Shown here: positions 1 through 64,000 of the stretch, one piece after another
Layout of the letters: each line of letters begins with the position of its first letter
Numbering within the stretch: position 1 is the stretch's first letter
Source: a gamma proteobacterium NOR5-3
Lineage (GTDB): Bacteria > Pseudomonadota > Gammaproteobacteria > Pseudomonadales > Halieaceae
Direction of reading: 5' to 3'
Assembly (NCBI GenBank): GCA_000158155.1
Contig: DS999405.1
Location: 1,166,365 to 1,230,364, forward strand
Length of the DNA: 64,000 bases
Program-made: the position numbers and the translations under genes
The notes under the pieces: model-generated
Seen by the model: only the letters and a program-made list of their open reading frames with translations
What the model was told of the DNA's origin: nothing
Databases searched by the model: none

Positions 1-1
1 T

Positions 2-832
2 GAACTGGATTACAGCGAGACGACTTATAGACTCGGCGTGGAATGGGACTGGGCCGACGATAACCTCCTGTACGCAACTTTTGAGACCGGATATCGCGCC
101 GGTGGCGTCGACCTCAGCACTGTGTCTCCCACCTACGATCCAGAGTATATCGACGCGTTTACCATTGGGTCTAAAAACCGCTTCTTTGACAACACTTTGC
201 AGCTTAACGCGGAGCTGTTTCTCTGGGAGTATGACGGTCAGCAGGTCACCTACTTCACCACCCTGGACAGCGCTTCAGCTTTCCCTATTGCGAATGCCGA
301 TGCAACCATCCAAGGTTTAGATCTAGACATGATTTGGGCCGCAACAAGCAACACCACCATTGGCCTCAGCATGCAGTTCTTGGACGCCACCTATGACGAA
401 CTGACCCTGGTGTCAGATCCCGGCAGGGGGCGGTTTGGCTGCGCCTCTGACGGCGTAACGAACGGCATTGAAACCTACAGCTGTGCAGGGAACGAAATGC
501 TGTACTCCCCCGAGTTCGGCGCCGACCTAAATCTTAACCACATCGTTAATATGGGCAATTACGATCTATCTCTAACTGCCGTCGTTTCGCATCGCTCAGA
601 ACAGCAAACCAACTTCCTGTTCCTGGATGAAACCGAGTCGGACGCGTACACCATGCTCAACTTCGATGCGACATTGTTCGCAGACAATGCAGGCTGGTCT
701 GTGTCGGCCTTCGTTAGAAACGCCACGGACGAGCGATTCAGCGTGAACTCGAACGTATCCAACCGTGGACTTAATTACACTATCTATTCTCCACCGCGAA
801 CCTATGGACTGCGCTTAACCGCCAACTTCTAG
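2..832 (+). CDS. TonB-dependent receptor, C-terminal part (5' end outside window)
   Basis: The frame is open from base 2, so the gene starts before the window. What remains is the C-terminal half of a 22-strand outer-membrane barrel: alternating hydrophobic/polar strands, a typical TBDR block with YRAGGVDL and YDPEYIDAFTIGSKNRFFDN, and an end in YGLRLTANF with the terminal aromatic residue used for barrel assembly. The family imports siderophores, vitamins or glycans using TonB energy. The substrate cannot be read because the plug domain is missing. A strong intrinsic terminator follows directly. A sulfatase remnant lies next on the same strand, so a sulfated ligand is possible but unproven. 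Confidence 0.93.
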   Translation, partial: ELDYSETTYRLGVEWDWADDNLLYATFETGYRAGGVDLSTVSPTYDPEYIDAFTIGSKNRFFDNTLQLNAELFLWEYDGQQVTYFTTLDSASAFPIANADATIQGLDLDMIWAATSNTTIGLSMQFLDATYDELTLVSDPGRGRFGCASDGVTNGIETYSCAGNEMLYSPEFGADLNLNHIVNMGNYDLSLTAVVSHRSEQQTNFLFLDETESDAYTMLNFDATLFADNAGWSVSAFVRNATDERFSVNSNVSNRGLNYTIYSPPRTYGLRLTANF

Positions 833-858
833 TCATCTAAACAAGTAAGGGGCACCAG

Positions 859-2283
<1,425 letters not shown>

Positions 2284-2402
2284 ACTAGCGTCTGGCCCCA
2301 TACCGACGAAACAGTGCGCGCACCATTGATCCTCGATTTGCGGGTGTAATGGCTGACGAAGGCGCTAATTTCACGAGCAATACAGGGCCTCGCTGCTACA
2401 GC

Positions 2403-3614
2403 TCACTGACTAAGGAGAGCCGCGGAGCCCTTAAGCCGCAAGCCAGCAAGTACCACACCGGCGGCGCACAATGCCCCGAACAGCAACAAGACCATGGCCA
2501 GACCGCCCAATTGCGACTGAAGAGCCGCAGTGAGAATCGGAGCGACGAACTGTCCAAAGAAGAACACCCCGGTCCACAGCCCGGTACCGCGACCCCGCAC
2601 ATTGATAGGTAGCACCTGCAGCATCCAGGTAAGCATGGTAGGTAACAGCACACCAAACCCCAGACAGGCGATGACAATGGATCCCGCGGTCATCCACAGC
2701 GACGCAGAGAAGCCCGCTCCAAAATACCCAATAGAAGACAGTGACAGCCCTACCAGCACCAGCATGGCCCCGGAGGCACCCGGAAAACGACGAAACAAAA
2801 TCGTACCCACCGCAACACCAAGATTGGACCCCGCGCCAATAGCGCCAATCTGGCCAGGCGAAACGTCCGCACTTAGCCCCAGAATCGCACCGAGGTTTAC
2901 AATTACGGTGTAAAAGGCAATGCCCACAAACAGCGTTGTGAGTAGCAAAGGAAAGATCTTACCCAGAGGCAGTGCTGCATTACTGTGGGTGTCCTCGTGC
3001 GACGCCTGATCCGGTTCAAACAGCACCACCGCGACCAAGAGCGCAACCGGCAATGCCAACAGATACAAAAGGAACGGCCCCCGAGAACCAAGCACCTCGC
3101 CGAGAATGCCGCCAAGAGCGATCAAAACAATCGCACTTAAACTAACGGTGGCAAACTGAAGACCAATCCAGCGCTCCCGCTCTTTGCCTTTAAAATAATC
3201 ACCTATCAGGGCCGAGGCGAGAGTCATGATTACCGCCTCCGCGACGCCGAGGCCCACTCTGGCCCAGATGATGTGTATGAGGTCTGTGAGGAAGTAGGGC
3301 AGGACGCCAATCGCGGCGTAAACCAACAGAGCCAGGAGCAAGAAATTTTTTCGCCCTACGCTGTCAGAGATCCACCCCGCCACTGGAGAAAACAGCGCAA
3401 CACACAGTGCCGGCACGGTCATGGCTATAGGGACAAGAAACTCACTACCCTTAACAGCGCTAAATTCCTGCAATAGCAGAGGAAGGACGGGAACCAGCGA
3501 AATAATCGCCATGGGTGGCATGATTGCCGCAAGTAAAAGAATCACGCCATGCTTTGTGGACGCAGACTGCTGCGCGCCGGTGGACACCACGGCCCCGCCT
3601 ACCCCGTTCGCCAT
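2403..3614 (-). CDS. MFS transporter
   Basis: A 403-residue inner-membrane protein of twelve predicted hydrophobic helices, the normal MFS length. The loop between helices 2 and 3 holds the MFS motif A-like GWISDSVGRK. The ATG is preceded by TAGGAG. It is the last gene of a minus-strand run that includes an exported MBL-fold hydrolase and the malonate genes, with 74 bases separating it from the hydrolase. Substrate cannot be predicted: multidrug efflux and organic acid transport are both possible. Confidence 0.88.
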   Translation of the reverse strand: MANGVGGAVVSTGAQQSASTKHGVILLLAAIMPPMAIISLVPVLPLLLQEFSAVKGSEFLVPIAMTVPALCVALFSPVAGWISDSVGRKNFLLLALLVYAAIGVLPYFLTDLIHIIWARVGLGVAEAVIMTLASALIGDYFKGKERERWIGLQFATVSLSAIVLIALGGILGEVLGSRGPFLLYLLALPVALLVAVVLFEPDQASHEDTHSNAALPLGKIFPLLLTTLFVGIAFYTVIVNLGAILGLSADVSPGQIGAIGAGSNLGVAVGTILFRRFPGASGAMLVLVGLSLSSIGYFGAGFSASLWMTAGSIVIACLGFGVLLPTMLTWMLQVLPINVRGRGTGLWTGVFFFGQFVAPILTAALQSQLGGLAMVLLLFGALCAAGVVLAGLRLKGSAALLSQ

Positions 3615-3688
3615 AATTGTTCACTCCTAGAATTCTTGATGTGGGTCATCCAAAAGCATGGATGAACCGCGGAAGGCCCGCATTCAGA

Positions 3689-4666
3689 TCAAAAGCGTTC
3701 CAGATCAGATGCAATGACGATCTCGCCCTTAAAGGCCTTGGCGATTTCACTCGTGTAGCGCTGCGCCATGGCCTCGTCTGTAATGTTGGGCACCATGTGT
3801 GTCACAACCAATCGTTTAGCGTCGGCGCCGGCGCCCATCTCACCCACCTGAATAGGTAGCAGGTGATGAGCCCTGAAGTGCCATTCGATACCGTCCATCA
3901 TCTTCTTTGGCGCGTCCGGGTTGTGAGCTCGAACATTCGCCAGCACGGCCGGTATATCCATCATTTCGATAACCAAAAGATCCGCACCTTTTGCCAGCTC
4001 CTCTACCGCCTCACTGGGGCCTGTGTCACCGGTGTATACAATGGAACGGTCTTCAAGATCGAAACGGAACGACAAAGCTTTGGCCTTTTCTGGTGCGCCA
4101 CTCGCCTCTGGAATCTTAAAGTGACTGTTCTCTGCCGAGATCACGGACACTCCGTCCAGCTCGACCACCACGCCATGCACCAGTTCTTGTACTTCAACAT
4201 TTGCGGACCACTCTTGTCGCGGCATCCCATAAGCAGCTTCTCTGGGGCCCTCCATGGCGGCTAGCAGGCCGTCAATGAACGCCTTGGTCCCCGGGGGGCC
4301 ATAGATCGATAGCTTGTTGCGTGCGTTGAGCTGCATTCGTTGGCCAAGAAGCGCAAGCATGCCGCCGGTATGATCGAAATGCAGGTGGCTTAAAAATATG
4401 CCTTTAATCTGAGGGAGGCGATAACCCGCCTTCACTAACTGGGCGCCCGCCCCATCACCAGCATCCACGAGGTAAAGCTCCTTACCCACAAGAAGCGCGT
4501 TCGCCGGTTGGGAGCGGTTGTGCGTGGCCTCGGGCCCACCGTTGGTACCCAGGGTAATAAAGACATTCGCTGCCTGCTCCTGTGTGCCCGCGTCATGGTG
4601 CTGCGCCAAGCTCGACACTGACAATGAAAGTGCAGACGCCAAAAATATCGACCGAAAAATATTCAA
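3689..4666 (-). CDS. Exported metallo-beta-lactamase-fold hydrolase
   Basis: 325 residues with an N-terminal signal peptide (hydrophobic core ending SLAQ, cleavage near residue 22). The zinc motif HLHFDHTGG and later ligands (YTGDTGPSE and VVTHMVP) mark the metallo-beta-lactamase superfamily, closest in pattern to the RNase Z/AtsA-type branch. The start is a TTG eight bases downstream of GGAGG, which decides it. The product should act in the periplasm. Substrate is unknown. An AtsA-like esterase or sulfatase is one option given sulfatase genes nearby, but that is inference. Confidence 0.85.
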   Translation of the reverse strand: MNIFRSIFLASALSLSVSSLAQHHDAGTQEQAANVFITLGTNGGPEATHNRSQPANALLVGKELYLVDAGDGAGAQLVKAGYRLPQIKGIFLSHLHFDHTGGMLALLGQRMQLNARNKLSIYGPPGTKAFIDGLLAAMEGPREAAYGMPRQEWSANVEVQELVHGVVVELDGVSVISAENSHFKIPEASGAPEKAKALSFRFDLEDRSIVYTGDTGPSEAVEELAKGADLLVIEMMDIPAVLANVRAHNPDAPKKMMDGIEWHFRAHHLLPIQVGEMGAGADAKRLVVTHMVPNITDEAMAQRYTSEIAKAFKGEIVIASDLERF

Positions 4667-4846
4667 ACCCTACCTCCGGGCAGCGCTAAGCCGCATGAGA
4701 CTCATTAAATTGTTATGCGCTTATGGAAACACCGGTCCGTGCATAAACCAAATAATTTATTTCGATGCAAAAGCATCAGTAGTTTCTATACTAGAGATCG
4801 TGCCCACTCGCCACTTAGCGTGTCGCCGACACTCTTGTAACAATGC

Positions 4847-6331
4847 TTAGACTAAGCTGCGCAATGCCGATTTGGTGACCTTACCCATGGCGTTCCTTGG
4901 CAGACTATCGACGATCTTCATGGCCTTGGGGATTTTGTAAGACGACATTTTTCCTGCACACCACTGTTTTAGATCGTCGTACGCCAAAGATGCGCCCTCC
5001 TTCAGAGCGACCACCGCGAGCACAGACTCTCCCCAGGTGTCGTCCGGCACGCCTAGCACCGCCACCTCTGCGATCGCCTCATGGGTGAGGAGCACAGCCT
5101 CAATCTCAAGCGCCGAAAGCTTGTAGCCCCCGGACTTGATGATATCGATGGAAGAACGCCCCATGATGCGGTAGTAACCATCGTCGAGCACCGCCACATC
5201 TCCAGTGGCAAACCACCCATCGACAAAGCTCTCTTTTGTCGCCGTTTCGTTGTTCCAGTACTCGAGAAAAACACTATCGCCCTTAACGCGGATCTCTCCG
5301 GGGGATCCCTCGTCCGCGATAGGTACGTTGTGCTCATCAAACAGATTAACCTCGACCCCAGGCAAGGCCTGCCCCACGTGCCCTGCGCGGCGCTCCCCAT
5401 TGTAGGGATTCGATAGCGCCATACCGATTTCGGTCATCCCATAGCGCTCTAAAAGCACCTGCCCGGTCAGCTCCTTCCAGCGATAAAACAGACTCTCGGG
5501 ACAGGCCGCCGAACCCGAGACATTCAAACGCATGGCCCTAAAGCCCGCGCAAATTTCTGCAAGCGCTGCGGCATCTATCGTCTCGAAGTACTGAATCAGC
5601 TTTACGTAAATCGTCGGCACCGCCATAAAAACACTAAACGTACCCGCAGCCACCTGACCGGTGATATGTGGCATATCAAAGGACTTGTACAAGTGGACGC
5701 TAGCGCCCGATGCCAAAGCACAACTGAGGATATTGATAATGCCGTGCACGTGATGCAGGGGCAAAAACAAGGGAATTACATCATCCGAGCCCCATTCCCA
5801 GGCCTCGATCAACGTGCCGATCTGCGCCTGAATAGTTTTATGCGTGCTAACAACACCTTTGGGTTTACTGGTGGTGCCACTGGTGAACAAAATCATGGCA
5901 CGCCGCTCAGGCGCTAGCGCTGGCAACTCAGCAAGCTCCTCGCGCAACACATCAGTAACGCCAAGCAAATCAATCCCCAGCTGCGCACACAGATCAACGA
6001 GCGACTCTCGGTGCTCAGCACCGGCTATGAGTCGCGTGACTGAGGCACTGCCAAGGTAGTGCTCTAACTCCGTTACCGCAGAGGCCACATTCAAGGGAAC
6101 CGCAATGCCCCCCGCACGCCAAACGCCATGCATCGTCGCTACATAGTCCATGCTCGCCGGTAAGAAAAAGGCTATCCGCTCCTCAGCTAAATCGCTGCTG
6201 TCGCCGAGTAAGCCGCTGGCGATGCACTTGGCACGATAATTCAGCTGTGCATAACTAAACTCCTGGTCAAACTCGACCAAAGCTATTTTGCTGTTGTCGC
6301 CACGTAACTCAGGAAAAGAAGGCAAAGGCAT
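4847..6331 (-). CDS. matB: Malonyl-CoA synthetase (AMP-forming), MatB-like
   Basis: A 494-residue member of the acyl-adenylate ligase superfamily. The P-loop-like motif ILFTSGTTSKPKG is at residues 147-159. RYGMTEIGMALSNPY followed by RRAG matches the malonyl-CoA synthetase acceptor pocket. The hinge (GYYRIMGRSS), KSGGYK and the catalytic C-terminal lysine in NAMGKVTK are all present. It would convert malonate, ATP and CoA to malonyl-CoA in the cytoplasm. Strong support comes from its neighbours: madM and madL, the two-subunit malonate importer, lie just upstream on the same strand (58-base gap). A methylmalonyl or other dicarboxylic acid specificity is possible. Confidence 0.88.
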   Translation of the reverse strand: MPLPSFPELRGDNSKIALVEFDQEFSYAQLNYRAKCIASGLLGDSSDLAEERIAFFLPASMDYVATMHGVWRAGGIAVPLNVASAVTELEHYLGSASVTRLIAGAEHRESLVDLCAQLGIDLLGVTDVLREELAELPALAPERRAMILFTSGTTSKPKGVVSTHKTIQAQIGTLIEAWEWGSDDVIPLFLPLHHVHGIINILSCALASGASVHLYKSFDMPHITGQVAAGTFSVFMAVPTIYVKLIQYFETIDAAALAEICAGFRAMRLNVSGSAACPESLFYRWKELTGQVLLERYGMTEIGMALSNPYNGERRAGHVGQALPGVEVNLFDEHNVPIADEGSPGEIRVKGDSVFLEYWNNETATKESFVDGWFATGDVAVLDDGYYRIMGRSSIDIIKSGGYKLSALEIEAVLLTHEAIAEVAVLGVPDDTWGESVLAVVALKEGASLAYDDLKQWCAGKMSSYKIPKAMKIVDSLPRNAMGKVTKSALRSLV

Positions 6332-6389
6332 AGATTAAGGGTCTCGATATTATTCTGATAATTTCACAGCGCGTAACAGCCGTGTTGTT

Positions 6390-7148
6390 CTAAAAAATAG
6401 CACTAACGACAAAAAACAGTACCGATGGCCCCAGCAGGCAACCAATGCCGGTATAGAAAGTTGCGGTCATTGCACCATAGGGAACTAACTTGGGGTCTGT
6501 GGCTGCTAAACCTGCCGCAACACCGCTGGTCGTCCCCATCAATCCGCCGAAGACCATGGCAGACTGCGGATTGTCCAAGCCAATGGATTTGGCCACAAAG
6601 GGCGTCCCGACCATCACCAAAATGGACTTCACTAATCCTGCGGCAACGCTCAGTGTGATTACGGCATCTGCTGCGCCAATGGCCTCTCCCGTCACCGGGC
6701 CCACAATATAAGTCACGGCACCCGCCCCAATGGTAGTGATCGACACAGCGTCGCTATACCCAAATGCCACGGCCACCGCAGCGCCCACAAAAAACGATAC
6801 AAGCACCCCGGCAAAAATCGAGACAATCCCAGCCAGTCCTGCCTTTTTTAGTTCACTAAAGTTCACACCAAAGGCAGTAGCAACAATGGCAAAGTCGCGC
6901 ATCATGCCGCCACCGAGCAAACCAATGCCTCCTAGCAACCAGATATCTGCCACTCCGGATTGACCACCGCTGCGCACCCCACCCCAATAGGCCGCCAGCA
7001 AGCCGAGGGCAATGGCGATCGCAGACCCGTGAATACGACCCGCCGTGAGCCTGTTTGACACGAAATACGATACCCACATCACTAAACCGATAAAGGCAAA
7101 AGCGACAATCAAGCTGTTACGGAGAAAAACCGTCTCGATGACATCCAT
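6390..7148 (-). CDS. madM: Malonate transporter subunit MadM
   Basis: 252 residues, very hydrophobic, with the MadM pattern: an N-terminal helix, then LLGGGMMRDFAIVATAFG, a central glycine-rich repeat with IGAGAVTYIVGPVTGEAIGAADAV, and a GGLMGTTSGVAAGLAATD segment near the C-terminus. With MadL it forms the sodium-dependent malonate importer of the inner membrane. Its ATG shares one base with the madL stop codon (TGATG), so the two are translationally coupled. matB follows 58 bases downstream. Confidence 0.9.
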   Translation of the reverse strand: MDVIETVFLRNSLIVAFAFIGLVMWVSYFVSNRLTAGRIHGSAIAIALGLLAAYWGGVRSGGQSGVADIWLLGGIGLLGGGMMRDFAIVATAFGVNFSELKKAGLAGIVSIFAGVLVSFFVGAAVAVAFGYSDAVSITTIGAGAVTYIVGPVTGEAIGAADAVITLSVAAGLVKSILVMVGTPFVAKSIGLDNPQSAMVFGGLMGTTSGVAAGLAATDPKLVPYGAMTATFYTGIGCLLGPSVLFFVVSAIF

Positions 7149-7540
7149 CAGGAAACGGCCCCGCTGTCTGCGTTTTCAGCATTCTCTGGCTTTCCAATTC
7201 GGCTCAGCAGAGGTACCAGTGCAAAAGAGACGACTACCGCCGCCACCCCGGCGACCAGGGCCAGCACCCCGCCATCCACAGCCGCAGCCACGTTCTGCTT
7301 AGCAGCCATTGCCACCACAATGGGGATGTACATGGCACTCCAGAACTGGATACCTGAACCCGCCGCGCCGCAAGTCAGCGATTTGAAGCGCTCTGAGTTG
7401 CTAAGCAATACCAGCAAAAGCATGGCGATGCCGACCCCACCGACATTGGCACTAACACCGAGCAGCTCACCCAGCAACTGACCGGTGAGCATGCCGAGCA
7501 AGAGACAGCCAGAAAGAAGAGCAACGCCGTAAATAATCAT
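7148..7540 (-). CDS. madL: Malonate transporter subunit MadL
   Basis: 130 residues, about four hydrophobic helices, the usual size of MadL. Recognisable blocks include GMLTGQLLGELLG near residue 16 and SGIQFWSAMYIPIVVAMAA in the middle. It forms the malonate carrier with MadM, whose start codon overlaps the madL stop by one base. It is the first gene of madL-madM-matB. A 16-base palindrome lies 26 to 41 bases upstream of its start and could be the control site. Confidence 0.9.
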   Translation of the reverse strand: MIIYGVALLSGCLLLGMLTGQLLGELLGVSANVGGVGIAMLLLVLLSNSERFKSLTCGAAGSGIQFWSAMYIPIVVAMAAKQNVAAAVDGGVLALVAGVAAVVVSFALVPLLSRIGKPENAENADSGAVS

Positions 7541-7565
7541 AGATTCTTATTCTTCAAGAATGAGT

Positions 7566-7581
7566 GCGCAGAATTCTGCGC
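7566..7581. promoter_or_regulatory. 16-bp perfect palindrome upstream of madL
   Basis: GCGCAGAATTCTGCGC is a perfect palindrome located 26 bases 5' of the madL start and 50 bases 3' of the cation ATPase stop. It lacks a T-tract on the minus strand, so it is not a typical terminator. An imperfect ATGCAT-T-ATGCAT repeat follows at 7586-7598. Its position suggests an operator for the malonate genes. No regulator is encoded nearby. Confidence 0.45.
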
Positions 7582-7630
7582 TGCAATGCATTATGCATCC
7601 GATGACCGCTCTGTACATCGCTATGGCTGG

Positions 7631-10411
7631 CTAGCCCTGGGGCTTGTTCACAAAGATTACGCGCAGCTTCTTGTCACTTTCGATGGCTATGAAGCTGGGC
7701 AAGAAGCACAGCAGAATTACAGGCCACCACTCGCTGGGAAACGGTGCCGTACGAAACAGGGCCGCTGCCTCAGGTATGAGTGTAGGAATAAGTCGTATCA
7801 ATATACTCAGCGTAATGCCACCCAAGAGCCACGGGTTACTAAAGGGACTAAAACTAAACACTGAGTGACGGACGGATCGCGCGCTGACCAAATAGCCAAA
7901 GTGGGCTAGTAAAATACCCCAAAAAGCTGCCGTCTGCGCCTGAGTCAAAAGTAGCGTATCAATCACTACGCCGGCATCGTTCACCGCAGCGTGACCAAAG
8001 TAATAATACACGCCGAACCCCGGAAGCGAGATCGCCAAGCCTAGAAGCACAACCCGTTGTATAAACAGTGGGTTAATAATATGCGTATTAGCTGCCCTTG
8101 GCGGTACATCGAGTAATCCTTTTTCCTTGGACTCAAGCATAAGCGGCATAGTGAGCAGCACGGAATCCAGAAGGTTTATCCAGAGTATCTGCACTGGCTC
8201 AAGAACAAAGCGCGCGGCAAACAACGGCGTGCTGGCCGCCATAAGAACCGCTCCCAGAATCAACAGCGCCTGCGCGGCATTGGTGGGCAGAGTGTAAAGG
8301 ATCGCTTTTTGTAAGTTGTTCCAGGCGTGACGGCCCTCTTCCACCGCTGCGACAATCGTCGCAAAGTTATCGTCCTGGAGCACCATGTCTGCCGCTTCTT
8401 TGGCCACCTCGGTACCACTGAGACCCATAGCGATACCAATATCTGCCGCTTTGAGCGCCGGCGCGTCGTTAACACCATCACCGGTCATAGCCACGACGTG
8501 CCCATTCGCCATCAGTGCTTCTGCAATCGCTTTTTTATGCTCAGGCGCAACTCGCGCGTATACAGAGACCTCTTCTACCGTTAGGCGCATAGCCTGCTCG
8601 TCCAGCAAGGAAAGCTGCGAACCGGTCAACGCCTTCTGTGCATCGATGCCCAGCTGCCTCGCAATGGCCTGCGCCGTATCCGGGTGATCCCCGGTAATCA
8701 TCACCGTGCGAATCCCCGCTCGCTGACAGGCTGCCACGGCTTCGATGGCAGATTGCTTCGGAGGATCGATCATTCCCTGCAGGCCAAGAAACGTCAGATC
8801 GCGCAAATCTTCCGTTCTAAGATCGCACTTGTCGGCAGCCACAAGCTTGCTTGCAAACCCCAGTGTACGCAGTGCGTCGCTGGCGAAAGCGCCCGCTTTC
8901 TCAGAAGCCCTAGGCCGATCAAGAGTAACTTCAGCGCCGAGCGCATCCAGCTCCCGATCACACATTGCCAACAGAATCTCCGGCGCACCTTTGACAAAAA
9001 TCCGACGCTCACCGTGTATATCGACCAACACCGCCATGTACTTGGCCGCCGAATCAAAGGGCATATCCTCCAAGCGCCGGACACTTTCATCCACCAGGCC
9101 CGCTTTAACCCCAGCGATACGCAAGGCGATTTCGGTAGGGTCGCCCAGCGCCTGACCGCCCCGCACCCGTGCATTGTTGCAGTGATAGCCAGCCTCAATC
9201 AGTCGATGAAGCGCCGGTGCATCAATCATCTGCACCGGCTCATGCAGAACAAATTGGCCCTCCAAAGAAGTCCCTTCGCCGGTAACAGCGTAAGTCAAAC
9301 CACCGGCAGCGCAGCGAGTCACCGTCATACGGTTTTCCGTAAGCGTGCCGGTTTTGTCTGAGCAAATGACCGAGGTCGCCCCCAGCGTCTCCGCCGCCGG
9401 CAGTTTACGAATCAGCGCATTGCGCCGCGCCATAACAACACCGGACAGGGCAAGAATCGATGTCACAAGGGCCGGCAGCATCTCGGGAATCGCCGCCACA
9501 ACCAAAGACACGGCACCCAAAAAGCTGTAACTCATCTCGTAACCGAGATACAGGCCATAGGCAAAATTGAACGCACCCACCGCCAAAATGGCGACAATCA
9601 AACTGCGGACAAACTCCTTCATCTTGCGCTGCAGCGGCGTCGACGCCGTTTGTGCAGACTTGACCATATCGGCAATCTGCCCAAACTGCGTCGCGCTACC
9701 GGTGGAAAACACCAGGCCTAAGCCGCCGCCTTGACTGATGTAAGTGCCGGAAAAGCCAATATTGCGTTGATCGCCTGGCACCAGATCATCACCGGGGACG
9801 GCCTGGGTGAGCTTTGCTACCGGCACCGATTCACCGGTCAACGAGGACTCATCGACGTGCAGGTTACTGGCTTCGATAAAACGCAGGTCAGCCGGAATCT
9901 TGTCTCCCGCTTCGAGTACCACAATGTCCCCAGGGACTAAGATCGTAGCCGCGATACGGTGGCGTTCACCGTCGCGCACCACGAGACACTCATGCACCAT
10001 CATATTTCGCAGCGCATCCAATGCTCCTTCAGCCTTACCCTCCTGAACAAATCCCAGCACCGCGTTGAGCAACACCACAGAAAAAATCACGATAGTGTCC
10101 GGCAACATATGGCTACCCAGCAGAGTCAGCGTCCCGGTTACGATGGCCGTAACCAGCAGAATGATCACCATGGGGTCATTGAACTGCTGTAAAAAGCGCT
10201 GCCAGGCGGGCGTCTTGCGAAAGGCAATTTCATTGGGGCCGTACTTTTCAAGACGCTGTGCAGCGTTGTTTGCACTCAGGCCGGAATCAGACGTCTGCAA
10301 CTGATCAAGCAGTTCATCTTTGTTTAACTGGTAAGCGTCAGCCCCAATATGGTTTGCCCTAGGCACAGCGGAACTCACCGAGTCCGGGTGCCCATGAGGA
10401 CAGGTAGCCAT
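7631..10411 (-). CDS. P2-type cation-transporting ATPase (Ca2+-ATPase-like)
   Basis: 926 residues with the full P-type layout: cation ATPase N-terminal domain (from about residue 25), membrane helices 1-2, actuator domain with LTGES (191-195), helices 3-4, phosphorylation motif SDKTGT with Asp352, KGAPE in the nucleotide domain, MTGDGVNDAP hinge, and a C-terminal six-helix domain. It hydrolyses ATP to move a cation across the inner membrane. Two membrane motifs differ from SERCA/PMR1: helix 4 has PEMLP (309-313) instead of PEGLP, and helix 6 has NLLDS instead of the NxxxD spacing. Calcium specificity is therefore uncertain. The N-terminus carries a Cys/His-rich CPHGH. Confidence 0.9.
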   Translation of the reverse strand: MATCPHGHPDSVSSAVPRANHIGADAYQLNKDELLDQLQTSDSGLSANNAAQRLEKYGPNEIAFRKTPAWQRFLQQFNDPMVIILLVTAIVTGTLTLLGSHMLPDTIVIFSVVLLNAVLGFVQEGKAEGALDALRNMMVHECLVVRDGERHRIAATILVPGDIVVLEAGDKIPADLRFIEASNLHVDESSLTGESVPVAKLTQAVPGDDLVPGDQRNIGFSGTYISQGGGLGLVFSTGSATQFGQIADMVKSAQTASTPLQRKMKEFVRSLIVAILAVGAFNFAYGLYLGYEMSYSFLGAVSLVVAAIPEMLPALVTSILALSGVVMARRNALIRKLPAAETLGATSVICSDKTGTLTENRMTVTRCAAGGLTYAVTGEGTSLEGQFVLHEPVQMIDAPALHRLIEAGYHCNNARVRGGQALGDPTEIALRIAGVKAGLVDESVRRLEDMPFDSAAKYMAVLVDIHGERRIFVKGAPEILLAMCDRELDALGAEVTLDRPRASEKAGAFASDALRTLGFASKLVAADKCDLRTEDLRDLTFLGLQGMIDPPKQSAIEAVAACQRAGIRTVMITGDHPDTAQAIARQLGIDAQKALTGSQLSLLDEQAMRLTVEEVSVYARVAPEHKKAIAEALMANGHVVAMTGDGVNDAPALKAADIGIAMGLSGTEVAKEAADMVLQDDNFATIVAAVEEGRHAWNNLQKAILYTLPTNAAQALLILGAVLMAASTPLFAARFVLEPVQILWINLLDSVLLTMPLMLESKEKGLLDVPPRAANTHIINPLFIQRVVLLGLAISLPGFGVYYYFGHAAVNDAGVVIDTLLLTQAQTAAFWGILLAHFGYLVSARSVRHSVFSFSPFSNPWLLGGITLSILIRLIPTLIPEAAALFRTAPFPSEWWPVILLCFLPSFIAIESDKKLRVIFVNKPQG

Positions 10412-10620
10412 ACATATCCAGCATATTGCTGAGGTCGGGTTTTGACGCCGCCCGAATTTAGCGCAAACAACATAGGCATCTCTTATTGACTAGCAATCGA
10501 TTCGATCATCGCAAGCCTCTTCAAGGCTCCCTCTTTGCCAACCTACCTGAGCGCGTATCAAACGCGCGGCGTGAACTCTTTACGCCTCCAGAGGTATTAA
10601 GAAATATACCTGCACACGCC

Positions 10621-11634
10621 TCATAGAGGATTGTCTTGAATCAACTTAATCGTCACATCGGCGAGCTCTTCGGCAGCCTGCTCTTGCAGAAAGTGCCCTG
10701 CGCCCGCGATAGTGACGTGCGGCTTGCCCTGCGCACCAGGTACAGATTGCTGAAAACGTATCTCACCACCGGCGGTAATTGGATCCGAATCAGAAAATGC
10801 GGTCAGTAAGGGCTTGCTCCATTGCTCAAACACCGACCACGCAGCCCGATTCGCCTCGGTTGCCGGGTTGTCTGGCCGAATAGGCACGAGCGTTGGAAAC
10901 TGCCGCGCGCCAGCCAGGTAAGACTCGTCCGGAAACGGTGCTGCGTAGGCCGACTTTTCTTCTTCAGACAAAGAAAGCATCAATACCATTACCTCCTCTG
11001 GGCGAAACCCCTCAGACTCAGCACAGAACTTTTGCCAATGCATAAACTTCATGCTGGACTCATCACCCCCCATCCCCATCGCCATTTCGAGCGCATTAGC
11101 GTGTACAGGTATAGTTTGGTAATACGCATCCATAGCTTTACAAATGTCTGCTACGGCTTCGTCGGCAACGCCATTGGAATCAGGCAGGCCGGTGTTTGCC
11201 ACAACGATTCGGGAAAAACGCTCACTGTTCTCCGCCGCGACACGTAAGCCAATCAGCCCGCCCCAATCCTGGCAGAAAAGAGTAATTCCACTTAGATCAA
11301 GCGCGTCGAGAAGCGATTTTATCCAGGCCACGTGATTCGCATAAGTATAGTCTTCGCGCTGCGTAGGCTTATCTGACTTCCCGAAACCAATGAGATCTGG
11401 CGCAATCACTCGGTAACCGCCATCGACAAACAGCGGAATCATTTTGCGATATAAATAGGACCAACTGGGCTGGCCGTGCATGAGCAACACTACTTGCCCA
11501 TCCGCCGGCCCCTCGTCGAGATAGTGCATACGTAGCTCATCGCCGTCCCCCGCAGGTACCATCTGGAAGTGTGGCGTAAACGGATAATCAGGAAGATTCT
11601 CGAAACGCTCGGCGGGTGTTCGCAAAAAGTCCAT
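10621..11634 (-). CDS. Haloalkane dehalogenase-like alpha/beta hydrolase (subfamily HLD-I pattern)
   Basis: 337 residues. The oxyanion motif HGQPSWSYLYRK (53-64), the nucleophile elbow CQDWGG with Asp123 followed by the halide-stabilising Trp124, the acid DSDPI and the catalytic His in GAGHFLQEQ give the Asp-His-Asp triad of haloalkane dehalogenases rather than a serine esterase. It would release halide from short haloalkanes in the cytoplasm; an Asp-nucleophile epoxide hydrolase is the alternative. It is somewhat longer than typical members (about 300-310), the extra length falling in the cap region near residues 160-210. AAGAGGAA precedes the ATG. It diverges from the MBL-fold gene at 11808. 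Confidence 0.85.
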   Translation of the reverse strand: MDFLRTPAERFENLPDYPFTPHFQMVPAGDGDELRMHYLDEGPADGQVVLLMHGQPSWSYLYRKMIPLFVDGGYRVIAPDLIGFGKSDKPTQREDYTYANHVAWIKSLLDALDLSGITLFCQDWGGLIGLRVAAENSERFSRIVVANTGLPDSNGVADEAVADICKAMDAYYQTIPVHANALEMAMGMGGDESSMKFMHWQKFCAESEGFRPEEVMVLMLSLSEEEKSAYAAPFPDESYLAGARQFPTLVPIRPDNPATEANRAAWSVFEQWSKPLLTAFSDSDPITAGGEIRFQQSVPGAQGKPHVTIAGAGHFLQEQAAEELADVTIKLIQDNPL

Positions 11635-11807
11635 TGCTTGGTTCCTCTTAAGTTTAGGATTGCCCGAGCAGCATTGCCCCGGTTTTTATCAGGATAAAAA
11701 AGCCGCTAGGTAACTTTGCCTCGTAAAGGTATAGCAAACGCAACCATGCTATGAGAAGTTTACAACGATTTTCGACAGCGGAACTTACGCCAAGCAATGG
11801 AGACACC

Positions 11808-12878
11808 GTGAAAAAAGTCCTCGTCACTCTATCTGTCATTGCACTGCTCGGTGGTGTGGCATACCTGCAACGCGCAGTCATCGCCGAACGTATCATGGCA
11901 AAAGGACTTCAGACTCGACTGGGTGCCGACATCGTCGACAGTTTTGACGACGGCCTGCATTTGGCTCTCTGTGGGGCCGGGGGGCCTCTGCCCGCGCCCA
12001 ATGCATCGGGCCCCTGTGTCGCAGTAGTCGCTGGCAAACGTCTTTTTATTGTCGATGCCGGGACCGACGGTCTACGCAACTTAGGTCGCATGGGCTATGC
12101 AGCCGGGTCCATAGAGGCTGTTTTCCTCACCCACTTCCACTCTGACCATATCGACGGTTTGGGCGAACTGGCCACCATACGCTGGGTCAGCGCTGCTAAC
12201 ACCGAACCCTTGCCCGTATATGGGCCCATGGGTGTCACTCAGGTCGTGGGCGGCTTTAACATGGCCTATGCCCTGGACGAACAGTATCGCCATGCTCATC
12301 ACGGAGACACGGTCGCCCCGCCAAGTGGTGCGGGAATGACGGCAAAACCCTTCGCCGCACCGGCCACCGGCACTCTCACAACCTTGTTTGATGAGGCCGA
12401 CCTGAAGGTAGAGGCACTGGCGGTAAACCACGCTCCCATTAAACCAGCCGTCGGCTATCGATTTACCTACAAGGATCGATCACTTCTGATAAGCGGCGAC
12501 ACAAGCAAGCAGGACAATATTCGGCAGTTTTCCCAGGGAGTAGACCTACTGATACACGAGGCTCTCGCTCCGAATCTGGTCAATATGATGCACGAAGCCG
12601 CCGAAGCAGCAGACAACGAGATATTAGCCAAGATTACACACGATATTTTGGACTATCACACCAGCCCTGTAGAAGCAGCCGAGACGGCGCGGGACGCAGG
12701 AGTGGGCCACCTGCTCTACTATCACATCGTGCCGCCGATCGTTTTCCCCGGCCAGGAAACGCTATTTCTCAATGGCGCAGAGGATGTTTTTCCGGACTAT
12801 ACCGTTGGCCAGGACGGTACCACGTTCTTCCTGCCCGCAGGCTCAAAAGACATTATTCATAGCCGTAAAAGCCTTTAA
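11808..12878 (+). CDS. Membrane-anchored or exported MBL-fold hydrolase (AtsA/RNase Z-like)
   Basis: I start the gene at GTG 11808, seven bases after GGAGA, giving 356 residues; an in-frame ATG at 11751 has no good binding site. The N-terminus is a lysine pair plus a hydrophobic helix (signal peptide or anchor). The zinc motif LTHFHSDHIDG and the downstream ligands SGDTSKQDN and LLIHEAL match the branch that contains MBL-fold arylsulfatases and RNase Z-like enzymes. The C-terminus has LLYYHIVPP, a ligand-bearing motif of this branch. The substrate is unknown. It converges on the sulfatase gene at 12905 with 26 bases between stop codons. Confidence 0.82.
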   Translation: MKKVLVTLSVIALLGGVAYLQRAVIAERIMAKGLQTRLGADIVDSFDDGLHLALCGAGGPLPAPNASGPCVAVVAGKRLFIVDAGTDGLRNLGRMGYAAGSIEAVFLTHFHSDHIDGLGELATIRWVSAANTEPLPVYGPMGVTQVVGGFNMAYALDEQYRHAHHGDTVAPPSGAGMTAKPFAAPATGTLTTLFDEADLKVEALAVNHAPIKPAVGYRFTYKDRSLLISGDTSKQDNIRQFSQGVDLLIHEALAPNLVNMMHEAAEAADNEILAKITHDILDYHTSPVEAAETARDAGVGHLLYYHIVPPIVFPGQETLFLNGAEDVFPDYTVGQDGTTFFLPAGSKDIIHSRKSL

Positions 12879-12904
12879 AAACTGGGAATCCAAGCGGCGG
12901 CGAT

Positions 12905-14740
12905 TCAGCGTCGACGGCGCATACGGTAAGCAATAAAGAACGGCAGCAGCACCACCAGCGACAGCAAAAACAAAAGAATCTTTCGACCAAACCGGTCCTG
13001 CAAGCCATTGATGGCCACCTGTCGCCGGTCGTTATAGTTCGGCAATACCGGTAGCACGCCGTTATCTGTCACATAGCCTTGGTACAGACTAAGCATTTGC
13101 TGTAGTCGTCCCGGCATCTTTCCGGCCAGGTCCTTTGTTTCACCAGGGTCCGTGGCGATGTTGAATAAATGCCACTGATTGTCACCGAGTGGCCCACGAT
13201 TGATAACAATCTTGTAGTCACCCTGAAACAGCGCTGCGTTACCCGCCAGCTCGTAGCCTATGGCTTCATTGTCCGCATGCACCTGCTCAACATCACCGCG
13301 CAGTAAGGGCAAAAGAGTCTGCCCAATCATAGGCTCTACAACACGACCGCCGTAGCGGCTTCCCGGTGCTGCCACTGCCGTTAGCTCTAAAACCGTCGGC
13401 GCTATATCTGTGACATATGTGAACGCCTTGGAGAACCCCTCTCTTTGCTTTATCCCAGCACCAGCCACGATGAGCGGCACACGCATCCCTCCCTCACCCG
13501 AATAAAACTTGTAGAAGGCCAGGGGTGATACAGAAGCACTGCTAAAACTCGGCGGCAAACTGTTGAAACTACCTTTTAAACCCAGGCTGTCGTATTCGTT
13601 GGTATACCCTTGGCGGGCCAGGGCAAAGCGCGTTAAAGCATTGTCAGGATCAACTGAACCGCTGGCTTCGCTGCCGTTGTCCGAGGTAAATATGAACACG
13701 GTGTTGTCGTACTGCCCGTTCGCTTTCAGGTGCTTGACCAAGCGACCCAAGTGGTGGTCCATCGCCTCGACCATAGCTGCGTACACAGCCATGCGTTTTG
13801 CCTGATAGCGTTTTTCGGCCTGCGAAAGTTCATCCCAGTCTTCCGTGGTCGACATGGTCACCATAGTCGACCCGGCCGGGATCACCCCAAGATCCGTAGC
13901 ACGCTTGTGCCGTTCCCGACGCAAGACCTCCCACCCCTGGTCATAGACACCCATGTAGCGATCAATAAACTCTTGCGGCGCCTGCACCGGCATATGCACG
14001 GCCTGAAACGGAACATAGGCAAAAAACGGCTGCTCATCGCTTAAATTCCCGTCAATAAATTCAATAGTTTTATCAATGAGAAAACGTGAAGAATAAAAGT
14101 CATTGGGTAATTCGAACTCCTTCCCATCCGCAAACCAATTGGCCTTCTCATAGATAGGAAGGTACGGTTTTTGTTCCCAATTATCAGCACCAGAGTCAGC
14201 CATGGACAGCGTCCTCTCGAAGCCTCGGCTATAGGGCAAAAGATCCGGCGTCATGCCCAGGTGCCACTTACCCGCCATGTAGGTGTGATATCCAGAATCC
14301 TGAAGTAAGGAAGCGATCGTCACGACGTTGCGGCCAAGAACTCCTTGATAATGTGCGTGCTGTCGTTGCTCAGGGGGAATCATTTCCGGGATGTTGGGCA
14401 CGCCTGCCCGGTGGCTATCTACTCCCGTCAGCAACATGGCACGAGATGGCGCGCAACTGGCGGCGGTATGGTAATTACTAAAGCTAACACCGGATGCTGC
14501 CAGGGCAGACAAGGTCGGAGTATTGATTTCACCGCCGTAAGGGGCCAGATCGCTAAATCCCAAATCGTCCGCCAAAATTAATACAACATTGGGCCGGGTA
14601 GGTGACGCCTTGCCCGGCTGGAGCAACCCCACTTCTATTGCTGACCCAATATCTCCTGCCATACCTGGCTGACAAAAGAGCATCCAGGCTAAGGTTGCAA
14701 GCGCAATCTGCGTGAGGCCATGTGCTCTGCGCAATGGCAC
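12905..14740 (-). CDS. Arylsulfatase with signal peptide and C-terminal membrane anchor
   Basis: 611 residues. After a signal sequence (about 1-29) the sulfatase core shows LADDLGFSDLAPYGGE with metal ligands Asp58 and Asp59, the formylglycine signature SCAPSRAMLLTG with Cys96, the catalytic Lys/His in AGKWHLG, and SDNGSEASG for the distal metal ligands. The protein ends in a hydrophobic helix followed by RMRRRR, which would fix it to the inner membrane facing the periplasm. It hydrolyses sulfate esters after Cys96 is converted to formylglycine. No formylglycine-generating enzyme is in the window. A small membrane protein gene lies 5 bases upstream. Confidence 0.92.
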   Translation of the reverse strand: MPLRRAHGLTQIALATLAWMLFCQPGMAGDIGSAIEVGLLQPGKASPTRPNVVLILADDLGFSDLAPYGGEINTPTLSALAASGVSFSNYHTAASCAPSRAMLLTGVDSHRAGVPNIPEMIPPEQRQHAHYQGVLGRNVVTIASLLQDSGYHTYMAGKWHLGMTPDLLPYSRGFERTLSMADSGADNWEQKPYLPIYEKANWFADGKEFELPNDFYSSRFLIDKTIEFIDGNLSDEQPFFAYVPFQAVHMPVQAPQEFIDRYMGVYDQGWEVLRRERHKRATDLGVIPAGSTMVTMSTTEDWDELSQAEKRYQAKRMAVYAAMVEAMDHHLGRLVKHLKANGQYDNTVFIFTSDNGSEASGSVDPDNALTRFALARQGYTNEYDSLGLKGSFNSLPPSFSSASVSPLAFYKFYSGEGGMRVPLIVAGAGIKQREGFSKAFTYVTDIAPTVLELTAVAAPGSRYGGRVVEPMIGQTLLPLLRGDVEQVHADNEAIGYELAGNAALFQGDYKIVINRGPLGDNQWHLFNIATDPGETKDLAGKMPGRLQQMLSLYQGYVTDNGVLPVLPNYNDRRQVAINGLQDRFGRKILLFLLSLVVLLPFFIAYRMRRRR

Positions 14741-14745
14741 CTTAA

Positions 14746-15123
14746 CTACTCCCGTTCCGTCAGCGTGCGCGAAGCAAGCAACAGCAGGCAGGCGACTACT
14801 AGCTCCACAGCAATCATCTCGATCGCCAGAGTCGCATCATGAAACAACCAGGCCAAAAGGCGAGCCAGCGCAGCAATCCCGAGCAACATAATCGCCGGGT
14901 AGTACCAAACACGCCGCGCCGTAATGACGGCTATGAGGATCAACATACCCAGAGTTAGAAAAAAACCGGATAGGTCACCAATCTGGGAGCTGCGACCCAG
15001 ACCGTCAAGTAAGGGCATGCCTAACTGTGCTGCAGCTTTAGATGGATCGACCAACCAGCGAAGGCCAGTCACAACAAAAAGAACTGCGGGAAGTGCCACT
15101 AACAGACGCAAAACGCTTTTCAT
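14746..15123 (-). CDS. Small four-helix membrane protein (possibly DUF4345 family)
   Basis: 125 residues starting at the ATG eight bases downstream of AAGGAG; a longer frame from 15150 lacks such a site. Four hydrophobic helices are visible, with GRSSQIGDLSGFF between the first and second, a pattern I associate with DUF4345-like proteins. No catalytic motif. It sits 5 bases upstream of the sulfatase gene on the same strand, so the two are probably cotranscribed. Function unknown. Confidence 0.75.
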   Translation of the reverse strand: MKSVLRLLVALPAVLFVVTGLRWLVDPSKAAAQLGMPLLDGLGRSSQIGDLSGFFLTLGMLILIAVITARRVWYYPAIMLLGIAALARLLAWLFHDATLAIEMIAVELVVACLLLLASRTLTERE

Positions 15124-15286
15124 CGAAAATCTCCTTGGGGTCGCGGTCATAGGATCACCGCCATCGGCACTGCCGCGGCATCAAACCCATCAATACACTG
15201 GCAACGATCTTTCTGAACTGCATCTTGCACAAGTCTTGCTGACCCGGGATCCCGAAGAATGAGCGCATGGCAACGCCAGAGATTTG

Positions 15287-15754
15287 CTACGCTACGCCAA
15301 TAAGCTCCAGAGACATAAACACGCTGTTTGGATCCTCGCCGTAGTCTGCGAAGGGAGCACAGTCCTTAAAACCAAAGCTTCGATAGAGAGCCCGAGCAGG
15401 CTCAAAGAAGCTCATGGACCCGGTCTCCAAACTCACGCGGTGATAATCACCCCGAGCCGCCGCCTCCAGCATATGGGTGAGTAAGATCGACGCTACGCCC
15501 TGCCCTCTTCGCGCAGAAGTCACTCTCATAGACTTCAATTCTGCATGGGCATCGTCAAGATGCTTCAGCGCACCGCAGGCAAGCAAATCGGGGCCATCCC
15601 ACATGGACCAAAACGTGACGGCCGAATCTTTGAGCCCATGCAAATCCAGAGCGTGTTTACTCTCCGGTGGCGATACAGATCGCATATCCTGTAAGTGCTC
15701 TTCAAGAAACTTAACAATCCTGGAATCCGACAAATCATCTAGCCTTATTTCCAC
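15287..15754 (-). CDS. GNAT-family N-acetyltransferase
   Basis: 155 residues from a GTG start. The acetyl-CoA binding motif is RRGQGVASILLTHML (the R/Q-x-x-G-x-G/A pattern), preceded by the beta-4 strand ELKSMRV and followed by FFEPARALYRSFGF typical of the GNAT C-terminal half. It would transfer an acetyl group from acetyl-CoA to an amine on a small molecule or protein. The acceptor is unknown. It stands 132 bases before the DUF4345-like gene and 41 bases after the RidA-like gene. Confidence 0.87.
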   Translation of the reverse strand: MEIRLDDLSDSRIVKFLEEHLQDMRSVSPPESKHALDLHGLKDSAVTFWSMWDGPDLLACGALKHLDDAHAELKSMRVTSARRGQGVASILLTHMLEAAARGDYHRVSLETGSMSFFEPARALYRSFGFKDCAPFADYGEDPNSVFMSLELIGVA

Positions 15755-15795
15755 TTACTTGCTGCTCGCCTTAGACACAAGGCAGATGCGAATTG

Positions 15796-16179
15796 CTACG
15801 CACATACTCTCGCCGTCACTTCGATCTCCAGTTTCATGTTCTCGTCCAGAAGCCCCGCCTCAAACATTGTTGCAGCCGGCCTGGCAGCACCCAGATATTT
15901 CTGCAGCACAGGCCAACACGGCTCAAAATCACGCTTGTTGGGGAAAATATAATGCACTCGCACAACATCTTCCAAACTACTGCCAGCCTCAACAAGTGCC
16001 TGCTGGATATTCTTAAAACACTGCTCCGCCTGAATAACCACATCATCCGAAATAGTCATAGTCTGATAGTCATAGCCTGTGGTACCCGAAACAAAGACGT
16101 AGTCACCGTCGATTACAGCACGGGAATAACCAATTTTGGTTTCAAATTCAGAACCGCTGGAAACATAAGTCCGGCCCAT
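15796..16179 (-). CDS. RidA/YjgF/UK114 family protein
   Basis: 127 residues from the ATG preceded by GAGGGAG; the longer open frame to 16293 runs into the promoter side of the next gene. The fold signature is visible: VSGTTGYD in the N-terminal half, IVQA-type helix (VIQAEQCFKNIQQALVEAG), the VVRVHYIF strand, and ARPAATMFEAGLL with the usual Arg. RidA proteins hydrolyse reactive enamine/imine intermediates or have related deaminase roles. Sequence is divergent from canonical RidA, so it belongs to one of the Rid paralogue groups. Confidence 0.88.
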   Translation of the reverse strand: MGRTYVSSGSEFETKIGYSRAVIDGDYVFVSGTTGYDYQTMTISDDVVIQAEQCFKNIQQALVEAGSSLEDVVRVHYIFPNKRDFEPCWPVLQKYLGAARPAATMFEAGLLDENMKLEIEVTARVCA

Positions 16180-16339
16180 TTCGCTCCCTCTTTGTCTTTG
16201 CAATACATAGTCGCAGCTTACCTCCCAATCATTTTGCATCATTGGGGCAAAGGAAAAAACCTGAGGCACGCAGATCCTGCTTGCTTGGAGCAAGCTTTTC
16301 TACTCTAATCATTTTTTGCTTATGGAACGACCAACCAAT

Positions 16340-16822
16340 ATGAACATCGAACGTGACACTGTGGTGACTTTTCACTACAGCCTTCTTAGTGCAGAAAACG
16401 AGCAACTGGAGACATCCCGCGATGGCGAGCCAAGTGTCTACCTTCACGGCGCAAACAACATCATGCCCGGTCTGGAAAAGAGCATGGCAGGCAAAACGAC
16501 AGGCGATATTTTTACTGTGAGTCTGGAAGCCGCAGACGCCTACGGCGAGCGCGACCCCAAGCGGCAGCAACGCATCCCCGTAAAGCATTTAATCTACAAG
16601 GGTAGACTACGCCCGGGGATGGTAGTGCAAGTGAGTACCGAGCAAGGCCAACGCCCGGCCACCGTGATTAAGGTGGGTAAGTTCAGCGCCGATTTAGATA
16701 CCAATCACCCCCTTGCCGGACAAAACTTGAGCTTTGATATAGAAATCATGGGGGTTAGAGAGGCCTCGAGCGAGGAAGTCGCCCACCGACACGTTCATGG
16801 GCCGGGCGGGCATCAGCACTAA
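16340..16822 (+). CDS. SlyD-like FKBP-type peptidyl-prolyl isomerase
   Basis: 160 residues if started at ATG 16340 (MNIERDTVV, aligned with the SlyD start); ATG 16322 would add six residues and cannot be excluded. The FKBP half-domains GEPSVYLHGANNIMPGLEKSM and NHPLAGQNLSFDIE flank the IF (insert-in-flap) chaperone domain around residues 70-120, with AYGERDPKR at its edge. The C-terminus is a short His-rich tail (HRHVHGPGGHQH), a weak form of the metal-binding tail of SlyD. The enzyme speeds prolyl isomerisation and may bind nickel in the cytoplasm. Confidence 0.88.
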   Translation: MNIERDTVVTFHYSLLSAENEQLETSRDGEPSVYLHGANNIMPGLEKSMAGKTTGDIFTVSLEAADAYGERDPKRQQRIPVKHLIYKGRLRPGMVVQVSTEQGQRPATVIKVGKFSADLDTNHPLAGQNLSFDIEIMGVREASSEEVAHRHVHGPGGHQH

Positions 16823-16840
16823 GGCTGCGCCTGACTGCGC

Positions 16841-17620
16841 TCAATCCTCCACGGTAACTTGCACCGATTGATTCTGAAACATTATTGGGCCGAAGCTCGA
16901 AAGAAAGGAGACTTCGGCCGCATCAAGCCCGACACCAATGCGCGCTATCTGATTAGATGCAGCCATTCCCGTGGCATCGACCAGATGCCAGGTGTTGTCG
17001 AGGTAAACCTCAGCAACCGCATGAAAATCCTGAGGGGTAACAAAAGGCGCATAGGCACTGACAAAGCGTGCGGGGATTGATGACGCTCGAGCGAGGGCGA
17101 TCAGCACATGAGCGAAGTCCCTACAGACGCCCTGGCGGTGCACAAAGGTATCCACTGCCGTAGTCTGACCATTACTGGCCTCCGAGGAATAGCGGAAATT
17201 CTCAAAAATCCAATCCCGAATCCGCACTATGCGCTCACCACCACCGCTGTCGCCAAACTCTGCCTCCACAAAGCTTTGTAATTCATCGGACTGGCAGTAA
17301 CGCGAAGGCATCAAATAACGAAGCGCATCATTGGGAAGCCGGTGTGGAGCGACCGCAGGGAGTGGCGCGATATCCAGAAGTGCTCGATCAAGTTCAACGC
17401 GTGCGCGGTAATGGCATTCAAAATCTTTGTCTATATGCAAAAGCCGGCGCTCACCAAACCGTTCTTCGCCAAGAACAGACGAGTTGTACAAAGAGTCACT
17501 TAACAGCACTTCTTCGCTGATGACCCGCTGGTCAGCAAAACTAGGCACGGTGATCTGCAGAATAATATCTGTCTCGGCCTGTACCGCGTAGTGCAAGTGA
17601 ACAGCGATCTGGAGTATCAC
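16841..17620 (-). CDS. Transglutaminase-like cysteine protease-fold protein
   Basis: 259 residues from GTG 17620, which follows AAGGAAGG at a good distance. The N-terminal part is the beta-rich domain usual before bacterial transglutaminase-like cores. The core shows the Cys-His-Asp triad: QGVCRDFAHV, DFHAVAEVYL and WHLVDATG. No signal peptide is seen, so a cytoplasmic peptidase or amidase role is likely; the substrate is unknown. It converges with the SlyD-like gene (18-base gap). Confidence 0.88.
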   Translation of the reverse strand: MILQIAVHLHYAVQAETDIILQITVPSFADQRVISEEVLLSDSLYNSSVLGEERFGERRLLHIDKDFECHYRARVELDRALLDIAPLPAVAPHRLPNDALRYLMPSRYCQSDELQSFVEAEFGDSGGGERIVRIRDWIFENFRYSSEASNGQTTAVDTFVHRQGVCRDFAHVLIALARASSIPARFVSAYAPFVTPQDFHAVAEVYLDNTWHLVDATGMAASNQIARIGVGLDAAEVSFLSSFGPIMFQNQSVQVTVED

Positions 17621-17720
17621 GATGAGCCTTCCTTGTCAGCTAAGGCCCCGAGTATGGCTTTAATCCGTCTCTACGGCGAACACTGATTTGCCTGACTGAT
17701 GCCCGCCCAGCAGTGCAAGC

Positions 17721-19499
17721 TCAGAACAAGTCTGGCGACCCATACTCTTCGGTTAGCGCTTCTCGCACCGCTGCCTTTTCTTTGGGCACATCCAGCGTTG
17801 CGCAGCGACCTTCCTCCCAGCGTTCGTAATCGCTGTAGGCGGCATCGCCCACCGTGGTCAGAAGCTCCCAAACCAGCATGCAGGTTTCCGTGTCATTGAG
17901 TGTTGAGGGCGTGCTGGCAACTTCACTAAGCAAACCATCAAGACCCGGACTGTCCCTTAGGAGCTTCGGCTCATCGGCACCAGCATCAAGCACCATAACT
18001 TCAGGAGTACCCGAGGCAAACTTCGGCCAGGAAATACCCTTAACGCTACCTGGAGAACCGGTCCGCGCGAACTGTCCCCAGGCGCCCATCATGATGTCGG
18101 TCATCGCCTGAGCGGAATCCGTATCCGGGTACATGTACTCCCCTACAGATCCATACATGGGCGCACCCATGACAAAAGCGATTTCACTGGCGTGAGCAGC
18201 ACCGAGGACCTTCGAAAACGGCACAAACCAATTGTCCGCCTGCTCGTCCCAATCAAAGCGATAGGCGTACAGGTCTTGATAGCCCGCTGACTCCAAGCTC
18301 AGTAGCGGCGCATCCACCCCGCGCGCCTTCCAGCCGCGTCCTCGCTGGCTAACCCAGTATTCAAACAATTGGGGGTCACGCACTCGAACTTTTGGCGGCA
18401 GCACGCCAAACAGGGAGTCGGCATCGACAAAGTAACGGCTCAAGCCCAGCCACAAGCTCACCTCATCGCGGTTTGAACCGGCCATAACCGGCACATTCTT
18501 GGCGTAGCGCGAGTCACCCAGCGCGGCAATCAAACCCTCTCGCGGAATTACCTGCCCGTCATTGACGATCAGCGGCTCTGCATGATCCTTGTAAATCGCA
18601 AAATACTCGCCAAGTAAGTCTGCGGCTGGCGTGGCGCGAAGTTCGGCTGCGGTAACCCTCGCGTTATCCATACCGAGGTTCGCAACAACTTCCCAGGAAC
18701 CCCGACTCAGGTTTGGGTACTCATTTTTTTCGTTATAGGCCTGCTGTGGCGAATAGCTTTGTAGCGTCGGCGACTGGGCAATAGCCTTGTGGAACAAGCC
18801 AGAAGTCATAGGTGATGCGAGCATGCTGTAGACATTTCGGCCGCCGGCGCTCTCGCCAAAAATAGTGACGTTGTCAGGATCACCACCGAAGGCGGCGATA
18901 TTGCGCTGTGTCCACTGCAGCGCGGCAATAATATCCAGGGTGCCAAAATTACCACTGGCATCCAGGTCCTGAGCGGATTCCTTCAATGCAGGATGCGTAA
19001 ACCATCCCAACGGTCCCAACCGGTAGTTGATGGTCACCACCACGACTTTTTCTTTCGCAACCAGAGCCGAAAAATCATAGGTGCCTTTATGGCCCGAGGT
19101 ATTTGCCCCGCCGTGAATCCAGAACATCACGGGGTAGCGTTCGCTGGCATAGTCAACCGGAGCCGCCACGTCCAGGTACAGACAGTCCTCACTACCGATA
19201 ATCCCGCCAGTCACAATGCCAGACGTCTCCCCCGCTTCCTGGGGACACAAAACAGGACTCTCTGCGGCGGTGAGCTTTTCTGCACTGGCTGCCAGACGCT
19301 GTGGCGCCCGCCAACGCCGCTGCGCTACCGGCGGCTGGGCGTAGGGGATATCCAGCCAGCGCACCACCGGGTGCTCGCTGGCGAACCCGACCACTCGTCC
19401 GCCCTCGGTGGCAACCAGCGTTTCCGCAAGCTCCTGCGCAGGAGGCACGGAACAGGCGATCAGCGTCGCACTGAGACACACCAGGACAAGCGACTTCAT
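17721..19499 (-). CDS. Lipoprotein carboxylesterase, type B (alpha/beta hydrolase)
   Basis: 592 residues. The first 16 residues end in a lipobox (LIAC), so Cys16 should be lipidated. The core is type B carboxylesterase: EDCLYLDVA, the oxyanion block HGGANTSGHKG, and the nucleophile elbow FGESAGGRN. It hydrolyses carboxylic esters in the periplasm or at the cell surface. The ATG overlaps the isocitrate dehydrogenase stop (ATGA), so both are translated from one mRNA, an odd pairing of a TCA-cycle enzyme with an exported esterase. Substrate unknown. Confidence 0.9.
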   Translation of the reverse strand: MKSLVLVCLSATLIACSVPPAQELAETLVATEGGRVVGFASEHPVVRWLDIPYAQPPVAQRRWRAPQRLAASAEKLTAAESPVLCPQEAGETSGIVTGGIIGSEDCLYLDVAAPVDYASERYPVMFWIHGGANTSGHKGTYDFSALVAKEKVVVVTINYRLGPLGWFTHPALKESAQDLDASGNFGTLDIIAALQWTQRNIAAFGGDPDNVTIFGESAGGRNVYSMLASPMTSGLFHKAIAQSPTLQSYSPQQAYNEKNEYPNLSRGSWEVVANLGMDNARVTAAELRATPAADLLGEYFAIYKDHAEPLIVNDGQVIPREGLIAALGDSRYAKNVPVMAGSNRDEVSLWLGLSRYFVDADSLFGVLPPKVRVRDPQLFEYWVSQRGRGWKARGVDAPLLSLESAGYQDLYAYRFDWDEQADNWFVPFSKVLGAAHASEIAFVMGAPMYGSVGEYMYPDTDSAQAMTDIMMGAWGQFARTGSPGSVKGISWPKFASGTPEVMVLDAGADEPKLLRDSPGLDGLLSEVASTPSTLNDTETCMLVWELLTTVGDAAYSDYERWEEGRCATLDVPKEKAAVREALTEEYGSPDLF

Positions 19500-21238
19500 A
19501 GCTTGTTCAAATTACTTTCAATGGCGTCGAGAAAGCCGTACATGTCCACCACGGTTTCTGACTCCGGAGCCAGGGTCTTACCCTTGAGATCGCCGGTAAT
19601 AGTGCCCTGCGCCACGGTTTCAATCAGTGCTGCTTTGAGCGCCTCGGCATACTCCGCCAGCGGTGCATTGTCCTCGCGTCGGGCAAGCTCTTCCAGGGCG
19701 TTTGCCACCGCAAAAATCAGCGCCGAGGAATTAAAGTTCGCCTCCTTACCATCGGTTTCCAGATATCGCAGATAAAGGTCGTGAGCCGTGCCGTGGGGTG
19801 CCTCAAAGAGCAAGGTGCCGTCTTTGCTTTTGATCACAGAGCTGGCCGTCGCAAGGCTCCCGCCCAGGGCAGCTGAGATATCCGAGAAAATGTCGCCATC
19901 AAGGTTCTGCGCCGGATACAGACCCCAGCGCGGCGGATCGCAGATCATTTTGCTGAGCTGGCGCGACGGACGCATGATCATGAATGATGGCGGCGGCGTA
20001 TCCAGTGCCGCAAGCTCCTTGCGAATTTCGAGAATAATTGAGCTGTAGACCTCATCGTAATTCACAAACTCACGCTTCAGGCCAAAGTACACTTCCTTTT
20101 TATACAGCGCGGCATCGCGAAACACCTGCTTGACCCAGTCTTTTATGGATTCGCGGTCGTTAGACATGAACAGAATGGGGTCATTGCTTTTGACGGTCCG
20201 GGCGTGCTTTTCCTCGCCATCCATAATGACTTTGATGATGCCGTCTTCGGGTGCGGGCGTGTTGTAGCTGCCGTATTGATCACCACCGCCGGCGCTCATT
20301 CTGGATATGGAGACATTGGCCTTCCGCTCGGGCAAGCCATAGTGCTTGAGCTGCTGAACGAGTTTGTAGAGCTTCATACCACTGACATTGTCGGGCACAC
20401 CCCACAAGGCCCGCTGCGGGGGGTTGGAAACAATACGGGCCGCCTGCGCATCGATAAGCTCGTAATGGTACTTAAGGCCGGCAGCCTCAACTTTGTCACG
20501 GTAATCGCTGACGTAGATCTCCTCGATGGCCGCGCGCATGACGCCGTCGTAACCGGGCACCACCGTATCTTTGAGCCCGAGATAGATGTCACGCTTTTCA
20601 TCTAGCGCCCGCTGAAAAAAGCGATGCGCCCAGGCTTTGACGTCATCCAGGTCATTGGTGGCCAACATCCAGGGATCGCCCTTTTTCAGGGTGCGACGAT
20701 GCAGCTCCACGGGATCACCACTACTGCCCACAAACATGACCTTGGCAACACCCGTGGCGTCAGAGAGTTCGCTGTAGCTGAAGTCCAGGCCACCACTTTC
20801 CATAGTGTCCACTTCAATATCACGATTCACCCAATCCGGACGCACACTGGTGAGGTTGCGAAATTCAATATCTTCCCGGGTGATGTTTCCGCCGATACCC
20901 TTACGGATCGCGCCATTGGGGGACTTGGTGGCCAGCTTGTCGAGCTGGGCTTCGTTGATCTGGGGATATTTAGCCAACATCTCGTCGAGCTGACTGCGAT
21001 TGACGGTCATGCCGGCGTTCTTTACGCCAATACCATGGTCCTTGAGCGCCTCAATAGCCTCAAGCACGACCTGACCATTACTGGTGAGGCGCTGCTCCGC
21101 TGACAGATCCACTTCCACTAACTGGATATCGAGACGAGAGGTGACAAACTGCTCCAGGATACGCTCAAAAGCGATCTGGGCCATCTCGTCACCGTGCAAA
21201 ATGACCAGCGGTTTTTCGACTTTTATCCTTTCGCCCAC
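19496..21238 (-). CDS. icd: Large isocitrate dehydrogenase, probably NAD-specific, with internal duplication
   Basis: 580 residues from a GTG start, against about 410 for ordinary type II enzymes. The N-terminus (GDEMAQIAFERIL), KSPNGAIRKGIGG and the C-terminal NLDGDIFSDI metal site identify isocitrate dehydrogenase, which makes 2-oxoglutarate, CO2 and reduced cofactor in the TCA cycle. The extra length comes from a repeated segment: residues about 185-285 and 350-448 align with each other (DP..., ND..., K.W, YFGLK/YLGLK, YD, PP..WG). The cofactor loop reads HGTAHDL with Asp487-Leu488 where NADP enzymes have Arg-His, which predicts NAD use. The esterase gene overlaps the stop codon by four bases. 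Confidence 0.9.
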   Translation of the reverse strand: MGERIKVEKPLVILHGDEMAQIAFERILEQFVTSRLDIQLVEVDLSAEQRLTSNGQVVLEAIEALKDHGIGVKNAGMTVNRSQLDEMLAKYPQINEAQLDKLATKSPNGAIRKGIGGNITREDIEFRNLTSVRPDWVNRDIEVDTMESGGLDFSYSELSDATGVAKVMFVGSSGDPVELHRRTLKKGDPWMLATNDLDDVKAWAHRFFQRALDEKRDIYLGLKDTVVPGYDGVMRAAIEEIYVSDYRDKVEAAGLKYHYELIDAQAARIVSNPPQRALWGVPDNVSGMKLYKLVQQLKHYGLPERKANVSISRMSAGGGDQYGSYNTPAPEDGIIKVIMDGEEKHARTVKSNDPILFMSNDRESIKDWVKQVFRDAALYKKEVYFGLKREFVNYDEVYSSIILEIRKELAALDTPPPSFMIMRPSRQLSKMICDPPRWGLYPAQNLDGDIFSDISAALGGSLATASSVIKSKDGTLLFEAPHGTAHDLYLRYLETDGKEANFNSSALIFAVANALEELARREDNAPLAEYAEALKAALIETVAQGTITGDLKGKTLAPESETVVDMYGFLDAIESNLNKL

Positions 21239-21509
21239 GTTAAAGCTCCCAATGGCATGGCTGATCGCGATAAATCACCGCGAATAGAAAAACGCAATTC
21301 TAAGCCATGGCTGCTATGGGACACCACCGACTCCCAATGCTTTAGCGCGTTTTATTACTGGGTTTTACCCCTACCCGGCCTCGAGACCATACCCGGAAGA
21401 CTGATAATCAATGCTTGGAATGTTTGTAAAACAAGCGCGCTGTCGGTATTTTCTGCGCAGCGTTGCACCAACGTCCTTGCATGCAGCGTGCCCTCTTAAG
21501 GAGTTTGTT

Positions 21510-22076
21510 ATGGCTGGATCTCTCCAGGATCAGCTGCTCAATGCAGGATTGAGTGACGCTAAAAAAGCAAAGAAGCTCGACAAGGAAAAGCGCAAGCAGC
21601 AGCGCACGGCGCACAAATCCCGCACCCAAATTGTCGATGAGGTGAAGCTTGCAGCCCAGCAGGCGCGCGAGGAAAAAGTCGCACGGGATAAAGAACTCAA
21701 CGAAGCACGGAACGCGCAGGCGCGGCGCAAAGCAATCGAAGCTCAGATCGTACAGTTGATTGAAAAAAACAAGCTGGATCGCCGCGGGGGTGAGATTGGC
21801 TTCAACTTCACCTGTGAGCAAAAAATCAAAAAGCTCTATGTCTCGGGTTTGCAGCAAAAACTGCTAGCCGCTGGCAAGATCGCCATTGTCCGGATCGCCG
21901 ATCACTTCGAGATCATCCCGGCCGAGGTTGCCCATAAGATCGCTGAGCGCGACGCGCAGCGCGTCATCTTTTGCGCGCAGGACGCACACGATGATGTAGA
22001 GAGCGAAGAGGGTGAAGAGGGTGAAGAGGGTGACTGGTACAAGGATTATGAGATCCCCGACGACCTCATGTGGTAA
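21510..22076 (+). CDS. DUF2058 (YaiL-family) protein
   Basis: 188 residues starting at the ATG after TAAGGAG; the open frame to 21411 is leader sequence. The pattern is that of DUF2058: a short N-terminal SLQDQLLNAGL, a long charged Lys/Arg/Glu helix (residues about 18-80, probable coiled coil), a core with EIGFNFTCEQKIKKLYV, and an acidic C-terminal tail. The tail holds a perfect three-fold EEG repeat. The family is described as nucleoid- or polynucleotide-associated, with no defined reaction. It is divergent from isocitrate dehydrogenase. Confidence 0.88.
   Translation: MAGSLQDQLLNAGLSDAKKAKKLDKEKRKQQRTAHKSRTQIVDEVKLAAQQAREEKVARDKELNEARNAQARRKAIEAQIVQLIEKNKLDRRGGEIGFNFTCEQKIKKLYVSGLQQKLLAAGKIAIVRIADHFEIIPAEVAHKIAERDAQRVIFCAQDAHDDVESEEGEEGEEGDWYKDYEIPDDLMW
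22005..22031 (+). repeat. Three tandem copies of a 9-bp unit inside the DUF2058 gene
   Basis: GAAGAGGGT occurs three times without change and in frame, encoding (Glu-Glu-Gly)x3 in the acidic tail. Such a repeat can gain or lose units by slippage without a frameshift. Confidence 0.9.
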
Positions 22077-22082
22077 CTGCGA

Positions 22083-22121
22083 AGCCGATAGAGGCGCAGC
22101 ACGATCTGCGCCCTATCGGCT
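22083..22121. terminator. Long stem-loop between convergent genes, possible bidirectional terminator
   Basis: AGCCGATAG (22083-22091) pairs with CTATCGGCT (22113-22121), and an inner GGCGCAG/CTGCGCC pair extends the stem around a CACGAT loop. It starts 7 bases after the DUF2058 stop and lies 17 bases before the VOC gene stop. Neither side has a T-tract, so it may act as an mRNA end-stabilising hairpin rather than a classical terminator. Confidence 0.55.
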
Positions 22122-22137
22122 CAAACAACCCTACTCT

Positions 22138-22530
22138 TTACCCTGGACGGTGGATTCCGCAGATTTTGTGGCCATCGGGATCCAGGAAATAACATAAATG
22201 CATAACGCCCATGTTGCTCTCCCGGGGACCGGGCGGGTCCTCTACGGCGGTGGCACCGTTGGCTATGGCCACGTCGTGAAGCTCAACTACCTGTTCGGGG
22301 GAATGGCACAAGAACCCAATAGTCGAACCATTGGCCGTGGTCACAGGCTCGCCATTAATAGGCTCGCTGATTCCAAAGGTCGTGCCGTCATGGATGTAGA
22401 ACAGTCGCTTCTGCCCGGTTCCGTTGGTGTGCTCTATAGGATCTCCGGCGCCCAACACGCCCAGCACAGCGTTGTAGAAGCGCTTAGTTGCCTCAATATC
22501 GCTCGACCCGATCATCAGGTGATTCAGCAT
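22138..22530 (-). CDS. VOC (glyoxalase/bleomycin resistance) family protein
   Basis: 130 residues from the ATG preceded by AAAGGA. The two beta-alpha-beta-beta-beta modules of the vicinal oxygen chelate fold are visible: MLNHLMIGSSDIEATKRFY at the start, GTTIGF-type strand (STIGFLCHSP) starting the second module, and CYFLDPDGHKI near the end, the common glyoxalase-like ending. Metal ligands would be His4 and the late Glu/His residues. Reaction unknown: members include glyoxalases, dioxygenases and resistance proteins. Confidence 0.88.
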   Translation of the reverse strand: MLNHLMIGSSDIEATKRFYNAVLGVLGAGDPIEHTNGTGQKRLFYIHDGTTFGISEPINGEPVTTANGSTIGFLCHSPEQVVELHDVAIANGATAVEDPPGPRESNMGVMHLCYFLDPDGHKICGIHRPG

Positions 22531-22799
22531 TGCAGTTTTTCCTTTACCGGTTGTTAGAACAGAACTCGTCAAGGTCGGCCTTCTGATATGTTCCTGGCAA
22601 AGGCCGACTCCCGCCAGGACAGCGGGCCATCATGCCAGTGTCCTTCACCGCCGGCCAGCGTAGATGATGCGCTAAGATCAGCATCGTTTCAGGAGCACCC
22701 AATAATTAACTAAAAATTAATCAAACGCTTCAATATTTAAATTTTACAATTATCACATCACTCCCGATACTGCGCGCACATCGTATTTGGGAGAAACAC

Positions 22800-24341
22800 A
22801 TGAGCGGCAATTGGAGCGATCTGGTTTTTGTAAGCCTACCCCTCGCTTACATCTGTAGCGCAATGCTGGCGCCTTTGAACAGCGCACAGATTGGCTGGCG
22901 CCTGTTAAACGCCACGAACCTTTTGATACTACTCATAGTTATCAGTCTGCCATTTTTACCCGACGCGGAATCAGGCTTTTTTGCCCATCGCGCCATGCCA
23001 ATGACAGTGCTCACTATTGTTTCCTTTATCGGCTGGATCGTTACGCGTTTCTCTGCTCATTACCTCAGCGGGGAATCTGGCGAGCGGCGATTCCAGCGCT
23101 GGCTGCAGCTGACTCTGGGCAGCGTAACCATCGTGGTAACCAGCAATCATCTGGGCGTATTGATCGCTGCCTGGATCGGTATCAGCTTGTCTTTACACCA
23201 ATTACTGATGTTTTATCCCGAGCGCAAACGCGCCGTGTTGGCAGCGCATAAAAAATTCCTCTTCGCGCGACTCGCCGAATCCTGCTTGATCGCCGCTGCC
23301 GCGCTGCTCTACCTGCAGCATGGCACCCTTTACATCAGTGACATTCTCGCCGCCTATGAAGGCAGCTCGGTGACTCTGAACGCCGGCGAACAGATCGCTG
23401 CGCTGTTGATCGCAAGCGCCGCCATGGTTAAGTGCGCGCAATTCCCCATGCACGGATGGCTGATTCAGGTGGTGGAGTGTCCCACGCCCGTTTCAGCGCT
23501 GCTCCATGCGGGAATTATCAACCTCGGTGGCTTTCTTATTCTGCTTATGGCGCCACTGATGCTGCATGCCGAATTGGCAAACTGGTTGCTGCTGATTGTG
23601 GCGGGCCTGACCTGCGTAGCCGCAGCCTTGATCACCATGACGCGGGTCAGCGTGAAGGTCTTGCTTGCCTGGTCCACGGTGGCTCAGATGGGCTTAATGC
23701 TCGTCGAGTGCGCCTTGGGACAATACGGACTTGCTCTGCTCCACTTGGTCGCTCACTCCTGCTACAAGGCTTACGCATTCTTGAGCGCAGGCGGCGATGT
23801 AGAGGTTTTCCTGCGCAAGCAACTCGCACCCGCCCGCCCGCCCGCGCCGGGCACCCTGCCCCTGCTGTTTGCTCTGGCACTCGGTGTCATCGGCACTCTG
23901 TACGGGATGGGCATGGTTACCAATGACGCCAGCCTGTGGTTACTCCTCGCACTGTTCCCCCTCGCCATGCTGAGCGAACGCAACAGCACGAGGTACAGCG
24001 CCTCCCTACTCATGACCGCTGGGCTGGGGCTGCTCCTGATTGTCGCTTATTGGCTGCAAAAGACGGTTTTTATTCACCTGGCACCCGGCGGCGCAACGCC
24101 CGATGCCGTCACTGCGCTGTGGTGTGCCCTATTGTTTAGCGCACTCCTTGCCGCTTACTGGATTCTTCGCCAGCGGGGCGACTCAGCTCTGGGGCGACGC
24201 CTCTACCGCAATCTCTATGCAGGTTTTTATCTTGATGAGTGGGCGACCCGGGCCACCCTGGCTCTTTGGCCCGCCAAACTGCCGCAGCACGGTGCACAGC
24301 ATGAAACTGACACGTCACACCCACGGGAGAAGCAATCATGA
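22800..24341 (+). CDS. dabB: DAB inorganic carbon pump, membrane subunit DabB (NuoL/MrpA-like)
   Basis: 513 residues, about 13-14 hydrophobic helices of the proton-pumping NuoL/NuoM family. A central block with QFPMHGWLIQ and ECPTPVSALLHAGIINLGG is the conserved NuoL helix 7-8 region, and LLAWSTVAQMG plus HSCYKAYAFLSAG give the next conserved helices. The ATG follows GGGAG; an A/T-rich stretch lies upstream at about 22700-22760. It is coupled to dabA by an ATGA overlap. That pairing, not NADH dehydrogenase genes, identifies it as DabB, which conducts cations to energise vectorial CO2 hydration. Confidence 0.92.
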   Translation: MSGNWSDLVFVSLPLAYICSAMLAPLNSAQIGWRLLNATNLLILLIVISLPFLPDAESGFFAHRAMPMTVLTIVSFIGWIVTRFSAHYLSGESGERRFQRWLQLTLGSVTIVVTSNHLGVLIAAWIGISLSLHQLLMFYPERKRAVLAAHKKFLFARLAESCLIAAAALLYLQHGTLYISDILAAYEGSSVTLNAGEQIAALLIASAAMVKCAQFPMHGWLIQVVECPTPVSALLHAGIINLGGFLILLMAPLMLHAELANWLLLIVAGLTCVAAALITMTRVSVKVLLAWSTVAQMGLMLVECALGQYGLALLHLVAHSCYKAYAFLSAGGDVEVFLRKQLAPARPPAPGTLPLLFALALGVIGTLYGMGMVTNDASLWLLLALFPLAMLSERNSTRYSASLLMTAGLGLLLIVAYWLQKTVFIHLAPGGATPDAVTALWCALLFSALLAAYWILRQRGDSALGRRLYRNLYAGFYLDEWATRATLALWPAKLPQHGAQHETDTSHPREKQS

Positions 24342-26764
24342 CAGCCCAAGCGCAACGCACAGACTCACAAGCGCCCTTTGCACAAGGCGCAGCTCTGGCC
24401 GCCGGTTGTCGCATAGCGCCCACCTGGCCGCTGGATCAGCTCATCGCCGTTAACCCCTGGTGGGAGATGCGCGACCAGCCCATTACTGATGTCGCGGCAC
24501 GCCTTACCCTGCTGGGCCATGCCAAGGGACACATGCCCCGACAGTGGTTTAAGGCTCAATTCCCGGACCGAATAAGTCCTGAGCATCTGGACCGGGCACT
24601 TAAGGAATCCGCGACGCCGTTGGATCGTGAAGCAGCACTGGCCTGGCTTGGTGCAAAGGGCCAGCCCCGGTGCTGGAACAACTTCAGCGATGCCGTTGAC
24701 GCAGGCCGGGATCTCTCCCGCAATGTCTCCTGGCATGATGAAATTATTCATCAGATCAGTCAGTTTTGCGCGAGCTTTTACAGTATTGCCACGCCCCTCC
24801 CCCATGAACCCGATCATTGTCTTTACGAAGCGTGGCTGGAGAACGTCCGCAACGATCGCGGCATCGAAATCATGATGGGCGAAAAAGGCCTGCATGAGCA
24901 CTTTGACGCACTGCCGGAAACCGCTGAAACCCTGTTGGACGAGGCCATCACTGAACTGTTGGTTCCCCAGGAAGTCATGGAAGACTATTTCCATGCTCTG
25001 TTACTGGATATTAATGGCTGGGCCTCCTGGGTCGCGTATCAGCGCTGGCAATCGAAACTGGCAGGCGGTAGCGATGACGCGATGCATCAGCTACTCGCCA
25101 TCCGTCTGGCCTGGGAGCTGGTGCTTTGGCGACATCAGAGCAGCAGGCATCAAGGCAATGTCGCCACCTTGTCCGAAGCGTGGACAAAGCAGTTCTCCGA
25201 GCTGCCGGACTTGCTCCAGCAGCACCGCCGGCATCAGGAGCCTGCCTGGCTCTGGCAAAGAGCAGCGGAAATCGCCTTTCAGGAAGCCACGCACGCGAAA
25301 CTGCTTGCCCCGCTCCCCACAAGCAAAGAAGCGATTCAACGGCCGATACTACAGGCGGCGTTTTGTATTGATGTTCGCTCCGAGGCGTACCGGCGCGCGC
25401 TGGAATCTCAGAATCCGGCCATCCAGACGCTGGGCTTTGCCGGTTTCTTTGGCTTGCCCATGGAATACGCACCTTCTGGTGCAAGCTACAAGCGGCCGCA
25501 ACTCCCCGGACTCCTCGCTCCCGCTTTGACTGTCAGCGAATCAGAGGGCCCTAACGCCGTATCCCGGCAAAGTGCCAGACTGAACCGCCAGGCTCGGTGG
25601 TCGGCGATAGCCAAAGCGGCGCCTGCCGCCTTTGGCTATGTTGAATCAGTGGGTCTGGGCTACGCCTTCAAACTCCTGCGGGAATCACTGTTTGGCGCGG
25701 ACAATGCACATCCGGTAAACACCGTCCATGACTCGGCTGTACGCTATGTGGTGAGCAATAAAGAGACCGCCCTGGATGCCGCGGCGCAGGCTGCACTGGT
25801 AGCCGGCATCCTCGGCGCAATGACTTTGACCAAAAATTTCGCAAGCACTGTTATTCTCGCAGGCCACGGCAGTAGCACCCGCAACAATCCGCACGCGGCG
25901 GGTCTGGACTGTGGGGCCTGTGGCGGTCAAACCGGTGAAATCAACGTGCGTGTGCTGACGCAGTTGCTCAATGACGGCGATGTGCGCAGCGCGCTGGCAG
26001 GTAATCATGACATCGACATACCTCAGGATACGACCTTCGTCGCAGCGCTCCACGATACCACCACAGACGAGCTCCACTGTCTGACGCCGTTATCCGCAGG
26101 CTCAAAGGCTATTGACGATTGGATCACTGCCGCCGGCAAGGCTGCGCGCCGCGAGCGAGCAGAAAGTCTCGGCGTTGCCGAAAAGAACAGCGACAAAGGG
26201 ATCATGGAGCGCAGTCGTGACTGGTCCCAGATACGCCCCGAGTGGGGTCTGGCCGGGAACGCCTGTTTTATTGTTGCACCTCGATCTCGAACGGTGCATC
26301 TGGACTTTGGGGGGCGCAGTTTTCTTCACGACTACGACGAAGCCGCGGACAGCGCCGGGGGCTATGGGGTGCTGGAACTCATCATGACCGCGCCCATGCT
26401 CGTCACGCACTGGATCAACATGCAATACAACACATCGGTCATGGACAACGACCTCTACGGTTCCGGGAACAAAGTGCTACACAACGTTGTGGGCGGTAAC
26501 CTCGGCGTATTCGAGGGCAACGGGGGAGACTTACGCATAGGCCTACCTTTGCAGTCTCTCCACAACGGGCAACAGTGGATGCATGACTCGCTTCGCCTGA
26601 GTGTGTACATCGCCGCCTCACAAAAGGCCATTGCCGACATTGTCGATCGCCATGAGGTTGTTCGTCAGCTCATCGATAATGACTGGATTTACCTCTATCG
26701 ATTGGAAGAGACAGGCAAAGAGATACAGCGACTGTACAAAGGCGAGTGGTCCATCGCCGCCTAG
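24338..26764 (+). CDS. dabA: DAB inorganic carbon pump, carbonic-anhydrase-like subunit DabA (DUF2309)
   Basis: 808 residues, the usual DUF2309/UPF0753 length. The beta-carbonic-anhydrase-like zinc site is complete: Cys343 and Asp345 in FCIDVRSE, His510 in LAGHGSSTRNNP and Cys525 in GLDCGACGG. The His-to-Cys spacing of 15 agrees with what I recall for Halothiobacillus DabA. Other family blocks include NPWWEMR near residue 39 and GGNLGVFEGNGGDLRIGLPLQS (split) near the end. With DabB it traps CO2 as bicarbonate in the cytoplasm. In a heterotroph this would feed carboxylases and anaplerosis at low CO2. Confidence 0.94.
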   Translation: MTAQAQRTDSQAPFAQGAALAAGCRIAPTWPLDQLIAVNPWWEMRDQPITDVAARLTLLGHAKGHMPRQWFKAQFPDRISPEHLDRALKESATPLDREAALAWLGAKGQPRCWNNFSDAVDAGRDLSRNVSWHDEIIHQISQFCASFYSIATPLPHEPDHCLYEAWLENVRNDRGIEIMMGEKGLHEHFDALPETAETLLDEAITELLVPQEVMEDYFHALLLDINGWASWVAYQRWQSKLAGGSDDAMHQLLAIRLAWELVLWRHQSSRHQGNVATLSEAWTKQFSELPDLLQQHRRHQEPAWLWQRAAEIAFQEATHAKLLAPLPTSKEAIQRPILQAAFCIDVRSEAYRRALESQNPAIQTLGFAGFFGLPMEYAPSGASYKRPQLPGLLAPALTVSESEGPNAVSRQSARLNRQARWSAIAKAAPAAFGYVESVGLGYAFKLLRESLFGADNAHPVNTVHDSAVRYVVSNKETALDAAAQAALVAGILGAMTLTKNFASTVILAGHGSSTRNNPHAAGLDCGACGGQTGEINVRVLTQLLNDGDVRSALAGNHDIDIPQDTTFVAALHDTTTDELHCLTPLSAGSKAIDDWITAAGKAARRERAESLGVAEKNSDKGIMERSRDWSQIRPEWGLAGNACFIVAPRSRTVHLDFGGRSFLHDYDEAADSAGGYGVLELIMTAPMLVTHWINMQYNTSVMDNDLYGSGNKVLHNVVGGNLGVFEGNGGDLRIGLPLQSLHNGQQWMHDSLRLSVYIAASQKAIADIVDRHEVVRQLIDNDWIYLYRLEETGKEIQRLYKGEWSIAA

Positions 26765-26859
26765 ACCTACAGCCGAGCATGGTGCGCTGTTCTCTCCGGG
26801 TGTAGTAGCATCGCACTCCGCCTGGAGACAATGACCGTGCCTGTAAAGCAACACTGCCC

Positions 26860-27819
26860 ATGCTGAGCGTTAACAATGTGTGTCTTATTCCGAACGAGGA
26901 CAATGTCTTCTCGCACAGTTTTGCGCGGGGAGAGATCTGCGTGGTTCTGGGCGCAAACCAGTCAGGAAAGACAAATCTTTGCAGACTGATAGCGGGCCTA
27001 AACACCCGCGCCCGGGGAGCTGTGCATCTTGATGACAAAAGCCTGGAAAAACTGAGTCCCCGCGCACGCCCGGTGAGCATGGTGTATCAGGCGTTCGTTA
27101 ATTATCCCAATCTGACGGTTTTTGAAAACATCGCCTCTCCGCTGATTGCCAGGAAAGCGTCCAATGAAGCGGTATCCAAAAGCGTCACCGATCTGGCAGA
27201 GAAACTCCGCATAGACCCCTTGCTGCACCGATTGCCCAGTGAGTTGTCCGGGGGGCAACAGCAGCGCGTCGCCATTGCCAGAGCTCTGGCTCAGGATGCG
27301 CAGGTTTTACTTTTGGACGAGCCTCTGGTGAATCTCGACTTCAAGCTCCGTGAAGCTTTGGAAGTTGAACTGCGCGAATTGCTGCGCGCCAGTAACACGG
27401 TAGTTATTTATACCAGCAGCGATCCTCGAGACGCTTTTACTCACGGTGATCAATTGTTGCTTTTGGACAAGGGAAAAAAGATTCAGGCGGGACCGCCCCT
27501 GCAGGTCTACGAGAGGCCAAGCAGCCCTACAGCGATGGCTCTGCTCGCAGATCCGGACATCAATCGCTTCTATCGCGATGGCAAACTTTGCGCCCTGCGT
27601 CCGGAACATATTGAGCTCGTTGGCGCCGGGCCAACCTCGGGGAACGCCGTCGATTTTCATATGCAGGTTACTGCCTACGAAACCAACGGCGATGAGTCCT
27701 TTGTGCACGGTCTGGTCGAAGGTGCTGAGTGGGTCCTGCGGCAACGCGGCATGCTCCCTGTGAATGTCGGCCAAACACTTCAGATTAACGCAGCCTTGCG
27801 TGACGTAGTGCAGTTCTAA
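26860..27819 (+). CDS. glpS: Glycerol ABC transporter ATPase GlpS
   Basis: 319 residues, first gene of a six-gene operon of glpSTPQUV order. Walker A GANQSGKT (31-38), signature LSGGQQQR (129-136) and Walker B with Glu154 are intact. The switch histidine is replaced by Ser187 (IYTSSD). A C-terminal TOBE-type domain follows from about residue 235. It pairs with GlpT to power glycerol import; see the finding on the asymmetric ATP sites. The stop and the glpT start share one base (TAATG). The operon, and not this protein alone, supports the substrate assignment; another polyol is possible. Confidence 0.85.
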   Translation: MLSVNNVCLIPNEDNVFSHSFARGEICVVLGANQSGKTNLCRLIAGLNTRARGAVHLDDKSLEKLSPRARPVSMVYQAFVNYPNLTVFENIASPLIARKASNEAVSKSVTDLAEKLRIDPLLHRLPSELSGGQQQRVAIARALAQDAQVLLLDEPLVNLDFKLREALEVELRELLRASNTVVIYTSSDPRDAFTHGDQLLLLDKGKKIQAGPPLQVYERPSSPTAMALLADPDINRFYRDGKLCALRPEHIELVGAGPTSGNAVDFHMQVTAYETNGDESFVHGLVEGAEWVLRQRGMLPVNVGQTLQINAALRDVVQF

Positions 27820-28889
27820 TGGCACGGATCAATCTTGAGAACCTGGGCTTCGTCTATCCGGGCGCGGAATCCGCTACGCTTGATGGGCTTAACCTGACTA
27901 TCGCCGACGGCGAAGCTCATGCCCTCCTGGGTGCGAGCGGAGCCGGCAAGACAACCTTGCTCAACATTCTTTCGGGACTTTTGACACCAACATCAGGCGC
28001 ACTGCGTTTTGATGACAAGGATGTATCACGGCAATCGGGTCGCCTGCGCAATGTGGCGCAAGTGTTTCAATTTCCGGTGCTGTACGAGTCTTTGAGTGTT
28101 GCCGAAAATCTGGCCTTCCCTTTAAAAACCCGCAAAGCGCCGGAGAATCTTATCCGCGACCGACTGGATTACATTTGTGACGAGTTGCACATCGGAGATC
28201 TTCGAGCACTGAAGCCCGCCGCACTTTCCCTGTTTCAAAAGCAACTGATTGCCGTTGGCAAAGCGCTTGTGCGTCCGGATGTCTCACTGGTGTTATTGGA
28301 TGAGCCGCTTACCGCTGTGGAACCCCGCACCAAGTGGCGTCTCAGACAGACCTTGCGACGGGTACAGGCTGACCTCAAGGTAACGATGATCTATGTCACG
28401 CATGACCAAACCGAAGCGTTGACCTTTGCTGATCGCGTATCGGTACTCACCGCCGGCGGCATCCTGCAGACCGGAACGCCTGAGCAGGTATACAACTCCC
28501 CGGAACATGAGTTTGTAGGTCACTTTGTGGGCAGTCCGGGCATGAACTTTTTGCCCGCCAAGGCCCTGGGAATAAACGATGCAGACCGTGCAGGCTTTCG
28601 TCCAGAATGGGCTGTGTTGAGCAGGGCAAACTCGACCCCATCAACGGCCCCCGCAAACAGCACCGGAATCGGTCACATCACCGGAAAAATTCTCCGCATA
28701 CGCGTACAAGGCGCTCAGGCCGGTAAGCCGTTTGGTTTGCTCACCGTAGCCACCGACCACGGCGAAGTTGCGGTACGCGGTGAATTTCCCGACGCTGCAG
28801 TGAGCGCGGGAGACAGGTTACATATGCAGCTTACCCGCTGCATTGCGTACACCGACCAGCGCAAGGTGAGTGACATTGAGCTCCTTTAA
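27819..28889 (+). CDS. glpT: Glycerol ABC transporter ATPase GlpT
   Basis: 356 residues. Walker A GASGAGKT (38-45), Walker B Glu162 and the switch His195 (YVTHD) are canonical. The ABC signature is degenerate: LSLFQKQ (136-142) in place of LSGGQ, and the D-loop reads DEPLTAVEP. A C-terminal regulatory TOBE-like region starts near residue 235. It is the second ATPase of the glycerol importer, matching in order and size the GlpT partner of GlpS. The glpP start lies within its last codons. Confidence 0.85.
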   Translation: MARINLENLGFVYPGAESATLDGLNLTIADGEAHALLGASGAGKTTLLNILSGLLTPTSGALRFDDKDVSRQSGRLRNVAQVFQFPVLYESLSVAENLAFPLKTRKAPENLIRDRLDYICDELHIGDLRALKPAALSLFQKQLIAVGKALVRPDVSLVLLDEPLTAVEPRTKWRLRQTLRRVQADLKVTMIYVTHDQTEALTFADRVSVLTAGGILQTGTPEQVYNSPEHEFVGHFVGSPGMNFLPAKALGINDADRAGFRPEWAVLSRANSTPSTAPANSTGIGHITGKILRIRVQGAQAGKPFGLLTVATDHGEVAVRGEFPDAAVSAGDRLHMQLTRCIAYTDQRKVSDIELL

Positions 28890-29745
28890 GCCCAAGAACA
28901 ATCGTGCGTGGCTCGGTGTTCTACCCGTGTTGCTCATCGTGGCCTTCAGTGCCGTGATACCTCTGATGACCGTGGTCAATTACTCCGTACAGGACATTCT
29001 GGATTTTAACTCGCGTTTCTTTGTGGGCTTTGAGTGGTATCAACAGACCCTTAAGGACCCGCGTTTTGTTGATGCGTTTTTGCGACAAGTTGTCTTCAGC
29101 CTGACGATTCTCGCTATTGAAGTCCCTCTGGGCGTCGCCGTAGCCAAGGGCATCCCCAAAGACAGCCGGTTCACATCGCTCATACTGATCTTATTGGCTC
29201 TTCCTCTGCTCATTCCCTGGAACGTGGTTGGCACCATCTGGCAGGTTTTTGCCCGCCCGGATATCGGGCTTTTAGGCTGGACCGTAAACGCCCTGGGGAT
29301 TCCCTACAACTACACCGCAGAGCCCCTGCATGCCTGGCTGACGCTGGTAGCCATGGATGTCTGGCACTGGACTTCGCTCATCGCGTTACTGGCATTTGCA
29401 GGCCTTACATCAATCCCCACGCCTTTTTACCAGGCCGCCGAACTCGATGGTGCAAGCCGCTGGCAGGTGTTTCGCTACGTCGAGATGCCGCGCCTGCAGG
29501 GCGTGCTGATCATTGGCGTGCTGCTGAGACTCATGGACAGTTTTATGATCTACACCGAGCCGTTTGTATTGACCGGCGGGGGGCCGGGCAATGCCACCAC
29601 GATGCTCAGCCAGCATCTGGCCACCATGGCCGTGGGACAGTTTGATCTTGGTCCTGCCGCCGCATTCTCGGTGATCTACTTTTTGTTCATCTTGCTGTTC
29701 TGCTGGATCTTTTACACCAGCGTGGTGCGCAGCGATGATGAATAG
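28870..29745 (+). CDS. glpP: Glycerol ABC transporter permease GlpP
   Basis: 291 residues, six hydrophobic helices, typical of MalF-type permeases without the large loop. The cytoplasmic EAA loop reads YQAAELDGASRWQVFRYVEMP near residue 195. The GTG start overlaps the end of glpT by 20 bases; TTG 28876 is an alternative. It forms the membrane channel with GlpQ, whose start lies 11 bases inside its 3' end. Confidence 0.87.
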   Translation: MTLSSFKPKNNRAWLGVLPVLLIVAFSAVIPLMTVVNYSVQDILDFNSRFFVGFEWYQQTLKDPRFVDAFLRQVVFSLTILAIEVPLGVAVAKGIPKDSRFTSLILILLALPLLIPWNVVGTIWQVFARPDIGLLGWTVNALGIPYNYTAEPLHAWLTLVAMDVWHWTSLIALLAFAGLTSIPTPFYQAAELDGASRWQVFRYVEMPRLQGVLIIGVLLRLMDSFMIYTEPFVLTGGGPGNATTMLSQHLATMAVGQFDLGPAAAFSVIYFLFILLFCWIFYTSVVRSDDE

Positions 29746-30547
29746 GCCAGGTCTGAGCCGCGGGGTGCTCATCGTTTACGGACTCTATCTGCTGCTACCA
29801 CTGTACTGGCTGCTGTCCATGTCCCTGCGCAGCAACGCGGACATTCAGGGCAGCTTTTCCTTACTGCCGCCGACCCTCACCCTGGCAAATTTTGCAGAGA
29901 TATTTTCGAACCCTGTTTGGTACGAAGGCTTTGCAAATTCATTGAGCTATGTTGCCATCAACACCCTGATATCCCTGGCGGTAGCCATACCCGCCGCCTA
30001 TGCATTCTCCCGGTACCGTTTTTTAGGCGATAAACAGCTGTTCTTCTGGCTACTGACCAATCGCATGGCACCCCCGGCGGTATTTTTGCTGCCTTTCTTT
30101 CAGCTGTACTCCGCTGTGGGGCTGTTTGACACGCCACTGGCAGTCGCCCTGGCACACTGCCTGTTCACGGTCCCGTTAGCCGTCTGGATTCTGGAAGGAT
30201 TCTTCTCCGGCGTACCCACGGAGCTTGATGAAATGGCACAGATAGACGGGCACAGCTTTCTGTACTTTTTTATGCGGGTCTTTTTGCCGATCAACCGTGG
30301 GGCCATCGGTGTAACCCTGTTCTTCTGCTTTATGTTTAGTTGGGTGGAACTGCTCCTGGCCCGCACCCTGTCTGGCGCTTCGTCAAAGCCCATCGTCGTT
30401 GTCATGACACGGACCGTCAGCGCCTCGGGTGTCGACTGGGGATTACTGGCGGCAGCAGGCGTTCTGACGGTGCTACCGGGTGTCTTGGTAGTGTGGTTCG
30501 TTCGCAAGGACCTGGTAAAAGGCTTTGCCCTGGGACGTGTTTCGTGA
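29735..30547 (+). CDS. glpQ: Glycerol ABC transporter permease GlpQ
   Basis: 270 residues, MalG-type inner-membrane permease with six helices. The EAA loop reads ELDEMAQIDGHSFLYFFMRV and ends in FLP. It forms the translocation pore with GlpP. Start at the first of two adjacent ATG codons; the gene overlaps glpP by 11 bases and glpU by four (GTGA). Confidence 0.87.
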   Translation: MMNRPGLSRGVLIVYGLYLLLPLYWLLSMSLRSNADIQGSFSLLPPTLTLANFAEIFSNPVWYEGFANSLSYVAINTLISLAVAIPAAYAFSRYRFLGDKQLFFWLLTNRMAPPAVFLLPFFQLYSAVGLFDTPLAVALAHCLFTVPLAVWILEGFFSGVPTELDEMAQIDGHSFLYFFMRVFLPINRGAIGVTLFFCFMFSWVELLLARTLSGASSKPIVVVMTRTVSASGVDWGLLAAAGVLTVLPGVLVVWFVRKDLVKGFALGRVS

Positions 30548-30816
30548 GCTGGATGGCCTGGACCTTACCCACGGCGATCTTTTTTACCGCCATTGGTCTT
30601 GCGCTGGTGGGACTCACGGTGCTTGAGGTTTATCGGCCCACAGAGCGCGTGCGGGGCTTTCTCCCCATGGCCACCACCCGCGGCGACCGTTTCTTTATCA
30701 GCCTGCTCAGTGCAGCCTTTATCCACTTGCTCTGGCTCGGGCTTATGGACAAGGGCCTACTCGTCGTATCCGGTGTTTCTGCTGTGTGGGCAGCCCTACT
30801 TATGCGCTGGGGATAA
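30544..30816 (+). CDS. glpU: Small membrane protein GlpU (DUF2160-like)
   Basis: 90 residues from GTG 30544, overlapping the glpQ stop (GTGA). It has an N-terminal helix, a basic/hydrophilic middle (YRPTERVRGFLPMATTRGDRF) and two further hydrophobic segments. This size and pattern, and the slot between the permeases and the binding protein, match the small fifth component of glpSTPQUV operons. Its exact role in the transporter is not known. Confidence 0.8.
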   Translation: MSWMAWTLPTAIFFTAIGLALVGLTVLEVYRPTERVRGFLPMATTRGDRFFISLLSAAFIHLLWLGLMDKGLLVVSGVSAVWAALLMRWG

Positions 30817-30860
30817 GCTCTTTATACTGAGCGCTCGTAACCCCGAGGCAAGCAATCATC

Positions 30861-32603
30861 GTGAAAGTACGGCATCTACTCCTGGCAATCACTTCTCTGG
30901 GCGCGCTACTTGGCGGCTGCTCCGAGCAATCCGCAGAATCTCCTGCCGAAATCACTGCTGACTTCGCGTCCAATGCAGCGACGTGGGTCAAAGAGTTTCA
31001 GCCTTCCACGCTGACGGAAGCACAGCAGCTCGCAGAGCTGGCATGGTTTACCGAGGCGGCTAAAGACTTTCGGGGCATGTCGATTAACGTCGCCTCGGAA
31101 AGCCTGACCACGCATGAGTATGAAAGCACGGAACTGACCAAAGCGTTTTACGACATCACGGGAATCAGAGTGACACACGATCTGATTCAGGAAGGCGATG
31201 TCATCGAAAAACTGCAAACCCAGATGCAAACCGGAGAGAACGTTTACGACGCCTACGTCAACGACTCTGATTTAGTAGGCACGCACGCGCGCTACGGTCA
31301 TGTGGTTCCCCTGAGCGACTTCATGGCCGGTGACGGTGCTGCGGTCACCTCCCCCACCCTGGACCTTGATGATTTTATTGGTATCAGCTTTACCACCGGC
31401 CCTGATGGCAAGATTTACCAGTTGCCGGACCAGCAGTTCGCCAATCTTTACTGGTTCCGCTACGACTGGTTCACAACGCCTTCCATACAAGAGCAATTTG
31501 AATCGCTCTATGGCTACCCTTTAGGCGTACCCATCAACTGGTCTGCCTACGAAGATATTGCTGAGTTCTTTAGCGTGCATGTCAAAGAGATCGATGGGGA
31601 GCGCATTTATGGCCACATGGATTACGGCAAAAAAGATCCCTCACTGGGCTGGCGCTTCACCGACGCGTGGCTATCCATGGCTGGCGCAGGTGATGCAGGT
31701 ATCCCCAATGGCTTACCCGTCGATGAATGGGGAATCCGCGTTGAGGACTGTCGTCCGGTAGGCTCCAGCGTAAGTCGCGGTGGCGCCACCAATGGACCGG
31801 CAGCTGTCTATGCGCTGTCTAAATACATGGACTGGCTGAAGCGCTTCGCACCACCGGAAGCCGGCGGCATGACCTTCTCCGAATCCGGCCCGGTCCCCGC
31901 ACAGGGACATATCGCCCAGCAGATATTCTGGTACACCACCTTCACCGCGGACATGATCCAGCCGGGCCTGGCGGTGGTGAACGAAGACGGCACGCCCAAA
32001 TGGCGCATGGCACCCTCGCCTCACGGACCTTACTGGAGCGAGGGCATGAAACTGGGGTATCAGGATACCGGCTCCTGGACGCTCATGAAGAGCACGCCGC
32101 TGGAAAGACGCAAGGCGGCCTGGCTTTATGCGCAGTTTGTCACCTCCAAGACTGTATCCCTGAAGAAAACAGTGGTCGGCCTGACGCCCATCCGCAAATC
32201 GGATCTGGATTCACAGGCCATGACCGACCTTGCGCCCAAGCTTGGGGGCTTGGTGGAGTTTTATCGCAGCCCCGCACGAACTCTGTGGACACCCACCGGC
32301 ACCAACGTGCCGGACTACCCCAAGCTCGCGCAGTTGTGGTGGGCAAACGTTGCCAATGCGGTAAGCGGCGAAGTGACGCCTCAGGTCGCCATGGATACGC
32401 TGGCTGAGCAACAGGATCGCATCATGAGTCGATTGGAGCGCCACGGCATTCTCGGTGAGTGCGGCCCCGCCTTAAACGAGCCACGGAACCCCCAGTACTG
32501 GTTAGACCAACCCGGATCTCCAAAGCCAAAACTAATTGATGAAAAACCTCAGGGCGAAACCGTGCCCTACGACCAGCTCATTAAGGTTTGGCAGGCAGGT
32601 TGA
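30861..32603 (+). CDS. glpV: Glycerol ABC transporter substrate-binding lipoprotein GlpV
   Basis: 580 residues, larger than most family 1 binding proteins and about the size expected for GlpV. The N-terminus ends in a lipobox LLGGC, so Cys20 should be lipidated and the protein anchored in the periplasm. The start is GTG 30861. The fold shows the extracellular binding protein pattern: LTTHEYESTELTKAFYDITG in lobe 1, YGYPLGVPINWSAY near the hinge, and QDTGSWTLMKSTP in lobe 2. It delivers glycerol (or a related polyol) to GlpPQ. It closes the operon, 44 bases after glpU. Confidence 0.87.
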   Translation: MKVRHLLLAITSLGALLGGCSEQSAESPAEITADFASNAATWVKEFQPSTLTEAQQLAELAWFTEAAKDFRGMSINVASESLTTHEYESTELTKAFYDITGIRVTHDLIQEGDVIEKLQTQMQTGENVYDAYVNDSDLVGTHARYGHVVPLSDFMAGDGAAVTSPTLDLDDFIGISFTTGPDGKIYQLPDQQFANLYWFRYDWFTTPSIQEQFESLYGYPLGVPINWSAYEDIAEFFSVHVKEIDGERIYGHMDYGKKDPSLGWRFTDAWLSMAGAGDAGIPNGLPVDEWGIRVEDCRPVGSSVSRGGATNGPAAVYALSKYMDWLKRFAPPEAGGMTFSESGPVPAQGHIAQQIFWYTTFTADMIQPGLAVVNEDGTPKWRMAPSPHGPYWSEGMKLGYQDTGSWTLMKSTPLERRKAAWLYAQFVTSKTVSLKKTVVGLTPIRKSDLDSQAMTDLAPKLGGLVEFYRSPARTLWTPTGTNVPDYPKLAQLWWANVANAVSGEVTPQVAMDTLAEQQDRIMSRLERHGILGECGPALNEPRNPQYWLDQPGSPKPKLIDEKPQGETVPYDQLIKVWQAG

Positions 32604-33109
32604 GAAATTCTGTGAGAGCCATGCATGCGCAGCTTCAGCTGTTTTTCTTGCCGCGGTCATTGCCAGCACTAACCGGCGCTGCCCGAAAACAGCGCTCTTG
32701 GCCTCGAGTAGGGAGCCACGCCTGACAATAGAGTGTGACCCGCTTCACAGTCAGAAATCTAATCGAAGAACAATGTGACGGGCATCGCGCTTTTGGCGTG
32801 GTCTAGCTGCCATAACGAGCAAGCCGCGCTAATGTCTGCTCATGGACATTTTAACGCTATTGGATTTACCCGTTCGGAGAGACCCTCCGCCGCCCATTCA
32901 GGTCTTTGGAAAGAAGTACTCCCAATGCCTGAAAACCTGTGACCTGGTGCCGTATTGCTCGCACCTTGGAGACCCCTCATGTCACCTACTTCAACGGCAG
33001 CCTATCGCAACGCCAACAACGCAATAACGAAGGGCATTTCGTCCTGCCTTCAAGATCAGATGTGTGCACATAAGCACTGGATAACACCCGGTCTACCGGG
33101 GTCAAACAC
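32604..33109. other. 506-bp gene-free stretch between glpV and the omega-amidase gene
   Basis: Convergent genes end on both sides. The open frames here (up to about 60 residues) have no binding site or family pattern. A weak CAGC-TTCA-GCTG hairpin with five T residues (32630-32646) could terminate glpV. CCCGGT-CTA-ACCGGG-like symmetry near 33088-33103 lacks a T-tract. Nothing else is supported; decayed sequence is possible. Confidence 0.5.
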
Positions 33110-33892
33110 TCATTCAGGCCCCACAACAAGAGTGAACTCATCTGCATCGAGCTGCGTCGGAAAACGATTGCGATAGCTGCAAAGCTCATCACCACTAAAA
33201 CACACCGTCTCTACTGCAGCTGCTGACCCGAGGTCTGTCAGTACATCTCCCTGCTGATCGAAAGCCAGGCTGTCACCACTGTAGCTAAGCCCGTTGTCAT
33301 CGTCGCCAATTCTGTTTACTCCCACCACACAGGCAAGATTTTCGATAGCTCGCGCCTTAAGTAAAGCACGCCAGTGATGGGCTCGGGGAGACGGCCAATT
33401 GGCCACGTAAAACAATAAATCGTAATCGTTCCGATTGCGGCTGAAGACCGGAAAGCGCAGGTCATAGCAAACCTCCGGCTTAACACGCCAGCCTCGCCAT
33501 TCCAGCACCACGCGTTCAGATCCGGCAGCGTAGTAATTGTGCTCTCCCGCCATTCGAAACAAATGACGCTTGTCATAGCTTTGCACAGCATCCGGCGTCA
33601 CAAACAGCAATCTGTTGTAAACGGCGCCGTTGTGCTCTGTCGCCACGCTCCCTGCGACTGCACAATCAAAGGAACGTGCTAACGACCGCATCCAATCCTG
33701 GGACGCGCCACCCACAGGCTCCGCGTTCGATTTGGCGTTCATAGAAAACCCGGTGGTGAACATCTCGGGAAGAAGAATCAAATCCGTCTGGGGCGCAGCG
33801 GCAGCCAGTACAGCCGCTAAATGCTCGCGATTGGCCTGAGGGTTCTCCCAGACTAATTCCTGCTGTACGAGAGTCACTCTTAGATCGCGCAT
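33110..33892 (-). CDS. yafV: Omega-amidase, YafV/Nit2-like nitrilase superfamily
   Basis: 260 residues with the nitrilase Glu-Lys-Cys triad: LLPEMFTTGF, YDKRHLF and VCYDLRFP. The sequence MFTTGFSMN and GEHNYYAAG are typical of the omega-amidase (YafV) group, which hydrolyses 2-oxoglutaramate and 2-oxosuccinamate to the keto acid and ammonia. Its start lies 13 bases inside the end of the aminotransferase gene. That pairing fits removal of the keto-amide produced when glutamine is the amino donor. Confidence 0.9.
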   Translation of the reverse strand: MRDLRVTLVQQELVWENPQANREHLAAVLAAAAPQTDLILLPEMFTTGFSMNAKSNAEPVGGASQDWMRSLARSFDCAVAGSVATEHNGAVYNRLLFVTPDAVQSYDKRHLFRMAGEHNYYAAGSERVVLEWRGWRVKPEVCYDLRFPVFSRNRNDYDLLFYVANWPSPRAHHWRALLKARAIENLACVVGVNRIGDDDNGLSYSGDSLAFDQQGDVLTDLGSAAAVETVCFSGDELCSYRNRFPTQLDADEFTLVVGPE

Positions 33893-35031
33893 AATCGCCT
33901 TCCTGCCTCTATCAATACGTCGTCGGATTTTGCAAAGCAGAAACGCAATACGCTCTGCTTCGGGGGAGACTCATAGAACACAGACACGGGGATCGATGCA
34001 ACACCCAGCTCCTTAGTCCAGTGCTCGCTTAATGCTGTGTCCCTTTCATCGCTAATTTGACTGTAATCCAACAGTTGAAAATAGCTGCCTTGTGCGGGTG
34101 TCCAGGAGAAACGTGAGCCGGTCAGCGTAGAAAGAAACACGTCTCGACGGCGCTGATAATCCGCCGCCAGACTCGCAGGAAACTCGGGCTGCACCTCCAA
34201 AAAATCTGCCAGCGCATGCTGAACCGGCGTTACCGCCACAAACGCCACGTATTGGTGAATCTTGCGTAGCTCCGCGGTGAGCGCCGGCGGCGCAACGCAG
34301 TAGCCCGTCTTCCAACCGGTAACACTCAGCGTCTTACCAAAAGAAAAGTGCGCAAAGCTTCGACTGCGAAGTCCCGGGTGAGACAGCACACTGCAATGTT
34401 TACGACCGTCATACACCAGATGTTCATACACCTCGTCACTGCAGACGTAAAAATCATGCTCCTGGGCCAGCATCGCGAGGCGACCCAGGTCGGCTTCACT
34501 CACAACACTCCCACAGGGATTGTGCGGACTATTGAGCATGAAGAGCTTGGTGCGCGGTGTAATCGCCGCCTCTGTGCGTTCCCAATCGATAGCAAAGGAG
34601 CCTGCCAGTAGTGGCACGTGCACAGCGCGGCCTCCCGCAAGCTCAATAGCCGGCTCGTAACTGTCGTACACGGGATCCAGAACGATGACCTCATCACCTG
34701 GTACTACGAGCGCCGTAATCGCGCAAAAAATGCCCTCCGTGGCGCCGGGCACAACGGTGACCTCGGTCTCCGGGTCAACGGTGACGTTACGGTGCATTAA
34801 CAATTGCTGCGCAATGGCTTCGCGCAATCGGAGCAAGCCTGCCATAGGAGCATATTGGTTGTGCCCGCGCATAGCGTGCTCACCGAGGGCCTGAGCAAGG
34901 CGTGCCGGGGGCGAAAAGTCTGGAAACCCCTGGGAGAGGTTCAGAGCACCGTGGGTCTGCGCCAGCGCTGACATGCGAGTAAATATAGTGGTGCCTACTC
35001 GAGGCAACTTGGACTTGAGTGATGCGCTCAT
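33880..35031 (-). CDS. ybdL: PLP-dependent aminotransferase, YbdL-like (methionine/glutamine keto acid)
   Basis: 383 residues from ATG 35031 (MSASLKSKLP), the usual YbdL start; the longer open frame is leader. Fold type I: LSQGFPDF near the N-terminus, NSPHNPCG, the pyridoxal region SDEVYEHL and the Schiff-base lysine in FSFGKTLSVTGWKTGY. YbdL-type enzymes transaminate methionine, glutamine and aromatic amino acids with keto acids such as 4-methylthio-2-oxobutyrate. The downstream omega-amidase overlaps it and would pull the glutamine reaction. Divergent from the flavoprotein gene at 35190 across a 158-base spacer. Confidence 0.9.
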   Translation of the reverse strand: MSASLKSKLPRVGTTIFTRMSALAQTHGALNLSQGFPDFSPPARLAQALGEHAMRGHNQYAPMAGLLRLREAIAQQLLMHRNVTVDPETEVTVVPGATEGIFCAITALVVPGDEVIVLDPVYDSYEPAIELAGGRAVHVPLLAGSFAIDWERTEAAITPRTKLFMLNSPHNPCGSVVSEADLGRLAMLAQEHDFYVCSDEVYEHLVYDGRKHCSVLSHPGLRSRSFAHFSFGKTLSVTGWKTGYCVAPPALTAELRKIHQYVAFVAVTPVQHALADFLEVQPEFPASLAADYQRRRDVFLSTLTGSRFSWTPAQGSYFQLLDYSQISDERDTALSEHWTKELGVASIPVSVFYESPPKQSVLRFCFAKSDDVLIEAGRRLCAI

Positions 35032-35189
35032 GGTGTTACTGCTGCTAACAAAAAACGGAGGATACAACAGTCGTATACAGAACGCGGCCACAACATGACT
35101 GGAACATTGCGACCAGAGTAACAAGTGTGGGTAAATGCAGGCATGGCTACATGCAGCCCACGTCACTGAGCAATTTAGGATGATCAACA

Positions 35190-36590
35190 ATGAGTCTGTT
35201 TGAGGAGCTAAAGTTCATACTCGGCCCCGGCGGCCTGCTTACCGGCACCGACGTCAGCAGCCGCGCAGCGGGCGTGTGGCGGAGCGACTCCCTGAACGCA
35301 CTGGCGATAGCGAGGCCCCGCAGCACCGAAGAAGTATCAAAAATCCTGGCGCTGTGCAGTGAAAACGGCGTGTCTGTGGTGACTCAGGGTGGCCTCACAG
35401 GGCTGGTTCATGGCGCAGACGCCGGTCCAGAACAACTCATACTGTCACTGGAGCGCATGCGCACCATCGAGTCCATAGATCCCACACAACGCACCGCCAC
35501 CGTCCAGGCCGGCGTGAGCTTACAGACCCTTCAGGAAGCGGCAGAGGAGCAGCATCTATTTTTCCCTTTGGACCTCGGTGCGCGAGGAACGGCAACTCTA
35601 GGCGGCAATGCCGCCACCAACGCCGGGGGAAACCGTGTTATCCGCTATGGAATGATGCGAGACATGGTTCTGGGCCTGGAAGCCGTGCTGGCTGATGGAA
35701 CTATTGTCTCTTCCATGAACCATCTTATTAAGAACAACGCAGGGTACGACCTCAAACAGCTGTTCATAGGCTCTGAGGGAACCTTGGGAGTCATCACTCG
35801 ACTTGTGTTGCGGCTGAGGGAAGCGCCAAGCTCACAGAACATCGCTTTTGTGGCATTTGAGAGCTTCGAATCCGTCACCAGAATGCTCAAGCGTGTTGAC
35901 CGGGACCTAGGGGGCGCCCTTTCAGCCTATGAGGTTTTGTGGAACAACTTTTACCGCCTCGTCACCGAAGCGCCCGCAAACAATCAACCGCCCTTGTCAG
36001 GCGAGCACCCCTACTATGCGCTCATAGAAGCTCAGGGAAACAATGACGAGCTCGACAAACAGCGATTTGAAACAATTCTTGAATGCGCACTGGAGGACGG
36101 ACTGATTGTCGATGCCGTCATAGCCCAATCCGCGACCGAGAGACGAAGCCTCTGGGCCATACGGGATGATGTTGAGCAGACCTTCAGACTGGGAACGCCA
36201 ATCATCTTCGATGTTTCATTGCCGATCAGCCGCATGGAAACCTACATTGCCGAAGTCCGATCCAGGCTGGATGCAGCCCTGCCCCACAACACCCTGTGGG
36301 TGTTTGGTCACTTAGGCGATGGAAACCTGCACCTGGACATCCAAACCTCTGCCGGTGACGCTGTGGCGCATCGAGCAGTTATCGAGAACGCTGTTTACGA
36401 ACCACTCAAAGGCATTGGTGGCTCTGTTTCCGCAGAGCACGGCATCGGCCTGGAGAAGAAGCCCTATCTACATCTCTCCAGAGATCCCCGGGAACTTAGC
36501 CTGATGCGAACTCTAAAGAACGCACTTGATCCCGGCGGCATACTCAACCCCGGAAAAGTCATCGACACGGCACCGGGAAAAATCGGGTGA
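35190..36590 (+). CDS. FAD-linked dehydrogenase, D-2-hydroxyglutarate dehydrogenase-like
   Basis: 466 residues of the VAO/PCMH family. The FAD-binding domain shows VTQGGLTGLVHG, LDLGARGTATLGGNAATNAGG and GLEAVLADGT; FIGSEGTLGVIT closes it. The C-terminal domain has FGHLGDGNLHLD and EHGIGLEKK. The block LIKNNAGYDLKQLFIGSEG fits D-2-hydroxyglutarate dehydrogenases better than D-lactate dehydrogenases or GlcD. It would oxidise D-2-hydroxyglutarate to 2-oxoglutarate, passing electrons to ETF or quinone. Its stop overlaps the MscS start (GTGA). Confidence 0.88.
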   Translation: MSLFEELKFILGPGGLLTGTDVSSRAAGVWRSDSLNALAIARPRSTEEVSKILALCSENGVSVVTQGGLTGLVHGADAGPEQLILSLERMRTIESIDPTQRTATVQAGVSLQTLQEAAEEQHLFFPLDLGARGTATLGGNAATNAGGNRVIRYGMMRDMVLGLEAVLADGTIVSSMNHLIKNNAGYDLKQLFIGSEGTLGVITRLVLRLREAPSSQNIAFVAFESFESVTRMLKRVDRDLGGALSAYEVLWNNFYRLVTEAPANNQPPLSGEHPYYALIEAQGNNDELDKQRFETILECALEDGLIVDAVIAQSATERRSLWAIRDDVEQTFRLGTPIIFDVSLPISRMETYIAEVRSRLDAALPHNTLWVFGHLGDGNLHLDIQTSAGDAVAHRAVIENAVYEPLKGIGGSVSAEHGIGLEKKPYLHLSRDPRELSLMRTLKNALDPGGILNPGKVIDTAPGKIG

Positions 36591-37633
36591 ATACCCTAAG
36601 CGAACTTACGACACCGTTTCTGCCGTTGCTGGCCACAATCGCCGTCACGCTGTTTGTGACTTTGACGGCCAATGCGGTGCTGCGTCGACGCTGGCAAGAC
36701 GTGCCCGACGCTCAGTTCCAGTTCCAGCTCATCATGTTAGCTCTCACCATCACCGGAGGTCTGAGCATAGTCGCAGCGCTGCCGGTAAGCGACACGCTCC
36801 GCGGACAGCTGCTGAGCCTCATAGGCCTGCTACTGAGCGCCGCTATCGCCTTATCGTCTACGACGTTTATCGGCAATATCCTTGCGGGGATTATGCTCAA
36901 AACCATACGCAAGGCCCGCCCGGGCGATTTCATCACCGTAGCGGATCTCACCGGCCGCATCACCGAGATGGATTTACTGCATACAGAGATCCAAACCGAG
37001 TTTCGCGATCTGGTCACCGTGCCGAACATCTATATGGTCACACAGCCACTCAAAGTAGTGCGGGCCTCGGGGTCCATCATTACCGCAGAGGTTTCCTTGG
37101 GATATGACGTCGCTCACGGTCGCGCAAAAAAGGCGCTGCTTGAAGCGGCAAGCGCGTCAGGCCTGACGGATTGCTTTGTGCATGTCCGTTCCCTCGGCGA
37201 TTTCGCCGTGACCTACCGGGTAGCAGGATTACTGGAAGACATCCGCAGTCTGATTTCCGCACGCTCTGTGCTCATGACTGAAATGCTCGATGCCTTAACC
37301 AATAATGACATCGAGGTTGTCTCACCCAACTTCATGAATACCCGGGCACTGGCACCCGAGCAGCGAATCCTTCCAGCGCAGAGCACACAGCGCCGCACGG
37401 AGGACATTCAGACTCTGGCCGAGGACATCGCGTTTGACAAAGCCGAGGATGCGGCTTCGGCCGAAAAAATACGCGAGGCCATTAAAGAAACCGAGCGGGC
37501 GCTTAAGGCTTTAAAGGAAGAGCCTGATGAGAAAGAAGAACACGCTGCCAAACCACTCAAACGCAAGTTGGTTCGGCTAGAAGAGTTACTGAAGCTGGCA
37601 GAGGCCCAGGTGAAAGCGGACACAAGCGATTAA
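36587..37633 (+). CDS. Small-conductance mechanosensitive channel, MscS family
   Basis: 348 residues. Three N-terminal hydrophobic helices (to about 115), the third being the glycine/alanine-rich pore helix with TFIGNILAGIMLK, are followed by the MscS beta domain (GDFITVADLTGRITEMDLLHTEI, in two parts, and VPNIYMV). The C-terminus ends in a long charged helix (about residues 280-345), probably a coiled coil. It opens under membrane tension to release solutes. GTG start, coupled to the preceding flavoprotein; tail-to-tail overlap of four bases with the oxidoreductase gene. Confidence 0.9.
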   Translation: MNTLSELTTPFLPLLATIAVTLFVTLTANAVLRRRWQDVPDAQFQFQLIMLALTITGGLSIVAALPVSDTLRGQLLSLIGLLLSAAIALSSTTFIGNILAGIMLKTIRKARPGDFITVADLTGRITEMDLLHTEIQTEFRDLVTVPNIYMVTQPLKVVRASGSIITAEVSLGYDVAHGRAKKALLEAASASGLTDCFVHVRSLGDFAVTYRVAGLLEDIRSLISARSVLMTEMLDALTNNDIEVVSPNFMNTRALAPEQRILPAQSTQRRTEDIQTLAEDIAFDKAEDAASAEKIREAIKETERALKALKEEPDEKEEHAAKPLKRKLVRLEELLKLAEAQVKADTSD

Positions 37634-39234
37634 ATCGCACCGCGCTTTCGATCCTTGAGTATCACCGACGCAGCGTTCTTGCCGGGAATACCCGACACCC
37701 CTCCCCCGGGGTGCGCACCAGAACCACAGAGATACACGCCCTCTACAGGCATGCGGTGATCGGCATAGCCGCCCACAGGGCGCAAAGAGAAGATCTGGTT
37801 CAGGGACAACTTGCCGTGAAAGATATCGCCGCCGAGCATATTGAGCTTTCGCTCTATATCCAAGGGCGAATTAATCTGTCTTCCCATGATCGCTTCACGA
37901 AAATTGGGTGAATACGCAGACACTGTATCGATCACGGTATCGGCCACCTGCTCTTTTACCTCGTCCCAGCTTTGTCCATCAGGAAGATGGCGTCGAAAGT
38001 GCTGACAGAACAGGCTCATCACATGGCAGCCCTGGGGGGCGAGAGAATCATCCAGCAGTGTAGGAATACACATGGAGATCACAGGCTTGTTCGCCCAACC
38101 CTGCTCCTTCGCGTCGTCATAGGCCTGATTCATGTAAGCCAGTGACGGGCAGATGTCGATGGTGTTCTGCATGGCCGCCAAACCGCGCTCATCGTGATCC
38201 ACGCTGGCAAAGCGTGGCAGCTCAGACAGGGCGACGTTCATGCGAAAGGTTGCAGACTCGCTCTGATAGCCAGCTATGCGTTGTTGGAAGGCCGGCGGTG
38301 TGTGTGTCACATCGATTAACTGGCCGAACAGAACCTTGGGGTGTGTATTGGAGGCAACAATGCCCGCGGAAAACCTCCGGCCATCCTCTAATACAACTCC
38401 ACTCGTCTTTCCGTTGTTTACAACAACCTCAGCAACGCCTGCATCCGTGAGAATCTCCACGCCCAGGGATTCACAGTAGCTGGCCATGGCCTGAGTGATC
38501 GCTCCCATCCCCCCTTTGGCATAAGCCCAGGCGCCGGTTCTTCCGTCGATCTCGCCAAACACATGATGCAAAAGGACGTAGGCCGTGCCCGGGGTGTAGG
38601 CCGTCGCGTAATTGCCGATGATCCCTTCGAACCCGTAGAGACCTTTTATGGGGTCACTCTCGAACCAGCGATCAAGCACGTCGCCGATGGACATGGTCAT
38701 GAGTTCGCTAAGCTCTATCTGGCGCTCGGGTGACAAACGTCGGAACGCATTTGCCTGCTGGATTAAACGCCAGATGTCGGACCAACCGCCGCCAAAGTTC
38801 GGCGGAATATCCTTGGCGACGCCCCTTACCAACTCCCCCATATCCTCCAGCATTGCTTCAAAGGCTGGATAAGCCTGTGCGTCCGCTTTGGAAAAACGGG
38901 CGATGGCCTCCTGGGCCTGCTGGGTATCTCTCGGCAAGTACATATGATCGCCAGGGAGCAATGACAGAGAACCACCGGGGCGATGCAGCAGTGTCAGACC
39001 GTGCTTCTCAAGCTCAAGGTCGGCCATCACATCACGGTCCAGCAGACTCACAAGATAGGAAAATACAGAGTTGCGATACCCGGGATGAAACTCCTCGGTA
39101 AGCACCGCGCCCCCGATCACACTGCGACGCTCCAGCACCCGCACCTTGAGGCCACCCCGGGCGAGATAGGCAGCACAGGCTAGACCGTTGTGGCCCGCTC
39201 CAATGACTATGGCATCCATCGCGTTATCACTCAC
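37630..39234 (-). CDS. FAD-dependent oxidoreductase, PYROXD2/phytoene desaturase-like
   Basis: 534 residues from GTG 39234 (ATG six codons later is possible). The N-terminal dinucleotide motif is VIGAGHNGLACAAYLARGG, followed by ERRSVIGGA, and the C-terminal FAD motif GVYLCGSGAHPGGGVSG. Between them the sequence matches the NAD(P)/FAD oxidoreductase group related to CrtI and to eukaryotic PYROXD2 rather than true carotenoid desaturases; no crt genes are nearby. The substrate is unknown. A 29-base gap separates it from the S9 peptidase upstream. Confidence 0.85.
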   Translation of the reverse strand: MSDNAMDAIVIGAGHNGLACAAYLARGGLKVRVLERRSVIGGAVLTEEFHPGYRNSVFSYLVSLLDRDVMADLELEKHGLTLLHRPGGSLSLLPGDHMYLPRDTQQAQEAIARFSKADAQAYPAFEAMLEDMGELVRGVAKDIPPNFGGGWSDIWRLIQQANAFRRLSPERQIELSELMTMSIGDVLDRWFESDPIKGLYGFEGIIGNYATAYTPGTAYVLLHHVFGEIDGRTGAWAYAKGGMGAITQAMASYCESLGVEILTDAGVAEVVVNNGKTSGVVLEDGRRFSAGIVASNTHPKVLFGQLIDVTHTPPAFQQRIAGYQSESATFRMNVALSELPRFASVDHDERGLAAMQNTIDICPSLAYMNQAYDDAKEQGWANKPVISMCIPTLLDDSLAPQGCHVMSLFCQHFRRHLPDGQSWDEVKEQVADTVIDTVSAYSPNFREAIMGRQINSPLDIERKLNMLGGDIFHGKLSLNQIFSLRPVGGYADHRMPVEGVYLCGSGAHPGGGVSGIPGKNAASVILKDRKRGAI

Positions 39235-39263
39235 AGCTGTTTCTACTCGTCACAAGCGGCTAT

Positions 39264-41297
39264 TCACTGCAGGTTATCAATGGTAATTTCGGGCAAGTTA
39301 TCGGCCGGCGCAAAGCCAAGCACCTTTGCATAAAAGTACAACTCGGCTTCCCGCGCGGCGATCTGGTTCTCTGCTTTGCGAAAACCATGGGACTCGCCTT
39401 CAAAGGCCACATAAGCCGTGGGTACTCCGCGACTCTTTAGCGCCTCGTAAATCATCGCGGACTGATTGGGCGGAACAATGGGATCATCAAGTCCCTGCAA
39501 AAGCAGCAAGGGAGCCTTGAAACCGTCCAGATGATGAATCGGAGATCGCTCGACATAAAGATCTTTGCGCTCAGGATAAGGCCCGATGAGCTGATCCAGA
39601 TAACGGGACTCAAACTTGTGCGTGTCCTTTGCCAACGCTTCTATGTCCGACACTCCATAGTAGGATGCGCCCGCCGCAAAAGTATCGTAAAAGGCATGCA
39701 CCGCCAGCGTCGTGTAACCGCCGGCACTTCCCCCACGAATAATCAAACGCTCCGGGTCAGCCAGACCCTGCTCAGCGAGCCAGGCAGCTCCCGCAGAGGC
39801 ATCCTCAACATCTGTGATTCCCCACTGTCCGTAGAGCGCTCGTCGATAGTCCCGACCAAATCCCGTACTGCCCCGATAGTTAAGATCCAGTACCGCAAAG
39901 CCGCGACTCGTCCAGTAGTAGTGCTCTGGCCGGTAACTCACGCCTGCCACAGACGTCGGTCCTCCATGGACACTCACAATCAGCGGTGGCGCTGTCCCGG
40001 CAATGGCCGTGGCATGGGGATTTTGGGGCGCGAAGTACACGCCGTAAGCCTCTCCACCCGAGGGAAGGGGGAAAGTGACCTGCTCGTAGGGCGGAATCCA
40101 CATTGCATCCAAGGCGGCATCTGATGAGCGCCGGATAACGTCCTGAATCGCTCCGTCAAGATTCGCCGAAACAAGCGCAGAAGGTCGATCTGCAAAACCG
40201 GCGGTAAAGTACAGGGTATCCTTATCGACGACCAAGCTGCCGTAACTGACAGCCCCGGTATCCAACACTCGCTGTCTGCCTTGGGAATCCAGTGCGATCA
40301 ATTGCTCCACACTGCCTTGTCGGGCTACCAGCAACATTTGCCCCTCGGGCAGCAGCCAGTAGTAGCGACCACCGATAGTCCAGTCGGGCCCGCCAATCTC
40401 CACATTCTCCAGGCCGGTTTCTATGGCCGTAAAGGCAGTACCGGCGATGATGTAAGGCTTCCACCAGTTATCGCGATCCGAAATAGCAATAAGTGTGTTG
40501 TCCTCCCTCCATTGGGGATCTATCACCGATTCGCGGCTAGCGGGATTGTGCGTGGTGAGATTTACAAAGGCACCGAGCTCATCAAAGCGGGCGCTATGCA
40601 AGGTCGTGCTATCCCAGGGCATATTCGGGTGCATCCAACTGGTGAAAGCGATGCGCGTACCGTCCGGTGACAGGCGTGGAGCAGACACAAAATCCGTGCC
40701 GGAGAACAAAACATCGCCCTCTCCTTCCTCGGCGGGGTTTAGCGCCACCAATGTGTTGACGGGCTCCTCCAATCCGCGGTGATCCTCACGAATACACAAT
40801 AGGCGGTTGCGGCTGCTGTCAAAGGAACAACCGGCATAACGCAGGGCTGCATCCGGCGTGATAGGCTCCGGCGACGCCCCGGCGACGAAGCGATAAATCC
40901 GTTGGTCAGTGAAGTTGCTGAACCAGAGCACGCCGTCATGCACCGTGAAACTGCTGCCACCATACTCCTGCACCCGAGTACGTACATTAAAAGGCTCGCT
41001 GAGGAGTTCCTCGGGCTCCATGCCCGGCTGCCAGCGCATGATGGTATTCCGCCCCCCTTGCTCCGGGCGCGATTCGAGCCAGTAGAAATAGTCACCGTCT
41101 TTACGAAGCCCGCCGATACCCCGGCTCCCTTCAACCAGAGACGCCGCAGTAATATCTGACGGCCAACTGCCATAGGGCATCTGCGCCGAAGAATCCGCTT
41201 TTACAGCGGCTTCATCCGTTTGCGAACTCACTACCGACTCATCACTACAGGCCATTAGCCACACCATCATTGAGACCAAAAGAATTCTTGCGATCAT
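39264..41297 (-). CDS. S9 family prolyl oligopeptidase-like lipoprotein peptidase
   Basis: 677 residues. The signal ends in the lipobox LMAC (Cys17), so a periplasmic lipoprotein. The first 380 residues are a beta-propeller with repeated WS/DG strands. The C-terminal alpha/beta hydrolase has the serine elbow RGGSAGGYTTLA, the acid in GLDDPIVPP and the base in EGESHGFR. It cleaves short peptides after processing by other proteases, probably as a dipeptidyl or acylaminoacyl peptidase. Confidence 0.92.
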   Translation of the reverse strand: MIARILLVSMMVWLMACSDESVVSSQTDEAAVKADSSAQMPYGSWPSDITAASLVEGSRGIGGLRKDGDYFYWLESRPEQGGRNTIMRWQPGMEPEELLSEPFNVRTRVQEYGGSSFTVHDGVLWFSNFTDQRIYRFVAGASPEPITPDAALRYAGCSFDSSRNRLLCIREDHRGLEEPVNTLVALNPAEEGEGDVLFSGTDFVSAPRLSPDGTRIAFTSWMHPNMPWDSTTLHSARFDELGAFVNLTTHNPASRESVIDPQWREDNTLIAISDRDNWWKPYIIAGTAFTAIETGLENVEIGGPDWTIGGRYYWLLPEGQMLLVARQGSVEQLIALDSQGRQRVLDTGAVSYGSLVVDKDTLYFTAGFADRPSALVSANLDGAIQDVIRRSSDAALDAMWIPPYEQVTFPLPSGGEAYGVYFAPQNPHATAIAGTAPPLIVSVHGGPTSVAGVSYRPEHYYWTSRGFAVLDLNYRGSTGFGRDYRRALYGQWGITDVEDASAGAAWLAEQGLADPERLIIRGGSAGGYTTLAVHAFYDTFAAGASYYGVSDIEALAKDTHKFESRYLDQLIGPYPERKDLYVERSPIHHLDGFKAPLLLLQGLDDPIVPPNQSAMIYEALKSRGVPTAYVAFEGESHGFRKAENQIAAREAELYFYAKVLGFAPADNLPEITIDNLQ

Positions 41298-41456
41298 GAC
41301 TCACCATCCAAAACTCAAATCTGCTGCACGCTGAACGAGCAGCATTGGATGTCCAGTGTCAGCGCGTTACAGTTTTTTTCAAATCAAAGCGTCGAATCGT
41401 TTAATCTTGACGACTTTGCTACGTACACTGTCCAGCCAGCCACAAAGGAAAACATC

Positions 41457-42236
41457 ATGTCACAGGTCGACGTCACCACAAAAAACCACATTATGCATCT
41501 GCATCTCACCCGGCCGGAGAAGTACAACGCGCTGAGCCTTGAGATGTATGGCGCTCTGGCCGAAGCGCTACATCGCCTGGAAACCGACCCACAGCTGCGC
41601 GTCGCCGTGGTATCGGCAGAGGGCCGCAACTTTACAGCCGGCGTGGAGCTTGATCAGTGGGCTCCCTATTTTGGCGGCGGCGAAGGCTGGCCCATCGGCG
41701 AAGGGCGTATCGACCCTATGGGCGTGACGGGCCCTCAACACAGCAAACCCATCGTCATGGCGGTGCAGGGCTACTGTTTCACCTGGGGCGTGGAGATGCT
41801 CCTGAATACCGAAATTCGTATTGCTGCCAACGACACCCAGTTTCAGATGCTGGAAGTCCAGCGCGGCCTGTTTCCCTGCGGTGGCGCCACCTTCCGTTTA
41901 CCGCGGGAAATAGGCTGGGGGAACGCCCAGCGCGTGCTGCTCACCGGAGACCGGTGGAGTGCCGAAGAGGCCCTGCGCTGGGGCATGGTTCAGGAACTCA
42001 CGGAACCTGGCGCGCAAATTGACCGCGCATTGGAGCTTGCCGGCTCCGTAGCCGACGCTGCGCCTCTGGGCGTGCAGGGACTGCTGCGAGCCAGCCGATA
42101 CTCTTTGGAGAACGATCGCGAGGCCTGCGCCAAACAAATGTTCACCGACCTCATCCCCATTATGAAAAGTGAAGATGCCGCCGAAGGCGTAAACTCTTTT
42201 ATGGAACGTCGCAAGGCCCGGTTCACCGGCCGCTAG
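41457..42236 (+). CDS. Enoyl-CoA hydratase/isomerase (crotonase) family protein
   Basis: 259 residues from the ATG after AAAGGA (the frame from 41349 is leader). Crotonase pattern: LTRPEKYNALS, first oxyanion region AEGRNFTAGVELDQW, second GYCFTWGVEM, and the active-site glutamates in WGVEML and MLEVQRGLFPCGG. Both glutamates are present, so hydratase activity is possible. It is the first of four co-directional genes that end with dgcA, though a link to D-glutamate use is only positional. Confidence 0.88.
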   Translation: MSQVDVTTKNHIMHLHLTRPEKYNALSLEMYGALAEALHRLETDPQLRVAVVSAEGRNFTAGVELDQWAPYFGGGEGWPIGEGRIDPMGVTGPQHSKPIVMAVQGYCFTWGVEMLLNTEIRIAANDTQFQMLEVQRGLFPCGGATFRLPREIGWGNAQRVLLTGDRWSAEEALRWGMVQELTEPGAQIDRALELAGSVADAAPLGVQGLLRASRYSLENDREACAKQMFTDLIPIMKSEDAAEGVNSFMERRKARFTGR

Positions 42237-42332
42237 ACCCGGCCCTACAATCCTGAAGCTCTACTTTTGAGCCAACACAGCTATCGAGCTAACAGACAAC
42301 TAGACCAACACAAAGCAAGGGAAGCTAAGCTT

Positions 42333-43223
42333 TTGCCAAATATAAATGCCAACAACATCAGCATCGAATACGAGACCCACGGTAACCCCGCCAATCCTAC
42401 GGTATTACTGATAATGGGTTTGGGGACGCAACTTACCGGCTGGCCATTGGCGTTTTGCGACTCGCTGGTGGATCACGGGTACCATGTCCTGCGTTTTGAC
42501 AATCGTGACATTGGGCTGTCCAGTCGTCTTGATCACGAACGAACACCCAATATTCCCGGACTCGTTATTCTCAAGACCTTAAAACTGCCCGCACCCTCCG
42601 TCTACACCCTCGAAGACATGGCAGCCGACGCCATCGGGCTGCTGGATGCGCTGAACATCCAACAGGCGCATATCGTCGGGGCGTCTATGGGCGGGATGAT
42701 TGCCCAGCTTATTGCCGCGCACTACCCCCAGCGCACGCTGAGCCTTACCTCCATCATGTCCACCACAGGCCATCGCTCCCTGCCCCGGGCTGACCGGGAG
42801 GCCACCAAGGCTTTGATGCTGCAACCGGATGATCCGAACGACCATGCATCGATCGTCGAGCGCAACGTGCGCGTACGCAAAGCGCTGCAAAGTCGTACGC
42901 ACCCGAAAGACGATGAGGAAATTCGCCAGACTGCGGCCGATGCCGTGGCCCGAGGAGGCTACTATCCGGCGGGCGTGGCGCGCCAGCTCGCGGCTATCAT
43001 CGTGGCCAAAGACCGTCGCCGCTTATTGTCGACCATTGATGCACCTTCTCTGGTGATTCATGGCGAGGAAGACACGCTCGTCAAAGTTGAGTGCGGCATC
43101 GACACGGCCAAGCACCTGCCCGACTGCGAGCTGCGTATTTTACCCGGCATGGCCCATGACCTTCCCACACCACTACTACAGGAAATCGCGGACGGCATTC
43201 ACAGCATTGCCCAACGCGCCTAG
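42333..43223 (+). CDS. Alpha/beta hydrolase
   Basis: The frame starts at TTG 42267 without a binding site; TTG 42333 follows AGGGAAG at about nine bases and gives 296 residues, which I prefer. Motifs: oxyanion MGLGTQLTGW, LRFDNRDIGLS, nucleophile elbow GASMGGM, the acid in HGEEDTLVK and the base in PGMAHDLP. This is the pattern of lipase/esterase-type hydrolases also seen near epoxide hydrolases and aclacinomycin-type esterases. Six bases separate it from dgcN. Substrate unknown. Confidence 0.87.
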   Translation: MPNINANNISIEYETHGNPANPTVLLIMGLGTQLTGWPLAFCDSLVDHGYHVLRFDNRDIGLSSRLDHERTPNIPGLVILKTLKLPAPSVYTLEDMAADAIGLLDALNIQQAHIVGASMGGMIAQLIAAHYPQRTLSLTSIMSTTGHRSLPRADREATKALMLQPDDPNDHASIVERNVRVRKALQSRTHPKDDEEIRQTAADAVARGGYYPAGVARQLAAIIVAKDRRRLLSTIDAPSLVIHGEEDTLVKVECGIDTAKHLPDCELRILPGMAHDLPTPLLQEIADGIHSIAQRA

Positions 43224-43229
43224 CAAAAC

Positions 43230-44243
43230 ATGCAGACCCCGACTCTTAAGCTACGCACGCCCTACCTGATTTTTCTGGGTGATGAATCCCGTCCCACTTA
43301 CGCCAAGACGGGCAAGGGCATTGCCGACTGGCGCCCGGAGCTCTGTGCAGGCCAGTTACGGCTCAGCAATGACGCGCTGGACCTTAAGCTGCCGGACATG
43401 CCCGTTGGCGTCGCCGCGGACGCAGGCGTAGGCTCGCTCGTCGTGGGCACAGCTCTGGTCGGCGGGAACATTCCCCACAACTGGCTGGACACACTGTGCG
43501 AAGCCGCACGCGCTGGTATCGATATTGTCGCGGGCCTGCATACTCGACTCGATAGCATCGCAGTATTGCGCGACGCAGCGGCCGCCGGCGGCAGTCGACT
43601 CGTCGACGTAAGAATTCCACCGCACAACATCCCCGTTGCAAGCGGCAGGAAGCGCTCAGGAAAACGTCTGCTTACCGTAGGCACAGACTGTGCGCTGGGC
43701 AAGAAATACACGGCGCTGCAGCTCGAACGAGACATGCAACGCGCGGGCTATGATGCTGATTTTCGCGCGTCGGGGCAGACCGGCATCATGATCGCCGGGA
43801 CGGGCATACCCATAGATTGCGTCGTCGCTGACTTCATTTCTGGCGCTGCTGAAATACTCTCACCGGACAATAAATCCGAGCACTGGGACATCATTGAAGG
43901 TCAGGGAAGCATCTACCATCCAGGATATGCTGCTGTGAGTCATGGTTTGCTCATCGGCTCCCAGCCGGATGCGTTTGTGGTTTGCCATGCGGCGGGACGT
44001 ACACATATAGAAGGTTGGGAGGAGTACCCCTTGCCCAGCATTGGCGAAGTTATCGAGCGCACCACAGCCATCGGTGCGCTCACCAACCCGGGCATTCGCT
44101 GCATCGGCATCAGCGTCAACACGCTGGCAGTGGGCGCCGAAAAGCGAGCAGACTATCTGGCCCAACTATCTGCACAGTATGGACTTCCCTGTGTCGATCC
44201 TATGATTCACGGCACGGGCGCAATCATCCAACAACTTGCATAA
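43230..44243 (+). CDS. dgcN: DgcN-like D-glutamate N-acetyltransferase (DUF1611)
   Basis: 337 residues of DUF1611. A P-loop-like GTDCALGKKYTALQL sits near residue 150, preceded by a SGRKRSGKRLL stretch; earlier motifs include GVAADAGVG and later IIEGQGSIYHPGY and GRTH. In marine proteobacteria DUF1611 proteins next to an enolase-superfamily racemase have been assigned as DgcN, which N-acetylates D-glutamate before racemisation (from memory). dgcA follows 21 bases downstream. Other DUF1611 roles cannot be excluded. Confidence 0.75.
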   Translation: MQTPTLKLRTPYLIFLGDESRPTYAKTGKGIADWRPELCAGQLRLSNDALDLKLPDMPVGVAADAGVGSLVVGTALVGGNIPHNWLDTLCEAARAGIDIVAGLHTRLDSIAVLRDAAAAGGSRLVDVRIPPHNIPVASGRKRSGKRLLTVGTDCALGKKYTALQLERDMQRAGYDADFRASGQTGIMIAGTGIPIDCVVADFISGAAEILSPDNKSEHWDIIEGQGSIYHPGYAAVSHGLLIGSQPDAFVVCHAAGRTHIEGWEEYPLPSIGEVIERTTAIGALTNPGIRCIGISVNTLAVGAEKRADYLAQLSAQYGLPCVDPMIHGTGAIIQQLA

Positions 44244-44264
44244 CACAAGTGGAGCCTGATCCTC

Positions 44265-45242
44265 ATGAAAGTCACTGTAGATATCATCACCTATCCCATG
44301 AAGGTTCCCTTCGCTATTACCGGGCATGTGTTTTACGACACCGCGACGGTGCTGGTCACCGTTGAAAACGACGGGGTTATTGGTCGCGGCGAGGCCGTAG
44401 GCAGCTACTATCTGGATGAAACCGCTGACAGCATGGCTGCAGACCTGGAGTCGGTTATCAGTCACATCGATGCGAACACCACGCCCGAGGCCTTGCAGGA
44501 CTTAATGCCGATCTGCGGTGCTCGCAACGCCCTGGACTGCGCGCTCTGGGACTACCGCGCCAAACGCGCCGGAAAACGGATCTGGAATCTTCTGGACATC
44601 GCTCCTCGGGAGTTGATCACGGTGTTTACCGTGGGCATGGAGGAGCCGTCGGTCATGGCTGAGCGCGCCGCCGCCGCGGCGGAATTTCCGCAACTCAAGA
44701 TCAAACTGAACGATGAAAAGCCCATGGAGCGCCTGGAGGCTATCCGGGCAGCACGACCGGACGCCACACTGGTGATCGATGTGAATCAGGGCTGGAGCTT
44801 CGCTGCGTTAAAAGAATACCTGCCCACCTGCGAAAAACTGGGCGTTGCCATGATTGAACAGCCATTGGCGCGCGGCGACGATGCGGCATTGGAGGGCTTC
44901 AAATCATCGGTGCCTCTCGGCGCCGACGAGTCCTGTCTGGGTCTTGGCGAATTCGAGCTCGCTGCGCAACGTTACGATGTACTGAACATTAAACTGGACA
45001 AGTGTGGCGGCCTCACCGAAGGCCTGGCATTAGTGAAGGCGGCCCGCGCCCGGGACATGCAACTCATGGTGGGCAATATGACCGGCACATCGCTCTCCAT
45101 GGCTCCAAGCTATGTCATTGCACAGTTCTGTCAGTTCGTGGATATCGATGGGCCCCTGCTTTTAGCCGAGGATGTCGACAATGGGCTTGAGTACCGCACC
45201 GGAGGCCTTGTAGGCCTGCCCGGCGCGGCACTGTGGGGCTAA
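44265..45242 (+). CDS. dgcA: DgcA-like N-acetyl-D-glutamate racemase (enolase superfamily)
   Basis: 325 residues of the mandelate racemase/muconate-lactonising group. The catalytic KxK motif is LKIKLND, metal ligands are in VIDVNQGW, MIEQPLAR and LGADESC, the second lysine in NIKLDKCGG, and the DxD of the dipeptide-epimerase type lies in FVDIDGP. Alone it would be called an Ala-Glu dipeptide epimerase; next to dgcN it fits the racemase of the D-glutamate pathway, converting N-acetyl-D-glutamate to the L form. A deacetylase for the last step is not clear in the window. Confidence 0.78.
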   Translation: MKVTVDIITYPMKVPFAITGHVFYDTATVLVTVENDGVIGRGEAVGSYYLDETADSMAADLESVISHIDANTTPEALQDLMPICGARNALDCALWDYRAKRAGKRIWNLLDIAPRELITVFTVGMEEPSVMAERAAAAAEFPQLKIKLNDEKPMERLEAIRAARPDATLVIDVNQGWSFAALKEYLPTCEKLGVAMIEQPLARGDDAALEGFKSSVPLGADESCLGLGEFELAAQRYDVLNIKLDKCGGLTEGLALVKAARARDMQLMVGNMTGTSLSMAPSYVIAQFCQFVDIDGPLLLAEDVDNGLEYRTGGLVGLPGAALWG

Positions 45243-45255
45243 ACGTCGCCCGGAC

Positions 45256-46812
45256 TCATTTACCTGATAGCGCGTAAACAAAGTCCACGTACGCTTTTTC
45301 GATATCCGCAAGCCCCGCGGCGCCACTGCCTTGTGCCGGCTCAATGAGCATAATTTCATTGGGTGAATGTGCACCGGTCCCAAAGCCCATACCCCAGGGC
45401 ATCATGGGCAGCTTGAGTCGCTGGGTAAACTGATAAAACGGTGCAGACCCGGCGATGCGGGGATTCACCGCCGGTGTGCCGGCATACTTCTTTGACACAC
45501 CCAGGGCCGCCTGAACCAACGGCGTTTGGATGGATGTTTGCGCCGCCGGATAACTGGACAGCCGACGCATGACAATATCGCTGTAGCCATTGGCATCCAG
45601 GTACGCGCGGATTTTATCCATATGCTCATCAGGATCGATACCTACGGGTAAGCGTGAATCCATTTTTGCGGTAGCCACGTGAGGCAGAATCGTCTTCACC
45701 CCCTCTCCCGTATAGCCCGCGTAAATACCATCGATGTTCAGAGTGGGTGAGTAGGTGAGCTCCATCGCTCGCTGCTCGGGCCCCGCATCGTCCATCCAGC
45801 GCTCAATGGCAAAAGCTTCTTTTAGCGCGCTAGTGCGATCGTTGTTCAAAAGGGATGCCGCGATGAGAGACTGCTCTTCCTCTGTGGGCCCCCGGATGCC
45901 GTCATAAAAACCCGGTACCAGTGCAGTATTGCCGTCCGGTGAGGTGAGTGTTGCCAGGGCCTGAATAAGACGCCATACGGGCGAGTCCAACGCAGCTTTG
46001 TAGGATCCATGAATTTCCGAGGTAACCGGGCCGCCCCAGCTCCCCCCCCGTGCCTCTAACTCCCAGTAAGCGATACCTTTTACACCCAGAAAAAGATTCA
46101 GATCGCCCGCGGGAGACTGCATATTCATAGGGAAAATCACGCCATCAGCGGTGCGCAGGCGATCTTCATATTTGTCGACGATCTGAGGATAGTGCGGCGA
46201 GCCCAGCTCCTCTTCACCCTCAGCGGTGATCATCAGGTTTACCGGTAACTTGCCTTCCACAGCGATGATCGACTCCAAAGCGTTGAGAAACGCCCGCTGC
46301 GGGCCTTTTTGATTCGTTGCACCGCGAGCCATGATCACCTTACCCGTCGCGTGATCCACAAGCTCTGCGGCAAAAGGTGGTGACTGCCAATCCTCAGGGT
46401 TCACCGGCTGCACGTCGTACATCATGTAAACCATCAGGGTCGTTGCCGCACCGGAATCCAGGTATCCCCAAACCCCGGGATGTCCATCGGTAGGTACCAG
46501 CTCCGCTTCCTGAAAACCCATGGCGCGAAAGTCGTCGACTAACATTTGCGCCATAGCATCTATACCCACATCCTGGGCACTGATCGAAGGCTGACGCAAC
46601 CATCGCTGCAGATTGCTCACGTGAGCCGGGAGGTTGTCGTCGATGTGCTTATAAATTGCCTCATGCTCATCGGTGTAAGCAGGTATGGAGCTGTAATCGT
46701 AGGGGTAGCTCATATCAATAGAGTACTGAGGGCGCCCCGTTTCCTGAGCTACTGAGTGCAAGGGAAAGACCAAAGCTAAAGCAAACAAACCTAAACCAAA
46801 CGTACGCTTCAT
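45256..46812 (-). CDS. Exported M20-family peptidase with altered metal site
   Basis: 518 residues with a signal peptide (cleavage near residue 22). The overall layout is that of M20 dipeptidases: catalytic domain, lid insert, and RIAGSAPFYQF and GAHSPNE near the end. Two usual zinc ligands are replaced: the HYDVQP histidine is Met131 (MYDVQP) and the bridging Asp is Asn167 (RGATNQKG). The EGEEELGS glutamates and the late His remain. It could be a one-metal enzyme or a changed hydrolase. Convergent with dgcA, 13 bases between stops. Confidence 0.85.
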   Translation of the reverse strand: MKRTFGLGLFALALVFPLHSVAQETGRPQYSIDMSYPYDYSSIPAYTDEHEAIYKHIDDNLPAHVSNLQRWLRQPSISAQDVGIDAMAQMLVDDFRAMGFQEAELVPTDGHPGVWGYLDSGAATTLMVYMMYDVQPVNPEDWQSPPFAAELVDHATGKVIMARGATNQKGPQRAFLNALESIIAVEGKLPVNLMITAEGEEELGSPHYPQIVDKYEDRLRTADGVIFPMNMQSPAGDLNLFLGVKGIAYWELEARGGSWGGPVTSEIHGSYKAALDSPVWRLIQALATLTSPDGNTALVPGFYDGIRGPTEEEQSLIAASLLNNDRTSALKEAFAIERWMDDAGPEQRAMELTYSPTLNIDGIYAGYTGEGVKTILPHVATAKMDSRLPVGIDPDEHMDKIRAYLDANGYSDIVMRRLSSYPAAQTSIQTPLVQAALGVSKKYAGTPAVNPRIAGSAPFYQFTQRLKLPMMPWGMGFGTGAHSPNEIMLIEPAQGSGAAGLADIEKAYVDFVYALSGK

Positions 46813-46945
46813 TGAGCAGTATCCTTTATGAAATTGACACTTGAAATCGTGAGCGCAAGATTAACGCCTAAGATGAATAATTGCAGCCGGCGCGCCCCGA
46901 TGCCCAATCATCGACAAGCGCCCAACTGGCTAAGATCGCTTTAAC

Positions 46946-47113
46946 CCGGCAAGCGTGCCCAACCCGCTACGGTCGCTAAATTGGGGGACGCTCACTTCGC
47001 AAGTCGCGCACGCTTGCCTGCGTCCGTGCCTGCTTCGGACAAAGGGCTGCTGGCGTTGCTTACGTAGCGAGCGTCACCCCCTAGCGAGCGGAGTGAGTAA
47101 CGCCAGTAGCCCG
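46946..47113. repeat. Structured direct repeat, copy 1 (168 bp)
   Basis: This element and the one at 48608-48795 share the same sequence in the same orientation; the first 73 bases differ at one position only. It contains two hairpins: GGCAAGCGTG (46948-46957) with CACGCTTGCC (47009-47018), and a 14-base arm at 47044-47057 with 47099-47112. It lies 41 bases after the diguanylate cyclase stop and fills most of the gap to the M20 gene. The rest of that 342-base gap holds nothing I recognise. No coding potential, no T-tract. Confidence 0.93.
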
Positions 47114-47154
47114 GATTTACAACCGGAGACTGCTGAAGGCGACTGTTAAAGTTA

Positions 47155-48504
47155 TCACTTAGAACTGACCTGATTTTTTCCGGCAGTTTTTGCTGCGTAG
47201 ACAGCCTCATCCGCACGTTTCAACATGGTCTCGTAGTCGGGATGACCTCGGTACTCTGCCACACCAATGCTGACCTTTATCGGTATCACACGACCGTCAT
47301 CGAGGTTCACAGGTGCCGCTCGTATCGACTGCAGAATAGCATCAGCTTTTCTGCGCGCTGCGTCGATGTCACTGGAGGTCAGCACCACGAGTAGTTCGTC
47401 ACCACCATAGCGAAACGCAAAATCCGTTTGCCGAACCACGTGAGTCAACACCTTTGCCACCTGCTTTAGAACCCGGTCGCCGATCGCGTGGCCATAGGTA
47501 TCATTAACCTGCTTAAAGTCGTCCACATCAATCATGAGTAACGAGTAGGCATCACCGGCGGAGTGTGCAATCTGGTTTTCGCGCTTAAGAATGCCATCGA
47601 GAAATCGACGCCCGTACAATGAGGTCAATGGATCTCTGCTATCCATTTCTCGCTGTGACTTTTGCGCCAGCTCATCAATGAGGAAACAAACCTGATCAGT
47701 TAGTCGCCGGACATCGGCAAACAAGCCCGAGCGATCACTGGCTTTAAAACTGTCACTCAGCTGGCGTTCAACACAGCCATTGAGTTCCGCAACCAAGCCT
47801 CGGATTCTATCCAGCTCGGGGAAATCACCAAAATGCAGCGGTGCCTTGTGGCTCAGCCATGCTCCGAACATCGACGCATAGATACTCGACTGCTTGCCAC
47901 TGTTGCTCGGCCAATCGTCGTACGCCATGTCCCGGGACCAGCTAATGAGTTCAGTTTTCATGCGTTCGCACTCCACCGAAAGGTCCACACTGGCTAACCT
48001 GAACCTTAAGGCCTGCGCGTTTCTTTCGTCTTCCAGGGTACGCTGCAAATACGCCTTGTTCATTATCGACAGACAGGTATCAAAGAGGCTCATGACATAG
48101 AGCACGCCGTCATCCAGCTGGTGTTTATCCTGCCCATCCCAGGCGCTTATTAGCGCCTTCACGCAGAATGCCTTTACGACTTGTGTTCCATGTATGACCT
48201 GTTCCGCTGGAATCCCCACACGAGCATGCGTTTCACCTATCTTTAGATGGATCGCCTTCAACTCCTTGGGCTGGATAGCCGCACTTGATTGGAGCACCTC
48301 AGCGGCCCAGGCCTCGAACATGCCAAACATTCGAGACTCCACTTTATTGTGGTCAAGAAACGCAGCAGCCTCTGAATCGGAGAGCATTTCCTGATAGAAA
48401 ATGGCCGCTATGTCACTGCAGCTCTCACGCAGTACTGACGAAACATAGTCCACCGTGGCCGACGGGGTATTCTCGACGAGATTACTAAAGTCTCTCTTGG
48501 GCAT
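47155..48504 (-). CDS. Globin-coupled diguanylate cyclase (DosC-like)
   Basis: 449 residues. The N-terminal 150 residues fit a globin-coupled sensor: distal Tyr candidate Tyr37 in IFYQEML and proximal His93 in IGETHARVGIP. A helical middle domain (160-285) follows. The C-terminal GGDEF domain begins at DPLTSLYGRRF and carries RYGGDELLVV, with GGDEL (367-371) in place of GGDEF, and an inhibitory RxxD site (RQTD, 358-361) five residues before. It should sense oxygen (or NO/CO) by haem and make cyclic di-GMP; the Leu change may reduce or retain activity. It stands between two direct repeats. Confidence 0.88.
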   Translation of the reverse strand: MPKRDFSNLVENTPSATVDYVSSVLRESCSDIAAIFYQEMLSDSEAAAFLDHNKVESRMFGMFEAWAAEVLQSSAAIQPKELKAIHLKIGETHARVGIPAEQVIHGTQVVKAFCVKALISAWDGQDKHQLDDGVLYVMSLFDTCLSIMNKAYLQRTLEDERNAQALRFRLASVDLSVECERMKTELISWSRDMAYDDWPSNSGKQSSIYASMFGAWLSHKAPLHFGDFPELDRIRGLVAELNGCVERQLSDSFKASDRSGLFADVRRLTDQVCFLIDELAQKSQREMDSRDPLTSLYGRRFLDGILKRENQIAHSAGDAYSLLMIDVDDFKQVNDTYGHAIGDRVLKQVAKVLTHVVRQTDFAFRYGGDELLVVLTSSDIDAARRKADAILQSIRAAPVNLDDGRVIPIKVSIGVAEYRGHPDYETMLKRADEAVYAAKTAGKNQVSSK

Positions 48505-48607
48505 GGGTACATCTCAGGGGTGGGGATAGATGATTAACCATAAGATTAGCACGACTATTTTTTTGCAAAAGCACGCACTTTGACTCACGCTAACGTTATT
48601 CGTTTTT

Positions 48608-48795
48608 CCGGCAAGCGTGCCCAACCCGCTACGGTCGCTAAATTGGAGGACGCTCACTTCGCAAGTCGCGCACGCTTGCCGGCGTCAGTGCGTACTTCCG
48701 GCTCGGTGGCTGCCACGGGCAAAGGGCTACTGGCGTTGCTTACGAAGCGAGCGTCACCCCCTCTAGCGAGTGGAGTGAGTAACGTCAGTAGCCCG
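48608..48795. repeat. Structured direct repeat, copy 2 (188 bp)
   Basis: Second copy of the element at 46946-47113. Arms: 48610-48619 with 48671-48680, and 48724-48737 with 48781-48794. The spacer between the two hairpins is 20 bases longer than in copy 1 and differs. Changes inside the second stem keep pairing by G-T wobble in both copies, which suggests selection for structure. It begins 104 bases upstream of the diguanylate cyclase start and ends 16 bases after the stop of the sortilin-like gene. Nothing else is recognisable in this 307-base gap. Confidence 0.93.
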
Positions 48796-48811
48796 AGCTC
48801 TTGCGAACGAC

Positions 48812-51800
48812 CTAGCTATCGAGTCCCGCGAGCACCGCATCGTACTCGGCTGTCAGCTCGGCAAAGCGCGCAATGGCTTCACCACCTGGCTCCTGATCCG
48901 CCTTATCCAGCATGCGCGACAGATAACTGATCTGGCTGATCAGCCGTGGCTGCATGTAGGTGCCCTCTTCAGTCACGAGTAGCTGTATCGCCGACTCCAC
49001 TGCAGTGCGTCGGTCAGATTCGCCAGCGTCCAGAGACGCAAGCTCTGTCTCAAGGCTGTGCGCCGTACGCCGTGCGCGGTCCAGAAGATCCAGCACCTGT
49101 CGCTGAAGCTGCAACTGCTCCTGAATGTGCGCCTCGGTGACACCGATCTCAAGCACCCGGGGATCCATCATAATGGTGAGTGGTTGAGTGAAAACGTCAT
49201 CACCCACCGTCAGCTTTACGCTGTAGGTCCCGGCAGCTGCCAGCGCACCATCGGTGAAGCGCTTCTTCTCATTCTTCTGCCAGGGTCCGCGATAGCGCAT
49301 ATCCCAATGGAAGCGATTGATACCCGCCTTTGCGGTCAGGCTGTCTTGCTTCACGTAGCGCACTTCGTTAAGCGCCATGCTATCGATGAGTTCCCCTTGA
49401 TCGTCACTGTCCGTTACGTTCACGCTGGAGAACGCATTCACCGTCTCACCCTTGGCATCTAAAATCTCCAGGGTTACCGGTCCATCCACACTTTCCGGAA
49501 GGTAGTAGTCGATAATCGCTGAGGGCTTTCTATACTGGGGTATGGCTTTGGGATCAGGAGCGTCATAGCTGGGCCGGTCGCGATAACGCACGGTTAGCGC
49601 AGGCTCAAACAATACTGTCTGATCACCTACATCGGGCATGGGCGCCTGCCGCAATGCAGAAATATCATCCAGCACCCAAAAGGCGCGCCCCATAGTCGCC
49701 ACAACCAGGTCATCGCGGTGGATACGAATATCCGTGACCGGTGTCACCGGCAGATTCTGCTGGAAAGACTGCCAGCTATCGCCGTCATCGAAGGAGATGA
49801 ACAGGCCACCCTCCGTGCCCGCGTAAAGCAAACCCGGTCGCACAGGGTCCTCACGGACCACGCGCACGGGGTAGTCAGCGGGAACACCGTTCTTGCCATC
49901 GGTCATCAGCGTCCAGCGCTTGCCATAATCTGACGTTCGATAGGCATAAGGCTTGCTGTCGCCCAGCTGATATCGCAGCACCGCGGCGTAGGCCACCGCA
50001 GGATCATGCCGGGACGGCTCCACAGAGTCCACGCGACCGCCCTTGGGCAGGCCGCGGGGCGTGACGTTCTTCCAGCTTTGACCGTTATCACGCGTCACGT
50101 GGATAGGACCATCGTTGGAGCCCGTCCAGATAACACCGGGGGCAATGGCAGACTCACGAATAGAGTAGAGCGTGCTGTATACCTCTTCGCCGGTGACGTC
50201 CCGGGTAATCGGCGATCCCGACACTACCTGCTTATCGGCTTCAAAAGCGGTCAGATCAGGCGATATGGTCTCCCAGGTAACGCCGTTATCGCTCGTGCGG
50301 TGTAGAAATTGCGATCCGTGATAAACCACATTGGGGTCATGGGGCGAAACCGCTACCGGTGCCACGCGCTGAAAACGATACTTCAGATCCCTGGGGTTTT
50401 GACCGTACATGTTAGTGGCACCGACGTAATAGCTACGCTCAGTGCCTGTGTTTTTATCGAAAACGGCAAACCGTCCTTTGCAGTTGGCGTACACCGTGTC
50501 GGGATCGCCCGGCTTGGGTACGGCAGGTCCGGTCTCGCAGCCACCGGCTTCGATGAGCCAGGCATTTACATTCTGGACACTATAGGGTGAGCGACTGGGG
50601 ACGGCGATGGCGGTGCCGTTGTCCTGCTGCCCCGCATACAGCCAGTAGGGATACTGGTCGTCAACATCCACGGTGTATAGCTCTGTAGTGGCCTGGTTAA
50701 ACTGGCTGGACCAGGTCTTACCGCCGTTGTGGGTGACGTTGGCTCCGCCGTCATTTGCCTGAATGAACAACTGCGAATCAGTAGGGTTGATCCACATATC
50801 ATGGTTATCGCCATGGGGAGGATGCATCTCTTCCCAGTTCACGCCGCCATCGACGGACTTGAAGTAGTTGGTTGCCATGACATAAACGACATTTGCATCA
50901 AGCGGGTCCGCCTCAACATTGCCGTAATAAAAAGGCCGGTTGACCAGCGCTTTTTTTGACGACACCTGGGTGAAACTCTCTCCCTGATCCACCGAGCGAT
51001 ACAGGCCCCCCTCTTCACCGGGTGCTTCTACCAGCGCATACACAATGCTGCTGTCTGATGCAGAAATCGCAAGATCAATACGGCCGATTAAGCCCGTGGG
51101 CAAACCCTCGCTAATCCGGCGCCAGTTACTGCCGCCATCAATGGACTTATACAGTCCACCCTCTTCCTGCGTCCCGCCACTATCAATCGTCCAGGGTTTG
51201 CGTCGTGCTTTCCACGCCGCCGCAAAAACAACGTTAGGGTTGTTGGGAAGCAGTTCGATATCTGCAAAACCCACGGCATCAGAGATTCCCAGGACCTTCT
51301 CCCAGCTCTCTCCACCGTTCGTTGTCTTGTACACCCCACGCTCAGGGTTATCGCTAAACGCCTGCCCGATAGCCGCAACCCACACGACGTTGTTGTTCGT
51401 CGGATCGATCTCCACAGCCCCGATATGACCGCTGTCCTCAAGTCCGATGTGCGTCCAGGAATCGCCTCCGTTGATGGATTTGTAGATGCCTTTACCGGGA
51501 ATCACATTGGAACGCAGACCCTCGGACCCTGTGCCCACATAGAGAAGGTTCGAATCGGTCTGGGATGCAGCGATATCACCAATGGAGGGTGACGCAAAGT
51601 ATCCGTCAGAAATATTGTTCCAACTCGTGCCGTAATCCGTGGTCTTCCACACACCTCCACCGGAGGCCCCGAGGTAAAACGTACCAGGCTCCTGTACGGT
51701 GCCGGCAACCGCCGTTACACGACCACCGCGGGTCGGCCCCACATTGCGATATTCGAGCGCATCAAAGTTCTGCGCATAGCTGGCATCAATAGGTAGCAGT

Positions 51801-51835
51801 AGCGCTGACAAAAACAGGAAGGCCGTTCTTTTCAA
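48812..51835 (-). CDS. Exported sortilin/BNR-repeat (VPS10-like) beta-propeller protein
   Basis: 1007 residues from TTG 51835, which follows GGAG at about eight bases and begins an obvious signal peptide (LKRTAFLFLSALLL, cleavage near SYAQ); the open frame to 51946 does not. The mature protein is a run of Asp-box/BNR repeats (STDxGxSW-like: KTTDYGTSW, KSINGGDSW, KTTNGGESW, KSIDGGSNW, RSVDQGESF, KSVDGGVNW and more), forming one or two seven- to ten-bladed propellers, with a C-terminal all-beta/helical tail. Such proteins are often annotated glycosyl hydrolase, but no catalytic residues are evident; a binding role or glycan hydrolysis are both possible. Confidence 0.87.
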   Translation of the reverse strand: MKRTAFLFLSALLLPIDASYAQNFDALEYRNVGPTRGGRVTAVAGTVQEPGTFYLGASGGGVWKTTDYGTSWNNISDGYFASPSIGDIAASQTDSNLLYVGTGSEGLRSNVIPGKGIYKSINGGDSWTHIGLEDSGHIGAVEIDPTNNNVVWVAAIGQAFSDNPERGVYKTTNGGESWEKVLGISDAVGFADIELLPNNPNVVFAAAWKARRKPWTIDSGGTQEEGGLYKSIDGGSNWRRISEGLPTGLIGRIDLAISASDSSIVYALVEAPGEEGGLYRSVDQGESFTQVSSKKALVNRPFYYGNVEADPLDANVVYVMATNYFKSVDGGVNWEEMHPPHGDNHDMWINPTDSQLFIQANDGGANVTHNGGKTWSSQFNQATTELYTVDVDDQYPYWLYAGQQDNGTAIAVPSRSPYSVQNVNAWLIEAGGCETGPAVPKPGDPDTVYANCKGRFAVFDKNTGTERSYYVGATNMYGQNPRDLKYRFQRVAPVAVSPHDPNVVYHGSQFLHRTSDNGVTWETISPDLTAFEADKQVVSGSPITRDVTGEEVYSTLYSIRESAIAPGVIWTGSNDGPIHVTRDNGQSWKNVTPRGLPKGGRVDSVEPSRHDPAVAYAAVLRYQLGDSKPYAYRTSDYGKRWTLMTDGKNGVPADYPVRVVREDPVRPGLLYAGTEGGLFISFDDGDSWQSFQQNLPVTPVTDIRIHRDDLVVATMGRAFWVLDDISALRQAPMPDVGDQTVLFEPALTVRYRDRPSYDAPDPKAIPQYRKPSAIIDYYLPESVDGPVTLEILDAKGETVNAFSSVNVTDSDDQGELIDSMALNEVRYVKQDSLTAKAGINRFHWDMRYRGPWQKNEKKRFTDGALAAAGTYSVKLTVGDDVFTQPLTIMMDPRVLEIGVTEAHIQEQLQLQRQVLDLLDRARRTAHSLETELASLDAGESDRRTAVESAIQLLVTEEGTYMQPRLISQISYLSRMLDKADQEPGGEAIARFAELTAEYDAVLAGLDS

Positions 51836-51957
51836 AGGAAAACTCCAAGGGATTGAATTGCGGATGACATTAACACCCCAGAGGGAGAGCGACAATTGTG
51901 ATGTGGCCCTTATGTCCAGAAAACGAAGCGCCGAGGCAGTGCTCACGGCGCTTCGTT

Positions 51958-53181
51958 TTACTCGGGCGCGTACTGGCGGATGACCTGCTTACCCAGGGCC
52001 ATGAGATGCACCTGATCGGAGCCATCCGCCTGGCGACACCAACGGGCGTAGTTATAGGCTTCGGCCATGGGATAGTCCTCGGTCAGGCCGCCCGCACCGT
52101 GCATCTGCATGCAGCGATCAATCACCGTCTGGGCCATGATAGGCACGGACACTTTGCTCGCCGCTATGAGATCCATGGCTCCTTTGGCGCCAACCTCATC
52201 CATGCGCTGACAGGTCTTGAGAACCAGCAACCGCATCATTTCTATCTCGGAAAAACTCCGGGCAATGTCCTCGCGTACAGACTGATGCTCGCTGAGCTTT
52301 CGACCAAAGGTACTGCGCCGCGTGACTCTGTCGCAGGCCAGCTCCAGGCATCGCTGCGCTGCCCCAATCAGCCGCATACAATGGTGAATACGACCGGGAC
52401 CCAAACGACCCTGGGCAATTTCGAAGCCTCGGCCTTCGCCTAAAAGAATATTCTCGGCGGGCACGCGCACGTCGTTGAAACGCAGCTCCGCATGCCCCAT
52501 AGGCGCGTCGTCATAGCCCAGGGTCGTCAGCGGACGAATAATTTCCAGCCCGGGCGTTCCTTTGGGTACGAGAATCTGCGACTGCTGTTTATGACGACTG
52601 GGGTTATCCGGATCGGACTTGCCCATCACGATAAAAATGGCGCAGCGCTCGTACATCGCGCCAGAGATAAACCACTTGCGACCATTGAGCACATACTCAT
52701 CCCCGTCACGACGAATGGACAGCTCAATATTCGTCGCATCGGAAGATGCTACCTGCGGTTCAGTCATCGCGTACGCAGAGCGGATTTCACCGTTTAGCAG
52801 TGGCGTCAGCCAGGCCGACTGCTGCTGAGGCGTTGCGTACTTCATGAACACTTCCATGTTGCCGGTGTCCGGAGCATTACAGTTGAACACCTCAGGGCAC
52901 CAGATCACACGACCCATGAGCTCTGCCAGGGGTGCGTAATCCAGATTGCTCAATCCATCGTGGTCTACATGCTCTGCCAACTTCGGCGGGACAAACATAT
53001 TCCACAGCCCCGCCTCTCGAGCCTTGGCTTTAAGCTCATCCATAATGGGCAAATAGCCAAAGCGATCTTCGGCGGCATCGAGCTGCTGGCGATAGCGCTC
53101 TTCGTTAGGGTAAATATGCGCGTCCATAAAGGCGCGCAAGCCGTCCTGATAGGCCAGTGAGGCCTTACTGAATTCGTACAC
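51958..53181 (-). CDS. Acyl-CoA dehydrogenase (ACAD10/11-like group)
   Basis: 407 residues from GTG 53181 after GGGAGAAAG. The acyl-CoA dehydrogenase layout is clear: an alpha-helical N-terminal domain, YAMTEPQVASSDATNI and KWFISGAMYERC in the beta domain, and MHGAGGLTEDYPMAEAYNYAR in the FAD-binding C-terminal part. It introduces a 2,3 double bond into an acyl-CoA and passes electrons to ETF. It ends a three-gene operon with thiolase and crotonase, 15 bases after thiolase. Chain-length specificity unknown. Confidence 0.9.
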   Translation of the reverse strand: MYEFSKASLAYQDGLRAFMDAHIYPNEERYRQQLDAAEDRFGYLPIMDELKAKAREAGLWNMFVPPKLAEHVDHDGLSNLDYAPLAELMGRVIWCPEVFNCNAPDTGNMEVFMKYATPQQQSAWLTPLLNGEIRSAYAMTEPQVASSDATNIELSIRRDGDEYVLNGRKWFISGAMYERCAIFIVMGKSDPDNPSRHKQQSQILVPKGTPGLEIIRPLTTLGYDDAPMGHAELRFNDVRVPAENILLGEGRGFEIAQGRLGPGRIHHCMRLIGAAQRCLELACDRVTRRSTFGRKLSEHQSVREDIARSFSEIEMMRLLVLKTCQRMDEVGAKGAMDLIAASKVSVPIMAQTVIDRCMQMHGAGGLTEDYPMAEAYNYARWCRQADGSDQVHLMALGKQVIRQYAPE

Positions 53182-53196
53182 AAGCTTTCTCCCGAT

Positions 53197-54435
53197 TTAG
53201 GCGGCAATCCGCTCGATGATAATCGCCGGCGCCATTCCACCTGCGGCACACATAGTCACCAGACCAAACTGTTGATCACGGCGCTCCAGTTCATCAAGGA
53301 TCGTGCCGATGAGCACAGAGCCCGTACCTCCGATGGGATGCCCTAAAGCCATGGCCCCACCATTGACGTTCACCTTGCCCCGATCCAGATCCAGATCCCG
53401 GATAAACTTCTCGGCAACCACCGAAAAGGCCTCATTGATTTCAAAAAGATCAATATCCGACAGACTCATACCCGCTTTCTTCAAAACCTTACGAGCCGCA
53501 GGCACCGGGGCGTTGAGCATCAGGGTCGGAGAGTCGCCCATGTTGGCCATGGCCACCACCCGCGCCCGGGGCTTCAGTCCATGCGCCTTTGCATACTCAG
53601 GAGACGCAAGTAGCAAAGCCGCAGCACCGTCCACGACGCCCGAGGAATTGCCGGCATGATGCACGTGATTAATGACAAGGTCGGGATAGACCTGGGCTAC
53701 CAGCTTGCGAAACGTTGTGCCCTGCTCGTCCAGAGGGTAATCAGCAATGGGCTCAAACGACGCCTTAAGACCAGCAAGCCCTTCCAGCGTAGTTTCCGGC
53801 CGCGGAAACTCCTCTCGATCCAGCGCTACACTGCCATCGGGGTTCAGCACCGGTATGAGACTGCGATCGAAGTGTCCGTTGGCAATAGCCGCCGCCGCGT
53901 TCTGCTGCGAGGTAATGGCCAAAGCATCCAGGGCTGTTCTGGGAATGTTTTCCAGGGTCGCAATGGCGTCGGCACACACACCCTGATGCGGCTGAGGATG
54001 CATTTCACGCAGATGCAGATTGCCGTTATCCATAAAAGGCGACTGACTCGGGTCAGAGCCGTAGAGCGACATCATTTCACAGCCGCCGGCAACAACCAGA
54101 TCTTCCATGCCGCTCATGATCGACGCTGCAGCGATGTTCACCGACGTAATACCCGAACCACAAAACCGATCCAGGGTTACCGCCGAACTGCGCACGTCAT
54201 AGCCCGCATCCAGCGCCGCCATGCGCGCCAGGTCACCACCCTGGGTACCGCGCTGCCAGCTGGTACCAAAAATAATGTCGTCTACGTCGGCCGTATTGAT
54301 ACTGTTGCGCTCTGCGATCGCCCGCAGAACCGTCGCGCCCAGATGCTGAGGATGTAAATGCGCTAATGCGCCCTTCCCTTTTTTGCCAATACCCCGAGGG
54401 GTCCGACAGGCGTCAATAATCCACGCTTCGCTCAT
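53197..54435 (-). CDS. Acetyl-CoA C-acyltransferase (thiolase)
   Basis: 412 residues. The catalytic Cys is in DRFCGSGITSVN, NEAF and GHPIGGTGS bring the His, and the second Cys lies in TMCAAGGMAPA. Gly-rich and NSSGVVDGAAALLL blocks confirm the thiolase fold. It cleaves 3-ketoacyl-CoA with CoA, or the reverse. ATG after AGGAGG. Middle gene of crotonase-thiolase-acyl-CoA dehydrogenase, so likely one round of beta-oxidation of a fatty, isoprenoid or aromatic acid. Confidence 0.92.
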   Translation of the reverse strand: MSEAWIIDACRTPRGIGKKGKGALAHLHPQHLGATVLRAIAERNSINTADVDDIIFGTSWQRGTQGGDLARMAALDAGYDVRSSAVTLDRFCGSGITSVNIAAASIMSGMEDLVVAGGCEMMSLYGSDPSQSPFMDNGNLHLREMHPQPHQGVCADAIATLENIPRTALDALAITSQQNAAAAIANGHFDRSLIPVLNPDGSVALDREEFPRPETTLEGLAGLKASFEPIADYPLDEQGTTFRKLVAQVYPDLVINHVHHAGNSSGVVDGAAALLLASPEYAKAHGLKPRARVVAMANMGDSPTLMLNAPVPAARKVLKKAGMSLSDIDLFEINEAFSVVAEKFIRDLDLDRGKVNVNGGAMALGHPIGGTGSVLIGTILDELERRDQQFGLVTMCAAGGMAPAIIIERIAA

Positions 54436-54447
54436 ATCGCTAACCTC

Positions 54448-55215
54448 CTATTTGCCTTTCCAGTTGGGTGCACGCTTTTGCGCGAAGGCCGTTGCACCCT
54501 CGATGGCGTCTTCACTGGTAAACACATGCCCGACAATTTCCTGCTGCTTTGCGAACATCTCATCACTGCTCCAATCCTGGGCGCCGGCCACAGCCTTGAG
54601 ACTCGCGGCCACAGCCAAGGGGCCGTTCGCCGCAATACTCTTTGCCAGCTCCTGGGCGCCCTCGAGCGCTTTACCCGATTCTGCAATCCGGTTAATCAAA
54701 CCCAGCTCATAGGCGCGGGCGGCACTGATGAACTCTCCGGTCAGGGCAAGCTCCATGGCTATGCGTGATGGAATCTGCTTGGGTAGTTTCACCAGACCTC
54801 CCGCAGCTGCAGCAAGACCACGCTTGACCTCAGGAATGCCGAACTTACTGCTGTCAGAGGCGACGATAAGATCGCAGCTGATGGCAAGCTCGAAACCACC
54901 GGCTAAAGCGTAACCCTCTACGGCCGCTATGATGGGCTTGCTGGAGCGGTACTCCGTAAGACCGGCAAACCCTCGTCCCTCAACCTGGGGGAGTTCGCCG
55001 GTTACAAAGGCCTTGAGATCCATGCCGGAGCAGAAAGTGCCCCCGGCGCCGGTGAGGATGGCAACACGCAAACTGTCATCGGACTCCAACTCATCAATTG
55101 CTGCAGCAACGCCTAGGGCCAGCGCGCGGTTAGCGGCGTTCTTAGCCTCTGGACGGTTAAGGGTGATGACCAGCACACCGTCAATTTTTTCGGTGAGAAC
55201 TTCGTTACCTGACAT
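54448..55215 (-). CDS. Crotonase family enoyl-CoA hydratase
   Basis: 255 residues from the ATG seven bases after AAGGAG; the longer frame to 55347 is leader. LNRPEAKNAANR, oxyanion segments GGTFCSGMDL and ALAGGFELA, and the second active-site Glu in FGIPEVKRGL are present, so hydration of 2-enoyl-CoA is likely. First gene of the operon with thiolase (12 bases downstream) and acyl-CoA dehydrogenase. Confidence 0.91.
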   Translation of the reverse strand: MSGNEVLTEKIDGVLVITLNRPEAKNAANRALALGVAAAIDELESDDSLRVAILTGAGGTFCSGMDLKAFVTGELPQVEGRGFAGLTEYRSSKPIIAAVEGYALAGGFELAISCDLIVASDSSKFGIPEVKRGLAAAAGGLVKLPKQIPSRIAMELALTGEFISAARAYELGLINRIAESGKALEGAQELAKSIAANGPLAVAASLKAVAGAQDWSSDEMFAKQQEIVGHVFTSEDAIEGATAFAQKRAPNWKGK

Positions 55216-55401
55216 ACTGAACTCCTTCATCAATGGCTTGGAATAATCTGCATAGGGTTTATGTTCCTGCAAAGCTCCCTTAGTAAGTCCCGCAGGGCAT
55301 AAGGAACGTTGTAACGAGATTGTGCATCGCCGTGTGCTCCGGTCCAATGGCGACAGCGCTCGTCAAAGTTGCCCGTAGGTGACACCTAAAAGCCGGGGTT
55401 G

Positions 55402-56574
55402 TTAAGCGCCGTTTACCGGCAGCGCTTTTTGAAGGAAGCGCAGCACATTGCCGCCCATGACCTTTCGGATCTCGTCTTCGCTAAAGCCTTGATTGAGCAT
55501 CTCCTGTGTGAGTGCCGCAAGTTCCGAGGTGTCAAACGGTACGGTGGTGGAGCCGTCATAGTCTGAGCCCAGGGCCACGTGGTCCGAACCCACAAGATCA
55601 ATACCGTAGCGAATAGCCCCGACAATTCCAGCCGGAGAGACCTTGCAGACAGCGGCGTCCCAGTACCCTACCCCGATCAAACCGCCGCCGATTGCAATTT
55701 GTTGCATAAGCTCGTCGCTAATATTTCTAGGGGTCGGGCAGTAACCCTGAAAGCCCGTATGGCTTACCACCAGAGGTGAGTCACTCATAGCCAGAACATC
55801 ACGCACACTTTGTTCAGAAGAGTGCGCAACATCGATAATGGCTCCGCGATCGTCCAGGCGCTTTACAACGTCGCGCCCAAAATCACTAAGTCCGCCTCCG
55901 CCCGTACCATGCAAGGACCCGCCCAAGGCGTTATCAAAGAAATGATGCAGCCCAAACATGCGCACGCCCGCATCACGCAAGCGGTCTATATTACCAAGGG
56001 ACCCGTCCAGGGCGTGGGCGCCTTCAATGCCGAGCAGGGCCCCGATCATGGGCACGCCCTCGGCGCGCGCACGCATCACGTCATCCAGGTCCTGTCTGCT
56101 GCGCAGAACCCGTAGCGACCGGGGCTCGTCAGATTCAATTTGAGCGAGCTTTCGCGCCTGCAAAAGCGCGCGCTCTGTAAGGCTGGACCAGGTGGCCACA
56201 GGCCAGCGCTGAATGAGTGCCACGAGCGTGATGTTGTCCGGGGCATCAGCATCATTGCTCTCGTAGTTCTGGCCCCTGGGCGAGCGAGTTACAAAGGTGA
56301 ACGCCTGCAGTGCAACATTGGCCTCGCGCAGCCTTGGCAGATCAACGTGACCTCGATCGGCTCGTTGAGTAAGGTCACGCGCCCAAAGGGTACTGTCGGT
56401 GTGTAAGTCCCCGACGACGAGATCGGCATGCAAACTTTTAGCTTCTGACGATATCGCGTATGGGGCATGATCCAGCACCTGATTGAGCGACTGCTCAAGG
56501 CGTCCGGGCCCGATGCTAAACCCCACGACCACAACCGCCACGATGGCAAGACTAACGATCAAAATCCAGCGCAT
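55402..56574 (-). CDS. Membrane-anchored dipeptidase, M19 (renal dipeptidase) family
   Basis: 390 residues from the ATG after GGGGAG. A single N-terminal hydrophobic helix (residues 3-23) anchors it, facing the periplasm. Zinc ligands of M19 are visible: LHTDS (HxD), GIEGAH, the two histidines in IDVAHSS and VSHTGFQG, and GSDYDG near the end. It would cleave dipeptides, including D-amino-acid-containing ones. Its start diverges from the galactoside operon across 133 bases. Confidence 0.9.
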   Translation of the reverse strand: MRWILIVSLAIVAVVVVGFSIGPGRLEQSLNQVLDHAPYAISSEAKSLHADLVVGDLHTDSTLWARDLTQRADRGHVDLPRLREANVALQAFTFVTRSPRGQNYESNDADAPDNITLVALIQRWPVATWSSLTERALLQARKLAQIESDEPRSLRVLRSRQDLDDVMRARAEGVPMIGALLGIEGAHALDGSLGNIDRLRDAGVRMFGLHHFFDNALGGSLHGTGGGGLSDFGRDVVKRLDDRGAIIDVAHSSEQSVRDVLAMSDSPLVVSHTGFQGYCPTPRNISDELMQQIAIGGGLIGVGYWDAAVCKVSPAGIVGAIRYGIDLVGSDHVALGSDYDGSTTVPFDTSELAALTQEMLNQGFSEDEIRKVMGGNVLRFLQKALPVNGA

Positions 56575-56670
56575 GCTGCAACTCCCCTGTTCTATATTTG
56601 TCCTTATGATAACGCGCAGGCATTGTGTATCACTTGATCTTAACCGCCCTTGCGCCTTAGGGTGAGCGCC

Positions 56671-56683
56671 CCTGATCATCAGG
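56671..56683. promoter_or_regulatory. 13-bp palindrome in the divergent region before the galactoside operon
   Basis: CCTGATCATCAGG has six-base perfect arms around one C. It is 25 bases before the MFS start codon, where a repressor site would be expected. No regulator is encoded in the operon, so this is a candidate only. Confidence 0.3.
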
Positions 56684-56707
56684 TCACGCCCCTTTGGAAA
56701 CCGCATC

Positions 56708-57850
56708 TTGAACCCCAGACTTCTCAGCCTTGTCTTTGCACCTTTTGCATTAGGCACCAGCGCATTTATCTACATCGGTCTGATAGAACCTATTTCCCGG
56801 GATCTGGGTGTAGGCATTGCCAGTGTCGGCCAGCTCCAAACCGTGTTTGCCTTGGCCTGCGGTATAGGTGGACCATTGCTGGCAAGACTACTGTCGAAGT
56901 TTGACCGCAAGCGTTTGCTGCTATGCGTGCTCGCCATCCTGGTAGCCATGAACGTCAGTTCCGCCATCGCACCCGATCTCCTCACCATGGGCAGTATCAG
57001 ATTTGCGGCAGGTTTTTTTGCAGCACTTACCCTACCGCTGGCATCAACACTTGCAGTGAGCCTGGTTCCCGAAGCAAGCAGACCCAAAGCCATAGCGACC
57101 GTGCTTGCCGGATACACTCTGGCATTCCTCATCGGCATGCCCATGGGCAGTATACTGGGTGACCTCTATGGTTGGCGTGCAGCATTCTGGCTGGCCGCGG
57201 GCATAGCCAGCGTGGCACTGCTCGTCATCGGGATTTTTGCGCCCGCGCATGTACATGCACCGGAGCCCGGCGCATCCAGTTTTCGTCGCGCACTGAAAGG
57301 CGAGAATCCCAGATTGATGCTGATTACCATGCTGGGCTTTGCGGGAACCTTCGCAACGGTAAGCTACATTGGCCCGGTGATCACCGCGTCCACAGGGATC
57401 ACGGGGTCGGGCATTGCAGCCATTCAAATATCTACCGGCATTGGGAGCCTCCTGGGATTACCGGCAGGCGCCATGCTTGCCAGGCTCAGCGCTCGAAGCG
57501 CCCTGACAACGCTGCTGGCTGTGGTGCTACTGACGCAGGCCCTGTTTTCTGCGGGCATGCTATTTGATCTGGGCATCTTCTCAATCCCCGTGCTGGTATT
57601 CACCATGGCTTTCAACTCAGCCGCTCTATTTGGCACCTCCCCGGTTATCCAGACGCAACTGGCTCAGGCTGCAGGACCTGCGGCAACCATTGCTTTCGCT
57701 TTAAACGGGTCGATGATTTATTCTGGACAGGGCATTGGCTCGTCCATAGGTGGTGCGGTCACCAGTGCAGTAGGACTGAGCTGGACTGGCTGTGCAGGAG
57801 CGGCCGCGGTATTGATTGCGTTGGTACTTGCACGACGATTATCTGTTTGA
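56708..57850 (+). CDS. MFS transporter at the head of the galactoside operon
   Basis: 380 residues, twelve hydrophobic helices, start TTG 56708. The pattern (IRFAAGFFAALTLPLAST and FLIGMPMGSILGDLYGWRAAFW) is that of the drug/sugar efflux (AraJ/YdeA-like) branch. It lies 11 bases before the beta-galactosidase gene, so it may export excess sugar or import a galactoside; direction cannot be told. Confidence 0.85.
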   Translation: MNPRLLSLVFAPFALGTSAFIYIGLIEPISRDLGVGIASVGQLQTVFALACGIGGPLLARLLSKFDRKRLLLCVLAILVAMNVSSAIAPDLLTMGSIRFAAGFFAALTLPLASTLAVSLVPEASRPKAIATVLAGYTLAFLIGMPMGSILGDLYGWRAAFWLAAGIASVALLVIGIFAPAHVHAPEPGASSFRRALKGENPRLMLITMLGFAGTFATVSYIGPVITASTGITGSGIAAIQISTGIGSLLGLPAGAMLARLSARSALTTLLAVVLLTQALFSAGMLFDLGIFSIPVLVFTMAFNSAALFGTSPVIQTQLAQAAGPAATIAFALNGSMIYSGQGIGSSIGGAVTSAVGLSWTGCAGAAAVLIALVLARRLSV

Positions 57851-57861
57851 TGAGGTAAACC

Positions 57862-59817
57862 ATGGCTCTAGCTTCCATTGGCGTTTGCTACTATCCCGAG
57901 CACTGGCCTCAGGAAGTTTGGGCTGAGCAGGCCCGCACCATGCGCAGCGGAGGTATTGAGCTTGTGCGCATTGGCGAATTTGCCTGGTCCCGCATTGAAC
58001 CCAGTCCCGGCCACTTTGATTGGCATTGGCTGGATACAGCCATCGACACACTCGCCGCCGAAAACCTGCAAATCATCCTGTGTACGCCGACGGCATGCCC
58101 ACCGCTGTGGCTTATCGAGCGCTATCCCGAAATCCTCCCGGTGGATGCCAACGATAACGTTCGACGCTTTGGTTCACGTCGCCACTATCGATTCGCAAGC
58201 GCCGTATATCGCGAAGAATCGCTAAGGATCAGCCAGGCCGTCATCGACCGCTATGCCACACATCCAGCCATAGTGGGCTGGCAGCTCGATAATGAGTACG
58301 GATGTCATGAGACGACCCTGAGCTACGCCGCCGATGACGAGCGCGCGTTTCAGCGTTGGCTGGAAATGCATCATGTAGATATCGATGCATTGAACAAAGC
58401 CTGGGGCACGGTGTTCTGGAGCCAGGAATACCGCAGCTTTGCCGAGGTAGGACGCCCCAATCTCACGGTCACCGAAGCCAACCCGGCCCACCGTCTGGAC
58501 TACTGGCGCTTCGCCTCTGATCAGGTTCGCGACTTCAACGGCGAGCAACGACAGTTGCTTAGGGAATGCCCCGGGTCTGATCGCTGGGTGACCCACAATT
58601 TTATGGGCAATTTTGTCGACTTCGACCACTTTACGGTGGGCGAAGACCTGGATATCGCCACCTGGGACAGCTATCCCCTGGGATTTCTCGATCAGGGCTG
58701 GTTTAGTGACGAAGAAAAACTACGATATCGACGCATCGGTCACCCGGACTGGGCCGCCTTTCACCACGATTTGTATCGAGCGGTGGGGCGTGGCCGTTTC
58801 GCCGTTATGGAACAACAGCCGGGTCCGGTGAACTGGGCAAGGTCCAATGCCCAACCCCTGGATAGTGCCCCGGCTTTCTGGGGCATGGAAGCCGTTGCTC
58901 ATGGCGCCGAGTTCGTCAGCTTTTTTCGCTATCAACAACTACCCAGGGCGCAGGAACAAATGCACGCTGCACTGCGCTTGCCAACAGGTGACGCTGCGCC
59001 AGCCTGGAGCTCGGTGAACCAGCTGGCACAGGAACTCGAGACCCTACCGGCCTACGGTAGCAGTCAGGCCCCTGTTGCCCTGCTCTTTGACTACCCGTCG
59101 TGCTGGGCCAGCACGATACAGCCCCACGCACCGGGCATGGATCAACTGGAAAACGCATTTCAATATTACTCGGCGGCCCGGTCGCTAGGTTTAGATATCG
59201 ACATCGTCAATACGCGATCAAACCTGCACGGTTACAAGATGCTTATCATTCCCGGAACAGTGATTGTGGATGACGCATTTGTATCCCGGGTAAAAGCCGC
59301 CGATCTTAGCTGCCTCATCGGCGCCAGAAGCGGCTCCAGAGACGAGCACTGCGCGCTACCCGACGCCCTGGCCCCGGGACCGCTGCAACGGCTTGTTCCC
59401 CTGCGTGTACTTGCCGTCGACAGCATGCGACCCGGCGCAGTGCGATCGTTCAGTTACGGACAAGAAACCTTTGAGACCAGTCGCTGGCACGAATCTGTCG
59501 ACAGCGAATCCGAGCCTCGAATTCGTTGTGACGACGGCAGCGGACTTTGGTATAGCGCCGGAGGTAACCATTACATCAATGCGCATGTGCCCACGAAGTT
59601 CCTAAGCCTGGTCATGCAGGAGATTCTGCTCGCGCAAACGGTCCCCTATGCCCCCCTTCCAGAGGGCTTACGTATTCGCCGCCGGGGCGCACTGACCTTT
59701 GCCCTTAATTTCTCACCGGATACTCATCGCGTCGACATCGACGATGCCCACTGCGTGCTGGGTAGTGCGCAGCTCGCCCAGGGTGAATACGCGATCTGGC
59801 AACAGGCAAATGACTGA
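57862..59817 (+). CDS. Beta-galactosidase, glycoside hydrolase family 42
   Basis: 651 residues, the usual GH42 length. The TIM barrel begins at YYPEHWP; acid/base Glu145 lies in QLDNEYGC and nucleophile Glu317 in FAVMEQQPGPVNWA. A Cys-rich metal site is not obvious. The trimerisation domain (about 380-590) has LLFDYPSCWA. No signal peptide, so it cleaves imported beta-galactosides in the cytoplasm. AGGTAAACC precedes the ATG. galK overlaps its end by eight bases. Confidence 0.93.
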   Translation: MALASIGVCYYPEHWPQEVWAEQARTMRSGGIELVRIGEFAWSRIEPSPGHFDWHWLDTAIDTLAAENLQIILCTPTACPPLWLIERYPEILPVDANDNVRRFGSRRHYRFASAVYREESLRISQAVIDRYATHPAIVGWQLDNEYGCHETTLSYAADDERAFQRWLEMHHVDIDALNKAWGTVFWSQEYRSFAEVGRPNLTVTEANPAHRLDYWRFASDQVRDFNGEQRQLLRECPGSDRWVTHNFMGNFVDFDHFTVGEDLDIATWDSYPLGFLDQGWFSDEEKLRYRRIGHPDWAAFHHDLYRAVGRGRFAVMEQQPGPVNWARSNAQPLDSAPAFWGMEAVAHGAEFVSFFRYQQLPRAQEQMHAALRLPTGDAAPAWSSVNQLAQELETLPAYGSSQAPVALLFDYPSCWASTIQPHAPGMDQLENAFQYYSAARSLGLDIDIVNTRSNLHGYKMLIIPGTVIVDDAFVSRVKAADLSCLIGARSGSRDEHCALPDALAPGPLQRLVPLRVLAVDSMRPGAVRSFSYGQETFETSRWHESVDSESEPRIRCDDGSGLWYSAGGNHYINAHVPTKFLSLVMQEILLAQTVPYAPLPEGLRIRRRGALTFALNFSPDTHRVDIDDAHCVLGSAQLAQGEYAIWQQAND

Positions 59818-60958
59818 TTCTCTGAGCATGCTACTTGCCCCCCTGGCGCAGACCCTGACGGAGCGCAGTGGATCTGTGCCCCTCTGGGCCGCCAGGGCCC
59901 CGGGGCGCGTGAATCTCATCGGCGATCACACGGACTACTCTCAGGGTTTTGCGCTACCCATGGGCATCAATCTCTACACACTTGCCGTGGCCACGCCCAG
60001 CACCGCAGGCAGCGAGTCTATTCGTATCCTGAGCACCCGTGAGGGGGAAGCCAGGCTTGAGCTCAGTGGCGAAGATTCCCGCAGCGGCGACTGGACTGAC
60101 TATCTTCGCGGCGTGCTGCAACAATACCGTCAGCGAGGTATTCAGGTACCGGCCATGGACGTCGTCATAGGGGGCAACCTCCCCCTGGGCGCAGGCTTGT
60201 CCAGCAGTGCCTCTGTGGAGCTGTGTTTTGCATCGCTCATCGAGTTGGCCAGCTCACAAGCTCTACCGACCATGGAACGCGCGCTCCTGTGCCAGCAGGC
60301 AGAACACGATTACGCGGGAGTGCCGTGCGGTATTCTTGATCAGTTCGCCGTCAGCTTTGCCAAAGAAAACCGGGCGATGCTCCTCGATTGCCGCGAGCGC
60401 AGCATCCAGTCCCTGCGCCTCCCCTCGCAACTGTCTATCGCGATTGTTGATTCCCGCGTGCGCCATGAACTTGCCGACGGAGGCTACGCCGCACGGCGTG
60501 GCGAGGTAGAAGCTGCCCAGGAGCAATTGGGGAAATCACTTAGGGACGCCAGCGTGGACGATCTGCCTGAGATAACAGACGACATCATCCGGGCTCGCGC
60601 CCGCCACGTCATTAGCGAAAATGACCGCGTTCTCGCCTTCGCTGCGGCGCTAGCAAGCGATGACAGGCAGACTGCCGGCAGGCTCATGTACGCCAGCCAC
60701 GAGAGCCTTTCCCGTGATTTCGCGGTGAGCTGTGACGAGCTGGACACACTGGTAGAGGCGGCGCGGGAAGCCGGCGCCCCGGGAGCGCGAATGACCGGTG
60801 GCGGCTTTGGTGGATCAATGATTGCCTTTGTCAACGTCGGCGACGAGGCGGAGTTTGCTCGACTCATCAACAAACGCTTTAGCGGCGCGGGCTTTGGTCA
60901 CGCAGACATTCGCTGGGTCGAAGCCGTCGCGGGCGCAAAGGCCTGGAAATGGACATGA
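59810..60958 (+). CDS. galK: Galactokinase
   Basis: 382 residues from ATG 59810 (MTDSLSML), overlapping the GH42 end by eight bases. The galactokinase signature reads GRVNLIGDHTDY, with Asp for the usual Glu, followed by the GHMP ATP motif LPLGAGLSSSASVE and the third motif GARMTGGGFGGS. It phosphorylates galactose released by GH42 and GH36 at C1. galT starts inside its last codons. Confidence 0.94.
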   Translation: MTDSLSMLLAPLAQTLTERSGSVPLWAARAPGRVNLIGDHTDYSQGFALPMGINLYTLAVATPSTAGSESIRILSTREGEARLELSGEDSRSGDWTDYLRGVLQQYRQRGIQVPAMDVVIGGNLPLGAGLSSSASVELCFASLIELASSQALPTMERALLCQQAEHDYAGVPCGILDQFAVSFAKENRAMLLDCRERSIQSLRLPSQLSIAIVDSRVRHELADGGYAARRGEVEAAQEQLGKSLRDASVDDLPEITDDIIRARARHVISENDRVLAFAAALASDDRQTAGRLMYASHESLSRDFAVSCDELDTLVEAAREAGAPGARMTGGGFGGSMIAFVNVGDEAEFARLINKRFSGAGFGHADIRWVEAVAGAKAWKWT

Positions 60959-61956
60959 GTAACAAGCACCCCCATCGCCGCTACAACCCTTTGAGCGATC
61001 GCTGGGTGCTGGTCTCACCACAGCGGGATCAACGCCCCTGGCAGGGCCAGCTTGAAGAAACACCTTCGGCGGAGCCCACATACAGCAGCGACTGTTATTT
61101 ATGTCCGGGCAATGAGCGCGCGGGCGGCGCCATCAACCCGCAATACAGCGACGTCTTCGTTTTCGATAACGACTATCCGGCGCTACTAAGCGATACCCAC
61201 GCCCCGGACTCCGACGGCGCTCTGTTTCGAGCCAACAGCGCTCAAGGTCGCTGCCGGGTCATTTGCTATAGCCCGAGACACGATCTCACCCTGGCAAGCA
61301 TGACCAAAGAGCAGCTGCTTGCGGTTATCGACACCTGGGTAAAAGAAACCGCGTCGCTGAGCGAGCACTATCAGCATGTGCAGATTTTTGAAAATCGTGG
61401 CGCCACCATGGGTTGCTCCAACGCCCACCCCCACGGTCAGATCTGGGCGCTTGATGCTCTTCCCAGCGAAATTATTGTGGAGGACCGCCAACAGGCTGCC
61501 TACCTTGATGAGCATGGCCTACCCATGCTCCTTGACTATGCCCACAAAGAGAATGACAAGGGCGAACGTATGGTTTGCTGCAATGCTCACTGGATAGCGG
61601 TAGTCCCCTGGTGGGCCACCTGGCCCTATGAGGTCTTGCTCCTGCCATTGCAACAGGTCGCCACGCTGCTCGATCTAGGCACCGAGCAACATGACTCCCT
61701 CGCTGAGATTTTAAAACGCTTACTATCTGCCTATGATCGACTCTTCTGTGTCCCTTTTCCCTATTCCATGGGGTGGCATGGCGCACCGGGCACAGCGAAG
61801 AAAGATGCCTGGCAGTTGCACGCACACTTTTTCCCGCCGTTACTTCGCTCGGCAACAGTGAGAAAACACATGGTGGGATTCGAGATGCTCGGAGAGTCCC
61901 AGAGAGACCTGACCCCGGAGCGCGCAGCTGAACATTTACGCAAGGTGATGTCATGA
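60949..61956 (+). CDS. galT: Galactose-1-phosphate uridylyltransferase
   Basis: 335 residues from ATG 60949; ATG 60955, which gives an ATGA overlap with galK, is an alternative. The zinc site starts at DCYLCPGN (Cys49, Cys52) and the uridylylated histidine motif is HPHGQIW (His160-Pro-His162), the key Leloir residues. It swaps UMP between UDP-glucose and galactose-1-phosphate. galE is not in the window. Confidence 0.95.
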   Translation: MDMSNKHPHRRYNPLSDRWVLVSPQRDQRPWQGQLEETPSAEPTYSSDCYLCPGNERAGGAINPQYSDVFVFDNDYPALLSDTHAPDSDGALFRANSAQGRCRVICYSPRHDLTLASMTKEQLLAVIDTWVKETASLSEHYQHVQIFENRGATMGCSNAHPHGQIWALDALPSEIIVEDRQQAAYLDEHGLPMLLDYAHKENDKGERMVCCNAHWIAVVPWWATWPYEVLLLPLQQVATLLDLGTEQHDSLAEILKRLLSAYDRLFCVPFPYSMGWHGAPGTAKKDAWQLHAHFFPPLLRSATVRKHMVGFEMLGESQRDLTPERAAEHLRKVMS

Positions 61957-63377
61957 ATACACAGTTCGTGGTCTTCGCCGCGATTACCGCTGCCATCGCC
62001 ATCTTCACCTATTTGCAGTGCCGCAAAGCACCTCGTAGTGACGACGATAACGCCGAGTATTTTTTGGCCGGACGAACACTCTCGTGGTACTTCATTGCCG
62101 GCTCCATCACCTTAACCAATCTCAGCACCGATCAACTGGTGGGTATGAACGGCAACCAGATGCTGCTGCTGGCCTGGTGGGAACTCGCCGCAGTGGTGGG
62201 TCTGCTCATTCTCGCCTTTGTGTTTGTGCCCATCTACTACCGCTATAACTGCGCCACCACCACCGAGCTTCTCGAAAAACGCTACGGACAACAGTCCCTG
62301 CGCTCATTAGTGTCTATTTTGTTCCTCTTGGGGAATGTGTTTTTGTACCTTCCTATCATGCTGTACACCGGGTCGCTATTCCTCAAATCCATGTTTGGCC
62401 TGGAGGCATCGACCCTGACTATTGCCTGTGCGCTGGCGGCACTGGGTTCCTCCTACGCTATCTTTGGAGGCCTGCGCGCGGTTGCCGTATCAGACACGCT
62501 CAGTGGCATTGGACTGTTGAGTCTCAGTCTGGTCGTGGTTTGGCTGTCTTTAGATGCCATCGACTTTGATTTCTCAGGTATTCCTGCCGAGCGCCTAACC
62601 ATGATCGGTGGGCCGGACTCACCCATACCCTGGACGACCCTGTTTACCGGCATGCTGTTTATTCAGATTTTTTACTGGAGTACCAACCAGACTATTACCC
62701 AGCGTGCCATGGCAGCACCGAGTGTTGGCGAAGCGCAGCGCGGCGTACTTGCCGCCGCGGCGATACGCCTGCTCATTGTCCCGGCCATTATTGTCATTCC
62801 TGGTATCTGTGCCTATAAGCTCTACGGCGACATCGGCGATGCTACCTTTGGCACCTTGGTGGGTGATCTACTGCCCGGGTGGCTCTCGGGCACGTTCGCC
62901 GCCATGATGGTCGCTGCGGTGCTCACCAGCTTTAACAGCGTCTTGAATTCCTCATCCACGCTGTACGTGATCGACCTCCATGAGCCCTATGTCAACAAAG
63001 ACACCAATGTGCACCGTCTCAACGTTATGGTTTCCATAGCTTTCGTTGCCTGCTCCCTCCTTCTGGTACCGATCTATGACGGCGCCGAGAGCATTATCAA
63101 TCTGGTACAGCAACTCAATGGCTTGCTCAGTATGCCTATCCTGTCTGTGTTTATTGTGGGACTGGTATTCAGTGGCGTTGCAGCCGGTGCGGCGGGCATC
63201 GCGCTGGTCAGTGGTGTAGCGCTCTACGCGGTGTTCTCTTTCGTGTGGACGCCTATTCACTATATCCATCTTATGGCAATCACTCTGTTTTTCTGCATAG
63301 CGGTGGCATTGATCAGCAATCGACTGTTGTTTAACGGGAAAGCGAAATTGTCATTCGCAAAGGCATTACCGGTGTGA
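61953..63377 (+). CDS. Sodium/sugar symporter (SSS/SGLT family)
   Basis: 474 residues with about 13-14 helices. The SGLT core is recognisable: EYFLAGRTLSWYFIAGS, TNLSTDQLVGMNG, the helix with YSNTQ-like YWSTNQTITQRAMAA, and LTSFNSVLNSSSTLY in the sodium-site helix. It imports a sugar, probably galactose, with Na+. The ATG overlaps the galT stop (ATGA) and the stop overlaps the next gene (GTGA). Confidence 0.93.
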   Translation: MNTQFVVFAAITAAIAIFTYLQCRKAPRSDDDNAEYFLAGRTLSWYFIAGSITLTNLSTDQLVGMNGNQMLLLAWWELAAVVGLLILAFVFVPIYYRYNCATTTELLEKRYGQQSLRSLVSILFLLGNVFLYLPIMLYTGSLFLKSMFGLEASTLTIACALAALGSSYAIFGGLRAVAVSDTLSGIGLLSLSLVVVWLSLDAIDFDFSGIPAERLTMIGGPDSPIPWTTLFTGMLFIQIFYWSTNQTITQRAMAAPSVGEAQRGVLAAAAIRLLIVPAIIVIPGICAYKLYGDIGDATFGTLVGDLLPGWLSGTFAAMMVAAVLTSFNSVLNSSSTLYVIDLHEPYVNKDTNVHRLNVMVSIAFVACSLLLVPIYDGAESIINLVQQLNGLLSMPILSVFIVGLVFSGVAAGAAGIALVSGVALYAVFSFVWTPIHYIHLMAITLFFCIAVALISNRLLFNGKAKLSFAKALPV

Positions 63378-64000
63378 GTCTGTATCGCCTGGATGCCGGT
63401 AATCGCACGCTGGTCGTGGACTGCCGGGAAAACCGGTTTCAACTTTGTTATCTCGGCAGTGAGCTGCCCGGACATTTGAATCTTGCGGACATCCCGCAAC
63501 TCACAGGTGCTCTCACACCCCACGGTGAGCTGGATTGTGAACTTCGACCGGACGGTTTTCCCACACAGGACGGACGGTCCCCGGCACAGGCGGCACTGCG
63601 CGCAAGACGTCGCGGTCACGCGCTGCTGATTGAGCTGACGGTGGTCCGCTGCACATCGTCCACCGATAAGTTAGAGGTTTATCTAGAGGACCCACGGTCT
63701 GAAGTCGCCGTTAGGATTAGCGTTAGCGGGTCGGAATCCGGCGTTTTTTGTGCGCGCAATAGCGTCACTAACCTCTCATCAGACACCGCACTGCAAATCG
63801 ACTGGCTCGCCTCTGTACATCTGCCACTGCCCCCGACGCATAGCGAAGTAGAGCGATACGGCGGTTTTTGGGCCAACGAGCTGCTCCGCGAGCGAACCGC
63901 TCTGGGACAGTTTTCTCTCGATATCAGTAGCCGTCGAGGACGCAGCTCACACCAAAGCTTCCCCTGCCTGATCAGCGGGGATCCGGGCTTTGGTCAACAG
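63374..64000 (+). CDS. Alpha-galactosidase, GH36, N-terminal part (continues past the window)
   Basis: An open frame from GTG 63374 to the end of the window (209 codons), overlapping the symporter stop (GTGA). The translation has the N-terminal beta-sandwich pattern of GH36: GSELP and LTPHGELD early, then RYGGFWANELL and SSRRGRSSHQSFP followed by ISGDPGF, which matches the loop before the catalytic barrel. The catalytic Asp residues lie beyond the window. It would release galactose from alpha-galactosides such as melibiose or raffinose, completing the operon. Confidence 0.9.
   Translation, partial: MSLYRLDAGNRTLVVDCRENRFQLCYLGSELPGHLNLADIPQLTGALTPHGELDCELRPDGFPTQDGRSPAQAALRARRRGHALLIELTVVRCTSSTDKLEVYLEDPRSEVAVRISVSGSESGVFCARNSVTNLSSDTALQIDWLASVHLPLPPTHSEVERYGGFWANELLRERTALGQFSLDISSRRGRSSHQSFPCLISGDPGFGQQ

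Follow-up and report, generated by a model that had tools for sequence, protein, structure and literature searches.

The window (the whole 64,000-nucleotide stretch of DNA analysed here) encodes an isocitrate dehydrogenase (IDH) in which the small, or clasp, domain is duplicated, with one copy at residues 140-281 and another at residues 308-440. As judged by alignment, the catalytic residues are split between the copies: the set that type II homodimers take from the other subunit lies in copy 1, and the set that they take from their own subunit lies in copy 2. We consider the protein to be, most probably, a NAD-specific type II IDH of the ClIDH type with a tandem small domain, in which one chain would build one complete active site. 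The open reading frame was confirmed at 19496-21238 on the minus strand, with a GTG start and 580 amino acids. Its parts are as follows (in this list, residues with three-letter names or marked h are those of human IDH1).

20822..21238, minus strand: residues 1-139, N-terminal part, which covers large-domain sequence and leads into the small domain; contains S106, N108, R112 and R121 and aligns with type II IDHs
20396..20821, minus strand: residues 140-281, copy 1 of the small/clasp domain; keeps K223, T225 and D263, without equivalents of Arg132 and Tyr139
20318..20395, minus strand: residues 282-307, junction, with a predicted helix at 284-300
19919..20317, minus strand: residues 308-440, copy 2 of the small/clasp domain; keeps R313, Y322 and K388, with E390 and S425 at the hT214 and hD252 positions
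19499..19918, minus strand: residues 441-580, C-terminal part of the large domain, with NLDGDIFSDI (D449, D453) and the NAD-determining D487-L488

A duplicated small domain in a ClIDH-type enzyme

The protein matches Pfam PF00180 (isocitrate/isopropylmalate dehydrogenase) with 73 bits, above the gathering cut-off of 27. It scores below the curated cut-offs of the models for ordinary type II IDHs (NF006156, 236 vs 335 bits; TIGR00127, 185.5 vs 397) and below the gathering cut-off of the type III family PF03971 (20 vs 25 bits), which is exceeded by three of its relatives (25.2, 28.9, and 27.0). Among the best 60 PDB sequence matches, ordinary type II IDHs rank highest with 165-205 bits. All 80 loci of ClIDH-type relatives that were kept, of 232 found, align in a single piece over nearly the full length. 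A search of these 80 loci, some of which are short, for nine neighbouring genes found none of them at E<=1e-10, so that gene context offers no hint, and none of the 41 pattern matches in viral contigs was confirmed as a virus-borne relative.

The published counterpart is ClIDH from Congregibacter litoralis KT71 (EAQ96042), described in PMC4420465 as a NAD-specific type II IDH that forms a homohexamer in solution, is longer by 163 residues located in the region of the small domain, and prefers NADP about 24-fold once Asp487 and Leu488 are changed to Arg and His. Like the window protein, ClIDH has 580 amino acids from 1743 bp and the landmarks N272, M314, G319, W438, D487, and L488. No difference between the two enzymes was seen, and a published mutagenic primer for ClIDH has 3 mismatches to the window DNA in the 30 bases outside the two changed codons. 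The window enzyme is very probably the ClIDH orthologue of a sister species or strain, and by analogy it would share the NAD specificity and the homohexamer demonstrated for ClIDH. Asp487-Leu488, from which a sequence-only reading of this DNA had predicted NAD use, is indeed present, with Asp-Leu at this coenzyme site in 57 of 57 family rows; for the orthologue, that use had already been demonstrated (PMC4420465).

Several comparisons establish the duplication. When residues 1-300 are compared with residues 301-580 by BLASTP, a match of 56 bits results (E=9e-14), with 34% of 104 columns identical. A Smith-Waterman alignment of the two copies, which are 33-34% identical, scores 140, a value reached in 0 of 1000 shuffles (null mean 31, maximum 66); five other segment pairs of the same protein score 20-27. 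With profiles of the 57-row family, hhalign pairs residues 142-280 with 310-442 at E=2.5e-14, and the copy segments cut from the profile score 98.6, while the highest score among 100 column permutations is 25.1. The shuffle and column-permutation nulls rule out a chance or low-complexity repeat. The sequence-only reading had named different folds and a missing profile score as signs against a repeat; we found matching profiles and an order of predicted secondary structure elements common to both copies, except for the first strand of copy 2, which is poorly predicted. The repeat that it proposed thus lies far above chance, but its limits needed to be extended from 185-285 and 350-448 to about 140-281 and 308-440. 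The glycine-rich “linker” of that reading, SAGGGDQYGSYN, which contains Tyr322 and adjoins the conserved Arg313, turns out to lie in the early part of copy 2, and the true junction spans about residues 282-307.

The duplication also explains the length of 580 residues, as had been proposed: residues of about 269-439 are absent from all 28 fetched type II IDHs of ~400 residues, whose alignments break into two blocks, at about 4-268 and 440-579. Copy 1 matches type II structures (best E=3e-15) and aligns without gaps, at an offset of 11, to human IDH1 (chain 1t09). The profile of copy 2 alone weakly matches residues 135-239 of type II (E=0.009) and residues 407-505 of the type III chain 7y1u (E=0.017).

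The recognition of the “163-residue” segment as a second copy of the small domain, with the catalytic residues divided, is new here. The accessible text of PMC4420465 makes no mention of a duplication, repeat, tandem, or type III. Within open-licence PMC articles, including the available parts of PMC4420465, PMC8287583, PMC7460673, and PMC10574006, we found no description of the duplication.

Division of the catalytic residues

In human IDH1, Arg132 serves the site of its own subunit. Tyr139 likewise comes from the own subunit, and Lys212', Thr214', and Asp252' come from the other one (PMC12200840). Copy 1 keeps the equivalents of the latter three (K223, T225, and D263) in 57 of 57 rows, including the window protein, in agreement with the earlier placement of the catalytic Lys and Asp in this copy. 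Its Tyr position is occupied by K (35 rows) or D (22 rows), never by Tyr; a single Tyr among the 57 rows occurs in the adjoining column.

In copy 2, R313 and D320-Q321-Y322 are invariant (57/57), with R313 and Y322 corresponding to human R132 and Y139, the former through an alignment with a two-residue gap. The Thr214 and Asp252 equivalents are replaced by E390 and S425 in every row. Since copy 2 retains K388, also in 57 of 57 rows, the division is incomplete. Outside the copies, S106, N108, R112, and R121 are invariant in all 57 rows; we take them, by motif, to be human S94, N96, R100, and R109, which have a substrate role. The NLDGDIFSDI motif (445-454), which contains D449 and D453, follows copy 2, as previously noted.

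Relation to type II and type III enzymes

Homodimeric type II IDHs (1zor, 2uxq, human IDH1) resemble the window protein in the large domain and copy 1 (profiles E=3e-38, 34% identity), but they have a single small domain and a site shared between subunits, whereas the window protein has two copies; they also use NADP for the most part. Monomeric type III IDHs (PF03971; 1itw/1j1w, Campylobacter 7y1u) resemble it in having two small-domain copies in one chain and in the same order. In 26 of 26 type III rows, K251, T253, and D346 are found in the first copy and Y416 in the second, with equivalents in all 57 rows of the window family. The roles of these Lys, Thr, Asp, and Tyr residues in type III, which we infer from the alignment, have reportedly been described in the Azotobacter structure papers. 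In contrast to the window protein, type III IDHs have about 740 rather than 580 amino acids; the large domain here is type II-like, and the published ClIDH oligomer is hexameric.

The type III subfamily is reported in print to have <10% identity to other IDHs. A weak sequence match to it is found around copy 2 in 47 of 57 ClIDH-type rows (E<=0.01). Segment 277-442 scores 34.1 against the type III profile (null maximum 21.0); the junction segment 262-330 alone is not significant, its score being reached in 14 of 100 permutations. Once the extra segment is read as a second small domain, the ClIDH-type sequence shows kinship with type II IDHs as well as with copy 2 of the type III enzymes.

Type III IDH has been suggested to have evolved independently (PMC5979607, PMC8287583). 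We lean slightly towards independent duplications in the ClIDH-type and type III enzymes, with a convergent division of labour. When all 15 groupings were compared with 25 of the 56 sequences, the best tree (tree 3) paired the copies within each family, which implies two events, with the limit that no grouping was rejected at p-AU 0.05 (lowest 0.064). Copies 1 and 2 of the window family match each other at the score of 98.6 given above, whereas either matches type III with at most 32.2. A shared duplication would predict a match between the first copies, but copy 1 here against type III copy 1 scores an unclear 18.3 (reached in 3 of 100 permutations), and type II does match type III copy 1 (47.6). 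Furthermore, the large-domain parts show no significant match to the type III profile (E 0.016-0.027), and 20 of 26 type III rows retain a Tyr at the Tyr139 position of copy 1.

Some results point the other way. Of the segments compared with type III copy 2, copy 2 here is the only one to score above the null (32.2; the null reaches at most 24.3), which copy 1 here, type II, and type III copy 1 fail to do; with the profiles used, the type III copies do not match each other above chance. Common to the second copies are a D-W-V helix motif and I-M-x-P, in place of which the compared first copies show L/I-I/V-D. The free tree of 56 sequences pairs the second copies (support 67) and places type II with type III copy 1 (83). 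These observations leave room for a more doubtful reading, in which ClIDH-type enzymes are a surviving intermediate between the type II homodimer and the monomeric type III enzyme, with one shared duplication and orthologous second copies. This would contradict the independent origin of type III suggested in PMC5979607 and PMC8287583.

ClIDH is not the sole bridge between types II and III, as type II profiles find copy 1 of type III directly (42.2 with the whole type III profile, null maximum 26.9); type III copy 2 alone depends on ClIDH copy 2 for this link. Mutual exclusion of ClIDH-type and type III enzymes was also rejected: 17 of 19 family-sample genomes whose PF03971 gene has its full or nearly its full length carry a ClIDH-type gene as well.

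A predicted one-chain active site

In an ordinary type II homodimer, each small domain serves two sites, contributing Arg132 and Tyr139 to its own and Lys212, Thr214, and Asp252 to its partner's. We propose that copy 1 retained the partner role only and that copy 2, having largely lost that role, retained the one for its own subunit. One complete site per chain would then be formed by the large domain together with both copies, as in the one-chain type III IDHs, and the pseudo-dimeric chains would assemble into the published hexamer. Both the meeting of the copies in the same chain and this build of the hexamer are inferred. The earlier suggestion that the active site could be made from parts of both copies gains support from the split residues and from the likeness to one-chain type III IDHs.

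As published, ClIDH is a type II IDH that contains an additional segment left unexplained. Deletion of 272-314 and 319-438 yielded an inactive monomer (PMC4420465); this removes almost the whole of copy 2 together with the junction and the C-terminal ten residues of copy 1. A second small domain that holds part of the active site fits this result, since copy 1 alone, without equivalents of Arg132 and Tyr139, would be expected to give an inactive monomer, and it predicts one active site per chain. Because the same deletion also shortened copy 1 and disrupted the oligomer, it does not isolate a catalytic role. If the one-chain site is right, this would be, to our knowledge, the second IDH in which a single chain accommodates the active site of a dimer. 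Its copies being less diverged than those of type III, it would make the evolution of this change accessible to experiment.

As the published enzyme is hexameric, sites could be shared between chains. Copy 1 could complete a neighbour's site in a domain-swapped manner, like the ordinary dimers among its type II relatives; we consider this improbable, because both predicted models resemble one-chain type III enzymes and sharing is unneeded once one chain holds both roles. Still less likely is that the extra segment, the emphasis of the 2015 paper, merely holds the hexamer together without a direct catalytic part: its removal did turn the ClIDH hexamer into a monomer (PMC4420465), and loss of activity alone proves no catalytic role where type II IDHs need two subunits per site, but the segment is a homologous copy of the catalytic small domain, and a pure insert would not require the invariant R313 and D320-Q321-Y322, whose Arg and Tyr copy 1 lacks.

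The one-chain site was also compared with two AlphaFold2 models of moderate confidence (pLDDT 78.7 and 74.9). These predictions, with their weak stretches, give a tentative match to a one-chain type III-like fold overall, AlphaFold2 presumably having been trained with sight of type III structures. Among the 50 Foldseek matches listed for each model, type III chains come first (rows 1-11 and rows 1-14), with TMq of 0.58-0.70 vs 0.37-0.42 for type II, a measure that favours any two-copy template through its length; by TMt, type III has no advantage over type II (0.50-0.57 vs 0.55-0.59 in one model, 0.48-0.52 vs 0.52-0.58 in the other). With VIA, the models align with type III over 539-548 residues (rmsd 4.0-7.6, 15-18% identity); for one model the matches tie in Z, and the list is headed by the type II chain 1zor_A (Z 29.8, 386 residues, rmsd 17.1). 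The pLDDT falls below 50 at 307-311, 315-322, and 483-502 in model 1 and, among others, at 305-322 and 482-502 in model 2; R313 and Y322 lie within or near these stretches.

Duplication of the small domain

A single strong internal repeat (E=9e-14) was detected by BLASTP self-comparison of the window protein, and the two repeated segments are referred to as copy 1 and copy 2.

Window 19496-21238, minus strand: open reading frame encoding the 580-residue isocitrate dehydrogenase (IDH)
Residues 140-281 of the protein: copy 1, small/clasp domain
Residues 308-440 of the protein: copy 2, second small/clasp domain

The copies align with a Smith-Waterman score of 140, which none of 1000 shuffles reached, and the remaining segment pairs score 20-27. 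Profiles of the two copies, built from 57 rows (the window protein and 56 of 80 related loci), match at E=2.5e-14 with 33% identity (hhalign). In addition, all 28 type II (ordinary homodimeric) IDHs from the class and phylum genomes align as two pieces, without approximately residues 269-439. Taken together, the repeat and the two-piece alignment show that a second small/clasp domain accounts for the extra length, which confirms the duplication proposed in the sequence-only reading. The glycine-rich “linker” which that reading placed between the copies instead sits in the first part of the second small/clasp domain. In AlphaFold2 models of the window protein (pLDDT 78.7, pTM 0.76) and of L093, a Marinobacter relative (pLDDT 74.9, pTM 0.67), the order of elements is alike in the two copies, except at the beginning of copy 2, which is poorly predicted.

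The enzyme type is already in the literature as ClIDH of Congregibacter litoralis KT71 (1743 bp, 580 aa), which PMC4420465 describes as an NAD-specific homohexamer with Asp487/Leu488; the NAD use predicted from these residues was thus already known. The paper also records 38 relatives in Luminiphilus, Halomonas, Marinobacter and others, and 163 additional residues in the small-domain region (Asn272-Met314 and Gly319-Trp438), without which ClIDH is an inactive monomer; the part of its text searched mentions no duplication, repeat, tandem or type III. No account of the duplication, of the division of residues described below or of the tie to type III (“monomeric”) IDHs was found in the literature searched. 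Since a published ClIDH primer matches the window DNA with 3 mismatches, the window probably comes from a close relative of KT71. None of the 19 NCBIfam families listed for the window protein reaches its cut-off; PF00180 scores 73 against a cut-off of 27, and the type III family PF03971 scores 20 against 25.

Catalytic residues in the two copies

Arg132 of human IDH1 has an own-subunit role. According to PMC12200840, Tyr139 is supplied by the own subunit, and Lys212', Thr214' and Asp252' by the other. Copy 1 was numbered through an ungapped alignment (offset 11) and copy 2 through an alignment with G319 = 136; equating R313 with R132 follows a MAFFT alignment and requires a two-residue gap, and the R313/Y322 stretch is mostly modeled at pLDDT <50. 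In all 57 rows, copy 1 carries the partner residues K223, T225 and D263, with T145 at the Arg position; its Tyr position holds K (35/57) or D (22/57), with one Tyr in the adjoining column. Copy 2 invariantly carries R313 and Y322, has E390 in place of the Thr and S425 in place of the Asp, and retains the Lys as K388 (57/57 each). Large-domain S106, N108, R112, R121, D449 and D453 are also invariant.

These alignments are most simply read as copy 1 acting as the partner part and copy 2 as the own-subunit part, which would give one active site per chain built with both copies. The inactivity of ClIDH lacking the segment fits one site per chain, with the caveat that the deletion also cut ten residues off the end of copy 1 and disrupted the oligomer.

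Relation to type III IDHs

A domain duplication in type III IDH was reportedly described by Yasutake in 2002, and PMC5979607 treats type III IDHs as the known domain-duplicated IDHs. In the type III alignment, copy 1 holds K251, T253 and D346, and copy 2 holds Y416 (26/26 rows each); Y178 is still present in copy 1 (20/26), and Asp485 occupies the aligned Lys position of copy 2 (26/26).

The ClIDH-type and type III profiles are collinear over 413 columns (hhalign, E=3.7e-4, probability 37%), with a score of 40.9 (null maximum 30.8); ordinary type II reaches 42.2 against type III, confined to copy 1. PF03971 matches 47 of the 57 rows at E<=0.01. Genome searches that used PF03971 alone caught 12 of the 56 ClIDH-type genomes in the family sample and two in the class sample; three of these 14 exceed the Pfam cut-off, and the match always lies around the second copy. 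Against solved structures, the copy-2 profile weakly matches the small domains of type II (E=0.009 at best) and copy 2 of type III 7y1u (E=0.017), with an unrelated protein already at 0.08. Type II is matched at 3e-15 by the copy-1 profile, whose hits up to E=10 include no type III chain.

Type III chains fill Foldseek rows 1-11 for the window model and 1-14 for the L093 model, and VIA aligns 539-548 residues to them (Z 27.6-29.6, rmsd 4.0-7.6). For the window model, type II chains equal type III in Z, one type II chain ranking first; for L093 they are lower (26.7 at best). TMt is no better for type III chains than for type II, and the advantage of type III arises partly because two copies are available to match.

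As to whether there was one duplication or two, type III copy 2 scores 32.2 against ClIDH-type copy 2 (null maximum 24.3; 100 column permutations per comparison), and is not above the null against ClIDH-type copy 1, type II or type III copy 1. The second copies have D-W-V and I-M-x-P in common. The first copies show no clear match (18.3, reached by 3 of 100 permutations), the large domains do not pair with type III in profile comparison, and trees are indecisive. A shared origin of the duplication is possible but doubtful.

Distribution and neighboring genes

Full-length relatives occur in 7/369 class genomes and 4/398 phylum-sample genomes (own genome counted in both); the other 103 matching phylum-sample genomes hold ordinary type II pieces. 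The family sample has relatives in 56 of 100 genomes; two of these are incomplete, being cut by contig ends, and in four the match includes one counted stop. The best 80 of 232 loci come from Halieaceae, Halomonas and relatives, Motiliproteus, Marinobacter and further gammaproteobacteria.

The NOR5-3 genome also carries a type I NADP-IDH, leuB and a tartrate dehydrogenase-like gene, and has no PF03971 match. Since type I IDH is above cut-off in 86/100 family genomes as well, the ClIDH type is a second IDH in NOR5-3 and probably in most members of its family. Of the 19 family-sample genomes with a complete or almost complete type III gene, 17 also have the ClIDH type (56/100 overall); the two are therefore not alternatives to each other.

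Identity to the window protein splits the best 80 relatives into two bands, 82-90% and 73-77%, and none of nine tested window neighbors turned up beside any of them, which suggests a stand-alone, patchily inherited gene. A weak Pfam match to PF24829 (phage connector) in 3/57 rows (best E=6.7e-5) is probably due to chance. Close to the IDH gene, at 22800-26764 on the plus strand, a DabB-like gene (Proton_antipo_M) is paired with DabA (PF10070, 782 bits). The two probably form an inorganic carbon transporter, and their host is probably a marine heterotroph.
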